Origin: Patiria pectinifera
Lineage: Eukaryota > Echinodermata > Asteroidea > Valvatida > Asterinidae
Length of the DNA: 64,000 nucleotides
Direction of reading: 5' to 3'
NCBI GenBank assembly: GCA_029964075.1
Contig: CM057147.1
Coordinates: forward strand, 26,619,513-26,683,512
Position numbers and translations under genes: made by a program. Positions within the stretch are counted from its first letter, which is position 1, and each line of letters opens with the position of its first letter. The notes beneath the pieces were generated by a model. That model was not told the origin of the DNA, ran no database searches, and saw only the letters and a program-made list of their open reading frames with translations. Below are positions 1 through 64,000 of the stretch, in pieces.

Positions 1-500
1 ACCAACCCAAATTTTCATATGATGTGTAATTATGCCAGTGGCCGGTTCTGCGTTGGTCCTTGATGAGTACATAAACCTGCTATAGGCCTAAGCATGGTTT
101 TCTGAACACCGAGTTTAATACCTTTTCAGTAAAGACACTCGAACACTTTATTAATGATTTTGCATTACCTTTATTGATTTAGTGAGTACATTTTCGTATA
201 AGGATCTTGCAGGGAAGATTGTGTTTCTATTTGGGGAAACCATGCAAATAAAATAATTAACAATGGTGGGGCAAAGGTATGTATCTGCTGCCACCAAGCG
301 GCCGAACAGGCCGTAATAATATACATTCAGAAACATCATAACCCAATGATCAATTCGTGCTTAAATTGTTTTCTATTTGTTTGTTCAATACGACTAAAGC
401 TGAACTTGCGGGAGAACAACATTTTGTTTTCGAAAAGATACCTCTGCGCGAATGGGCGTATTCACAATTTGTGCGCCACGTGACCAGATTAGCCTGGTTC
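1..500. other. Sequence downstream of the carboxypeptidase gene
   Basis: No coding exon is recognisable here. It lies 3' of the minus-strand carboxypeptidase stop codon and so should hold its 3' untranslated region. Open frames on both strands are short and resemble nothing I know. Confidence 0.6.
147..175 (-). promoter_or_regulatory. Candidate polyadenylation signals of the carboxypeptidase gene
   Basis: Read on the minus strand, AATAAA occurs at 175-170 and again at 152-147. These are about 330 and 350 bases past the carboxypeptidase stop at 503-501. The position suits a 3' untranslated region end, but the hexamer is common in AT-rich DNA and no transcript data are available. Confidence 0.3.
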
Positions 501-682
501 TTAGGGTATGATGTGGTTGCCAATGACCTTAATGGCCGCAAAAACCTCCATGGCGCTAGGGTAGATATATTGTTCCGGCATCAAGAACCCATAGTTGCCC
601 GTGTCCCTCAGCTCCGGGGCGAAGCAGTAGGGGATGTTGGCCTTGCTGTAGGCCCAATCGGCGCTCGAGCCAGGGGCAACGT
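501..682 (-). CDS. Carboxypeptidase last coding exon
   Basis: On the minus strand the acceptor ATCACAG ends at 683. The exon opens with AC, which completes a tyrosine codon, and runs through SSADWAY and PELRDTG to a TAA stop at 503-501. It carries the catalytic glutamate of ELRDTG and the typical carboxypeptidase C-terminal helix (AMEVFAAIKVIGNHI). Confidence 0.93.
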
Positions 683-1550
683 CTGTGATGGAAATGGGAA
701 AGAAAACACACTCGCCAATCATCATCAAAGTTCGCAGTCGTTAAAACCGGTGTCATATGAAAATCCGACTCCTATGAAAGTCGGACCCCTTTTCCCTATC
801 ATTGGTTAATCCCTCGCCCATAATGATCCTAAAAATAGCATATTATCGTACTTACGCATGCGCAATACTACCAATGAGTCCACATTTCATGGAGTCAGAT
901 ATTCACGCTACACCGGCATAGTGCCTGCGATAGCAAGTGACTTGTGGTAAAGTCGAATCCTAAGTTGTCAAAAACTATTCAAATGGGAAACTAAAGGCAT
1001 TAAGTTGTCATTCCTCATCCTCTATTATGACCAGACTTGTGATTTAGGCAGACTTATAATTTAGGCTGCTTGTGTCAGACCGGACACTTGAATGACTTGT
1101 GCTGAACTCGACTACAACACTGAACAAGATCAGTGTCATTACTCATATGCTTTAATGACCGAAATGTAGAAATCTTATGAAAACCGACTGTATTGAGTAT
1201 TAAACGAGAGATTACAAGATTGATCAGACACTCACAGATGACGTTGGCGATGCTACCAGTTTGGAAGCTCAATCCGTTGACCGCCTTCAGCGCTGCCATG
1301 GCGCTGTCAGCGAGGTTTTTCTGAAAGGAAAACGCGAACAGCAAGTTTAACTGGGAAGATGGAGTATTTAAGTGGAACCGTTAGGTCGAAAAGGGGGCCT
1401 GCACTGTGAATCGCTCCTAGAACTGAGGCTGATATGTCAAATATAAGTGTGAATTATGTAAGCCCACCTGGGCTTGGTAGTTTGACGGTAGGGACGAGGT
1501 CCAACCGTATGGCGTCATCCAAAACTGGCTGTACGCGTGCATGTCGATGA
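501..1550 (-). CDS. M14 zinc carboxypeptidase, A-like (3' part, three exons)
   Basis: Secreted zinc exopeptidases of this family (M14A, digestive carboxypeptidases) remove C-terminal residues from peptides. Coding exons in transcript order are 1550-1468 (5' end in the gap), 1320-1236 and 682-501. Junction phases agree: phase 0, then a TAC tyrosine codon split as T|AC. The joined C-terminal ~115 residues carry the IDMHAYSQ motif (third zinc ligand His196 and Tyr198 in bovine CPA numbering), the catalytic loop tyrosine (Tyr248) in ANVIY, and the catalytic glutamate (Glu270) in ELRDTG. The residue at position 255, which is Asp in B-type enzymes, is Ala here in SSADW, so a preference for non-basic C-termini is inferred. 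About two thirds of the protein (signal peptide, propeptide, first zinc ligands) is missing, in the gap or outside. The family call is firm; the subtype is an inference. Confidence 0.93.
1236..1320 (-). CDS. Carboxypeptidase penultimate exon
   Basis: The minus-strand acceptor CTTTCAG lies just upstream (1327-1321) and the donor GTGAGT follows at 1235. The 85-nt exon encodes KNLADSAMAALKAV followed by GSIANVI and one base of the next codon. It corresponds to the family segment ending in the catalytic loop tyrosine (TIY in mammalian CPA). Confidence 0.92.
1468..1550 (-). CDS. Carboxypeptidase exon cut by the assembly gap
   Basis: The exon reads out of the N gap as IDMHAYSQFWMTPYGW and onward, ending at CAG before a GTGGGC donor at 1467. 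It is in phase 0 with the next exon. The His in MHAYSQ aligns with a zinc ligand of the family. The 5' boundary is lost in the gap. Confidence 0.9.
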
Positions 1551-2050
1551 NNNNNNNNNNNNNNNNNNNNNNNNNNNNNNNNNNNNNNNNNNNNNNNNNN
1601 NNNNNNNNNNNNNNNNNNNNNNNNNNNNNNNNNNNNNNNNNNNNNNNNNNNNNNNNNNNNNNNNNNNNNNNNNNNNNNNNNNNNNNNNNNNNNNNNNNNN
1701 NNNNNNNNNNNNNNNNNNNNNNNNNNNNNNNNNNNNNNNNNNNNNNNNNNNNNNNNNNNNNNNNNNNNNNNNNNNNNNNNNNNNNNNNNNNNNNNNNNNN
1801 NNNNNNNNNNNNNNNNNNNNNNNNNNNNNNNNNNNNNNNNNNNNNNNNNNNNNNNNNNNNNNNNNNNNNNNNNNNNNNNNNNNNNNNNNNNNNNNNNNNN
1901 NNNNNNNNNNNNNNNNNNNNNNNNNNNNNNNNNNNNNNNNNNNNNNNNNNNNNNNNNNNNNNNNNNNNNNNNNNNNNNNNNNNNNNNNNNNNNNNNNNNN
2001 NNNNNNNNNNNNNNNNNNNNNNNNNNNNNNNNNNNNNNNNNNNNNNNNNN
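1551..2050. other. Assembly gap (500 N)
   Basis: Exactly 500 N, the usual filler size for a gap of unknown length, so the real distance is not known. It hides the carboxypeptidase 5' exons and probably the SPPL3 promoter, since only 142 bases separate it from the SPPL3 start codon. Confidence 0.99.
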
Positions 2051-2192
2051 TCCCGATTGCGCGTATGGTCGGGTATGTTTGTGTACATAAACTTGACTTG
2101 CAGCTGGACGGTGTTATGATCACCATTTTGAGAGTTTTCTGTGAATAAGGAATACAGATTTTGTGAGGGAAAAGGCTGATACCACCGTCAAG

Positions 2193-2215
2193 ATGGCATC
2201 GGAGTCCTATGATTG
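2193..2215 (+). CDS. SPPL3: SPPL3 exon 1 (coding part)
   Basis: ATG GCA TCG GAG TCC TAT GAT TG, then the donor GTGAGT. It encodes MASESYD plus two bases of Trp8, completed by the first G of exon 2. Human SPPL3 begins in the same way and splits the same tryptophan. Only 23 nt are coding, so it is easily missed. A G stands at -1 and an A at -2 of the ATG. The 5' UTR runs left towards the gap. Confidence 0.9.
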
Positions 2216-5200
2216 GTGAGTTAATTTCTGTTTTAACAGAACGAAGTGTTTCTTTAGCCTTGGACTGGTCTCGCAGTTTTTCCGTTCTCAATATATCCTC
2301 GAGTCACCATAATCGGCGCAGGTAACGCTTGCAACGCGCGCGTTGTCCAACGCAAATTGAATGCGAGTGCGTTGAAATAGATCCTCGTCGTTTTAGGTGG
2401 ACTGAGGATATAATTGGGCAGATTGTATAGCACCCTCAATAATAGTCCGAGTAACTAGGACTCTACGGATCGCTCTTTTAACAGTTGGAGGTGGTCGGGC
2501 GATAGTAGAGTCCTAGGTACGTGGCCGTATATGGGTACCATTAACGTGTTTTGACCATTTTCACTCGTACCCCCAATCAAAATCGTTAGATTTCACCTCA
2601 AAAACAGTCTTCAAACTGCCTTATGCGCCCCTGTAGGCTTCAGTGGGAATTGGAAATACAAATGGTGGTGGTTAGGTTCACATACCTTAGAGAAGAAAAG
2701 AGAAATTTCACCTTCAATTCGGAAACCGAGCCTGGCCGAGCTGTCGTGCCGGTAACTGCCATCTTTAATGTTGTTGTTGCGTACGATTCATTCAACGATT
2801 CATTTATACTACGCTGCATGGGGAGTCCTGTTTATTACGTCACGATTTAATATGTTTTGTTTGCTGCCCCCAACGACGACTTTTACACAAATTGCACGTT
2901 CGGGTCGAAACAGGACCCGAAAAGGAAAGATTTCTGTATACGAAGTTCACTCAACGCCCTGTGTACAAACGCTATGAGATTGGACTGAAAAATTTAAGTG
3001 TTTTCTAAGAAAATGCTTGTATTTTCTCACTGCTCAAATTGACTTTGATGACATGAAATTGCTATCTGGGGGCTTGTTAGTCAATACAGAGGAAAATTAG
3101 TGAACTTCGTATATGGAAATCTTTCCCCTGAAAAACAGCTCTCAAAAGTACCTTTTGAGTTTTGTACTCATTTCATGACAGACGCAATAGTCGTTTTTAT
3201 TTCATCACACCTTAGGCTAAATATACCCGAAAAATGACGGAAATGTCTTCGAGCATTCCACAACCTCTTTAAAAATTGAAGGTGTGTATCCCTTTCCAGC
3301 TCTACATTTTTCAACTTATCTAGATAAGTTTCCACAAAGAGTTTAAACAATTAAGAATGCATGTAGTGCTGATCTAGCTAAGTTGTTTCTATTCCCCCCC
3401 ACCCCTTTTAAATGACTAAATGTACGCATCTGGCCACATTTAAAAGGGAACTCATGTAACTGCAATATTGATATTCCATACTATATTTGTTTTCAGTATA
3501 TAAATTTGAACATCATGAGGTACAATACAATACAATACCATACAATAAAACCTTTATTATAAAAACTTTATTGTGTTATTCGTATCAAAAAATATTGTCA
3601 CAATACGGTGTAAGCCTAACTGGTTTGTACTGGTCTGTGAACATGTGACTCACAAAATAGAAGCATCCTTTGTATATCTCCCAAACAAAGAACCCTAGAA
3701 CCTTGGGGACCAATACACACACCATATGGCCAGGCCTGCTTGCACTAGTGACCACAAGGATTTGTTTGGTTTGTTGATTGCTCATGCGTGACCATTGAAC
3801 AATGAATTTCCTTGCAGTTCTCAATCCCACACACAATGAAACTTGGGAATATGTGCACATGTATGTATGTGTACCAGTACATGCGCATCTGCTGCCCAGC
3901 TTTTGCCATTGTTTGCGATTGTTGTGTTTCCAACTTCAGTGTGCACGTTCTGCCATTGCCACAATTGCGTATGCTGTTTTATTTTGGGTTTAGCGGAAGG
4001 ATATTCATAACATGGTACTTCCCATTATCCCATGTAAGAATTATACACGACGTGTACATGAAACATGCACAACTTTACATTTTTTACACTGATTTGGTGT
4101 GTTTAACATGAGACCTTATAGATTGTCGGACATCTTGGAGGGTATTCTTTGTTGTTTTAATTCAAAAACAGTGGATGCACACTGTTGTACGTATCTACAC
4201 CAATCTGAGCATGCCATCTCAGTAAACACAGTAGGCCCCCTTCTATGGCAAAGGCAGTGCGCCAGCTATTTTTCAGATAAAAAATTGTGGGACGCTTGCA
4301 AAATGCTTTAACCAGTAAAGGGGCGCCCATAAATACACAGTGATCAGACCAAAACAAATAATAGTCCTGCTTCCGGTTACCCTACCTACATGTACCCTAT
4401 TTTGACAGCCCCTACCCTAATTTTTTTTTGGGGGGGGGGGGGAAATGAGGAAAAACCCTGAAAATCATCAATAACTACCGGAACCTTACCCTTGACTACA
4501 CACAAACACCTCCATATGATCGTACCCAAACAAATTTGCCACCCCCCCCAAAAAAAATTCCCTACCTATATTTGTACCTACCCTGTTTTAAAATGTCTGT
4601 AATCGAAAGCAGAAGTCTATTTTGTTTCGTTTTTGCCTAGGGTGTGCTAATTCATCTACATGTAAAGAACTTTTTGACGAGGAAGCCGTTTTTGATTGTG
4701 TTCTCTGAATAGAAAAAAAATTGTGAACAGTTGATTAGGATGGTGCCAGACTATTTTATGATGGGAGTGCGTTCCAAGCCTCACTTTAATATTTTTTTTA
4801 ATGTGGATTAAACAGTAGATATATGTTTAATTAATCACAACTTTTTAATTATTCATAAGAGCAGACCAGGATTACGTGGTAATGAACTTTAATTCAGCGC
4901 TTTTATATCTACTCGCAAGTTTCAAAACAAAGAGTTTCTCACTTTCAATTTAATTCATATGGCTGACTTGTGAATAAAGCCTACAGCCACCAACTTGAAG
5001 GGGGGGGGGGGGTTGTCTTTTTGTGTGTGTAGAAACAGTGAAGGTGCATTGATACACGGATACCATTAGTATAGGTCACAATGCTGCAATATGCCTCAAT
5101 ACACTGTGCTTTGTAGAAAAACAAATGGGTTCCATGCTCTTTTGTTTAAAGGGAATGTACAACATTTTAAATTGCTGCAATTTTCAGAAATAAATAGATT

Positions 5201-8200
5201 TGGAGGATTAGTATGTTATAGCAAATATTGTTAAACTGACTTGCTTCACGTTTTGGGTTCGGAGATGCTGGGAAATCCAAGAAACCAACCATGTTCTTGT
5301 AGTCTGGTTGCCTGACCCCACTTAAGATGAAACGGAGCTCAATGTATAGACTTCGGGGAATTGTAAGGTCAGAGAATCAGTCTAGCAGGCTTGTACCCCT
5401 TCACAGGTGTTTAATCAATTGCAAAGAAAATGAGGAATATCCAGATATGAAAAAAATTGGGAGCATTTAAAAAAAAAAGCCAGTTTTCTCCAACGCTGGT
5501 CAGCTGACTAGCGTTGGAAAAAATACAAGTTTTCTTGAAAATGTCAGCACACCAGGAGCCACGATTTTACAGGATACTTTAGACTGTCATTCCCTAACAA
5601 TCCAGTAAGATATTGCGTGATAATTTGATCATTTTGTTTTTTGATGTTTGCAAATGTTGTACCGGTATCTTCCCTTTAAACTACCTATCACAGCTAAGGC
5701 CAACAAAAAAAAGTCTTCAGTTTCTGGTATGCGCGCGCGTCACCGTAGCTATGCGCGTCAGCAAAATGAAACAGTTTTTTTTTCAATGAAAGATGATGTC
5801 TCAAAACCGCCAAACTCGCTGGTTTGACTGGAATCCTGCTGCTGCACAATTTTAACGTGTTTTTAGGTTGGGTTATGGTCGAGAATAAGCTTTGTGTGGC
5901 CTCTCTGGACTCCCATATATTTGCACAAAGTTTAGTCGGGCACCATTTGCAGTCATCAGCCGACATTTGAAGCAAAAAAATCAGGTAAACAAAAAAAAAG
6001 CCGCGTCGCCGCACCACTTTTTTGGCAAGCTCCATACCAGAAACCGGGGACTTTTTTTTGTTGGCCTAAATGAAAGCATTGCCCTTATGATGTCTTGGAT
6101 GTGTCTACAGTGCCTTAGGGCTTGTACATGTACATGGGTTAGGGATAATGGCATCACCTTCCTGCGCCGTAAGTCATCATTATGGAGTGCAGGCTCATTT
6201 CCTGTGCCGTTATTCCCCCTCATAATGAATGCGTTGTTGGGAACATTGCCAGGGAAGGAAGGATCTCTATTGTGGGATTGGATGGCAGGAAGAAATAAGC
6301 ATGGGATCGTTAGCATTCTGCATCCCAAGCGTTCACAATACAAATATTATCATTGATAATAACCAGGTATGAAAAGAGTATTATGTAACTTTTTTCCATA
6401 AATTGAGAGTAAGGTCACATAATACAATTACACTTAGGACTTAAAGGGAATGTACATCATTGGCTTTTGCTGTAATATGGGGTTAGTATAATAGATCACA
6501 TATTGTTACACTGACAAGTTTTGTGTCCGAAAATGCTGGAAAAACCAAGAAAAACAAAAATTTTCAATTTGTCTGGTTCCCTGACTCCACTGAAGATGAA
6601 ATGGATCAATTGGAAATTTATACAAAAATACAATTTTTCTTGGAAATGACTTCACACCAGATGCCATAATTTTACAGGATGTTTTAGACTGTCATTTACC
6701 AACATCCCAGTAAGGTATTTTGTAGAAAATTGATAGGTTTGTTTTTGGATGTTTGCAAATGTTGTATATTCTGTTTTAAGGTGATGCAACATTTGCAAAC
6801 ATCAAAAAACAAAATTGCTAAATCATTAAGAAATGCCTTACTTGACTGTAAGTGAATAATAGTCTCAAGCATCCTGTGAAATAACTAACTTCACAAAAAT
6901 TCCACTTTTCTTGAAAATGACAAGCACACCAGGTGCCATGATTTCACAGGATCCGTGAGACTGTTATTCACTTACAGTCAACTTTAACTGATGTACATGT
7001 ATAAGTTATTTCATAATAATTTGGTAGTTTTGGTTTTTTATGTTTGCAAGTACCGTACCTTTTATAAATTTTGATTATAAATACATCTGTCCCTACTTTC
7101 CAGTTGATTGAGCAGATCATATTTCCATGAATTCAATCTGCTTGTGGCATCCATATCAATTAATATTGTTTGATTATGCCTGTCATATACTGCCTTTATT
7201 ACTGTTCAGTTAGATAAGATTGCGTGGACTGGTAGAGACGGGTTCTGTTGATGAAATTCAATTAAAAAGCATTCAAATTACTGCATGGGTTGTTGCTGAA
7301 TTGGTTTTTGGGCGCTTTTGAGTGAAACCAAATTGATAAAAACTGGTAGATGGAAAATTGGCTTATTTATTACAATGTTCCCACGGTCATGGAAAAATCA
7401 TCAAAAGTCCTGGAAAAAAGTTGTCCTGGAAAAGCATGGAAAAATCATGAATAATTGGGGAAAAAAAGTCAAGAAAAAGTCATGGAAATCAAGATCATAC
7501 ATGTGAGGGTTAATTTTGGTGGGCCGCTTTAAGAATGGCTGTAAGGGGAGGAAGAGGCCATTATTTATTACAACTTATTTTCAAAAGCTAACAAATGGTT
7601 AGGCCAAAATAAGAAATACTTCTGCTTCCGGTTTCCCTACTACCCTATTCTGACAGCCCCTACCCTAATTTTTTTATGGGAAAAATGAGAAAATAACACC
7701 CAAAACCATCAATTTTTACCTTTTACCATTGACTACACGCAGACGGCTCCATATAATCGTACACAAAAATAAAATTGCAAAAAAAATTCCCTACCTATCT
7801 ACCCTATTTTCGAATGCCATGTAATCGGAAGCAGAACAATTTTTTTTTTTGTCCTAAGGGTTAATTTTGATGGGCCTCTTCAAGGATGGCTGTAAGAGGA
7901 GGAGGAGGCCATTATTTATTACAACTTATTTTCAAAAGCTAACAAATGGTTAGCCTAATATCAGGGGTTCATCAGTATCATTCATAATACCAAACAACTT
8001 TTCTCTGCCAAATGGTGTCAAATGTCATGGAAAATTGTCATTTTAGTCCTGGAAAGTCCTGAAAAGTTATGGAAGTTGATTTTCAGATTTCTGTGGGAAC
8101 CCTGTTATTGTTGACCAGTTTTGATATTATTTTTTTGCGATGAGGTTCCCAGCAAACCCCCCCCCCCCAACAACAAGAAGTGCACAGAGTTAGGGATAAC

Positions 8201-11200
8201 ATTGAAGTTGTGATGTGCAGTTCTTAAATCAAATGCATATTTGGGGGAAAAAATGACATTATATTCTTTTACCATTAAAATTGAGTTATCCTCCTTCATT
8301 TGCTGGTAGTCAAATGTGGAAATCCCAAAGTTCAACTTTGAACGCTAATACTAATAGCAGTTAAGACTTTCAGGATGTTCATTCCATGAAAGTCACAGTT
8401 CATGCAAACTGGGCCACCCGGTTGGCCTGCTCCAGTTTGACGTGGAGTTTCACATTCAGAACTCGCTTATTTTGATACACAGTTCACATTTTACACACAT
8501 GCAGATTAAATCAAAACATATTTCACAACTTGATAACATGAACATGTACCTAGACTCTATTATTTTTTCAGACTGAGTTCATCTGATCTGAAATGGAGCC
8601 CATTACTGCAGACCTTTTTCTTCCTATTTGCTCAGCAGTGGTGGCACCAGACTCTAATTTTTTTGGGGGTGGTGAGCAATTGGAGGGCAAGGAACTATTT
8701 GGGGAGGGGGTAGTCAAAATAAAATCGGATGATATCCAAAATCTAAGGGGAAGGTAAGGAAGAGCCCAATAACTAAAATGGCAACTAAAAGCCTGTGTAC
8801 ATGCGTGTGCCATTGTCAATGGTCCGGAAATAAGCCCACTATAGAGCAACTTAGAAGTGTATTAATCTGCAGAATGTATAACATGTACATGTACAAAGAC
8901 ACTGGCTGCACACCATCTACGGCTGTGTTAATGCATGTGTGGTGTGTTTTGTCTACCAAAGTACCAATGTTTATAATGCTTTCATTGGTTTAAAATGTGT
9001 CCACAAAACCGATGATTCACTGTCTTTCTTCAACTTGTTATGAATCTTAACAGCGAAGAAAATAAACATAAATACTATATTTGTACATGTAGATAAAGCG
9101 TTGAGGGAAAACTGGGGGGGGGGGGGGGGAAAGGAAATGCCCTCCCCCATCCCCCCAGTGCCGCCACTGGTGCACAGTGAATCAGCAAATAACAACAATA
9201 ATACTCTAAGTGTCTATAGACCTATAGAAATCTGTAAGGAAAAACTAATAAAACCTTGAACTTCCTTCCTGCAATGACCGGTGTGTACATACATGTACAT
9301 GTACATGTACGCAGTATGAGCTGCAACACAATTCTTTTGAACTAGATACATGTACATGTATGTGGTTCAGGATGCCATTCCAGTACCCAGCTGCTTGTGG
9401 TTTTTGAGTAATTTTTCTTTTGTATCAGCTTGTGTAAATATCCATGCTCTTAAAAATGCAGGAAAAAATTTAATAAAAAAGGAAGTGGTTTTTTGGAGCA
9501 ACTTTTTTTGTCTCGGCTTGAAAAAAAAATCTCTCGAAAATCAAAAATAAAAATTGAACAAATAAAAATGAAATGTTTACTAAATTGAAGAAAATATGTT
9601 TTGAACAGTGCAATTGATGTGTTCAGTGTTATGATATTTTTGGATTTATACAACAACATAATGCCCAAAACAGTTCATTTTTGAATAATTTATTGAAGAG
9701 GAATTATTTTGCAATCAAAAATTGAGATCCTTAAGAAAATCCGTTCTACTGCTTGTGTAGGAGTTTCTAACATGTCACGTGAACACACAGTCTTGTGTTT
9801 GACGCTGTGATTTAGCCACTGCTCCAAGTAAATTTAGACTGGTTTGAAGTTGTATCAGTCACCTAGTGCCTAGGGGTGTGCATCGGAACCGGGTACCAGA
9901 CCGCTGATGTCAGGAACCCGTTCCAGATTATGGGATCGGGTACCAGTAACCAACTTTTCAAATTACTTAGTAGCTGTTTAGACAATGAACAATAATGGTT
10001 TTAAACGCCATTTGTGGGGAATTTTCAAAATGAAAACCAGACTACATGGAAAACCAAAACAGATTTCACGTCTATGTGCATTTTACATGTTTTAACAAGC
10101 GACAGATGACGCTTGTGAATATTGCAGTTTACACTGTAACGTTTTAAAGCTCTTAAGACATCTTCCAGAATTGGAATTGTGGGGTATGGTTTCTTTTACG
10201 GGTACCTGTGTTTTACTTCAAAAGGGTACCCGGTTCCTGCGCAAACAGTAAATACTCACCTGGCCAGAGACCTTTATTTGGTTATCAGACCTCAGCACTA
10301 TTACTTTTCTGACATGTCTTGAGGGTGCATAATTCAATAGCTCACCCATGGATGTAAATGTAAGACTTTGCTTACTGGTGCACCGTTATTGCCTGTGCTG
10401 GGATTTGGGTGCATAATCTAATATTTCATTGTAGAAAGACAGTGCCAGATGTTGGAGGTGTGTGCAAGTACATGTACATGTATGCATTAAATATAGGTCA
10501 CCTCCTCACAGCTGATTGTTGGGGATCTAACTAAAAAAAACACCAAAACAAATGTCAGCATCTAGTAGACCTGTACGATCTTACAATGTATGTGAGGCGT
10601 TCTCGCAAATAGAGACAGAACTGGGCAGAGGTTGATAGTTGCGCATCACTTGGACATTCCGTTGACAAGTTATGACTAATGCTTGCATTTATCTACATGT
10701 CAAAAATAGTACAATACTGAGGAAAAGGCCTTTACAGAAAATGAAAGATGCCAATTGTGATGCGATCAAGCTAAATGAGTCGTTTGTCGGGAATTTTTAT
10801 TTAGAGATACAGGCCAAAATAGGGCCACTTCATCACATCACTTCATCACGTCTCTTGGTGTTCCAACTTCCATAATTTTGGAACTGAAAAGATACCAGCA
10901 TGCGGTTTTTACAGCAGTTATGCTGAGATTGTGCTCTTTTCAAATCTATGATAAAAGTTTTTTGACCAGGGTCGACAAACGACTCATGTAGCTTGATCGC
11001 GTCACAATTCTTTTTCCTTAAAAACTTTTTTATTCCACAATTTTTAGACTACATGTATTTTGCGTGAACCAAAGATTACAAATATCAAAAAATCAGAAAA
11101 TCAAAAATAAGTCACCCCCATTCATTTTCCCCCCAGTTTTCTCCACAATGGCCTGTGCCAAGTTTGGTCTCATTTTGCCTGAACGTCCCACTTGTACATC

Positions 11201-14200
11201 AGCAATTTTTAAATGAGAATGAAGTTTATGTTCGAGAACCCGCATATATACATCTCTGCAAATAAAAGATCTGGAGTAAAAGAATAAAAAGAACAGCAGA
11301 AATTTCATACTGGATTTTATAGAATGTACATGTACATGTAAGTTTTTAGTTTGCTTGAACAATAGACACAATTTTTGTGACGAGTGATCATTTCAGTGTT
11401 GAAATTTACATTATGGCGTGAAAGTTCCCTTGCTGGTTAGTGCATTTATTGTTGAGATTGATTTGATTTCCTTTTTTTCTCACACAGGGCTTACTCAATG
11501 GTGGACTCGTCCCGAGTGTCAACGTTTGTCATATCCATCTTGCTCATCGTCTATGGGAGCTTCAGGTAAGCACTGCGTCCTGTAGGTTTGATTGCCCTTA
11601 TGCATACTCGCTAGAGGGCGCCACAGATGTTTTAGGCATTTGTGAAACTGTACCGCTGGCAGTCCATTCAGTGTGATTTGGAAGATTTAGAAGATGTTGG
11701 TTTCGGCCCTTGCATCTGAGCTATTGGCCCCATGTCTTGACCTCGATGACCTTTGAAAATAAAAAATATAAAGCTTTTCTTTTGTCAAGTCAAAGACTTG
11801 GGATACAGACGACTAAGGTTCTCAGTTCAACCCTGGACAGACCTCAAAATCAAGGAAAGTTCACTGAATAAAAAGTCGGTCAAGCTTTGTCCTGTATTCA
11901 TCAACTACAGGTGCTGTAGTGTGATAATGCCCCGAGGTATCCTGCGGTTTGCTAACTAATCCCACAAGGGCTGCGAACATAATTTACATATGGCCAGGAT
12001 CCTAAAAACAAAATGGATAAAATGCAAAATTGACAGCCAGGATCCTAAAAAAAATTGGAAACTTAATTTTTTTAGGGGGGGGGGGGTGGAGGGTAACATT
12101 GCACTTTTTATTAGAGAGCAACACAATATTTAAAAAAAAAGATTTCTGAGGAAGACAGTTGTGCACACGCTGAAAAATGCAAGCATGGCCAAAGGCATAA
12201 GAGTTGGCCAGAACGACAGGTGTTTGGCCCTCTGTGTGCTTTGTTGAATAAGCTGTCACTTTGTCCAGTAGTTACCGGTAACTGTATGCGTGCTACGAAC
12301 TGATGCCTTGGCTCCAAACAATATTGTAGCACTCGAGTCCAGGATTTGGACTCGAGTCCGTATCTAGACCTCACGTCACAATTTGGGTAACTTGGACTTG
12401 ATTTGAATTCAGCAAAAGACTCAGACTCGGACTTGGACTCGGACTTGGACTCGGACTTGGACTCGACCATCATGACTCGGACTTGACGCTAATGAATCGT
12501 GTGTATAACTTGAGACTCAGCTCAGACTTGACTCGGGTGACTCGAGACTCGGACTTGGACTCGACTCAAATGACTCGACTACAACGCTGGCCCATAATGG
12601 TGCGTGCTGGAGATGGCCATTGGATATCTTGGCTGATTAATTTGGCTTTGTTTTATTTCCATCTAAATCAGCCTTTTTCGTAAGTTGGGTAGAATGCATT
12701 GTCCTGATGCCTTTTGTTACCATTTAAACCTTAATTTAAAAAAAAAATCATAAACTTGGGATTGAAAAGTGTTTTTAAGTTTGTTAAAAAATAGTTTGTA
12801 AATTCACAATTCCCCATAGACTTTGTACACATTCTTCTCTTGTGTGTACCGACAAAGTACCCGTACTGCTACCGATATCTTGTTATTGAATAAGACTTGA
12901 AACTTTGTAAGGTCAAGGATAAGTTATTGTACTCAAGGAAGATTTTTTAAAAATAATGAAGGTTAATTACTGACTGTAGGGTTCTAGGATCCTGTACCGG
13001 TGCCAATTTGATGGAAAGAGCCACTTCAAAGTCTTGGTAAATGGGGTGGAGGGGATTCCACAAACGTTAATGTAATACAACCTTACCTTGAGAGAAACTG
13101 AGGAAGTGCAATATCCTTGTAAGAAGTATTACATTTCCTTGAGGTCAAAACATCAATACACGAGGCTGCCCTTGTAAGTTGTCTGAGAGCTACTGTGGGA
13201 CCAAGGTTGTTATGCGAAGGTTAATGACGGAGGTTAGTAATCATGGGCAGTACACGGTGGGAGGTTGTGGCCTCGATTTCTGCTACAGCTTACCGTTTGA
13301 AGTGAGCAGTCGCTCTGGAATTTCCTGGAGAGACAGGATTAATGTCTGGTGCCGGATTCACAAGAGAGGCTACGCTGCGCTGCTGAGTGGAATGGGTTTC
13401 ATGGGCTGCATCTGCTTCATGTACATAACGTGTACATGATGTACGTATGTGTAGTGTTGGCACAGCATGTTACAACATATATATTAACCCCTGGCTCATC
13501 TGGACTGTATTAAAGGGAAGATACAACATTGGCAAACATCAAAAAACGAAATGATCAAATTATCACGAAATACCTTACTGAATTGTTAGGGATTGACAGT
13601 CTAAAGCATCCTGTAAAATCGTGGCTGCTGGTGTGCTGACATTTTCAAGAAAAATTGTATTTTTCCAACGCTGGTCGGCCGACCAGCGTTGGAAAACACT
13701 GGCTTTTTTAAAAACTGTTCCTATTTTTTCATATTTAGTGATTCCGCATTTTCTTTGCATTAGATTACACACCTGTGAAGGGGTACAAGCCTGCTAGAGT
13801 GATTCTTTGACCTTACAATTCCCCCAAAGTCTTTACGTTTCTCCGTTTCATCTTAAGTGGGGTCGGGGAACCAGACTACAAGAACATGATAGGTTTTCTT
13901 GGTTTTTCCAGCATCTACAAGCCCAAAATGTGAAACATGTCAGTTCAACAATATTTTCTATAACATACTACAGTAGATTCCCGTTATAGCGCTCTCAAAG
14001 GGACCGAGCTGAACCAAGCGTTATAACCGCACAGCGCTGTAACCGACGTACATGTACATGTACAAATACATGTGCACATGTACATGTACTGTATAAAATA
14101 CATGTATGTACATGCATGTACATGTATGATGAATGTGCGGGTCGGACTATACATCATGTAACATGTATTAAAAGCCTGTGATTCTTCTGTTGGACACCTC

Positions 14201-17200
14201 CATCAAAATCATATTGTTCGTTTCAAAATGGGGAGAATGAATTCTGTTGCCATATACACAAAATAATGAAACATTTCTGTTTATAAAGTCGAATAAAACA
14301 GTTGAGAAAATCATGGAATCTACGGAGTTATTTTTAAATTTGAAAATATGAAAGTTTACAAAACATGTATAACCTATAACTGAACAGAATGATTTTAGTT
14401 GAACATTGGAACAATTTTGAGGGCCGAATGTGTCGCTTAACCAACGCAAAAAAAATCTACGAAAAAAAATCTACGAAGTCTTGAACGACCCTGGAGCAGA
14501 CCGACTACGGTTGATTTTTTCCTGAGCTGCTTTATACTCGGGCAGCTAGCATTTCATGCCGGTATTTTCATCTTCCAACTTCACCAAAAACATCTCAAAT
14601 TAACTGTTACAACATTAACATGGAAAACTTTAAACATTTAAAATGATTTTACAAACGAATCTGGAAAACGTTATCTCTACTTCTCTCTTGCAGCGACGAA
14701 TCAGAAAACCGTACAACCTAAGCTTCATGCACACACAACACAATCACACTGTATGCAAAACGCATACACGTGCTCGTGGCTCGACTGCGCTGGGCGGAAG
14801 TTGCGCTATGAGCATGTGGCCTCCATTTCAGGCGCTCATTCATGCAGCAAGAATACAGTGTGGCTGAGAAGTGTAAAGTCGGCCTTACAATATGAGTGTA
14901 CAAATGTACAACACAGTGTGCAGAAGGCTAGTCACTGACCACGTATAGTTATTGCATTGTAAAAGGGTTTTCGTTTTTTTGCTGAAGTCAAACTGCGACA
15001 CGTATACATTGAACCAGACGGACATGTTACGTTTTTTTCACATCCCGCCCAAAACATGAGATTAATAATCACTGAAACAATTTGTTGAAAAAAAATCATG
15101 GGTTTCGGACAAACTGTTCTAAACTTTCTTGGATCTAAAACTTAATTGGAGACATAAAAAACCATGGGTGGACACAATCATGGAAAGAACTTTCAAGACT
15201 AGAGTTTGAAAATAATGCACAAACAACTGAACACTGAGTTGTAGCATGGAGGAAGGTTGTAGATTGGTCACTGTTTCGGAGGGTGACACAAAAAGTCCGT
15301 CACCGTCTGTACCCGGACCCGTTGGATATGCCCTGAACACTACATGCATATCGGCACGTACATGTACAGTATGTACATGTACCGTACGTACACCCACTGT
15401 GTGTGTGACGATGGACTGCATTGTACATGTACATCTAGTGTGTGCAACCACGTGGTGTTAGTGGGCAGACCGCGCCGCTCCTTGCGGTTTTCATCAAATC
15501 TGCGAAGAATCTGACACTCCAAGGTGAATAGCGTTATAACAGGAATCATTTTACATGTTTTATATTGTTCCTGGGTCTTAAAATAGTGAGCGCTATATCC
15601 CAGCGTTATGGGAGCGCTGTAACCGCAGGAATATGTACACAATGAATGGGAACGCAGTCGGGGAAATGAAAAATGAGCGTTATATCGGCAGGAGCGTTAT
15701 ATCAGGGCGCGCTGTAACGGGAATCTACTGTAATCCTCCAAATCCATTTATTTCTGAAAATTGAAGCAAAAGCAAATGTTGTACATTCCCTTTAAGACAT
15801 TTCAGCGTGCTCCCCTGCAAGTATTCAGGTCTATTTTTTTTTTGAAAATAGCCAATTCAAATGTAACATTCTCTGCACTGTCAGATGTTTTGTACCCAGG
15901 TATTACCTGGTTGGGGAATTTGGGGCAAGTATTTGAGTAACAATTTAATCTTGTACCTAAGAACACATGTACGTGTATGCATAGCTGCATCTGAAAATTG
16001 TGCACTGAAATTGCAGAGTATTCTAACTTATCAATAGCCAATTCAAATGTAACATTAATCACGATAATCACAGCAACTATTGTTGTAAAACAAATGTATT
16101 AGGCCTATCAAATGCACTATCAAGTTCAATTATATTTCATTCACAGCTCTGGAGAATCTAAACCTGATGATTTCCTTTGTCATTTTGTTTTTCATAAAAT
16201 GTTGAACTTATACTTTATGCGTAATCTTTCTTGATATTACCGATTCATACTGCAAATACATGCAAATGAACACATTTGGTTTCATCTGTGCCGTGAAATG
16301 TGGTTGCCCAGTTGTATTCAAGAACTGACTGTTTTGTGTTATTTTGCTTGCTATAACTGGTCCAGATTGCAAATAAATGAATAATGGTTTGTACAAGAAT
16401 TTACAAATAACGGTGTGCGCTCAGCTGCGCCCGTGAAATCTGGCCGTCCCAGTTTTAATGAGCAGCGCGACCAGCATTGGCCTTCTGTACTCGGTGATGC
16501 ACGTCTCAACATGCAAAGTTCTATGGAGGTCACATCACTAAACCATGCATTCTGCATAGTAAATTAGCAGTCATACATTGTATGTTTATGGGAGAATTTA
16601 TACAAGTTGCACCCATTACAAGTAAAGTGCATTCAATGTATATTACACACACGTACTTTGACTAGTCAATAAAAATAAAAGTACAACCACTGTACAGTGT
16701 ACTACATGTAGCACCAGTACATGTGTGTATATTTCTACATATGGCATGGATTATGTACTTTTTGGAATGAAGTGAAATAAAAATTTTAATGCAGACTTGC
16801 AGCTAATACTGTACGTTGCGCTGTTACATTGTATTTATAATGGGAGTCAACTTAAACAAATTTTTTAGGTTGATTGCTTTTGAAACGATTTGAGTGCTTT
16901 TCGAAATTAAAGATGTATTATCTACCGGTATTGTAGCCATGTGTGCTTTTTGAATAAATGTACCGGTACACATTGAGTTTTACATGGACAAATTTCAGCC
17001 TAAACAAACTTCAAATCTTGCAATTTCTACTTACTTTTGTAAAAGCAAAGCATTGAGATACTCTTGGGGGTTTGTTGATACATTAATTTAAAAATTCTAA
17101 TCTTTTTTTTTTTCTGGAAAACTCAGGACGCCTCTTGAGAATGCCTCTGAAGGTTCAGGATCTAACCAATTTATACCTGTTTATTTCCAAACAATTGGAA

Positions 17201-20200
17201 ATCTAGGTTATCGTGCTCTATTTGCTATGTAATTTAGGAACTTCAGTCATCATTTCACGCAGTGTGTGGGAAGAAAGGATGAATATTTGATGTGTGCTCT
17301 TTCAGAGAGTGCACGCACACAGAGAGTGTACCTCTACTAAACACGCACACATTTTTTTAAAATGTGCAATGTACACTATGCTCAAGTTACGGCCATCTTG
17401 GTATAATCTAACAGTCCCTTGCGACTAAATCCGTGCAACCGCATAGAGCACAGATCCATCTTTTTCAGTGGCTTTATGCTACAAAAGGCAATACATGTAT
17501 CCGTTTACAATGAAAGATAATCATACGGTAGGTGATACTCATTTGTAGTAATTGTACAGATGTAGATTATATGGCTACAGGTTGCATTGTATTAATTTTA
17601 GTTATTTTGTATTTTTTTTATTATATTAATTTAATTATTTAATCTACTGGTATCTATATATTTATTTATTAAATAAGTATTTTTTTCTTCTGACTGGATT
17701 GGTCTTCAGACTTTATAATTGCCATCTGTGCGATATTTACTCCCACACTGATAATTTAAAATACCAGATTTTAGTTTGGAAAAATATGGCATTAATTACA
17801 CAATCACAGAAAAAAAATTAGTAAAAGAAAAAATATTATTGAAAATGTTTCTGCCAGCAGAATGTGAAATGTTTTTTTCATGGCAACTGATATTCATACA
17901 TTTATAAGCAGTGTTTAAACATGTACAAATTATGTATATTGCTAATTTCAACTAATACATACCGCCCCCCCCCCATTATATAAAAATCTCAACATATGGT
18001 CAATTTCAACCAATAATAATTTGTAAAAAAAAAATTAACAGATGACTAACAAAATTATTTTCTTTAGTGGTGCACTTTGGAAAATTGCCATGTTTTTCCG
18101 AATAACATATTTTTAACTGGTTGCATTTTAAATACTAAAATAATAATTGTAATCATAATTTTCAATGATATTATGTATTGCCTAAACCACCATAAAGTAA
18201 TCCCCCAAATTGTGCACATGTTGTACACCATATGGTTTTGTAATTTATCCAAAAAGAATGAATTCAATTTAGTAACTCATTCCAAAACAATGTTCTTTTT
18301 ATTTGTTTAATTTAATTAAGCAGAGAAATCCCTAGAAAGTCAGCAACGACAGTTTCATCTCAGGAGACATCGAAAGGTTATCCGAATGGGAACGTTGGTT
18401 TGATTAGACGTAGACATTGGGCAGTAACCTCCCAGATTTCAACAGGGCTGTAGCGTCAGCTTATTGAAATAAAAAAAAAAAATCCCTGATTGAAATGCAA
18501 GTCCTTGCAATCCTGCCTGTGAGGCCTGCATCCGCACAATGAGTGACATTCACTGAAGCAATTTTATTTGCGAAGATGCCTGAGAATTGTGGCTAGTCTA
18601 ACAGGCTATAAAGTAGACTTGAAATCAAATAGGTAATTGGCCGGTTGTACATGTAGTTCGCGCATCGGCGTGGACAGATACAGCATACCATCCCAGGGTA
18701 TACGTGTAGTGTGCGGTATTGCACTAACTTTCGGGGATGCTCTGTGCATCCACGGCCCAGTCATCATTGGCCCTCTGTATGGAAACGCATGCAATTCGCT
18801 GGGCGCATACATGAATATCCGTCTGAAATCATATTAGTCAAGTCGTTAGACACGTCAAGGCTGGCAAGTGATAAACACAATACACAGCTCCGTGCTTAGT
18901 ACATGTTGGAGGAACTGACAGACAAAACACGACTGTCTAGCGACTTGTCCTCGTCTAGCTAACGGTATAAAGGGTCTTTCACGTGATCTAAAATCTCCGT
19001 GTTGGACCTGGGTTTAACTGGAAGATTTGGAGAACCCCTAGCAAGAATCCAACATGGGTTCAGCGCTCTACATGTACACGTACATGAGCAAAATTCAACC
19101 TTTGTTAAGACCAAGGTTGAAAATCTTTAGAAAATCCAAAGTCTACATGTACCGGTACCTGTACATGTATACACATCTGACCCATGTACAGTCGAGTCTC
19201 GTTAATACAAACTCGTTCGGACCTAGCCAAATTGTTTGTTATATCAGAATTTTGTATCAAGAGGAACATCAGTCCCATTCATTGTGCACATAAATGCACA
19301 GTCGGGACCATGGCCTTACGTTTGTTATAACCAGGATTTTGTATTAACAGAGTTTTTACTAACGAGAGTCGACTGTACATGCGTTTGTTTATGGTGTAAA
19401 TCGAGGACACACACGTGCAACATCATCAATGAATCGAGGACAGGAGCCAAATCGAGGACTCCTCGGTAAGAAGACGTGTACAAAACCAATGAGAGCTGTT
19501 GCAAACAAGAGTATAAACAAAGGAAACAATAGTGTGAAAAGGTCTTAAGTATGGAAATGTTCCTGACCTGAATGGTCCAACTCAGCATTTTCCAAATTAT
19601 TACCAAAAACAAAACTGACGGCCCTGTCGTTAGTATTTAACTTTGAATAGAAATGATAATGTGCCTGTAGAGCACACTGTGAAATACATGTACTTCTGCC
19701 CAGAATGCTTTCTTCTTTTGTAGAAAATAGTGTATGTACTGGTACATGTGTGAGCCTTGCACACTCCTTTGGGATTCATGGTTGTTTACATGACACTTGT
19801 TTTGCTCAGCTTGTTCCCATATCTCTCCTGAGGCTAGGGGTGCTCTCCAGTTTTTCACTTGTAAATGTACCTTCAGGTAACAGTATAGCCATACAAGCGC
19901 AGCTGCATGCAGATTACCAATTTGCCGCGCTGCAATGCATTTTCTGTTCTTTTTGGTGTTCCATACTTCATTTTATCATGCATCCATGTACGTGTAGGTA
20001 CATACATACATGTACCATGTACACTGTATTTTGTCATTCACCCTGTACAATGCCAGAAGTAAAAAGAAAGTACCGTTCTTGAATAAATTTGAAATTGGAA
20101 CATTTTAAAAATGCACGCCCACGGGTACATGTGGTAAGTTTTCAAAGAAATGCATGACAACAGGAAGGGTCCAACTCCACAATTTTAGCTAAATCGTTTA

Positions 20201-23200
20201 GTCCCAGCACGTTATTGCTGAAGCGCTTCCTTTTGCATAAAAAGGGCCAAAATCCACACTCCAAAATTTTTATTTTTAGGTTAGGGGAGCTACTACTATA
20301 ACTCCAGCCCAACGTTTTTGATTTTTGCAATTGACTGAAAAGCAGTACATCTGAAACTAAGACCCAATCCGAAACGGGGGTTTTGTCAGTGGCTACGGCT
20401 GCAGCTACAAATATCACGTGAGGATCGTGATGGCGCGCGGTTGAGCGTCCAATTAGCCAGGCTGTCGTACGTGGCTGGCCCGCCTGCCTTTATACCCGAG
20501 TCGATCCGGTTGAGCTACTCGAACGCACCCAATATATTATTTTGATGATGTAGATACATGTACATGTGCTTGGATATTGGGAAGTAGATGTACATGTACA
20601 TGTTGTAGCTATGGTTTGTGTCTCATGACCAGACAGTCTGGGGTTCAAATCCAGCTGTGGACCACGTGTTGTGCCCTTGGGCAAGCCACTTCACCGCACT
20701 TGCTTTTTACCACCCATGAGTTTTGGGTACTGGCATTAGCTGGGGAGTAACCTTCATTCAGCCAACATCCCATCCAGGAGGAATAGAAGTATTCTCAGTC
20801 ATTTTACACCAAGGAATCTAAAGATAAACACTGGCATGATGAACTCTATTGCCTCAAGAAAAACCTGGACTTACTTTTAAATCAAATTTGGAGTAACTGT
20901 CAGGTACTTTATTCACTATTATCTTTCCATTGCTAAATAGGCAGCAAAATCTTGACAATCATCTACTGCACTTATTACCCAAGACTGTATCTCCCCGTGA
21001 AACACTTTGTTTGAATACGTCCACAACTCTGGAGGCGTAATGTCCATTTCTAGGGAAATCGCTTATAAAAAATCTCCACCTGCGGTTAAACTCTTGAGAG
21101 ACTTTCTTTTTAAAGCCGTGAAGTGATCAGTGTCTTCGTAGATGGGATTTGACCACGGAAGGAAACAAGAGTGTAAACCAGTGCTGCGTGGGTAACTGTG
21201 CCAAGGCTTGCCAAGGGATGATAGTCTTAACATCCTGACTGACGATGACATGATCATCATCTGGCCAGGCCACAATGAAATCATGTATCTCCCCAACCAA
21301 TCTACTAAAAAAAATTTACAAAATTTGTACACATTGAAGAAACTTAATGCGAATCACAATTTTTGCAAGCTTTGGTTTTAATTTCGTTTATAAATATGTT
21401 CCATTTTAGAAAGTTGCAAGCATGATAGCTTGTTTTTATTAAAAGTCCAAAGTGCATAACCATTGATATAATCAGAGTATTATTTAAGGGGAAAAAATAT
21501 GGTTTCCCAAAGTTTGTCTAGTCTTGAGGGGTATCGGTATCTTACTGGAAGTGGAAGTGTTCAAGTAATACATTTGTTTTGTATGTGGAGACATGCACCT
21601 TTACATTGATAATTTAAAACAAAAAAGTGTGGTTTCCCTTTGCTTTCAAGGCTTCAGTGTATCACACAGTGAATGGCATACAGAAATTAAGTGGTGTTCT
21701 TTTCAATAACATTTCTGACAGCAATTACTATTTATAAGATGGAATTTGCGTCAGGGTGATGTACCGGTAAATCAATATTACTAGTACTATTAGACCAACT
21801 ACATACATACATTGGTTCTAACATTTCCTTTTGGTCAGAGAATTGTTGGCATTAAAAGATGGTATGTTCAATGGCATCCTGCTCTGACAAAAACCTGTGG
21901 TCAGATAGTGTTTGATTGTTCCCCTTTCAAAGAACTCACCTGGTCTGTGGTCATGCAGTGAACTTGGGGTCATTGGATGTCAGTAAAGGTCATGGTTCTC
22001 ATCACAGAGAGAGAGAGCCACTCTGACAGTGGCTGATTCACTATGAAATACCCCTTGCTGCTGATCAGGACTCTTGCCTGGTAGGGTTTAGCTCGGTTTC
22101 CGTTCCAAACAGCATGAGCCTGTTTGGGGTAAACGCCCAGCATTTGGGTTTCAAATTCAGTGAATGAATACACTCATGTACATGTATGTGGGGGGGGGGG
22201 GCATTGGGCACAGTTAGATTTGCAGACTTTTGAAAAATTTGTGTTCTTTTGAGATTTTACCAAAGTGACTTTGAGACTTTTTCTTCACTGGAGAATGTGA
22301 CTTGAGACTTGACGTTAATACAATTTGGATATCTGATTTGAGACTTGACCAGAGTGACTTGAGACTTGACCAGATTGACTTGAGACTTGACCAGAGTGAC
22401 TTGAGACTTGACTAGAGTGACGTGAGACTTGACCAGAGTGACTTGAGACTTGACCAGAGTTACTTGAGACTTGACCAGAGTGACTTGAGACTTGACCAGA
22501 GTGACTTGAGACTTGACCAGAGTGACTTGAGACTTGACCAGAGTGACTTGAGACTTGACCAAAGTGACTTGAGACTTGACCAGAGTGACTTGGGACTTGA
22601 CCAGAGTGACGTGAGACTTGACCACAGTGACTTGAGACTTGACCCCAGTGACTTGAGACTTGACCAGAGTGACTTGGGACTTGACCTGAGTGACTTGAGA
22701 CTTGAGACTTGACCAGAGTGACTTTAGACTTGACCAGAGTTAATTGAGACTTGACTGGAGTGACTTGAGACTTGACCGGAGTGACTTGAGACTTGACCAG
22801 AGTGACTTTAGACTTGACCAGAGTGACTTGAGACTTGACCAGAGTGACTTGAGACTTGACCAGAGTGACTTGAGACATGATCAGAGTGACATGAGACTTG
22901 ACACCTGACCAGAGTGATGTGCAACTTGACCAGGGTGGCTTGAGACTTGACCAAAGGTACTTGAGACTTCAGGAGAGTGACTTGAGGCTTGACCAGAGTG
23001 AATTTAGATTTTATCAGAGTACCGGTAATGCTAGACCTCTTCGGAATTACACAAGTCTTGGCCAGATTTTATTCAAAATGATTTGATGAATTTGGAGCCC
23101 TACAGAAGACACAAGACATTTACTGTGTTCACTTAATACATTTTCCTATTTTCTTTTTTGTTTGTTTAATATTTTAGGTCTTTAAACATGGACCAGGAGG

Positions 23201-26200
23201 AGAAGGAGAAGAATTTACGAGAAGACAAGGACCCTACCGCTCAGAGTCCAAACCCAAACGCACCAGTCGCAAGTGAAAATGGTAAGGCATCCCACTAAAA
23301 TATATCAGGATCTTGGGTCATTGCTCTCCCTGGCCAAAAATTATGCAGCAGGTGCTAAGGTAATGCTTGTGTGTATAAGGTTGCAAGCAGCACTTTAATG
23401 TGCACTACATAGCTACACTTTTTTTAGGAAACAAATAAACAGAGAGTATGTGCAAAATATATTGTAAATGTATGAATTTAAAAAAAGGGGGCAAAAAAAA
23501 GCCAGGAAAAAAAGGAAGTGGTCGGGACGGGAAACTGGTTTATCTTTTCACTTGGCCTTATATCAGGCAGGGTCAATGAATCTATCTAAATTTCAAATGT
23601 TTCAGTTTGATTTTACATGTATATTCATGCTAAAAATAAATGAATTTAAACTAAATAAAGCTCTTAGAAACTAAAACACGAAAAAATAAAAAGAGAGAGC
23701 CGCACGTTTTAATCCCAGCAGGACCCATTTTTCCTTCCTTGACAAATGTCCTAGGATCAAAACGTTAGGCCCTCTCACTTTTTTTTCTGATTTCTATATT
23801 ACAGGTCAATCCTGTTTAGTTAGAAGTTTGCAGCAATTGTATTCATTTTTGTAATAACAAGAACAGAAAACTGAGAATGTAAAGAAATGCAGTCGGTCGG
23901 ATTCACAATATTAATGGCCTTATTTTGTCACTTTATCACCGTGTTTGAGTCTCCGGAATTGATTTTTCATTGTGGACCCTGCCTTTAATGCAAACACTAT
24001 CACATGACAGCAGTACACAGTATAACACCTCATCAACAGATCCTGTGTCTTGATTGGCCGAGAGTGAGCCACATGTTATTCGTTGTCTCTCGCTATCTTG
24101 CTGTGCACAGCCAAAAAGACTATACGCATAGCAACCAAGAAGATACATGTACATAAAAAAAACCCCAGAATTTATACATTTGTAAAACAAATATTGACTG
24201 CTTTAACTCATGGAACATTCTATTTTCAGAATTCTATAGTAAAACTAACCTCCCTCAGCATTCTATATTTCACCTCAGGAAAAATGCTCCATGGATCACC
24301 TCGGGAGGCTATTTTTACTATGCCACTTGAAACAGTCAATATTTGTATAATATGTACTGCATTGTTCACTGCTGTCATGTGATAACGCAGTGCTGCACAC
24401 ATGTACACTGGCGTGCAAAAGTATTTACGCACCTGTTAAACAAATTGATTTTCTCTGTTTTGTCATGTAAACCAATAAAATATTTCAATAAAAGTCATAT
24501 CTGTGTCTTGGGTGGTTTATTTAATTCAAACAATTCATATTTCATTAAAACAATTAGCTTTTATGAGTCCAGAATGACGATTAATTTGACGTCACTAGTT
24601 TCTTCTGTGTACAAAGTCAATGGGGCATCACAAAATCCAAGATGGCGGCGCCCATAGAACGCAAAAAAATACAAAAAGTTAAGGCCAAGTAAAAGCTCCC
24701 CCAGCATTTATTACAGCTTGGCACCGCCAGCTCATTGATATTAACAGATTGGCAAGGATCTGATAATCCAGGCCATACCAAATCCACTGAAGAATTTGGA
24801 ACAAATTGGCTTGATTCCGTGGCCAAACTTGGCGATGGAGTTGCCTTTTCAGCTCATTCCACAAATTCTTCGGCGGATTGGCAGGTCAGGGCTTGGAGCT
24901 GGCTATTCCATTACCTGCAAACTCCCAGCTGCCCCCCATTTCTTGAATAAAATCTGGGGTTGAGTCGGCTAGATATTCTTCTGTAAACAAAGCGATATGT
25001 GGCTGTGCATTGCCCTGCTGAAATCGGAATTTCGGGCCGATCAAATCATGATCAAACAACGGGCAGAAGCGATTAGAATGTTCGCGGACAATCATCAACG
25101 AAACCACTCCACCAGCACGCTGCAGGTCACCGACGCCTGCTGATATGCCCAAGCGACCCTAGACCATTGTTCCCGAACCTCGTGCTTGCACAGAAAGTGC
25201 CACGCAGTCTTTTTATTTCCCGAAGACACACCTCTCTCCACAGCAGGCATGGACGCCCCTTTTTGTTGATCATTGACCTGACCTTTGAGTGGCATCTTGG
25301 GGCTTTCAGAAAGCATTCACATGCAAATTAACCATCCCTTATAAGGCCTGGGGATTCTAGTTTCAATATTTATGAAGGGTGACGACGATTTGACCTGCTA
25401 AATATTCATTTAACGGCCCGGAAAACAGCGCGCCTTTTCCCCCCATTGGTTTAAATGCCAGCGTAATGATATTCATGAGCTCATGAATACGTAATGAGGC
25501 AATTCAAGATGGCGGTTTAACGTTGTCGCGAAGTGGCGTCGCGAAGTGGCAAGTTTTATCCATGAAGGAAATGATGTTTAGTGTTAGAAAGTTGAATATT
25601 ACTGACTAAAATAATGACACAAGACACAGGTTTGAAAATGTATTGACCATCCATGATATTTTCAAGTCAAATTACAAGTTGAAAATCGTACAGCTGGTGC
25701 GTAAATACTTTTGCACGCTAGTGTACATTTCCACCACAGCTGCCTTCGTAGATTCGCAGTATTCCCTCCGATCTGTTTCCTCGCCGTCATCCTTGTTTAC
25801 TTGTGTCAGTGACAACTGACTTCCATTTTCACTTTGTATTTTAAACTAGTTGACAGTGCCTTGTTTTTGTGTAAATATTGTCACGGCTAGTAATTGCGTT
25901 ACAGGCAATATTGTCTACTCTTCCTGAATTTATTGCTGATGAATTGAAATTGAAGAATGTAATGCATTTTTGGGAAATTTTGTTTTGTACCCGGTACATT
26001 GTATTAAAATGTGCAAACAATTTTATGTTGCTCTCTATCAGATCAGTGTTTCAAGCACTTGCATACATGTAGAATACATTTTCTTTTGGCAGGATAAGCA
26101 TATCAAAAATCATGTTGACTATCTGAGTTTAAAAACAAGATTCTTGAATATTGTTTTTTTTTCATCGGAATATACAGCATTCACTGAGCTAAAAGTTCAT

Positions 26201-29200
26201 CAGGTATGTTGTTAAGCACCCTTCATTAGATATATTGAGCACTTGAAACGAAAAAAATCACGCTTGACAAATGATGCACTCTACCGGTACCTTTAACATG
26301 TACATCTATACCATGCAAAAGACCTTGTATTGATAGGGTCACGGAGTATGGTACATGTTGTGCTGTAGTGTACACACACAAAATGTACATGTACATAACT
26401 CTATATTGCGTTGGACTTCCTGTGAATATTGTTGTAGACAAATGTAGGGTAGGCAGGGCTGTGCAGTACATGTACGTGTTCACATCATCGATCGTGGACG
26501 TCCTATTGTCCCTCTTTTGTTTGTACTCTAACTTTTTAGGAAGACTCCCATAGGGTTTGTACACGACCCCAATCGCAGACGTATTCTGGGAATTGTGGAC
26601 GACATTGTTCTCTTTTGTTCTCTGGAATTTTAGTCCACGGTTTGAATAGATAAACACGCCCACACATACTGGTACATACATACCGGTACATGTACACATA
26701 CATACAGTGGAATCTCGATAAGTCCAACCTCAGGGGAATTGGCTCAAATTTTGAGTTAAGCAGAGTTTTGAGTTATCCAATGGATTTGGCCAAAAAAAAA
26801 AGTCTCTGGCTTCTGGTATGCGCGCGCGTCGCCGTAGCCATGCGCGTCGACAAAATGAAAAAGTTTTTTTTTCAATGAAAGTTGATGTCTCAAAACCGCC
26901 AAACTCACTGGTTTGACTGGAATCCTACTGCTGCACAATTTTAACGTGTTTTTAGATGGGGTTATGATTGACAATAAGCTTTACATGTATGTGGCCTCTC
27001 TGGACTCCCGTATATTTGCACTAAGTTTAGTCGGGCACCATTTGCAGTCATCAGCCGACATTTGAAGCAAAACAGTGGGGTAAAAAAAAAAAACGCGTCA
27101 CCGCACCACTTTTTGGACAAGCTCTGTACCAGAAACCGGAGAAATTTATTTTTGTGGCCTTTTCTATTCAACAACGATAGACAGGAATAAGTTTTTACTT
27201 TGAGTTAGAAGGGGTTTTGAGTTAACAGGTTGTGACTTATCAAGATTTCACTGTACTTATAGTACACGTATGAGTACTACATACATGTACATTTGTACCT
27301 GTTCATCAACCTGTTTAGAAACAGGTTGATGAAGTGTTCATACATATAACATCAACATGGGCATGGTAAAAAATAGACTGGTCACACCACAGTTTGTGTC
27401 GTGCGCATGCCTTCGGCTATTTGGGTTTCCTGATGAAATACAGCCTTACATCAACAAAAACTCTATTAAGAAAGGATGGCACCATATTGGAGTCACATGT
27501 GCCGCTAGGGATACGTCAAAGCAGTTCTATGATGAGGGATAACAGATATTGCTTCCACTCAATTAGCGTTCATGTACACGTATTCCTTTCGAGATGCGTG
27601 CCCCATACTCTTAAAAACATGTTTTCTCTTTAGTAATAAGTTTTCTTTCAATTTGTTTGGTTTTATATTTTGGGGAAAAAAGTGTACTTTAAAAAAGTAA
27701 AAACAACCACCCCCCCCCCCATATTTGGTGTCTATCGTCTTGAAAGTACTTAAAAGTTATAAGCAGAATCAAGTCTTGTGTAAAATAGTAATTGATGATC
27801 TCTAAGCATACAGTACCTTTCTCTATCCTTGTAGATGTTTATCCATCATTTGCTTTTCATTTGTTTTTCAATTTCATGATCCTACCTACCGGTACATGTA
27901 TATGCTTTTAGGGCTTATGGATGGTCAGGGTTTATCCTTAAGTCCCTAACCCCCTAGGACCTTTTGGCTAGGAACCATCCCCAATCCTGCAACATCCTCC
28001 AATTTCCTTTAAGTAAGAATTGGATTCAACCTCAATACTCCAAAATCATCTGTTATTTTTCTTGATTTTGTTCAGTGGAGGGGTGACCGTAATTACCTCC
28101 ATCCTTCCAACAATCACTTTAACCTATTATTTTTATAACTCAAAGCCATGATATTCTTTTGGTTTCCCACAGTTCATTAGACACAACTCAAGCCGTGATA
28201 TTCTCTTGTCTTAATTACTATAACTCAAAGCCACAATATTCTCTTGTTTCCCACAGTTCATAGTATAGACACAACTCAAGCCATGATATTCTCTTGTCTT
28301 ACTATAACTCAAATCCATGATATTCTCTTGTTTCCCACAGTTCATAGTATAGACACAACTCAAGCCATGATATTCTCTTGTCTTACTGTAACTCAAAGCC
28401 ATGATATTTTCTTGTTTCCCACAGCCATGATATTCTCTTGTCTTAATTACTATAACTCAAGGCCATGATATTCTCTTGTTCCCACAGTTTATAGTATAGA
28501 CACAACTCAAGCCATGATATTCTCTTGTCTTACTATAACTCAAAGCCATGATATTCTCTTGTTTCCCACAGTTCATAGTATAGACACAACTCAAGCCATG
28601 ATACTCTCTTGTCTAACTATAACTCAAAGCCATGATATTCTCTTGTTTCCCACAGTTCATAGTATAGACACAACTCAAGCCATGTTTCTGCCCATTGGAG
28701 CTTCCATCTCCCTGCTCGTCATGTTCTTCTTCTTCGACTCCATGCAAATGGTCTTCGCTGTTTGCACAGCAGGTTGGTGTACATACCCTCAATCAATTCG
28801 TTGGCTTTTTTTTAATCTTTCTCGGGAGACTTTCGATTTCTGATGGACAGGTCACTGGGTCAAGTTCAGTCAGTGGCCATAGGCTACTGTTGTAGAAGTG
28901 TCTGGGTCCCAGTTGCTGTAAAGAAAAATGGCTCAGTAAATGTTGCGAGCAATTTTAATAAAGTTCCTATTTGTATATCAAATCATCACAAAGTCATCTT
29001 GAGTCAATCATAAGTTCACGGTAAAGTCAAGCAACAAGCTATCCATGAATACGAACTGTGACAAAGGAAGTCCTTTGTTATTGTCTTTGTAACTTGGTGC
29101 TTTGACTTGTGATCTGACTTGATTAAAACTCCAATGTAATACTCCTCAAGGTTGCAGGCTTAATAGGCTCGACATTGCCTACGACGGCCAAATTACGATT

Positions 29201-32200
29201 TGCATGGCCTCAATTGTTTTGCCATTACCGCATTTTGTGGGCCATGAACTTGAGGGTTTGTCCAAAAAAAAAGGAAGGGTGGAAGCCGTGAACAGGACTG
29301 CAAGCTCGTATTTCTGTGAAATTTGGATGAAATTTGGATGAAATTTGGATGAAATTTGGATGAAATTAGGCCCTTAAATTGCTCTATTTTGCAACGGAGC
29401 GCAGGCATCATTATTCAAAATGGTGATGGGCTTCAGGACCACTACTTTTAGGGGTGATCATCTTTGGATGGAGTTTTGTCTCAAAAATTCAGTAATATAT
29501 CCCCCCCCCAAGAAATGAACACAAAATGAAAGATGATGAAAAAAGGCTTTAATTTGATGTGTGTCTCAAACACCTTGGAGGGTTGTGAATATTTTTCCTG
29601 AATTTCGGAAGTGGCCATACATACCCTCCCTATACACTCCACATCTTGAATGTTGGGTTGCGTTCTATACCCCTTTAATAAGCACATCAGCACGGCATCA
29701 TGTGATCTGCCATGTGACCTTGTACACTATACTGCCCTATCCCTGTCCCATATAATAAAGCTGCAAACAGTGTTGGCTTATCTGTAAAAAGTTAAGTGGT
29801 TTTTAAAGGTTGTAAAACATGCAATATTCAGTCACAGGAGATCAAAATCTTTATTATCACTATCGTTCGAATTGTCTTTATGCATTATTAAGGCAGTCGA
29901 ACCCAGTCCATTTTTTAAACAGTGGAACTCTAACAGCAAGCACATTACATGTACAATATTTCAAAGGAAATAGAGCATGTGCAAAAGGGAATTGAGCTGA
30001 TGACGAATGGTTCACCCTAAAGGGAACTATTTGAAGCAAAAAAAAATTGTTTAGGCCTGCACGAAAATCTGATTATTTGAAATAAGATCATGTGTTTCAT
30101 TTTCTAATTTTCTACTCTGTTCGTTTTATTTATCCACACAGTATTAGCTACTGTAGCCTTTGCTTTTCTGCTGTTGCCGATGTGCCAGTATTTATTAAGG
30201 CCTTGCTCCAACGGTACAAAGTAAGTGAAGATTTCTGTAAATTAATATGATCTGTTTTTCCCCCTTTATTTTTCCTGGCTTAATATTAGCATACTTACAG
30301 TACATGCATGTCCCCAAAATAGTGTCCGTCTGACTGTTTTTGAAATAACTACAAAAACTTGAAGTCGATTTTAATATTTTTTTAGTGTGCAGATATTTCC
30401 TATCCTTGGCCCAAAGCCCTATGAGTTTCAGTTAATTTCAGTCACGCATTACTGCGCAATGGTCAATTATTCACAACAACATTTTTATACACTGTGACCA
30501 AGTTCCTTGCCTTAATCAATTTCAATGCTGTGTTGTGTGTAAATTGTGTAAAATCCTGGGTGTTGTGGAAAAAAGGCTGAAATTGGTTTGGGATTGGAAT
30601 CATTTGCCCTTGAGCATTAAAGTGAAGTTTTGCCATGATGACTGATAGCCAGGCAAATGATTCCCATCCCAACTGCAGCCCTTTACACAACATCCAAGAT
30701 TTTACGCAGCTTGCATAACACAGCACTGAAATTGATTAAGGCAAGGAACTTGGTCACAGGGTCCAAAAATGTTGTTGTGATCAATTTACAAATTGTGTAG
30801 CACTGATGCATGACTGAAATTAAATGAAACTCATAGGGGTTGAGGCCAAGGATAAGGAGTATCTGCACATCAAAACATTTTCAAAATTGACTACATGGTT
30901 TTGTAGTTATTTCATAAATAGTCAGACGGACACTTTTTGGGGGACATATCACTTTGTGCATGAATGTTTACCGATGATGTCACCCGTAAATGTTCGCCAT
31001 AAAATCCCTGTAGGTCAGAAATTAGACTGGACACCTGATCGCACAAAATGTAGAAGACAGGCAAGCACTCTCAGGGTTGATGAAATTGTATTGGTTGCGA
31101 TGCAGCTTGTCAATTGTGCTACAGTCGGATTGGACTTTACATTCAAGAACGCATACACACACAGCCCAGTCCCAACCTTGCAAAGTTTGCGGACGCTTAC
31201 ATGAGTTGACCTCTCGTCAGAGGTCATAAGGACACCAGCCCTCGCCGTTCCCAGACTCTACATGTGTATATCCCAGTGAGAGGTATCGGATGTTCGCACA
31301 TACATGTACGTGTACAGTAACGAACATTGCGGGATCCACAGAAAATGTTCGTAATAGTGATCGTTCGGTATAGCGATTTTAAGCTGCCGGTGCTCCGGTA
31401 CTCACTTTTCAATAAATGGTGCCCTGCATAACTTCACCCTGCATGCCCTGGTAGCTACTGAAAGACGACTTTGAACATGTGCCGACTATTGAATTATGTA
31501 ATTACACAGTTTTGAGCTTACTCCCTACATCGATGGGTGGCTTTCCCCTTCTATGCCTTGGGAAATAATAGCCACTTGTCGCTCTTCTGTTGATGGTTTT
31601 CAACAACAATGTTCTGTTGGTTTTGTACGCAAAAATCGGGAGCCAAGGACGATGTTCGGTATAGCCGAATGTTCGGTATAGCGGTGTTCAGTATACGACG
31701 TTCCACTGTACTACCCAAATGGTTGACCGAGATCTGAATCCTCCTGACATCTCCCCGACCTTACCGTCCACCCACGTCCCACCTACCGTGCCCCCATCCA
31801 CACCCTTCTCACACCTTGCCTCATTAACGATGAAGCCCCCCCCCCCCCCCAATCCTAGATGAGACCGACCAGTCTTTTGATAATTGATGGTTGACCAGCC
31901 CTCTGGCCCGATCCGGTTACCTACATATTCAACCATCCGTGCACTCCCTTGATGAGTCCTGTGACCGAATTGCATGTTTATTTCACATTTCAGGGTCCCT
32001 GATAACTTGTGAAGATTATGAAACCATAAGTGGTGTTGAGCACCCGTGCTATAATCATATTGGCCCGGGGAACATGATTATCTATCTGCAATCCCTCAGG
32101 AAATTTTGGTCTGACAGGTTAAATTTCTTTATCCAGTTTTGGCATTAGGGCATCTCTTTTTATTGCTGTGGTTCTCATTCCCGACCGACCCTATTTTGGG

Positions 32201-35200
32201 CTCCCGACCAAAGATTTTTTTTTTTATTACCGTCGACCCTGTCTGGAACCCCATTTACAAAAGAAATTATAGAATGAAAAAAATAATGAATATAAAATTC
32301 AGGCAATCAGGGTCTGTGTTATTTGAAAAGCTATTGAAAATGAATACCAGATTTTTACGCATAGTACAGCGTATGATATCAACCAGTGAAATCCCAGAAG
32401 TTGTGTCAGCAATTTTTTTCTCTTCAGAAATTTTTTTTTTTCAATCGGCCGAACCTATTCTCTTCGCCATTGAAGGAGATTGGAAGATCCAGGCTACTTC
32501 TGGGCAGGAGAGCTTAGAGATTCAGGGTTAATAATTACGGACGAGCTTAAATATTTATTAATTTCAAATGTAAAATGTCAGTGCTCTTCTCTCACAAATC
32601 TATTTTGCACGTACACATTTTTCTAAACTTGTCCTCGACACAACGTTCACCGGTACACATGTCTAGACGCCCCCTTTTAATCATCCGCAGCCCAAAGATC
32701 AAGAATCTTCTATTTCCTGTCTTGAGAGCTGGCATTGGCTGTCCCAAAATGGCGTCTTATTTATTGCTCGAGCCGAACCGTGGATCAGGAGTACACAGCG
32801 CAATACTCTTCTTCTTTTTTTTAAAGCCTCATGTTGCCTTGTGATGCCCAGGATTAAAATCAAAACGCCTCAAGGGAGTGATGGGATTAATAATGAACTG
32901 AGCATGGGAGAGAAAAAAACGGGTATTACTTATTTAGAGATTTGCTTGAAGAATTAATAGAAAGATGAGACAATCGCACAAGGGGGAATAGGATTAAATC
33001 GTAATAACTTGGATGGAAAGGCTGCTGAACCGAGAGTTCAAAAAAGAAGAGACACTAGAGCTCCTGATCATGATTGGGTTATAATCACATTCAGGAAGCA
33101 GCTGGGCACCTGTAATACATTGTATTACATTGTATTACATTGTATTTATTCACTGATGAATACAAAAATATAGTACTGAGGCAGTTTCAGGCATTACAGA
33201 AGTAAGAGGCTATCACGGCTAAAGGAAATATTCGGCTAAATTGCACGATATGTCCAGTATAGATTGTATAATATCCCTCCCTCTCTGGATGGCAAATTCA
33301 ACTTCACAGTAAATGTTATAATTATATCCCCCAAAGTAAGAACAGCTCTGTTGGTGGCTTACATGTAGTACCCCAAGCTCCTCCTGTAATCAAATAAATA
33401 CACCGCGAATCGTAGGGAAGCTTTGGCCGACGCGACTTGCAAAACTCCCCGACGAATGTTTCGTGGATTTTTTATTTTCCCCAAATCACACCCCTGTCAA
33501 CAAAACCAACTGGGCAGTCAAATTAAATCAAGTGACTGTTTTAAACAGTTGAGCGCTCCCTTCTCACATAAAGCAGAATTGACTGGCTGTGATTGTTTTG
33601 AAACTTGATACAGCTATGCGTCGACTTTAGGTGATTTACAAGCCTGCTGTGACTACCAGTAACATACACTTTTGTCTGTTGATGCATGGTCAGGATGCCT
33701 ATGATAGAAACATGATCTGACTGTTCATGGCTAGCCTGCCTAAAAGGCATGGAAGGGGAAGTGGCATAAATGTTTGACTGTCTGTGACTGATCAAACAAA
33801 GGGATGGTTAAAGGAACTTCATTCTACTATTAACAATAACAGAGTGGTACATACCATTATAATTCCTCTTGTGTTTTCCTTTGAATGGTATTAAAGATAC
33901 ATGTGTGTATTCCAACTTGATTTGTGTAAATGACATTTTGTGGCCCATTATGAATGAAAAATAAACTACCATTATTTAGTTATTTTTTTGAATGGGCAAA
34001 GCACGAGGAACAGAAATTTCAGAAATGTTTTGTGGAATATTTGTTTTGTGTTAAAAAAAATATATTTAACGTCTACTGTTTCGTTTCATTTAAAAAAAAA
34101 TAAACGTCTGTGTTTTGTTTTTTTATGAACAGGATTTCTTTTGGTTGCTGCGGCCGCTTCACCTCGGCAGAAATTATGTCCTTTTGTCTTGCTGTTATGC
34201 TGGTGTTCCTATGGGTCATGACTGGCCATTGGTTGCTGATGGACGGTAAGTCGTGAATATTTATGAAAATATGCAAATGTGCTGCATTACAGACTGTTTT
34301 GTTTGCGGGGTACTAGCTGGCTATTGGACGGGTGTTGATTGTTAGTCATGAATATGTATGACAAAAAATGATCCAATTTAAACAAGTTTTACTTCACATA
34401 GGATTTGACTGGCTGCTTACAGATGGCAATTCATGAATATTAATGAAAATTTGTTGATGATCCAGTGAAACAGAAATTCATGAATTTCAGACAAATCAGG
34501 CCAGTAGGTTTGCAAGGTTTTTGTGTTCTGTCTTCCCTTTGATTGGAACACTTATAATAAAATCACACATTTAAATGAATTATAGTTAATGAAAATTTGA
34601 CGGTAACTTTGTGTGAAACCTCATCGTAAGTTCTGTAGGGTCAAAGTACATGTATTGCACCTATTTTTAGTTTGCTTGCAGTATTTACCTATCAAATGTG
34701 CTATTCAAGGAACATTAAACCGAAGCTCTTTAGAAACGACATGTTTTTAACTCGCATACATGTATTCTCCATAGCTGCTCAAAGTGCACCCTGTAGACAT
34801 TAACTGCTTAATACCCAGTTCAGAAGTTGAATATTAACTCCCTCTCTGGCTAGTAATTTCAAGAAGGCCAGCCCAGCAGCCACAATAAATTAAGTGACTG
34901 TTTTTAACAGTTGAGTGCTCCCTGCCTTCATAATGCAGGATTGACTGGCTGGCTATGCTTTGACTGTAGGTGATCGATGAGCCAGCTGTGCCTACCAGTC
35001 ACCTGCTTTTGTCTGTTGATGAAATTTGACTGTCACAGTGCCTACATGAAATATGATCTGACTGTTGGTGACTAATCTGTGTAAAAAGCCCTGGCAGGGG
35101 AACAGAATTGAATTGACTGTCTGTGGCTGATCAAACAATAGAAAATAAACTGTACTACCAACAACAGCAAAATAAAAACACAATATCGTTTTACAGACTG

Positions 35201-38200
35201 TTCATCACAATACAATAAACATCTGAGCGACAAAATATACTTCAAAAAAATTCAGCGTATATTTCTGTAAACATATCTGTGGATGAAAATTGGACTCGTC
35301 TATTGAGATTTAATATATGAAAAATGAATTTTAAATTTGAGTGCCAGCATCAAGCCATCAGAATTGAGATAACAAAATAATAATTTGCTGAATTTGCTGA
35401 GGGGGCATAAGGTCGTGTGGTGCATTCGCCAGCGCCATGCATAATACATTGATTGCCTGACGAGGAATCGCAATGAAGTCTCTCAATTTTCTCCCCTCCC
35501 TTCTGCCCCGAACTCATCCCTGTATTTTTCTCGGTAGCCACTCCGTTCGTTGCGTTTGTTTGGGCATTTTTATCTGAGGTGCGAAACCTGACACCGCGTT
35601 TTTTGCAGGACCCCTCGCGTTTTTTTGCCGGAGATGCGTAGCCTCCTCAGCCATTGACCTTTTAATAATGTGCGTGGTTGAGAATTATTTAGTGAGTGTT
35701 TTTTTTTTCGATTGCGGATTTTTTTTTAAGGATGTGTTATTGGCAAATGACAGACTCATTAAATATTCGCGTTCGATGGAAGATTCACATTAGAAGAAAG
35801 CTTTGCCTCTTCATTTTAAAGATTGGACACAATCTTGGCACTGCCAATTTTCCTTGCAACAGATCCATTTAAAAAAATGTCTGTAGAACGCCTGTAGATT
35901 ATTATAATTTTTTTAAAAACAAGACATCTTTTATACATGGCCACTCAAAAGCCATTGAAATGTGTAATTGATAAGCATCACGGCCAGATGTTTATATGTA
36001 GGGTTGTACTGCAGAATTTCGTAAATTGGTTAATACACCGGGACCCAAATTCATGGCGCTGCTAACCACAGAATTCTTTGCTTAGGCTCACCACTTTGCG
36101 CTAACAGTGCTAGCATAAATATAAATCCTTAAGTTACAGGATGGGTGGATGCGCTGAAGCCAAATACGCTTAGCGTAAGCAGGGAATCTTCTGCTACAAT
36201 AAGCAGGGATTTTTCGCTAACGGTAAGCAGAGCCAGGAAATTGGGGCCAGCCCTCAAAGAACTGATGCTGTGGCAAAGTGTTCACTTTTTTGCAACTTTT
36301 AATGTTCATTTATGTCCCAACAAAATAATGATTGATACTTAATAAGATCAGATGCATATACATTTGTATATATATCTCTTGAAAACAAGGTTGATAGACA
36401 CAACTAAGGTGTACAATCTTGGGTAGGGAAGGAAAAGGAAAAGTGATGGGATCAGGAATTTTCTATGCTCATATATTGACAGAAAGAAATAAGCAGATAA
36501 CAAAACAATTTACATGTATTTCATGCAACTCACTCAACAGTTCTGGAAACTTCAGCTTGTACAGTGTATACATTGTGACGCATCAAGCCCCGGGTTTATC
36601 ATGATCGAGTTGAGAATGGGTTAATAATTCAAATACCAACGTCGTTCACCCTTGCAACAACGCCATTCCTAAGCCATAATTGGTTCTTGATTAATATATT
36701 GATTTTAAGAACAGTATGACAGCAGGGAAGAGTGGCTGATGGATGATATCAGTTGTAGCATAAAAATCTGATGTTATGAACTACAGCATTCATGATTGTT
36801 GAGAGAATAGGTACATGTACATGGATGAAGCAATTCCAACGCAGGAATAAAACTTTCACTAGTGATGCTGTGAAAAAGAAAACCAACAATCCTTACATGT
36901 ACATGTAGATGGGTTTTTCTGTATAAAATGTAGGAAAGGACATGTACATGTACATGCAGAGTTGTATGACTCGGACTCGAACTTGAGTCCTATTTTTTGG
37001 GACTTAGACTCGGACTTGAGTCACGATAACAAATGACTCGGACTCAGACTCGGACTAGGACTCGAACCTGATTTGGACTCGGACTTGACCTGTGTTGCTC
37101 AGGACCCAAATTACCACTAATCACTTATTTTTTTGTCAACCAAGATAAAATTTCGCAAATTGTCTTAAAGACGATCCTTTCCTGAGCAAGCGATACAGTG
37201 AGTGCGGTGCAGAAGAAATGTACTGTAGAAAGAAGTACTCTACATACACAATGCGTGCAGTTGGCTTGTTTCCGACATATTGATTTGGGAAGATAGTACT
37301 TAAAGGTGACTCGTGAGTCGGACTCAGATTCGACCTTTGTAACTCAAATACAAGTCTGTTTACATGCACAAGAAGTCTCTCTTGGGATCAACCAATTGAG
37401 GCTTTTCATTTTTATTCACAAAAACAAATGTTTTAAAAATGTAGAATCTAGCATTATAAGTTTTAAAAAAATGTATAGTTTTTTTTTATTATTATATCCC
37501 CCCTGCAGCTGTTGCTCAAACCCCATACAAAAGAACAGATGCAGACATGTACGTACGTGGTACACCCCCATGCACCACTACAGGCATTGCATTCTTTGTA
37601 ATAATGGTCGGCTCTATATACTGCTCATTATATCCACCATCGAACCAACCTTGCAGAACTGATTAGGTTCTTCAGCTGCAGCCCATAGACAAATTCATGC
37701 ATTATTCAGAAGATAACGACGATGCTCACAAAAAGCAGGACACATACAAAATACATGTCGCTTTGTTAAAGTACAGAGTACCAAATTCTGGTATCTTTAA
37801 AGGGAAGATACAACATTTGCAAACATCCAAAAACGAAATGATCAAATTATCACAAAACATCTTACTGGATTGTTAGGGATTGACAGTCCAAAGCATTCAC
37901 AAAAATCGTGGCTCCTGGTGTGCTGACATTTGTAAGAAAACTTGTATTTTTCCAACGCTGGTCGGCCGACCAGTGTTGGAGAAAACTGGCTTTTTTCAAA
38001 AACTGCTCCTAATTTTTCATATTTAGTTATTCCGCATTTTCTTTGCAATTGATTACACACCTGTCAAGGGGTACAAGCCTGCTAGACTGATCCTCTACCT
38101 TACAATTCCCCGACATCTATAAATTGCTCTGTGTAATCATAAGTGGGGTCAGGGAACCAGACTACAAGAACATGGTTGGTTTCTTGGATTTTACTGCATC

Positions 38201-41200
38201 TCCGAACCCAAAACGTGCAGCAACTCAGTTTAACAACATTTGCTATAACATTCCAATCCTCCAAATCCATTTGTTTCTGAAAATTGCAGCAAAAGCAAAT
38301 GTTGTACATTCCCTTTAATCCTATCCATCCTCGATCCTCGAAAATCCTCCAGGCGGTTTTGGAGGATTGAGGCTGAATGGCAAAAAAAGTGTCGGCTGAT
38401 TTTGGAGGATGCATTGGGTCGAGCTCGTAGGTTGTAACCAGCATTGTTTATGTCCAGCCATGCATAAATGAGCCGTGCATTACATGTATGCTCGACATAT
38501 CATCCGCACAGTGCTTCTGAATTTCATCGGCACTGTCTCATCCCAATAACAGTGCTTGTGGGAGGATTTGAAGGATTGAGGCATTGGTTACCCCTCCACA
38601 TAACGGATGATTTTGGAGGATTGAGGCTGAATCCAATTTGTACATGGTGGCAATTGGAGGATTTTGTAGGATTGATGGTTCCTAGCCAAAAGGGCCTAGG
38701 GGTTAGGGTTAATGTTCTTGCATGGAGTTTTTGTGGACTTGGAAAAGTCAACTCCGAGTTCATTGAAGATGTTTCATTCAGAAAAAAAAAACCTTTCCGA
38801 AATGAACTTTAACATGTAAATTAGACTAGGTGATAAAAAAAAATCAATTACATTATATACATGTAGATAAAATCATGGAGGAATTTGAACCAAGCCTATA
38901 TTACTGTACAAACATCTGTGACATACCGTACATGTAATAAGTATACTCGTTCATTTCAATAATGCACCCATGCACATCATTTTATGTTCAGTATGGCAGC
39001 ATGTACATGTACATGTATAAAGGTGTGTCTATAATCACTTGCATTGTATGTTCATGCGGATATAGGAAAGGAAACGTTTATTGCAAACTGCTGCTGTAGA
39101 TTACTGTACCGTACTCTTCAAATTTCTGTTATTTTTGAATTCTTATCTCATCCCTTTTTCTCTAAATTTGTTTTCTAATTGAAGATCTCATCTTAAATTT
39201 TCACCATAACCCCTTGGGTATATTTACAAGAAAGTATCCTGAATCCACCAAAATCCATCAATTTTGCCATACAAAAAATTTCGGTGGCCAGTGAGTCCAT
39301 CAGAATCCACCAGTTAGCCGGGAGTAAATCTGTTGAGATCCTGAATCTATCAAAGTCCCCCAACTGCTCAATATGGAGGTATCCTGAATCCATCAAAATC
39401 CTGCAGTACCACTAGGCTTACTGTCCTGAATCCATCAAAGTCTCCCAACTTTTTCAATTATGGTGGTATCCTGAATCCGCAGAAATCCCCCAAAACAGGG
39501 GTGTGGATTTTGATGGATTCAGGTACGTTAGAGTTAATGTGGAGATTTTTTTCACATATACCGTATAAAGAAATAGGATAATATTAAATTTGAAAAAAAA
39601 ATGAATGTGCTTTAAAATGTTTTACACGTAGAAGACCCTTTAAAATTTCAATCAGCACGGTGACTGATTACGAATGCCTCTGTTTGGATTAGGATTGTCT
39701 GCGTGTGTGGGCGTCCAGTTCCCAATTTGATGCTCCGGGATGTACACCTTTCCTTATCTTCATTTCTTTGGGAAATTTTTCCCTTCTGCCATGATTAATC
39801 GCTATGGCAACAGAGGAATCGATGCGTTCCAAAGAAAATCAAATTTTCCTTCGTGCTGATTGTAATCAAGCTTTTTTTTTTACTCCTGGGCCCACTCCCA
39901 TGCTACGTATTGTATAAACTCATTTTCATCTGCTGTGCTGTGTTATCTCACTGGGACGCCCCCCTCCCCTGCAAAGCCCTAAGCAAATTTTCCCTCTGAA
40001 AAAATCCAATCGATGATCGAGTTGAGCGACTTCAAAGAGAAGAGAAAACAAATCTCAGTCCAAATTTTTTTTATTTCATGTGGAAATCCAGAGAGGATTC
40101 TTGTAGAAATGTCACCGCGTCCCAAATCGACGTAGGTTGACAAAAATGCTTACCCGAGCGCCGCATATCCGCAAGGCAGGCTTAACCTAACATTGCTTCT
40201 AGTGGAGTATGTCCTGTCAAAGTAAATGTCAAGTCAAGTTTTATTGTCCTGGACTTGCGTAAATTCTTGACGTCTATAAATGTACACATGCTGTACATGT
40301 GTGGTTTGCAAGGGAAATATCGCCAGAGAATGTTAGTGTTTTGATCTAAAAAGTGCGCTGTCCGACAGCAGTACATGTACACTGCATACTGTGTATTAAA
40401 AATAATGCAAATTATTGATACATGCTTGGCTTCAAGAAAAAACTAGCTGGCCACATTGCAATTTTGTGTGGTTATTTCCCCAGACCCACTTGTCTGCATC
40501 TTAATTTTGATGTGAAATGCGTATTGCTCATATTGTGCCCGATGGAATAGCCACGCAAAATTTAACTACTGGTAGCAACTTTTCCCAAGCCCTATAGATA
40601 CGTAATGTTCTGACATGCATACCGTTTTTAAATTATTACATGTAGTTCACGTGAACATGTAAATATGGTTCATGTAAATATTGTACATGTTAGTTATTCA
40701 TATACATACATGCACATGTTACATCACTTGGGGTTTACATTTTTAAAGCTGTAAACTTTTTTTTTTATTTAATTTTTTTCTCCCAAAAATGTCACCATTC
40801 TGAAAATAAGTTTTCTGTTCTCTCTGTTACTGAAGTCTCAATCACAGTCTTTACAAACCAGTAAACAATTATTAATTTCCTCCCAAATCTATTGGTTTGG
40901 TTTGTTAAAGGGAATATACACGTACATCATTTGCTTTGCTGTAATTTTCAGAAATGGATGGAATTGGGGGGTTGGAAATATGCCATAATTTTACAGGATG
41001 CTTTAGACTGTCATTTACCAACATCCTATTAAGGTATTTCGCAAAAACTTGGTAGTTTTATTTTTCGATGTTTGCAAATGTTGTATATTCCCTTTAACAA
41101 TCACTGTACTTGTTACATGTCAATTACATGATATTATTTAAATAATCTGAATACTATTTAAATGACATAAATGATTTACTGGGTGTTACATTTCAAATTC

Positions 41201-44200
41201 AAAATTTATGTCTAATCTGTTTTTTCCATCTTTGTTCTATTTATAGCCTTTTTGATATGTGAGCTCTATAAATTACTTAACACTAAGTTCAAGTTGACAT
41301 ATTTGTCAAAACTGGAGCTGTGCACTCTAAGGATTGCCAGATGTGGAAATCAATGAAAACATGTCTTCAATGACCGTGCTGAATCTTCCCACCCCCCCCC
41401 CCCCCCGCCCAAAAAAAATGAAAACCAAGATAGAAAAATAAATCTCCATTTGGTCGATTCAATCAGTATTTTAAAGAGATTTCCCTCGGGGGAGAACACT
41501 GCTGACGATGATTTAGGAGGAGTTGGTTGAGGGTGCGAGTGAGAGAGAGAGAGATGGTGGTGACGTCAAAGTTAACGGTGTGGTATGTACCGGTAGATGA
41601 CGTTGGATAGTTAGTGCACTGATGTGATGTGCACTAACTACATGATGAAGAGTGTGTTTACATGTCTATGGAGAACACAGTGCTGCATTAAACAATTTAC
41701 ATGTAGAGTGCAAAGGTTTTAGATTCTCTAACACACTAATGCTTTTGAAAGTGTCTTGGGAACAACGCTGATTAAAGGCTGATTGAATGCCAATGCAAAT
41801 TTGCAGTGCGAAGCGTTTATGGCATTGCGTTGCTGCAATATGCGCCACGGTTGGAATGTCTTCAAATTTTCGATAATTTCGCAGCGTGAAATTTGTTGTG
41901 ATGTCACAAATGAAGTTTGCTTTCGCTTTCGGAATGAGTATGAGCGGGCCCACTAGATTATTACAAACCCTCCTTTTATTCGATCAGCCACAGACAGTCA
42001 AAATTCAATCCTGTTCATCTGCTATGTCTTTTACACTGGCTCGTCACCAACAGTCAGATCAATTCCTATAGGCACTTTGACAGTCAAATTCCATCAACAG
42101 ACAAAAACTGGTAGGCACAGCTGGCTCATCAATCTCCTACAATCAAAGCATAGCTATATCAAGTTTTATAACAATCACAGCCAGTCAATCCTGCTTTACG
42201 AAGGCATTGAGTACTCAACTGTTATAAAACAGTCACTTGATTTATTTTTGACTGCTGGGCTGGCTGTTGAAATTGCCAGCTAGAGAGGGAGGATTTAATG
42301 GTTATCTTCCTGATGACAATAATAGTAAATATCAAATCAGAAGATGGCATTGTCTTGCCTACAAGTACGTGTGTTTGCCCCTTAACACTGCCTAGGTAAA
42401 CATCTGGAATTCACCGCTGAAAGAGCTTGCGTCATTTGCACACTTGTTGTGAATGTGCATTGAATGTGCATTGAATGCATTAAACCCCAGGCATTATTGA
42501 CTCGAATAACATTTTATCCTTTGTTGCGTTGCGCACAAAGAGTAACTGCGCAAATCTGTAAATTGCAGTTCAGTTTCCACATGATTTCTACCCTTCTTGC
42601 AAGAGTAGAAAGCCTGTTATCTTTGTGTACCGACTCTATTTTGAGACACAACGCTGTTGGCCTGTTTGCTATATTTGTCCATCCTTTTGAAAGATTAAAA
42701 TCACTGAGCGCTGTGTTGACTGCTGATGCAGTGTTGCGCCACAGAATGTGGATTCTTGTTCAATATGGGGTTCTTCCTTAAAGGGAATATACAACATTTG
42801 CAAACATGAAAAAAAAACTACCAAATTATTATGAAATACCTGACTGGACTGTTAGGGAATGACAGTCGAAAGCATCCTGTAAAATCATGGCACCTGGCGT
42901 GCTGACATTTTCAAGAAAAGTAGTATTTTTGTATCAGTTTCCAACGCTGGTCGGCCGACCAGCATTGGAAAAACTTGGTTTTTTTTTCAAATACTGGCCC
43001 CAATTTCCCATATTTAGTTACTCCTGCAATGGATTACACACCTATGAACGGATACAAGCCAGCTAGACTGGTTCCCTGACCTTACATACTATGTACAATT
43101 CACCAAGGTCTACAAATTGCTCCGTTTCATCTTAAGTGGGGTCAGGGAACCAGACTACAGGAACATGATTGTTTTTCTTGGTTTTTCGAGCATCTACGAA
43201 CACAAAACTTCTTGACAAGTCAGTGTATAAACAATATTTGCTATGAAACACTAACCCCCCAAAATCCATCCATTTCTGAAAATTACAGCAAAAGCAAACG
43301 TTGTACATGTATATTCCATTTAAGCAGTGTTTTTTATTTTTTATCATAAGCACTGTTCACTCCTTGATGTTTGGGAGCTTTTATGAAAGATTCCCAATGT
43401 TGCTTTAATGGGACTCTAACCCCCGACCTCTGGCTTACATGTATTTAGTGCCAACATTTTATAGAAAGAAAACCCTCATGGTGGACTATACGCAAAACAG
43501 AATTCCGGGGTTAAAAAAAAAAAAGAAGAAAAAAAATCACTGTAAGAGCACAGACCGCCTACAGGAGCCTGTTTGCAAAGTGGCCAGGTGCTTACGGTTC
43601 TTTAAAGACCTCATTCAGTTTCCATGGTAACGGACAAGGCCGAGAGTTAATGACATTGAAGATGTGTGCTCGGAATGGATAATGGCGCATCAAATTGGCC
43701 GGGTTGTGTTTTCAGTTGGCAGTGAACAGTTGTTTTTTGGGGGCTTCAATTCCTGCAGTAAGCTTGGGGTATGTGACAGCGGGTCGCTGCTTGTATTATG
43801 AAGATTCGTGCTTTTGTGTAATATAAACATTTTAAGAACAGCAGATAGGTGATGGGATTGTGCCTTTGATGATACAAGCATGGCATTTAGCACACAGTCA
43901 GAATATGTCATGAGAAAGATATTTGGCTATAGGGCCATCGCAGATTTGTCCTTTGAAAAAACTTAGGTAGACTAACAAGCAATGGCAGCCATTTTGAAAG
44001 TTTTGAACATGGCTTATACATGTTATATTTCTACCTATATTTTTTCATAGGACAAATCTTGGATGGCCCTATAGCCAAATATTCTTTTTTAAGACAATAC
44101 TCTGACTGTGTGCCAGATGCCATGCTTGTATCATCAAAGGCACAATTCCCCCAAATATGTCCCTTATCTGCCCCACTATTATTTGCAATATTTGTATGGA

Positions 44201-47200
44201 ATCGGTAGTGAAAGGAGAGGGAAAAAATTGACTTGAATATGAAATAAAAATAGGAAAAAAAAGGGAACATGCATTTTTAAATTTCATAAATCTTGGTTAA
44301 AAGTGGATGTGTGTACAACTCATTTGTTTCTTGGTGCATGTATATGGAATCAGTAGTGAAGTGGGAGAAAAACAAATGAAAATTGACAAAAAGATGAATT
44401 AAAAATGCAGAAAAATGAGGGAATATGTTTCAGTTTGTTTTGTAGATTGGTGGTAAAATTTCAAAGCTGTCTTCGGGCCTTGCTACATACATGTAGTGTA
44501 CATGGCCTCAACAGTTTTGGACCAGAAATGAGCCAAAAGCTTAATATTGTACATGTAAACATGGACATGTACAAGTATGCAAATGTACATGTACGTGTGC
44601 AGTGCATTTACATTTATTTAGATGTCTCTAATGTCCAGACTACGCCGATGATTCCAGCTTTTTTTCTCTTCTACTGTAGCAAAGTGAAGCAACAACGTAA
44701 AGTGCATTTGTTTAATGAGTGTCTAAACCCTTGTTGAGATGGCTGTATTGCATTTTAATGACGTGGTCCCAAGTGACTGCTGGTAATTTTCATTCCGTTA
44801 AAATTAACCGAAGCGTGGCTTATTGACGCGTGCTTAATAAAAGGTTGGAAGGTCTGTAAGCTATTGCATTTGAAGTGAACATTTTTTAAAGATTTTTTGT
44901 TACAATATTTCAAAATTCTTCCTCTTAAACAAAATTAATAAATAAATAAAATTGTGGACCGAAAATACCATGAAAAGAAATTAATAAATAAAGCCATTTA
45001 AAAAAAACCAAATTAAAACAAAACAAAACAAAACAAAAGCAAAAGGCAAAAGCAAAAGACAAACACAAAAAACCTTCCATATAAAATTAGACATTAGTGA
45101 ACAAATACATGTCGAGAACATTGATCTATAATGAATGAGAGTTGAAAACATGATCTACATGTATGATGACTGATAAAGAAAAATAATCAATAATTGCATG
45201 TTCAAAAATTATGTCCAGTTGAATTGTGATGATTTTACCATAGATTCATAGATCAATAGTGAGTCATATTTAAATTATTGAATTCCTTTTTTTTTAAAGT
45301 GGTTTTTGGTTTTGTTTGTTATGATAATGAACATTACACACACACCACTTGTTTCCATATGTTCCTTTGTCACTCCATACAAGTACGTGCAAGCTGTGAA
45401 AGGAAAATTGGGTTTGTAAACTTGGTAACAAAACACTGTTGTTGAAACATGAAGTTCATGGCTGTACTATAGAGAGAGGCTGTGTTTTCGTTCTGGCTGG
45501 GCAAATATAATGGTTCTGCGACTGTCGCTGAATAAACCGCCTATTATTGGAACTGGTCCAAGGTTACGGTACATACACGTACATGTATTTCAGCCATCGG
45601 TTTCAGTCAAGAGAACAAGCGAAAGACCGGAAGAGGAAGAATTGTGTTTTAATACAGATAATTGGATTGCGAGGATTGGACACTGTCATGAGGGGGGAGG
45701 GGGGAGGGTTTTGCATGTGAACAATTTCCTATAGTACATGTACATGTAGGTACCGTGTAAGAAAGGTCAAAGGCAGCCGCAGGTTTCAAGGCTATGAGCT
45801 CAGAGCGCAAACAAGAGAGAGCGCTTTTTTTTTACCGCTTTCTAAAGCCCAGTGAATAGGACACACCGTGTGAATGTACTTATTCACGCACCAAAGATGT
45901 GCATAGGATTTATTTTATTCTGAATGCACAAAGCCATAGCATCTTTGAGTGAGTCAGACGTCATCGGAATCGAGTTCGAATTTCTCACCCAGTGGTCTCC
46001 CGCAACCCTCCCTTTCTTACCGTTGAGGGGGCACTTGTGCACGGAGCCCATGGACTCAGTGCGCAAGTACCCCCTCAGTTGGTTGAAAAGAGTGAGGTGG
46101 AATTCTTGTGCTTTAATGCTGTATGCATGGCACTCATGTAAAGATGATCTGTGCACAGCATTCATAATATATTAATTGTAAGAACAGGCATGACAGTTTT
46201 CTTATTTAATAGGATTTCCAACTTTTTCTCCTTTTCTTTCCTATTATTTTCTCCATTTGTAGCATTCTGTACTGTTGACATTACACTTTGGTTAGGGGTC
46301 TGCATGACACTTTGTTCTATTTTTTTCCTGAGAGTAAAATGTGTACGTTGCACCATATGTGAACAAACCAGTTGGCCCTTGCTGTGTGTACAACACACGA
46401 AGCTTTCGTTAACCCTAACCGCCCTGAATCCTCCAAAATCCTTTTTGCAAATTGGAGGATTTTGCAGGATTGAGGTTACATGGCAAAAGTGCGTTGCGGA
46501 TTTCGGAGTACGCACTGTGTCAAGGTCTTGGGCCGGACCTTGTGTTGTTTATGCTCAGCCATGCATAAATTTAGTCCTTGATTATACTTGAAATCCTCCG
46601 CACTGCTCCAGGATGTCACTGCCTCTGCCTCAGCCTATTGACAGTCATAGCCGGAGGATTTTGCAGGATTCAGGCAGTGGTCACCCCTCCATGGACCATA
46701 TTCAAGAAATAATGGAGGAATTTGCAGGATTGAGGCTATATGCTATTTTTTCATGTGGCCAATTGGAGGATTTTGCAGGATTGAGGCTACATCCTAGCAA
46801 AAAGGCCTAGGGAGTTAGGGTTAATGGTCGCGAAGCACCCTATACTGTTCGTACGCTTGGCCTGACTACATGTACCGGGTACATTGCACATGTACAGGAT
46901 GCCAGTATGACTCAAAGAGTTTAAAATTGTTGCATTCGTACAGTGTTTATGACACATGCAGCTTTTTGGGGGGTGGTGTGGGGGGTGCTGGTGCTTGGAA
47001 GCGTGCCAAAGGAAGGGGGTTATTTTAAAATGTCATTGGGGTAAGGCTGACAACAAGTGCCGCGTTGCTACTTCTACGTCTGGACTGATCACCGCATGTA
47101 TGTTGTTTGAAGTGACGGGGGGAAAATAATGCTCTGGGAAAGAGGAAGTCATTGTATTAATAGATCACATGTAGCCTGTGCGTTGGATCTTGATCCCTTA

Positions 47201-50200
47201 GACAGGAAGTCGGTGGGGTGATACTGCATTGTGGAACACTTGGCGAAACACCCACAGGACGACAAATGAGATCCGAAAGAGACACGGAAAAGCTTGGGCT
47301 TTTGTAAATTTGTCCAATAAGGGAAGAGTGCACAATAAGCCGTTTGCGAGTAACCTATGATACCCTTTGGGATTTACATTCGAAATACATCTGGTACGCT
47401 GACTGGCTCAGAATGCTTGGCACATTTTAACTTTGAATTCTCCAGATCAAAGACACTGTTGCTAATCACATGAGTTCAGGGCAAGCTCTTGCATAGTTAC
47501 GCAAGAGACGCTCAGCACCAATACGTTGTTCATCATGGGTGAGAATGGCACAAAGACACAAGACCATGCCTGCGCTAGGTTTGCTAGCATAAGGCTTGCC
47601 CCGAATCACGTGATATAGTTGCAGTCTCTTTGGTCGGGAGAATGCAAAGTTTAAACGTGCAAAGTCAGCGTTCCAGATAATATTCTAATTTAACTCGCAA
47701 ATGGCTTATTAAACAAGCGGTATGTGTGAGTTAGGGGTGATCTCCGAAGCACCTTGTAAAACCTCATATAACTTTAAGGCACGTACCCGTTTAATAGTAT
47801 TCACAATTCGGGCATCTATGTTTGTTCAGATATATGTCCATAGATTCTGTCTGAATCCCATAGGTAGGCTCTAGCTCAGGACCGGCATTCCAGAAGCCAA
47901 ATTTATGAACAGAGGTTAAAGGGAATAGAAGTTGAAGGAAAGACAAATGTAGGAGCATATTGTTTTTCCTTATGCAAATTTTTGTAATAATATAATTTAG
48001 GATGATGATTTACACGTATTTAGAACAAAAAAATATTAACAAAGGAATGAAATGTATTGTGCCTACTATTCAAGAAACTGTGAAGGTCGAAGTTACATGT
48101 ATAATTTGTAATGTGAATCAAAAGTTATAATAAGGGAAATAATGTGCGCTTGGCCAGTTAAAAAGAACAAAAAAACTGGCTAGCGGCTGGATGCGGATAA
48201 TGTCCCAAGCCAATGCAAGGGGACAATTCCAATGATTTTGTTCAACAAGTTTTCTTCATGTTTTGTGAAACAACCATCTGGCCATGTCTATGGTACATGT
48301 ACATGTATGTGCCTCGTAGTGCTATAATAAAGTACTGCGCGATGTGGCGCAGAACGCAGCGGTGTTTTACCAACAGTTTAAAACCACCCATGTGAGGGGC
48401 TCTCGACCAATAGGAATTGGTAAACTGTCTGAGGCATTTATGGTGTCAAATATACACATTCGAGAAAATATTTATATGTTTTGTTTATGCATTTATTTCC
48501 TTTTCTGCAGCACTAGCCATGGGTCTGTGCGTCACCATGATTGCGTTTGTCCGTCTACCAAGCCTCAAAGTCTCCACGTTACTCCTCACCGGTCTACTGG
48601 TCTACGATGTCTTTTGGGTCTTCTTCTCCACATACATATTTAATGCCAACGTCATGGTCAAAGTGGCCATGAGGCCCGCTAACAACCCAGTAAGTTTTTC
48701 TTTTAATTTCGTGTCCGTGGGTCTCGTTACTATTTTCTCTTTCTGTTGTTCACTGTAACTTTTGCAAGAGTTGTAATGCCAGTGATGTTGACAGTGTCTT
48801 GGCAATGGTTGTCAATTCTTTGAAGTCCCAAAAGCCTTCCAAAAGAAATTAACTGGAGTGGGGTTTGAACCTGCGACCTCCGGATTGCCGTTCCGGTGCT
48901 CTACTAGCTGAGCTATCCAGCCCTTTGTTGGCGGTTCCCCATTTTGTTAATGTCTTTGTTCAAGGGGTGCCTAGTCAGCTTCCCTTTGTGTTTTATTTGA
49001 AAAAAATGCATTGTAAATTGACAGACACAAAATTCTCGTTATGATGGAATTTTGCATCGGGGAAAGTAAACTTGAATATAAGGTGGTGCCCTTCACCGAA
49101 ATAATTTGATAAGCTGACCCTGGCAAGCGTGGTGGTTGAGTGATTAAGATATCTGCACTTGAAAGCAGAAGGTCATAGGTTCGAGTCAAAAACCAAGTAA
49201 GCTTGTGAGTTTTTCCCTCGCAAACTCAGACAGCACAGAGTAAAGGTTCAGGGTAAAATCCATTTTCCAGTCCTTCTGATTTGAAAATCACAGGGGTGTG
49301 GAAAAAGGCACATCTGGATTTTTCTAGGTGTGTGGTTTTTCTAGGTGTGTGATTTTCTAGGTGTGTGATTCTGTGGTTCAGGGAAATTCAGGGGTGCAAT
49401 TATTCGCACTTCTCCGGAAGCTTTTAGGCGTGTGATGGCGTGGGGGTGTGATCGCACGCCTCAAATCAGAAGGACTGATTTTCAAAAGAATCTGAAAAGA
49501 CAATACACCGTTTGGTTTTACTCCAGTTGAAGCTTGCATGATTAATGTACAGGTAGAGTAGGTTTTTAGTGAGTTCAAGTGTCGACACAAATATTTGAGA
49601 AAACACTGATAACTTGCTGTGCAGGTAGCCATTCTATCTTGCAATTAGAAATAACCGGCTCATAAAAACTCAACAATGTTAGTTTCACTGTTAGGTTTAG
49701 CTGTGCTGTATTTCAGCGGCCTTCAGAACAACTCAGGAAGGGTTTTTTTTGGGAAGGAAATATTCTCTTCCCTGTACAGGATTTTTTTTTTTTTTCATGA
49801 CCGTGTAGTTGTGGCTTGAGTCACGGCATTTCCTCACAGGAATATGTGACGGAGCGCTGTTACCTCATGTACGGTGTACTTGTTGGTCTTTCTGAACAAA
49901 ATGGGTTAAAAGTCAGGGGAAAAGGTATATTTTGTTATATGGGAAAGTCATCGGAAACTGCTTTCTTTGTCCCGGGAAAGGTAATTGAAATCAGTCCATT
50001 CCACCATGGAAGAGTTGCAAGAAACAGTCGACCCTGATATGGGGAAAAAACAAAGCAATGGTTACATTAAAATGCATTTTTTTCTTTGAAGTTGCCATTG
50101 ATCTGTGGTAAATTGTCTTAAATCTTGCTGTTTTGTAGCGGGGAAACTCATGGGAATCATTACATTTCGTTATGGAAAAGGTATGGAAAATGCACGGAAA

Positions 50201-53200
50201 TTTTAGGGAAGCTATTTCGTTGTGGGGAAATCATGTGAAAGTACATAATTTTGGCATGGAAAAGGCATAAGAAAAGTTTGTAAAAGGCATGGACTTTGTC
50301 ACAGAGAAATCACATATTTGTTTTTCAGGAGTGATTGTTGGAATCCTGAAGACTGCGGTGGTGCTAATGTTTACTCTCTTCCCGTTTGTTTTCCTCTCAG
50401 ATCGGTGTGGTTGCCAGGAAGCTGAACATGCCTGCCGTAGTCAAGGACGCTCCTCAGCTCTCCCTGCCCGGAAAACTCATCTTCCCTAGGTCAGTCCCGG
50501 AACACTAGGCACGCTGGATAGTGTTGGGAGCAAATCTTGCAGATATGCACAAATTACCAACGATACCAAAAACAAGAATGAAAAGAATGGTTTTGTACTT
50601 GGGTCAGTCGCAAGTGCTGTGAAACAGTGAATCACAAGTCCTTTCACAAGTCCAGTCATGAGTAAAAGATGAATACTGAAATGGGAATGCTTTTGTCACA
50701 GTTAAAGGTATAGTCCATCATTTGTTATTTGTGCATTTTGTTCATTTGAAGCAACAAAAGTGCTCAAAATCGAAAGAAGGGTGCTGAACAACTAACCTGA
50801 TAAAGTTTCAGCTCAGCTTCAGTCAAGTATATTTCGAGAAAAACAACATTCTAGGATCTCGATTTCAAATCAAATGTTGCTGAATCATGTTTTGAATTGG
50901 GCCTGAATTCAGCGTCCGAGACACGTTCTCACTAGCTGATTGCAGCTACGCGATGTCGCGCAACGATCCGACGAATTATAGCAACCGCGTGTGCGTTGTG
51001 TCAACGCTTGCGCGCGCTTCGCCGAATAAAAAAAACTACTAACGGAAATTTCCAACGGTGCTTCTTAAGACGCACCGTTGGAAAGACCTTCTTTCGTTGA
51101 TTTCTTCAAGATGACATTGCTTGCCAAAAAGAATTATTTTACAAGGAGTTTGGTCCCCATACTATCTTTCAACCAAGTATGTTTTTCATCAATAATTACG
51201 TCAGTTACTTTTTGGATAGCTGCAAATGATGGACTCTGGCTTTAATTGGAATAGTTGTGACTTGGAACTAGAGGACTTGTGATGGACTTGCACTACAAGA
51301 CTGCAAGAGAAGTGTAGTTCTAAGAAGAACCAGGGAAATTGTCTCGACGTTTCTGTCGGTATGCTCTTACTGTCCTCAGTAGATGGGAAAAGTCATGGTC
51401 GAAGAAACTGACTGGGGCATCCAGACAATAGACCTTGTGCGTTAAGGCGGAGTTAGAGGGCATGGTTTTGTATTTCCCAGTTAGGGATGAGTAAACCTTT
51501 CACCTGTTCATTGTAACAAACTTTACGAATACCTGCTTGAGATACCTACAACGCATCTGGTCTATATCTGTGGTTTTTCTCAGAACATTACTTCATGTGT
51601 TTCTCTTTCAGAGTTAGTCACTTCCAAGGTTTATATGCAATATCACTCCCAAGTTGGACTCTGAACCGTTCAAAGCCTTACAACACATTCACAGTCGTTG
51701 ATGACCAATGAATCAATGACTGATGATATCAGTCACCATTGAATAACTTATCAGTAATTGTAGTCATATATTACATTATCGAATTGAATTCTATGGCTGG
51801 GTAATTTCATTATTACTGATAAGATTAAGAATGAACCAGATTCTTTTTTTTCTCTCTGAAAGTGAAATTACCCGTACCAGTGTGTGTAAACGTCACTCTC
51901 GGTTCCGGGAAACTGATACGATGAGGAAAACAAAACAAAACATGCTTGTTGGTCCAACAGAGAAATTTCAAATTGGCACTGAAGCTGAGGTCCCCGGTGC
52001 CGACGTTTATTGAGAGGATAAAAAAAAAGGTCCTCACTTCATATATGATGGCTTAGCAACTAAGATCCTCGGTTTCAATGCTAGTTTAAAATGTGTCTAT
52101 TCGACACAGATTTTTTTCTTTCCTTTTTTTTTGTGGAGGAGGAGGGGTGGGGGAACATTCTTATCCAAAAATGGATGTATTTAGTTCAAAAGGTTACAGC
52201 TTAATTAATCAAATGATCTAAAGCCCGCCGCACACCTTTCCGATTTTAATGGTTCACCGGATCATCGGGCCATCGGACGTACAGATCAGAGAGGTCTGCA
52301 CCGAAAAATCGGACTGATCTGACCGTACACCCGCATCCAATTTCACCGGATGCGATATTTATGTTAACCAATCAGATTTATGAAGGACGTCACATGATTC
52401 AAAATTGACGGCTGCCATTTTGTCATCATGTGACTGATCATCATGTGAGTGATTATAGAACGGAATCAGCTATGTGTGCGGGGTATCTTTGCGGTCTCCA
52501 CAACAGTGAAAAAAAACGTACCGGTGATCCGGTGATCCAGTGAATGGGAAAGGTGTGTGGGTTTAAAGATAGTTTTGAGTTTTACTGGTTTTTGGGTTTG
52601 TTTTTATCTCTTGCAAGAGCAAAGATGAATTGTTTTCATGGACATTGTTCATGTATGCTCAGGGTTTAGGCAAGTTTGCTAACTCCCCCCCCCCCCCAAA
52701 AAAAAGAGAAGAAGTGAGACTAGGGTAAAAGTTCTAAGTGAAAAAGGAAACACAAACTTTTTTGATGATGGCCTCCAGGGACGAGCGACACAATAATCAA
52801 ATTTCTGAAACCACACTTCGTGTAGCAACATCAAAAATTGTTATCGACAGTAATTTGCAGTTTCAGTCTCTTACAACCAGGATCTTAATTATAAACTGTT
52901 TTATTTTTTTCCCAACCCTTGTCTGCCGCAAGTCTCTGGAGGCCGTGTGGTGATTACTGGCCCAGCTATTACAGCGTGATCAGAGACGCTTTATTACCCG
53001 TCCTCTGTCACTTGGAAATAATTTCATGTCGGATAGTATTGCAAGGAGGGAGTCCCGTTGTCTGATAAGGCTGTCACGAGGAGAACATGGTGCAGTTAAC
53101 TGGACTAAATTGCCGTTTGTAGATGAGGACTCGCATCATGAGCAGATGTTAAATTTGTAGTAATGTTGGGCTGTGAATTGGATTTGAAACTTCATGACAT

Positions 53201-56200
53201 TTTTATGAGAACAAATTCAGGGGTAAGATGGGGAAGAGTCACTTTTTTTAACAAATTAATCCAATGCCGATTTGTGGGAATGGATGTTAAATGGATTTGC
53301 AAACATCAAAAAGCAAAACGACCAGATTATTATGAAATACCTTACTTGACTGTAAGTGAATAATAGTCTCAAGCATTCTGTGAAATCATGGCACCTGGTG
53401 TGCTGTCATTTTCAAGAAAAATTGAATTTTGGTATCAATTACCAATGATGGTCGGCCAACCATCATTGGGAAAAAAGTGACTTTTTTCAAATACTGTCCC
53501 TAATTTACCAAAGTTGCTTAGTCCATGTTTTGTTTGCAATTGGTTATCCATGAATGAACGGGTGCAAGCCAGCTAGTCTGGTTCCCTGACTAAACTGCTC
53601 CATTTTGTCTGTAGGGTCAGGGAACCAGACTACAAGAACAGCATTTTTTTATTGGTTTTTTTTTGGGATCTATGAACACAAAACTTAACACAGGTCACTG
53701 TAACACCAAGTCCATCCATTTCTGAAAATTACAGCAAAAGCATATGTTGTATATTCCCTTTACAAGGCATAAAAACAAATTTCTGCAATGAATAGTGCCA
53801 CCTAGTCTCTCTCTCGTATGCAGTGCTGAATCAAATGTCAAGGTCGCCGAATCAAATGTCAAGGTCGCCGAATCAAATGTCAAGGTCCATGTCCAACAGC
53901 CAACGTGTCGCAATCGGGTCACAGCTGGCTAGACGAACAATGCCACCGTCCAGTTTTCTGATTGGGCACTCGTTGACAATGTGCCTTGCGGTCTGATCAG
54001 CAGCCCCACAGTCACACTGAGGTGTTGGCTTCATATGCCACCTAGTGATATTGCAGTACAACTCAAACGTTCCCACATCCATCGTAAATCCACCAGGATG
54101 TAGCCACAGACACATGAAATTTTAAAATGTTAACGATTGATTTCTTTTCACAGAGCAGTTAATTTGTTGCAGTTTTGTGTAGTCAAGTCCATCGCTAGTA
54201 AGTGACAAGTCAGTGCACAAGTCCAGTCACATGTAAACAGCCCGGAGGAACAAGGACAAAGGAATGCGTTCGGCGCTGTTCATTTGACTTGGGAACTGAC
54301 TGACTTGTGAAGACTTGTGCAAACTTGTGATGGACTTGCGAGGGACCTGTGAGGGACTTATACAGCGTGTGTCAATAAAAATGTAGCAGTCGATCAATAA
54401 GTATTAAAAAATACTATCACTCTCATTTTTGCAAAACTTATCTATAGAGTCTGAAGGTGTAGTAAATACTCTACACAATGGTCTTGATCCCATCTCATTT
54501 GGACATTCCAGTCCAGAGATACAGCTAATTAAACGAAAGGACTTGAATTCCAAGTTGGGCCACTTTTCAGATTATCTGGTATCTAATGAAAGGCATTCGC
54601 ATACCAAGAAGGTGTGTGAATGCCTTTCATTAGATACCAGATAATCTGAAAAGTGGCCCAAACAGTTTTTGAGTGTCTCTACAAGCTTTGCCGTAACTGT
54701 TAATCAAAAGTTTCAAATCACACGAAACAAAAAAATCCTGTCAACAGTAAAGAAACACTCTATCATCTCTTGGTAAGTTTTTTACTAAAACTATTTAATG
54801 AAAATAAACGATTTAGCTTCCTCAGAATTGTTTTTCTTTGACTGCTTCATTTCTTTGAGACATGCTGTACGACTAGTGATGAACACAACCTGTAGGACTT
54901 TGGAAATAAAGTCTGATATTATTTTTACAGTTTGCATTCGTCAGTGGCTTTGGTCTGAAGCTTTTCTTGGTCTAACTCTGTTTATCCTCTGCAGCAGTGC
55001 CCAGAACGCTGGTCACTTCTCAATGCTGGGTCTCGGCGACATCGTCATGCCGGGCCTGCTCCTGTGCTTCGTCATGCGCTACGACAACTACAAGAGGCTG
55101 TTGGCCGAGGGGGGCCAGGCTGCGCCCGTCCTTGCCCCCAGCGGGTTCACCCATAGGGTCACTTACTTCCACTGCTCACTGATCGGTTATTTTGTGGGTG
55201 AGTACGCCCTCACCGGCAAAGAAAGTACAGTTGGGGGTGACCGAACGATGCCATTTTGCCTGACTGCAATTGTTTGCCGCAAAGCACGGCCACTGCGTAT
55301 ACATAGCAGTGATGTAGTGCCTTGATGCTGGGCCTTGGCCTTAAGGCTGCCTTAAGGCTGGATTTTAGGGCCTTGGCCTTGGCCTCGAGGCTTGAGGGCA
55401 AAAGCCTTGGCCTTGGCCTTGGCCTTGAGGGTTCAGGGCCTTGCAATTTTCAGTCAAGGCTCTTCAAGGCCCATAGATTTTTGCATTTTCTAGATAAATC
55501 TGTTCGAAATTTTGCTGTTACCATTTAAATCGTATTACCATGGAGGAGGGAAGCACCCTATAGATTTGTGTGTTGGGCACACATCCACTTTTGTAGCATC
55601 ACATTTTGTTACCATTGTAGTAGATTTGCTGCAAAAATATTCCGTACACTTGTGGGGCTAATGAGATGATCACTGGATGATTAATTGCATATAGATCTGA
55701 TTGGTTGTATAAAAATTATGTCTCCCTGATAAGTGCTAAAGATTTGCATGTATCTGCTTTAGATAATGCTGATATTTCTGACCATGTTGGGCCAGCAAAT
55801 AAAAATTTCCCAAATCAGTTTCTTGGATCCCCCTTTTGTTACACTTGGGAGAATTGTGTGTCAATATAGAAGTAAATCATTATTTTGTTTCGTTAAACCA
55901 TATCGAAGACCTGAACTTATACTTTAATAGATACAGTGCAGTCATAAAACGGTGTAGGCCTATGCGAGCATGTTGATTGCAATTAAAGAAATGTTGTTCT
56001 TCGTAACGAGCAATTCGTGATGATAAGGGCGGATCCAGGGGGGCCAAAAGGGGCCATGCCCCCCCCCCCCAAAAAACCCAAAACCAATTTTTTTTTATGT
56101 GACGTCGTAATAAAGGCAGGCAATGAGTACACCACCATCTTTTCCTCAAAAAACATCGGTTAAAATGGTCAGAAATTGCCTCAAATCGCACCACAGAGCA

Positions 56201-59200
56201 TCTCGAATCCAAAAAAATTTCGGGGCCCTTAAGCGGGCCCCGAAGCCCAAGCCGTAATTTTTTGACCCACTTTTTTTGGGGGGACCAAAAATTATTTGCC
56301 CCCCCCCCCCAAAATTGTGTTCTGGATCCGCCCTTGCGTGATGATGTGTGACTCATGTGACTATAATTAGTTCTATATCAGTGGTCATTTCATAAAACAG
56401 GGCCTTGGCCTTGGCCTTGAGGGTTAAGCCTTGGCCTTGGCCTCGAGGCTTGAGGGTCAAAGCCTTGGCCTTGGCCTTGGCCTTGAGGGTCAAAGCCTTG
56501 GCCTTGGCCTTGGCCTTGAGGGTCAAAGCCTTTGCTCCAACACTGGTACATAGTATAAATTCCTTGGTGTACGTGCGTCACACCATAGTCACACACAAGG
56601 AATGGTGCGCTCGCGTCAACCAGCGAAATGTATGTGTCCTGCCCATGGGACGTCATTGCTAGGTAAAAGGGCGCCCTCTTTTGTTGGCGCAGGGAGCCCC
56701 TTGGTGACTATTTCATGGAGACTGTAAGCATAAGCACAGCAAAAGGCTTACTTCGGAGGAAAAATGTGCTTAGATCAGAGGCGTAACAATAGAAATCTCC
56801 ATGCACGCACCACCATTAGCACATCCATGCCGTGAAATAGTGCTTAAGGTTAGCAAATTTGTCTGTTAAGCTAAGCACAACTTTTCTGCTAACTGTTAAG
56901 CAGCGCCGTGAAATTGGACCCATGCCCCAGTAACCACTTTCGCGGCGAAATACGCCATCTTGTTCACGGGCACAAAGAAGAACGTGTTGCTAGATGTGAG
57001 CGCGTATTGGAATGAACACATGAACAGTAGCTATTCATAAGATGGCATGAGAAGTAGTTGTAACGTTGTAACAGTGTTGTAGTCGAGTTCATCCCAAGTC
57101 TATCACAAGTACCTTCACGAGTCCAGTCACAAGCAACTAGCAAAACCGAAGGATTGCTTTTGTCATAGGTCATTGAATAGCTTGGGACTTGACTTGAAAC
57201 TGGAGGACTTGTTAGGGACTTGTGAGGACTTGTCATGGACTCAACAGCTACACTGAGTTCTGCACTATACAAACATTGAGCAGCTCAGAGTGGAATGGGA
57301 GGAATATTATCGTAAGGTAAAATCTGGACTTATCTATTGCACAAGGCGAATTGAAAAGTCCAGCTTTTACCGAGTGATAATTTTCCTCCCATTTCACAAT
57401 TTAAAGCCACTCAATATTTGTTTTATGTAACTGGCATATAGATCCTTGACATTTGATTCACAGTGAAAATGAACTTCTATTTCAAAACAAAATTAGTGGG
57501 AAATGTATTTCTGTCTTTCAAACCACCCCTTTACAAAATGTTTGAACCCAACTCCTTAGCTACTGTCTCTTGGGAACAATACGCGCAATGCTCAATGCGC
57601 ACACCAGCATGCATTTGCACACAAATACCGCGTCATGGAACAAGGATGATCCTAACTGTTGAATAGTAAATCCCATTCCCCATGGGCGAATGGGACTTTT
57701 TGAGCCCCGGCATGAATGGGAGCAATAATGAATGTCACGTGATGTGAGTTCCACCAATCAAATGACAAGGATCTGTATGTCAGTTGTATAATTTGTTATT
57801 ACCTTTGATTACATTTTCACTTGTTTCTGTAGGTCTCTTGACTGCGACAGTTTCCTCCGAGGTCTACAAGGCTGCCCAGCCCGCCCTGCTCTATCTTGTC
57901 CCATTCACTCTCCTGCCTCTGCTCCTAATGGCCTATCTCAAGGTGAGCACCAAGACATCTCTCAAGTCCAGTCCCAATCAATCATCAGTTTCACAGCAAA
58001 GCAACCGATAAGATAGATTCAACGTACTGCAAAGTGGCTGAAAGTGTGCATATACTTAACAATTGTTGACTACTGTGATGTGGGATATGACGTTTTGAAC
58101 ACCCGAGGGGCGCATAGCACCTGAGGCGAAGCTATGCACCCCGAGGGTGTTCAAAACATCATATCCCACATCACAGCAGTCAACAATTGTTGTTTTGTTA
58201 TACCTCTGTCTTGGATTCTTTGGACTTTGAAAACACAAAAACAAACAGCAGTAAACACAACAATCATGACAATCAAACGTCGACTCAAATGCATGTAGCG
58301 TACCGTGCTCGAAACAGCTGATCGTCTGCTAGTTCGCTGCTCCCACTCACGTGTGAAAACATGGTGAAAGTAGCATGGGTACCAATGGTACAAGCGTTTC
58401 ACACCATACGTACAGTACATTCAAAGTCATAGCACACCCCCTGTGGGATATCACATACGTGATGTCCCACAGGGAGTGTGCCATGACTTTTTATAAACTT
58501 TACACGTGATCGTTCTATGCCAATGAAAATACAGTATTCAAGACAGAGGTATAACAAATATATATGTATTTACTACACCTCATACATACTCATGAGCAAG
58601 AGCCAAGTGCTTACTGGTCCATTCTTCATCAAGTGCCGTAGTTTTGCTATTAACTAAGCGCGAACGTGAGGATTCACACACGGGGTAAATGCGCATGCCA
58701 GTCGACTAACATGGGTTACCTGTGCGATAGTCTACTAGGCATGTGCTCAACAAAGCAGTCGTGGGACTGTTGCACAGGGGTTGATGTGTATTTTACGCGC
58801 GAAATTTGTCTTTGCATTTGTGGTGTTGCAGTATACACAATATGCCACTTTGTTGTGCAGCCGACAGAATGAAAAGGTGAATTGAAGGTTGCATCGTGTA
58901 CTGACTCGGTCTGATAGGAGACGCAGGTATTGATGTGTCTTTCAACAGCATTTGGGCTGAATTTCAAATGGCCCAATTACTTGGCTCTTCTTATCACAGT
59001 AGAGCTGTCTCAAATAGTTTGATCATCGACCGAGTATTTGAATACATTTTTGCCGGTTTGAATATTCAAGGGAAAAAAAAGGACCCACTCACACATGACC
59101 ATTACATTATTTTTATTGTAATGTTGGGCGCTTTGTCGGTCAATCGGGGTTTCAAATAATCGAACATTATATTATTTGAAAATCGACAGCCCTGTTTCGC

Positions 59201-60226
59201 AGGCAGAGAATCTTGGCTAACTATAGCGGAAAAAAACTTGCCAACAGTTACCGTATTTAACAGGTTTCTAAAGAAACAGCATCAACTTTGGCACTCCATC
59301 AAGATATGAATCTCCTAAATTATCTAGCTAGTGGCTTGAGCCCTTCACCAGTCTCCTGAACACAGACAGAGTATACTGTCTGATACATCGTGTGACCAAA
59401 CCGGTTCTTTTTTAGAACCACAAAGTCACAAAAGAAATTTGAGTGCATGGTGCTACTGCAAACCTTACATCTTTTGGCTTTCCATCATGCCGACCTTCAA
59501 GTCTTAGGTAGCTAGTGGCGATTCAATGAAGTCCCAAAGTGTAATGAAACATCAGTTGTTTCATCAGTAGACAAGCTGGAAAACCAACTCTCTAAGGGTG
59601 TACATCAGTATCGGGTACCCAAGTACCTGACCGTTGCTGTCAGGAAGTGGTTCCAGATTACGGTATTACGGGTGCCCATAACCAACTTTACAAATTACTT
59701 AGTAACTTCTCGGACAATGAAAAAGAAAGGTTTTGAATGTCATTTTGGGGGGAAATTTTTACAATGAAAACCAGGCTACATGGGAAAACAAAACATTTCA
59801 CGTTTGTGACGCTCGCGAAAGTTGCAGTTTACACACCGTCAAGCTATAAAGCTCACTGTACACACTTGTATCTTGCTGTATTGATGCACCGATGTAGTAG
59901 TATTATCGTGCGGACCTTTATGAACTATCTCATCAACAATTACTTCCGAGATTCGGATTTTTTGGTTGGGTTTCTTTAACGGGTACCCGGGTAGCCGTGT
60001 TTTTTTTTCAATCGGGTACCCGGTTTTAGTACTACCCCTGAATGCACACCCCTAGCCTACAACTCTCCCACACCTACTACTAGGTGCTGGTGTGTTGCAC
60101 AGCTTCCAAACTCTTCCTTTTCGTTTCACTGATTCATGTTCCCTCCCTTTTTCACAGGGTGACCTGAAGCGCATGTGGCACGAGCCGTTCATCAAAGGCC
60201 CGACCAACAAGTACACCGAGGTATGA
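2193..60226 (+). CDS. SPPL3: SPPL3, signal peptide peptidase-like 3 (complete, 11 coding exons)
   Basis: SPPL3 is a GxGD intramembrane aspartyl protease of the Golgi; in mammals it cleaves type II membrane proteins, notably glycosyltransferases. Exons: 2193-2215, 11488-11565, 23178-23281, 28656-28772, 30142-30220, 34133-34245, 48511-48689, 50401-50489, 54995-55197, 57833-57942, 60158-60226. They join in phase to 1164 nt, 387 residues plus TGA, close to the ~384 of human SPPL3. Landmarks are first membrane segment about 18-33, charged loop 35-76, second segment about 78-95, YD at 203-204, GLGD at 273-276 and PAL at 345-347, so all three catalytic motifs are intact. The N-terminus ([11 protein letters not shown]) and C-terminus (ending TEV) match the family, which fixes the start and stop. 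Introns run from 1.4 to 14.3 kb and are full of transposons. HNF1 follows 3.1 kb downstream on the same strand. Confidence 0.97.
2924..3126. repeat. Inverted repeat with 28-bp arms
   Basis: Arms at 2924-2951 and 3099-3126 (GGAAAGATTTC...CGAAGTTCACT and its reverse complement) match at 26 of 28 positions, with a 147-base spacer. This is probably the ends of a small DNA transposon, but no target duplication was identified. Confidence 0.5.
3522..3546. repeat. TACAA microsatellite
   Basis: A short run of the 5-bp unit TACAA (with one TACCA), directly followed by AATAAAACC and AT-rich sequence. Confidence 0.6.
4368..4617. repeat. CTGCTTCCGG-ended MITE, copy 1
   Basis: It begins CTGCTTCCGGTTACCCTACC and ends with the imperfect reverse complement ATCGAAAGCAG. 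Inside are 'cccctaccctaattttt' and a G run. The same layout recurs at 7620-7847. The superfamily is not assigned. Confidence 0.6.
5150..5675 (-). mobile_element. TTAA-flanked palindrome MITE, copy 1 (reverse)
   Basis: TTAA at 5146-5149 and 5676-5679 flank ends of the form AGGGAATGTACAACATTT. Centrally, at 5494-5521, lies a near-perfect palindrome CCAACGCTGGTCAGCTGACT...GTTGG. It has no coding capacity. It belongs to a family with seven recognisable copies in this window. TTAA duplication is typical of piggyBac-mobilised elements; that assignment is an inference. Confidence 0.75.
5698..6066. mobile_element. Harbinger-like MITE with GGCCAAC ends, copy 1
   Basis: Terminal inverted repeats start GGCCAACAAAAAAAAGTC and continue inward to CAGTTTCTGGTA and its complement. 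The flanks are TAA (5695-5697) and TAA (6067-6069), a 3-bp duplication as in PIF/Harbinger elements. It sits 22 bases right of the previous element. A second copy lies at 26788-27159. It is GC-rich inside (GCGCGCGTC) and non-coding. Confidence 0.7.
6445..6778 (-). mobile_element. TTAA-flanked palindrome MITE, copy 2 (reverse, decayed)
   Basis: TTAA at 6441-6444 is followed by AGGGAATGTACATCATTGGC. The right end, GCAAATGTTGTATATTCTG, has lost the CCCTTTAA terminus. The central palindrome is deleted. It is followed head-on by another fragment of the same family. Confidence 0.65.
6781..7065 (+). mobile_element. Fragment of the palindrome MITE family
   Basis: It starts GCAACATTTGCAAACATC and contains the family segments 'ccttacttgactgtaagtgaataatag' and 'caccaggtgccatgattt', with mirrored copies of its own ends (a large self-inverted structure). 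It abuts copy 2. It matches the variant copy at 53291 more closely than the others. Confidence 0.55.
7503..7965. repeat. Direct duplication flanking a MITE
   Basis: About 105 bases at 7505-7608 (GGGTTAATTTTGGTGGGCC ... ACAAATGGTTAG) recur at 7858-7960 with roughly a dozen changes. Between them is copy 2 of the CTGCTTCCGG-ended repeat (7620-7847). The unit is therefore a direct repeat of about 350 bp. Confidence 0.6.
7620..7847. repeat. CTGCTTCCGG-ended MITE, copy 2
   Basis: Ends CTGCTTCCGGTTTCCCTAC and GTAATCGGAAGCAG are inverted repeats. It is internally similar to 4368-4617 ('gacagcccctaccctaattttt', 'ccatataatcgtac'). Confidence 0.65.
8630..9172. mobile_element. hAT-like element with CAGTGGTGGCACCAG ends
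   Basis: CAGTGGTGGCACCAGACTC near 8635 and its inverted counterpart CCCCAGTGCCGCCACTG near 9155-9171 are the CAGTGGCGGCAC-type ends common in hAT elements. The interior is AT-rich with a 16-base G run and no coding frame. I could not find a clear 8-bp target duplication. Confidence 0.5.
9871..10240. mobile_element. hAT-like element with AGGGGTGTGCAT end, copy 1 (truncated)
   Basis: It begins TAGGGGTGTGCATCGG and shares long internal blocks with 59592-60055 (GGGTACC motifs, 'caaattacttagta', 'gaaaaccag'). It ends at GGGTACCCGGTTCCTG without the matching right terminus, so it is truncated. Confidence 0.6.
11488..11565 (+). CDS. SPPL3: SPPL3 exon 2
   Basis: Acceptor CACACAG, donor GTAAGC. It completes Trp8, then encodes [16 protein letters not shown] and the rest of the first membrane segment through GSF, leaving AG of Arg34. 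It is nearly identical to human SPPL3 over this stretch. Confidence 0.96.
12335..12575. repeat. GACTCGGACTTG low-complexity tract
   Basis: An irregular array of GACTCG and GACTTG words, with a tight 12-bp core (GGACTTGGACTC) around 12425-12465. A related tract lies at 36964-37096. A minus-strand serine/glutamate frame here is a by-product of the repeat. Confidence 0.7.
13971..15730. mobile_element. pogo/Tigger-like DNA transposon, non-autonomous, 1.76 kb
   Basis: Ends CAGTAGATTCCCGTTATAGC and GGGAATCTACTG are inverted repeats flanked by TA on both sides (13969-13970 and 15731-15732). Subterminal GCGTTATA/AGCGCTGTAAC words are repeated near both ends. Open frames inside are short and unrecognised, and I see no transposase. 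It is inserted inside the TTAA element. Confidence 0.75.
14046..14132. repeat. ACATGT-rich tract
   Basis: A dense run of TACATG/ACATGT words (alternating purine-pyrimidine, self-complementary). Similar short runs are scattered through the window, for example near 9290-9310, 15360-15385, 20570-20600 and 39000-39017. Confidence 0.6.
19189..19375. mobile_element. Tigger-like MITE, 187 bp
   Basis: Terminal inverted repeats CAGTCGAGTCTCGTTAATAC and the complement of ACTAACGAGAGTCGACTG, flanked by TA (19187-19188, 19376-19377). Nothing is coding. Confidence 0.75.
20478..20870. repeat. tRNA-related SINE-like segment
   Basis: Contains a B-box-like GGGTTCAAATCC (20640-20651) and the SINE-like phrase TTGTGCCCTTGGGCAAG, followed by 'gccacttcacc'. 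The preceding 20500-20520 has a box-A-like TAGCTCAACCGG on the minus strand. The family is not assigned and the borders are approximate. Confidence 0.45.
22338..23018. repeat. 21-bp minisatellite (CTTGAGACTTGACCAGAGTGA)
   Basis: About thirty tandem copies of a 21-bp unit with scattered substitutions. It ends 160 bases before SPPL3 exon 3. Because 21 is a multiple of three and most frames lack stops, long heptapeptide open frames appear on both strands. They carry no other coding signal. Confidence 0.9.
23178..23281 (+). CDS. SPPL3: SPPL3 exon 3
   Basis: Acceptor ATTTTAG, donor GTAAGG. It completes Arg34 and encodes [17 protein letters not shown] and a Pro/Asn/Ala-rich tail to Asn68, plus one base. 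This is the hydrophilic loop between the first two membrane segments. The SLNM start is shared with human SPPL3, while the rest is divergent, as expected for this loop. Confidence 0.93.
24406..25723 (-). mobile_element. Tc1/mariner transposon, inactive
   Basis: Near-perfect ~30-bp inverted ends starting CACTGGCGTGCAAAAGTATT, flanked by TA (24404-24405, 25724-25725); 1318 bp in all. Minus-strand fragments of a Tc1 transposase are visible: [16 protein letters not shown] around 25120-25160, [11 protein letters not shown] around 25000-25030, then [12 protein letters not shown] and RCQAVINA in another frame (24700-24860). The second catalytic Asp of the QQDNA motif is Gly, the first-Asp region is missing, and the frame is broken. 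It is therefore a dead copy. Confidence 0.85.
24679..25316 (-). pseudogene. Tc1/mariner transposase pseudogene
   Basis: Broken reading frames inside the Tc1 element. The N-terminal piece (25316-25095) is followed by a frame change into the central DDE-domain piece (25152-24886), then another into the C-terminal piece (24864-24679). The QQDNA aspartate is replaced by Gly. DNA-binding and first-aspartate regions are not recognisable, so no functional protein is expected. Confidence 0.8.
26705..27253. mobile_element. Tigger-like MITE with nested insertion
   Basis: Ends CAGTGGAATCTCGATAAGTC and the complement of GACTTATCAAGATTTCACTG, flanked by TA (26703-26704, 27254-27255). Subterminal 'tttgagttaa' words occur near both ends. 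The middle is occupied by a Harbinger-like copy (26788-27159). Confidence 0.75.
26788..27159. mobile_element. Harbinger-like MITE with GGCCAA ends, copy 2 (nested)
   Basis: Homologous to 5698-6066 over its whole length (GGTATGCGCGCGCGTC block, 'agtcatcagccgacatttgaagc' block). It is flanked by TTT on both sides (26785-26787, 27160-27162), again a 3-bp duplication. Its position inside the Tigger-like element shows it inserted later. Confidence 0.7.
27942..28060 (-). repeat. Fragment of the TTAA/piggyBac-like 'TCCTCCAAAATCC' repeat
   Basis: TTAA at 27938-27941 is followed by GTCCCTAACCCCCTAGG, then the reverse complement of the right part of 38319-38708 (CCTTTTGGCTAGGAACCAT, CCTCCAATT). It is truncated on the right. 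Confidence 0.5.
28141..28690 (+). repeat. 84-bp tandem array duplicating the SPPL3 exon 4 3' splice site
   Basis: The unit comprises the acceptor tract CTCTTGTTTCCCACAG, the exon start TTCATAGTATAGACACAACT, CAAGCCATG, and 'atattctcttgtcttactataactcaaagccatgat'. CCCACAG sites end at 28172, 28256, 28340, 28424, 28487, 28571 and 28655 (the real one). Spacings are 84, 84, 84, 63, 84 and 84, all divisible by three. The exon-derived part encodes the conserved SIDTTQA stretch, so the array grew from the exon/intron boundary. Units following the acceptors at 28487 and 28571 stay open in frame into exon 4, while the 28172 and 28424 units hit stop codons. Confidence 0.92.
28656..28772 (+). CDS. SPPL3: SPPL3 exon 4
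   Basis: Encodes (V)[18 protein letters not shown], the second membrane segment with [11 protein letters not shown], and CTA, leaving one base of Val108. Human SPPL3 has TIDSTQALFLPIGAS here, which anchors the exon. The donor GTTGGT is weak compared with the GTAAG/GTGAG donors elsewhere in the gene. The acceptor is the last of seven near-identical copies. Confidence 0.93.
28773..30141 (+). other. SPPL3: SPPL3 intron 4
   Basis: 1.4 kb, donor GTTGGT, acceptor CACACAG. It contains a 12-bp tandem repeat at 29316-29366 (AATTTGGATGAA, about four copies) and a C run near 29502. Otherwise nothing is recognisable. Confidence 0.8.
29316..29366. repeat. 12-bp tandem repeat AATTTGGATGAA
   Basis: Four full copies, the last followed by a diverged AATTAGG. 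Confidence 0.9.
30142..30220 (+). CDS. SPPL3: SPPL3 exon 5
   Basis: Acceptor CACACAG, donor GTAAGT. Encodes [18 protein letters not shown] and LRPCSNGT, plus two bases of Lys134. This is the third membrane segment; the match to human SPPL3 is close. Confidence 0.95.
30303..30965. repeat. Large foldback (inverted repeat, ~300-bp arms)
   Basis: Left arm about 30303-30608 and right arm about 30652-30965 are diverged reverse complements. Paired landmarks are GTGTCCGTCTGACT with AGTCAGACGGACAC, GAAATAACTACAAAA with its complement, and CAAATGATTCC with GGAATCATTTG at the inner edge. The spacer is about 43 bases. It is non-coding. Confidence 0.85.
31315..31708. mobile_element. Tigger-like MITE, 394 bp
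   Basis: Starts CAGTAACGAACATTGCGGG and ends ACGACGTTCCACTG, flanked by TA (31313-31314, 31709-31710). Subterminal GTTCGGTATAGC words are repeated at both ends. The terminal repeats are imperfect. Confidence 0.65.
33109..33149. repeat. TTGTATTACA tandem repeat
   Basis: Three to four copies of a 10-bp unit (ATTACATTGT). Confidence 0.85.
33500..33800 (+). repeat. Dispersed GACTGGCTGTG repeat, copy 1
   Basis: Shares CAGTTGAGCGCTCCC, TTGACTGGCTGTG, 'cttttgtctgttgatg' and GTCTGTGACTGATCAAACAA with copies at 34830-35135 (same strand) and 41968-42290 (opposite strand). The ends and superfamily are not determined. Confidence 0.65.
34133..34245 (+). CDS. SPPL3: SPPL3 exon 6
   Basis: Acceptor GAACAG, donor GTAAGT. 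Completes Lys134 and encodes [17 protein letters not shown], a membrane segment, and MTGHWLLMD plus one base. Human SPPL3 reads [17 protein letters not shown] here. Confidence 0.96.
34830..35135 (+). repeat. Dispersed GACTGGCTGTG repeat, copy 2
   Basis: Same order of blocks as 33500-33800 (CAGTTGAGTGCTCCC, TTGACTGGCTGGC, GTCTGTGGCTGATCAAACAA), in the same orientation 1.3 kb away. Confidence 0.65.
36040..36256. repeat. MITE with GGACCCAAATTCATGGCGC end, copy 1
   Basis: Begins GGACCCAAATTCATGGCGCT and ends near AGGAAATTGGGGCC, with internal GCTTAG/AAGCAG words. The family also occurs at 56700-56920, where the mirrored terminus GCGCCGTGAAATTGGACCC is seen. Confidence 0.55.
36964..37096. repeat. 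GACTCGGACTTG low-complexity tract, second locus
   Basis: Irregular GACTCGGACT and GACTTGAGTC words resembling 12335-12575, with a short continuation near 37306-37335. Confidence 0.6.
37801..38314 (+). mobile_element. TTAA-flanked palindrome MITE, copy 4 (most complete)
   Basis: TTAA at 37797-37800 and 38315-38318. Starts AGGGAAGATACAACATTTGC and ends with the reverse complement GCAAATGTTGTACATTCCCT. The palindrome at 37952-37979 is CCAACGCTGGTCGGCCGACC plus AGTGTTGG, with one G-T type mismatch. It directly abuts the next element through a shared TTAA. Confidence 0.8.
38319..38708. mobile_element. piggyBac-like MITE with TTAA duplication, copy 1
   Basis: TTAA at 38315-38318 and 38709-38712. 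The interior carries repeated GGAGGATTGAGGCTGAAT and CATCCTCGATCCTCG blocks, and the right end reads GGGGTTAGGG before TTAA. It was inserted into the terminal TTAA of the neighbouring element. Confidence 0.7.
39192..39535. repeat. TCCTGAATCCATCAAAATCC repeat block
   Basis: Repeated CCTGAATCC(A)CCAAAATCC phrases in one half and GGATTTTGATGGATTCAGG at the right end suggest a third relative of the TTAA/piggyBac-like family. The borders are unclear. Confidence 0.4.
40909..41093 (-). mobile_element. TTAA-flanked palindrome MITE, copy 5 (internally deleted)
   Basis: TTAA at 40905-40908 and 41094-41097. The element is only 185 bases and has lost the palindrome and middle, but both ends are intact (AGGGAATATACA..., ...TGTATATTCCCT). 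Confidence 0.75.
41968..42290 (-). repeat. Dispersed GACTGGCTGTG repeat, copy 3 (reverse)
   Basis: Reverse-complement blocks of 33500-33800 and 34830-35135 in reverse order (CAGCCACAGACAGTC, CATCAACAGACAAAA, CACAGCCAGTCAA). Confidence 0.65.
42782..43319 (+). mobile_element. TTAA-flanked palindrome MITE, copy 6
   Basis: TTAA at 42778-42781 and 43320-43323. The palindrome at 42940-42967 reads CCAACGCTGGTCGGCCGACC then AGCATTGG (one G-T type change). The right terminus carries a CCCT to CCAT substitution. Confidence 0.78.
43854..44152. repeat. Foldback with ~100-bp arms
   Basis: Left arm 43854-43958 and right arm 44050-44152 are reverse complements with few changes (GGCTATAGGGCCATC with GATGGCCCTATAGCC; TTTGATGATACAAGCATGGC with its complement). 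The spacer is about 90 bases. Confidence 0.8.
44998..45070. repeat. A-rich AAAAC/AAAGC simple repeat
   Basis: CAAAA/CAAAAG units in an A-rich tract. Confidence 0.75.
46413..46820. mobile_element. piggyBac-like MITE with TTAA duplication, copy 2
   Basis: TTAA at 46409-46412 and 46821-46824. Ends CCCTAACCGCCCTGAATCC and GGCCTAGGGAGTTAGGG are inverted over CCCTAAC. TTAA duplication with CCC-type ends is the piggyBac signature. GGAGGATTTTGCAGGATT is repeated inside, and the element is homologous to 38319-38708. Confidence 0.75.
48511..48689 (+). CDS. SPPL3: SPPL3 exon 7 (YD catalytic motif)
   Basis: Acceptor TTCTGCAG, donor GTAAGT. Encodes [20 protein letters not shown], then a membrane segment with the first catalytic aspartate (Tyr203-Asp204 in [11 protein letters not shown]), and [13 protein letters not shown]. 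It ends on a codon boundary (Pro231). Confidence 0.97.
48851..48922 (-). tRNA. tRNA-Ala-like (GGC) sequence, probably a pseudogene or SINE head
   Basis: On the minus strand it folds with a 7-bp acceptor stem (GGCTGGA with TCCAGTT, two G-T pairs), a D arm (GCTC with GAGC) and an anticodon stem (CCGGA with TCCGG). Boxes A (TAGCTCAGCTAG) and B (GGTTCAAAC) are present. The apparent anticodon is GGC. The base before it is C, not the invariant T33, and the T stem has two mismatches, so a functional tRNA is unlikely. Confidence 0.5.
49126..49192 (+). repeat. tRNA-Ser-like remnant (TGA anticodon)
   Basis: GTGGTTGAGTGATTAAG resembles box A of tRNA-Ser, and TCTGC-ACTTGAAA-GCAGA resembles its anticodon arm with TGA. 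It is followed by the box-B-like GGTTCGAGTC. There is no acceptor stem pairing and the variable arm is short. It is probably a tRNA-derived SINE piece. Confidence 0.45.
49269..49479. mobile_element. MITE with CAGTCCTTCTGATTTGA ends, 211 bp
   Basis: Perfect 17-bp inverted ends (CAGTCCTTCTGATTTGA and TCAAATCAGAAGGACTG). It contains three copies of TCTAGGTGTGTG (49322-49368). The interior GGTGTG/CACGCC words are partly mirrored. Confidence 0.75.
50401..50489 (+). CDS. SPPL3: SPPL3 exon 8
   Basis: Acceptor CCTCTCAG, donor GTCAGT. Encodes [20 protein letters not shown] and SLPGKLIFP, plus two bases of Ser261. SLPGKLIFP matches SLPGKLVFP of human SPPL3. The first part is the variable cytosolic loop. 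Confidence 0.95.
50706..51241. mobile_element. TTAA-flanked MITE with AGGTATAGTCCATCATTTG ends
   Basis: TTAA at 50702-50705 and 51242-51245. The ends AGGTATAGTCCATCATTTG and CAAATGATGGACTCTGGCT are inverted over about 15 bases. It has the same TTAA habit and size as the palindrome family but unrelated sequence. An internal palindrome (ACGGAAATTTCCAACGGTGC ... GCACCGTTGGAA) lies near 51040-51085. Confidence 0.7.
52221..52566. mobile_element. MITE with GCCCGCCGCACACC ends
   Basis: Left AAGCCCGCCGCACACCTTTC and right GGAAAGGTGTGTGGGTTT are imperfect inverted repeats. Subterminal ATCCGGTGA words occur at both ends. hAT affinity is likely but not proved. Confidence 0.6.
53291..53758 (+). mobile_element. 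Palindrome MITE, copy 7, covariant variant
   Basis: Flanked on the left by TTAA (53287-53290); the right TTAA is degraded (CCCTTTACAA). The palindrome at 53441-53468 is CCAATGATGGTCGGCCAACC then ATCATTGG. Both arms have changed together relative to CCAACGCTGG...CCAGCGTTGG. Confidence 0.7.
53829..53888 (-). repeat. 21-bp tandem repeat at the LINE 3' end
   Basis: Three copies of GAATCAAATGTCAAGGTCGCC (plus strand). On the minus strand the first copy contains the last codons and stop of the LINE reading frame, so this looks like the 3'-terminal repeat tail of the retrotransposon. Confidence 0.8.
53873..54115 (-). pseudogene. Non-LTR retrotransposon (LINE) ORF2 C-terminus
   Basis: An 80-codon minus-strand frame contains W-H-x-K-P-x-P-x-C-x-C-G, then [10 protein letters not shown], the Cys/His motif found at the C-terminus of many LINE reverse transcriptase proteins. 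It ends DMDLDI-stop inside the terminal tandem repeat. Only this 3' piece is present: a typical 5'-truncated insertion. The clade is not assigned. Confidence 0.75.
54556..54660. repeat. Perfect 43-bp inverted repeat, 19-base loop
   Basis: Arms 54556-54598 and 54618-54660 are exact reverse complements (starting TGGGCCACTTTTCAGATTAT). The transcript of either strand would form a 43-bp hairpin. No target duplication was recognised. Confidence 0.95.
54995..55197 (+). CDS. SPPL3: SPPL3 exon 9 (GxGD catalytic motif)
   Basis: Completes Ser261, then [20 protein letters not shown] with the second catalytic aspartate (Asp276 in GLGD), [20 protein letters not shown], a variable loop, and [13 protein letters not shown] plus one base. 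Donor GTGAGT. The acceptor is a GCAGCAG tandem, so the exon could also start at 54998, losing one serine. The 54995 start is chosen because it uses the first AG after the pyrimidine tract. Confidence 0.96.
55325..55462. repeat. GGCCTT minisatellite, tract 1
   Basis: Irregular array of GGCCTT and GCCTTGAGGG words. It resumes at 56400-56530. Confidence 0.85.
56025..56337. mobile_element. hAT-like MITE with GGGCGGATCCAG ends
   Basis: Ends AAGGGCGGATCCAGG and TTCTGGATCCGCCCTTGC are inverted repeats. The 8-bp duplication GTGATGAT (56017-56024 and 56338-56345) is the hAT signature. Subterminal C runs occur on both sides. Confidence 0.82.
56400..56530. repeat. GGCCTT minisatellite, tract 2
   Basis: About four copies of a unit of the form GGCCTTGGCCTTGAGGGTCA followed by AAGCCTT. 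Closely related to tract 1. Confidence 0.88.
56700..56920. repeat. MITE with GGACCC/CCGTGAAATTGG end, copy 2
   Basis: Ends GCGCCGTGAAATTGGACCC on the right and has an inner CCGTGAAATAGTGCTTA word. GCTTA/TAAGC words are repeated throughout. Related to 36040-36256 in inverted form. Confidence 0.5.
57833..57942 (+). CDS. SPPL3: SPPL3 exon 10 (PAL motif)
   Basis: Acceptor TTCTGTAG, donor GTGAGC. Completes Gly329 and encodes [36 protein letters not shown]. The PAL motif (345-347) near the last membrane segment forms part of the active site in this family. It ends on a codon boundary. Confidence 0.97.
58058..58191. repeat. 134-base palindrome
   Basis: AACAATTGTTGACTACTGTG and its mirrored complement at the right, with ~60-base arms, a short loop (about 58119-58130) and only a few mismatches. 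The stem includes GGGATATGACGTTTTGAACA and ACCCGAGGGGC. Confidence 0.85.
58195..58557. mobile_element. MITE with TTGTTATACCTCTGTCTTG ends
   Basis: Perfect 19-bp inverted ends (58195-58213 and 58539-58557). An inner palindrome around 58440-58470 (GTGGGATATCAC/GTGATGTCCCAC) resembles the GTGGGATAT core of the adjacent 134-base palindrome, suggesting the two once formed one unit. Confidence 0.7.
59592..60055. mobile_element. hAT-like element with AGGGGTGTGCAT ends, copy 2
   Basis: Begins CTAAGGGTGTACATCAG and ends TGCACACCCCTAG, inverted over the TAGGGGTGTGCA terminus. Subterminal GGGTACCC words flank both ends. Homologous to 9871-10240. Non-coding. Confidence 0.7.
60158..60226 (+). CDS. SPPL3: SPPL3 exon 11 (last)
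   Basis: Acceptor TTCACAG. Encodes [20 protein letters not shown], then Glu-Val and TGA (60224-60226). Human SPPL3 ends in the same way (GDLRRMW..., final EV). The last codons read GAG GTA TGA, which is itself a donor-like AG|GTATGA. Confidence 0.96.
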   Translation, partial: GDLKRMWHEPFIKGPTNKYTEV

Positions 60227-60660
60227 CAGAAGGCCAAACTGCATCCCGTGTAAAAAGAAAAAGAAAACAAACAAAAAACATCTTGCTCCCTTGTCCTGCA
60301 TATTAAGGCAATCACAGGCCTCCATGGACCCATCATACCTTGAGCCATCTCCCGCTTCAAACCCGAAGACACGTCCTCCTGCTTAACCGGACAAAAAATG
60401 TGGACCCTTCTTGCAAGGAATTTGGACTGCCGGTGTTTGTTGGCCCGACAGCATGTGAACATTGAGAGTTCAACGGTTTGAAGAACAGTGCTTGGATGTA
60501 TCTCACAAAAGCTGGCATGCACTCGCCTCCTTAAAGGTGACGTTTGGAGCATGCCTGTTGCCATGGATACACAGATGGTTGTCGCGGATAAGGAGGCCGC
60601 CATTTCTTCAGAGGGTCTTGGTTGGATATGTTAACAAAAACCACCATCTTCAAAAGTTTT

Positions 60661-61160
60661 NNNNNNNNNNNNNNNNNNNNNNNNNNNNNNNNNNNNNNNN
60701 NNNNNNNNNNNNNNNNNNNNNNNNNNNNNNNNNNNNNNNNNNNNNNNNNNNNNNNNNNNNNNNNNNNNNNNNNNNNNNNNNNNNNNNNNNNNNNNNNNNN
60801 NNNNNNNNNNNNNNNNNNNNNNNNNNNNNNNNNNNNNNNNNNNNNNNNNNNNNNNNNNNNNNNNNNNNNNNNNNNNNNNNNNNNNNNNNNNNNNNNNNNN
60901 NNNNNNNNNNNNNNNNNNNNNNNNNNNNNNNNNNNNNNNNNNNNNNNNNNNNNNNNNNNNNNNNNNNNNNNNNNNNNNNNNNNNNNNNNNNNNNNNNNNN
61001 NNNNNNNNNNNNNNNNNNNNNNNNNNNNNNNNNNNNNNNNNNNNNNNNNNNNNNNNNNNNNNNNNNNNNNNNNNNNNNNNNNNNNNNNNNNNNNNNNNNN
61101 NNNNNNNNNNNNNNNNNNNNNNNNNNNNNNNNNNNNNNNNNNNNNNNNNNNNNNNNNNNN
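60661..61160. other. Assembly gap (500 N)
   Basis: Exactly 500 N, so the size is nominal. It lies in the presumed SPPL3 3' UTR or the SPPL3-HNF1 intergenic region. Confidence 0.99.
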
Positions 61161-61537
61161 ATACCCATGCCACGAGAAAAAAAGCCTGGAAACAGTGCTG
61201 TCTATGATTAAAACCCTTTTTTCGTCACGAATCATCAATGTAATGTCTACCTGACGCACTTTCTAGCACGCTCCAATTCCGACAGTACAAAACCATTTTT
61301 TTTGGTAACTCCCCAAAAATCCATCCATCCAAAAACGAAGGTGCACAGTCCACCACCTCTTTTTTTATTATCAAATCAATTTAAATTAAAATCTAATATA
61401 CAAAACATTCTCAAATTAGACACGTTTTCATAATCACGTCCTCCATTTCCCACATTTTTTTTTTTACATGCAGCTGCTTCTACACGCGACCGAAGATGCA
61501 TTGTTCGCTTTCATGTTTACGTTGTCAGGAAGCCTCT

Positions 61538-61543
61538 AATAAA
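61538..61543 (+). terminator. Candidate SPPL3 polyadenylation signal
   Basis: AATAAA in AT-rich sequence 1.3 kb (plus gap error) after the stop codon. Only the hexamer supports it. Confidence 0.25.
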
Positions 61544-62805
61544 TTTAGCAAAAACTTGGGCAAGCTAAAAAACAATAGGCTGGGACACCTTGCCTCAAAC
61601 AGTCGAACTTTCAATTTTAAACAAACAAAAATCGTTTTGTAGACCCATGACATACCGGCTACAGTCCCCTTAATTGCGTCGATAATCCATGTAAATCAAC
61701 GTTAGTTTTGAAGTTTTGAATACAGGGAAAAAATGTCTCTGCAGAAAATGTTTAGCCGGACGTGTTTGCCTTCATAAAAAAGTCGATAAAATTAGCTGGT
61801 TATTTTTGTTGGGATGAAATTTCCAGGTTTTTAAATCAGCTCCAGCTTCGCGTTATATTAAATATGTCTTTAAAAAATAATCTTTTTTTTATGGCCCACG
61901 CGTGAGTACGAAAACAAAAAGTGACTCGGAAATTTTCCAAATCTTTTGTTTATTGCTTTTCCGCTTTAAAAGCGGACTTGCTTTCATCGATGAACTTGCT
62001 TTCAACGATGTTAGTCTGCAGCAAGGGTGGGCTTTTCAAATATTTTACCAGTGACGTCATGTATTATTCGAGCCCCCCTTGGCGGCAGGTTAAAACAAGG
62101 TAAAAAAGAATTTTCAGTTGATTGTTGTGACAAAGTTTGTGGTAATCACTTCAAAATTAATATATATGATGACCTTTGTGCAGACAACACATCTGCGCGA
62201 AATCTGCTCACTTTAACGCTGTTTGCCATTTTGGACATCGACAAAATTTGTTCGTGTTATGAACTTTACTCCTTAAAAATGAGATTTCTCCAATACACAA
62301 GGGCTGGTTGGATCGTCATAAAACTTGGTGGAAAGTAAGATAATGTTATTAGTATGCCAAATCCGAAATGACGTCATAATGACGTAATCGGTGATTTCTT
62401 TAGGACTTTTTTTTACGATTAAATACATTTTTTATATATTAAAAAAAAAAAAAAAAAATGCGGAAAATCCTATGTTCTGTTCATCGAACGGACACAGTTC
62501 TAGTTATTTTCCTTTCCGTCATTTTCCAACCCTTTTCCCCCCTTTCGCCTCATTATTTTGAGTATCATTTAACCAGATTTCTAAGAGAAAGACACATTGG
62601 GTTGAAACATTTAAATTCCGAGTCGAATAATTGTGTAATATTCGGCTTCAGGCTTGAGCGCAAATTGTTTGTTCGTTTTTTTTCACAGAATGTGCATTTT
62701 TCTTTTCAATTTCTGACATTCCTATCCTCGCTATACGGACAAGACCTTAAAGTTAATATCAAATTTCGGTCGCACCATTTCGCTGCTTCAGGGGTGTCAT
62801 AAATT

Positions 62806-62929
62806 CTTGATCATTAACTCCACAATCACCGCCAAGTTTTAGCAAAACATTAAACAAAGTAATTACTCTCGAATCCTCTTAAATGGTTAATGTGAGCTGG
62901 ACCAGCCGAACCCATAATAACTGATTAAC
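62806..62929 (-). promoter_or_regulatory. Cluster of HNF1-like sites upstream of HNF1
   Basis: Against the HNF1 consensus GTTAATNATTAAC, the minus-strand site at 62818-62806 (GTTAATGATCAAG) matches 10 of 12 defined bases and 62929-62917 (GTTAATCAGTTAT) matches 9. A further half-site GTTAAT lies at 62886-62891 on the plus strand. Auto- or cross-regulation of HNF1 genes is known in vertebrates; its presence here is inference. Confidence 0.4.
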
Positions 62930-62932
62930 ACC

Positions 62933-62949
62933 GTTATCTCATCGTTATC
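62933..62949 (-). promoter_or_regulatory. Two GATAAC motifs, GATA-factor-like
   Basis: GTTATC at 62933-62938 and 62944-62949 reads GATAAC on the minus strand, spaced 11 bases apart, about one helical turn. Motif evidence only. Confidence 0.3.
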
Positions 62950-63003
62950 AGTCCCATGCAAATGAATCATGAATTATGCAACAGATAGGTGTGTCTTTAG
63001 CGG

Positions 63004-63025
63004 GGTTCAGGGGTTGGACTTTCAG
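63004..63025 (-). promoter_or_regulatory. HNF4-like site upstream of HNF1
   Basis: The minus strand reads CTGAAAGTCCAACCCCTGAA; AAAGTCCA is the core of the HNF4-preferred CAAAGTCCA element. HNF4A binds the HNF1A promoter in mammals. The second half-site is poor. Confidence 0.3.
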
Positions 63026-63340
63026 CGATGACCTCTTCGAATTTGCAGCCGGGTACAAAAAAAATATAAAGCAAACATCGAGAAAATGTATGTACATATA
63101 TGCACGGGTTGTGTGCATAAAGTACAGGGCCGTATTTATCCGGTGGATCGGGGCTGTGAACAGGTGTAAACGACCCGTCACTCGGCGGGACACTACAAAG
63201 AGATTCACCGCGAAGAAACTCGTCAAACCAAGCTTGTTTCTCCGACACCATGTATAGGCGCAATATCACAATGTTTTCAATTAGAAAATTTAAAGACTAA
63301 TAAAAAAAGAGAGATTTTTTTGTGTTCCGGAGTCGTCAAA

Positions 63341-63759
63341 ATGTCCGGTGTTACGGATCTTCAGCGACAGCTCATTTTAGCCCTGGTTCACTCGGGGCTG
63401 GATAAAACGGACCTGATACGCGAGGTCGCGATGGCCTACCCCGCCACCACCACGGACCGCAACGGTGAATCGCGTCCAAACCACGGCACCGGTGTCGGCG
63501 AGAACGCGGTGAGCGCTCACGCCTCACCCGTGATTCGGAACGCCGCCGCGGTCGTGGACGCACGGGAGCGGGACGGGGACGGGGAAGTCGACGGGGAGAG
63601 ACGGGCAGGCAGCGGGGATGAAATGAGCGACGACGAGGACCATCGGCAAGAAGAGAACGGAGGCTTGATGAGCGGTGATGACTACGAAGGAAGTGAGCAC
63701 ACTTACGACCAGTCCGTGGACCCCTCAAGACCCCTGTCACTCAAGGAAGAATTACTAAG
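63341..63759 (+). CDS. HNF1: HNF1 homeobox transcription factor, exon 1 (5' part only)
   Basis: HNF1 proteins are nuclear homeodomain activators of endodermal and kidney genes. Residues 1-33 (MSGVTDLQRQLILALVHSGL, DKTDLIREVAMAY) align with the N-terminal dimerization helices of HNF1A/HNF1B ([23 protein letters not shown]). After a variable Gly/Arg/Asp linker comes the acidic GSGDEMSDDEDH (90-101), like the conserved DETDDD stretch of the family, and PLSLKEELLR like PPILKELENL. The exon ends AAG before donor GTAACC, leaving two bases of codon 140. The POU-specific domain and homeodomain must lie in later exons beyond the window. ATG at 63341 is chosen because upstream in-frame sequence lacks another ATG. 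The exon is GC- and CpG-rich, unlike its surroundings. Confidence 0.9.
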
Positions 63760-64000
63760 GTAACCCGTCATCCAAAAAAAGTCATATCAGATGAAATCTA
63801 CAAGAAAATGATACACAAATTCAAAACACAAACATCTGCAATGCCATGCGTTTTACGAGTTTGTATTCTAGATCCTTGTACACAGTTGGTACGTATACTA
63901 TAAGCATGCAATTTCTTGAATCTTAGAAAATAATTTGAGGAAAAAAACAACGTGATTTGCGGATCATTACCATGAATCTTTATATTATATAATGCTAATA
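63760..64000 (+). other. HNF1: HNF1 intron 1 (start)
   Basis: AT-rich sequence after the GTAACC donor. No exon is visible before the window ends. Confidence 0.8.

Follow-up and report, generated by a model that had tools for sequence, protein, structure and literature searches.

SPPL3 of the sea star Patiria pectinifera carries a minisatellite across the boundary between intron and exon 4, in which seven near-identical 3' splice sites follow one another in one frame. We consider this array, with a probability of roughly three in four, to be a mirage, a repeat of the kind described in lancelets, with splicing mainly or only at the last acceptor (28655), six upstream acceptors as bystanders, and no or only a slight effect on the protein.

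A minisatellite across the start of SPPL3 exon 4

The array lies in a window of 64,000 nucleotides, the whole stretch of DNA that was analyzed, from an assembly of 613.5 Mb in 1020 contigs. The coding sequence of SPPL3 was read as ten exons between 11488 and 60226 of the window. AG precedes all ten exons, and GT follows all but the last, whose end is the stop codon. Exon 1 was looked for and not found, so that the exon numbers are those of the preliminary description and the predicted protein, 380 residues, runs from exon 2 onward. The PF04258 profile (signal peptide peptidase family) matches residues 59-368 of this protein with an E value of 1.3e-94. The motifs YD, GxGD and QPAL define the family, and in SPPL3 they appear as YDVFWV at 48603, GLGD at 55029 and QPAL at 57877. 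In a protein search that scored 7991 candidates and returned 3305 proteins at E<=0.001, the closest named proteins among the best 120 of the 3305 matches were SPPL3. The predicted protein is 95% identical to P0001 from the sea star Acanthaster planci, 84-86% identical to the proteins of a brittle star and two sea urchins, and 71% identical to chicken P0074; the single solved relative found was SPPL2A (9k92, E 2.1e-17). Protein alignment places exon 3 at 23178..23281 (donor ATG/GTAAGG) and exon 4 at 28656..28772 (donor CAG/GTTGGT), and exon reading places exon 5 at 30142..30220, all on the plus strand. The gene, exon, frame and loop assigned in the preliminary description are supported. Upstream of exon 3, an intronic 21-bp minisatellite with 32 copies (22334-23020) stops 157 bp short of the exon.

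Seven CCCACAG acceptors were located on the plus strand, at 28166..28172, 28250..28256, 28334..28340, 28418..28424, 28481..28487, 28565..28571 and 28649..28655. They are spaced by 84, 84, 84, 63, 84 and 84 bp, and the distance of every upstream acceptor to 28655 is divisible by three, so that the positions and in-frame offsets reported earlier were recovered exactly. Tandem Repeats Finder (TRF) detected two periods, one of 84 bp (scores 460 and 453) and a higher-order one of 231 bp (score 853), which jointly cover 28134-28684 on the plus strand. The higher-order repeat suggests joint copying of units in blocks. Combining TRF with the CCCACAG positions and a unit alignment, we describe the array as seven units of the intron-exon boundary with a period of 84 bp, one of them of 63 bp. 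The first unit starts at 28134-28135, and the last continues into exon 4.

Each unit contains a branch-like motif, a pyrimidine tract, CCCACAG and then the first exon bases, except that unit 4, with a length of 63 bp and 24 of the usual bases missing, is without the exon bases. The exon part common to the units is 29 nt (28656-28684), two bases of a split codon and 27 more, which agrees with the 84-bp repeat of acceptor and 27 coding bases originally described. The preliminary description had also placed TATAACTCA in every unit; it is present in six of the seven, and unit 4 reads TGTAACTCA. Units 1-6, each with its acceptor, are pairwise identical at 0.917-0.964 of aligned columns (15 pairs), and unit 7 matches them as far as exon base 29. 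The units differ from one another by substitutions and indels, and a repeat of this kind lies far beyond chance expectation. Within 28621-28684, the end of the intron (AACTCAAAGCCATG) and the start of the exon (AACTCAAGCCATG) are nearly identical, a possible seed of the first duplication. We infer that the array grew by slippage or unequal exchange, aided by this similarity.

Reading frames and splice signals of the seven acceptors

For each exon start, the frame was read from the G that ends exon 3. A start at 28173 (acceptor 1) meets TAG at 28178 and then TGA at 28196 and 28466, and starts at 28257, 28341 and 28425 (acceptors 2, 3 and 4) meet TGA at 28466. Four of the six upstream acceptors thus lead to premature stops, which the preliminary description had not mentioned; its statement on the starts at 28488 and 28572 (acceptors 5 and 6) holds, the frame staying open there and adding 56 and 28 residues, respectively. 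To see how often such a frame is open by chance, we shuffled the 55 intron-derived nucleotides of one unit 5000 times with dinucleotides kept. The shuffled units were open in 0.41 of cases, and multiplying by 1/3 for a length divisible by three gives about 0.14. Because an open, three-divisible unit would arise by chance about once in seven times, the open frame is no sign of selection, and this chance, together with the stops at 28178, 28196 and 28466, led us to reject the idea that selection has kept the array open.

The same stops could be taken to mean that acceptors 1-4 divert transcripts to nonsense-mediated decay, with the level of SPPL3 set by the number of units. Seven exons follow exon 4, so the stops would indeed be premature; however, the gene is intact in both array-bearing copies (see below), which makes dominant use of acceptors 1-4 unlikely, and we regard such a damping role as very unlikely.

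We gauged acceptor strength by pyrimidine counts and consensus matches, using the branch-site and donor consensus sequences. All seven acceptors are preceded by 13-14 pyrimidines in 17 positions, and the other acceptors of the gene by 12-15. Sites 3, 6 and 7 share the same last 23 bases, from which the other four depart by one or two changes. Between acceptors 6 and 7, identity extends over 38 nt upstream and 29 nt of exon; both have 14 of 17 pyrimidines, and two differences separate them within 60 nt upstream. In view of this identity and the equal pyrimidine content, they are inseparable by intrinsic 3'-site strength.

The clearest marks of acceptor 7 are the exon body behind it and a match to the branch site, CTAAC, at 28613..28617 on the plus strand. 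This is the sole CTRAY in 28134-28772 and is present in both copies of the locus; the matching place reads CTTAC or TTAAT before acceptors 2-6. The looser YTNAY lies within 60 nt of all seven acceptors, with CTTAC, TTAAT and TTAAC fitting before the other six. Within 60 nt upstream of the nine other acceptors of the gene, we found CTRAY at four, another YTRAY at three and neither at two. The idea that CTAAC helps acceptor 7 was formed after inspection of the data, and the branch site speaks only weakly for this acceptor. The conserved SPPL3 protein, according to the protein alignment, requires acceptor 28655. From these observations, we infer that splicing goes mainly or solely to 28655, because only acceptor 7 adjoins the exon body, perhaps with the help of CTAAC. 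The six upstream acceptors would then be bystanders with at most leaky use, the products of which would mostly undergo nonsense-mediated decay, and the effect on the SPPL3 protein would be none or slight.

Donor-like sites within the unit match at most 4 of 9 consensus positions, in comparison to 7-8 of 9 for the nine true donors of the gene. Units are therefore unlikely to serve as cassette exons, and both cassette exons and intron gain inside the array were rejected on this ground; use of an upstream acceptor would most likely merely lengthen exon 4.

Such lengthening is what the preliminary description proposed, with acceptors 5 and 6 usefully active and 56 or 28 residues placed, as the protein alignment indicates, into the loop that precedes the second membrane segment. 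The open frames of these two acceptors and the roughly equal acceptor strengths agree with it. The insert might also be borne, since the loop differs in length among species, and its hydrophobicity stays below that of a membrane segment (19-residue maximum 1.21 vs 2.23 for the next segment). However, the exon 3-4 junction was without an insert in all 11 aligned relatives (sea star, brittle star, sea urchins and others), which were drawn from the best 120 of 3305 matches, and when proteins were searched with the 56-residue insert region, seven candidates were scored and nothing emerged at E<=10. The reach of this search is limited by its small number of candidates and its need for shared words, and the database is clustered at 90%, so that the cluster of P0001 could conceal an isoform of the species itself; this cluster has eight member sequences and is the one named for a sea star among the best 120 of 3305, where many clusters are nameless. 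Considering further that the open frame is near chance expectation and that splicing is reportedly normal in the lancelet parallels, we find an isoform source unlikely. The claim that the array makes isoforms is thus not borne out, given that four of the six additional acceptors run into stops, that the seven database candidates yielded no protein with the insert and that openness has a fair chance of about one in seven, and it is weakened again by the CTAAC match before the canonical acceptor only. A switch tunable by repeat number, in which the normal form, proteases with 28 or 56 additional residues and decay were balanced by unit number and CTAAC and varied among individuals, seems decidedly unlikely. 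Most likely, the array is a harmless curiosity.

A second copy of the locus in the assembly

A second copy of the locus lies about 433 kb away with the same seven units, and the array and exon 4 differ between the copies by one base (28314). The contig at 2051-60660 of the window is flanked by two gaps of 500 N and aligns inverted, end to end with breaks, to C19:27043602-27116371, in a chain of 41 pieces that covers 48,025 of its positions. Past the second gap, the window matches 27120212-27126057 in direct sense at 97-99%. Since flipping the contig would make these matches collinear, the contig most likely represents the other haplotype, set in the wrong place and orientation, and the assembly probably holds SPPL3 twice. 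The second copy may instead be a true inverted duplication: positions 1-1550 of the window, before the first gap, had no match longer than 150 bp in C19:27035001-27126500, where collinearity gave reason to hope for one. The pattern obtained by flipping nevertheless favours the misoriented haplotig.

The copies differ at 2408 of 47,196 gap-free positions (5.1%). Around the array, the tract 27926..28791 has the one substitution at 28314, whereas its flanks have several per 100 bp. Among 46,397 sliding intervals of 800 positions, with overlapping ones set aside in the ranking, 27983-28782 is the second lowest with 1 substitution against a median of 39; the lowest, 45425-46224, has zero and the third lowest 12. 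In 45425-46273, 849 gap-free aligned positions show zero substitutions and contain none of the ten exons. This substitution-free segment is as odd as the array tract and is perhaps due to gene conversion or an assembly effect. A short interspersed repeat, some 165 bp long and recognized by own-genome matches at 27944..28110, stops 23 bp short of the array within the near-identical tract; 38 of its 40 scored own-genome matches lie at other places, with 80-87% identity. Purifying selection is an unlikely cause of the near-identical tract, since the tract includes this interspersed repeat and since the exon-free 45425-46224 has zero substitutions; better candidates are recent gene conversion, shared ancestry or assembly.

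Because the tract is nearly identical, the two copies are not independent witnesses of the unit number. Both have seven units without a length difference, and the length-variable array of the preliminary description was accordingly not seen in these non-independent copies. Tandem repeats are often misassembled, and the near-identity of the tract in copies about 5% apart elsewhere, as if the same reads had served both, would suit an array or a unit number made by assembly or polishing. On the other hand, two separately placed copies agree to within one substitution, and the mutual differences among units argue in the same direction. We thus hold an assembly artefact to be highly improbable.

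Relation to known boundary-spanning repeats

Minisatellites across intron-exon boundaries are described as mirages in lancelets, in Adh3, the globins BflGb6 and BflGb9, troponin C and PGBD5 (PMC3087553, PMC3902484). As in those cases, the SPPL3 units span the boundary, with the intron end and 29 nt of exon 4, and carry splice signals, CCCACAG and a pyrimidine tract being present in seven of seven units; the cluster ends at the authentic boundary, where the last unit continues into exon 4. In BflGb6 the 3' end of the intron and the 5' part of exon 2 are reported to be repeated (PMC3087553), just as the SPPL3 repeat joins an intron 3' end with an exon 5' part. BflGb6 haplotypes reportedly have 6 and 3 units, unlike the two non-independent SPPL3 copies with seven each, and RT-PCR is said to suggest that regular splicing persists, while the authors allow that repeats act as cryptic sites (PMC3087553). 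The mirages of Adh and troponin C reportedly yield no aberrant mRNAs, and those of PGBD5 are described as imperfect (PMC3902484). For PGBD5, the repeats reportedly led annotators to predict an insert of 57 residues, which the authors later omitted (PMC3902484), a case much like the question of the insert in SPPL3. Compared with the lancelet mirages as described, the present array differs in its gene and host, SPPL3 of a sea star, in its 84-bp unit and in having all acceptors in one frame.

Internal tandem repeats at human exon-intron boundaries are said to alter splicing patterns (De Grassi and Ciccarelli 2009, PMC2812944), and the SPPL3 minisatellite resembles them in its place. The human repeats are reported from genes of primate segmental duplications and to act via novel introns (PMC2812944), whereas the SPPL3 unit is without a good donor. 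The competing in-frame 3' splice sites also recall NAGNAG tandem acceptors (PMC2875228, PMC3250501); NAGNAG sites are described as three bases apart, while SPPL3 repeats whole acceptor regions with branch-like motifs. No boundary-spanning minisatellite in echinoderms was described among the literature matches listed, which were open-licence papers. The absence of a described parallel, claimed earlier, may hold for the SPPL3 gene family, but the same structure has been described as lancelet mirages. As far as searched, the SPPL3 mirage is new in the gene and probably new in the phylum, and it is of a known kind.

These comparisons suggest that minisatellites across such boundaries occur outside lancelets and human paralogs as well. 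The SPPL3 array is a natural competition among seven near-identical 3' splice sites, of which a single one borders on the exon body and a single one has a CTRAY branch site. As such, it suits the old question of whether the choice of a 3' splice site depends on its distance from the donor, its branch site or the exon context.
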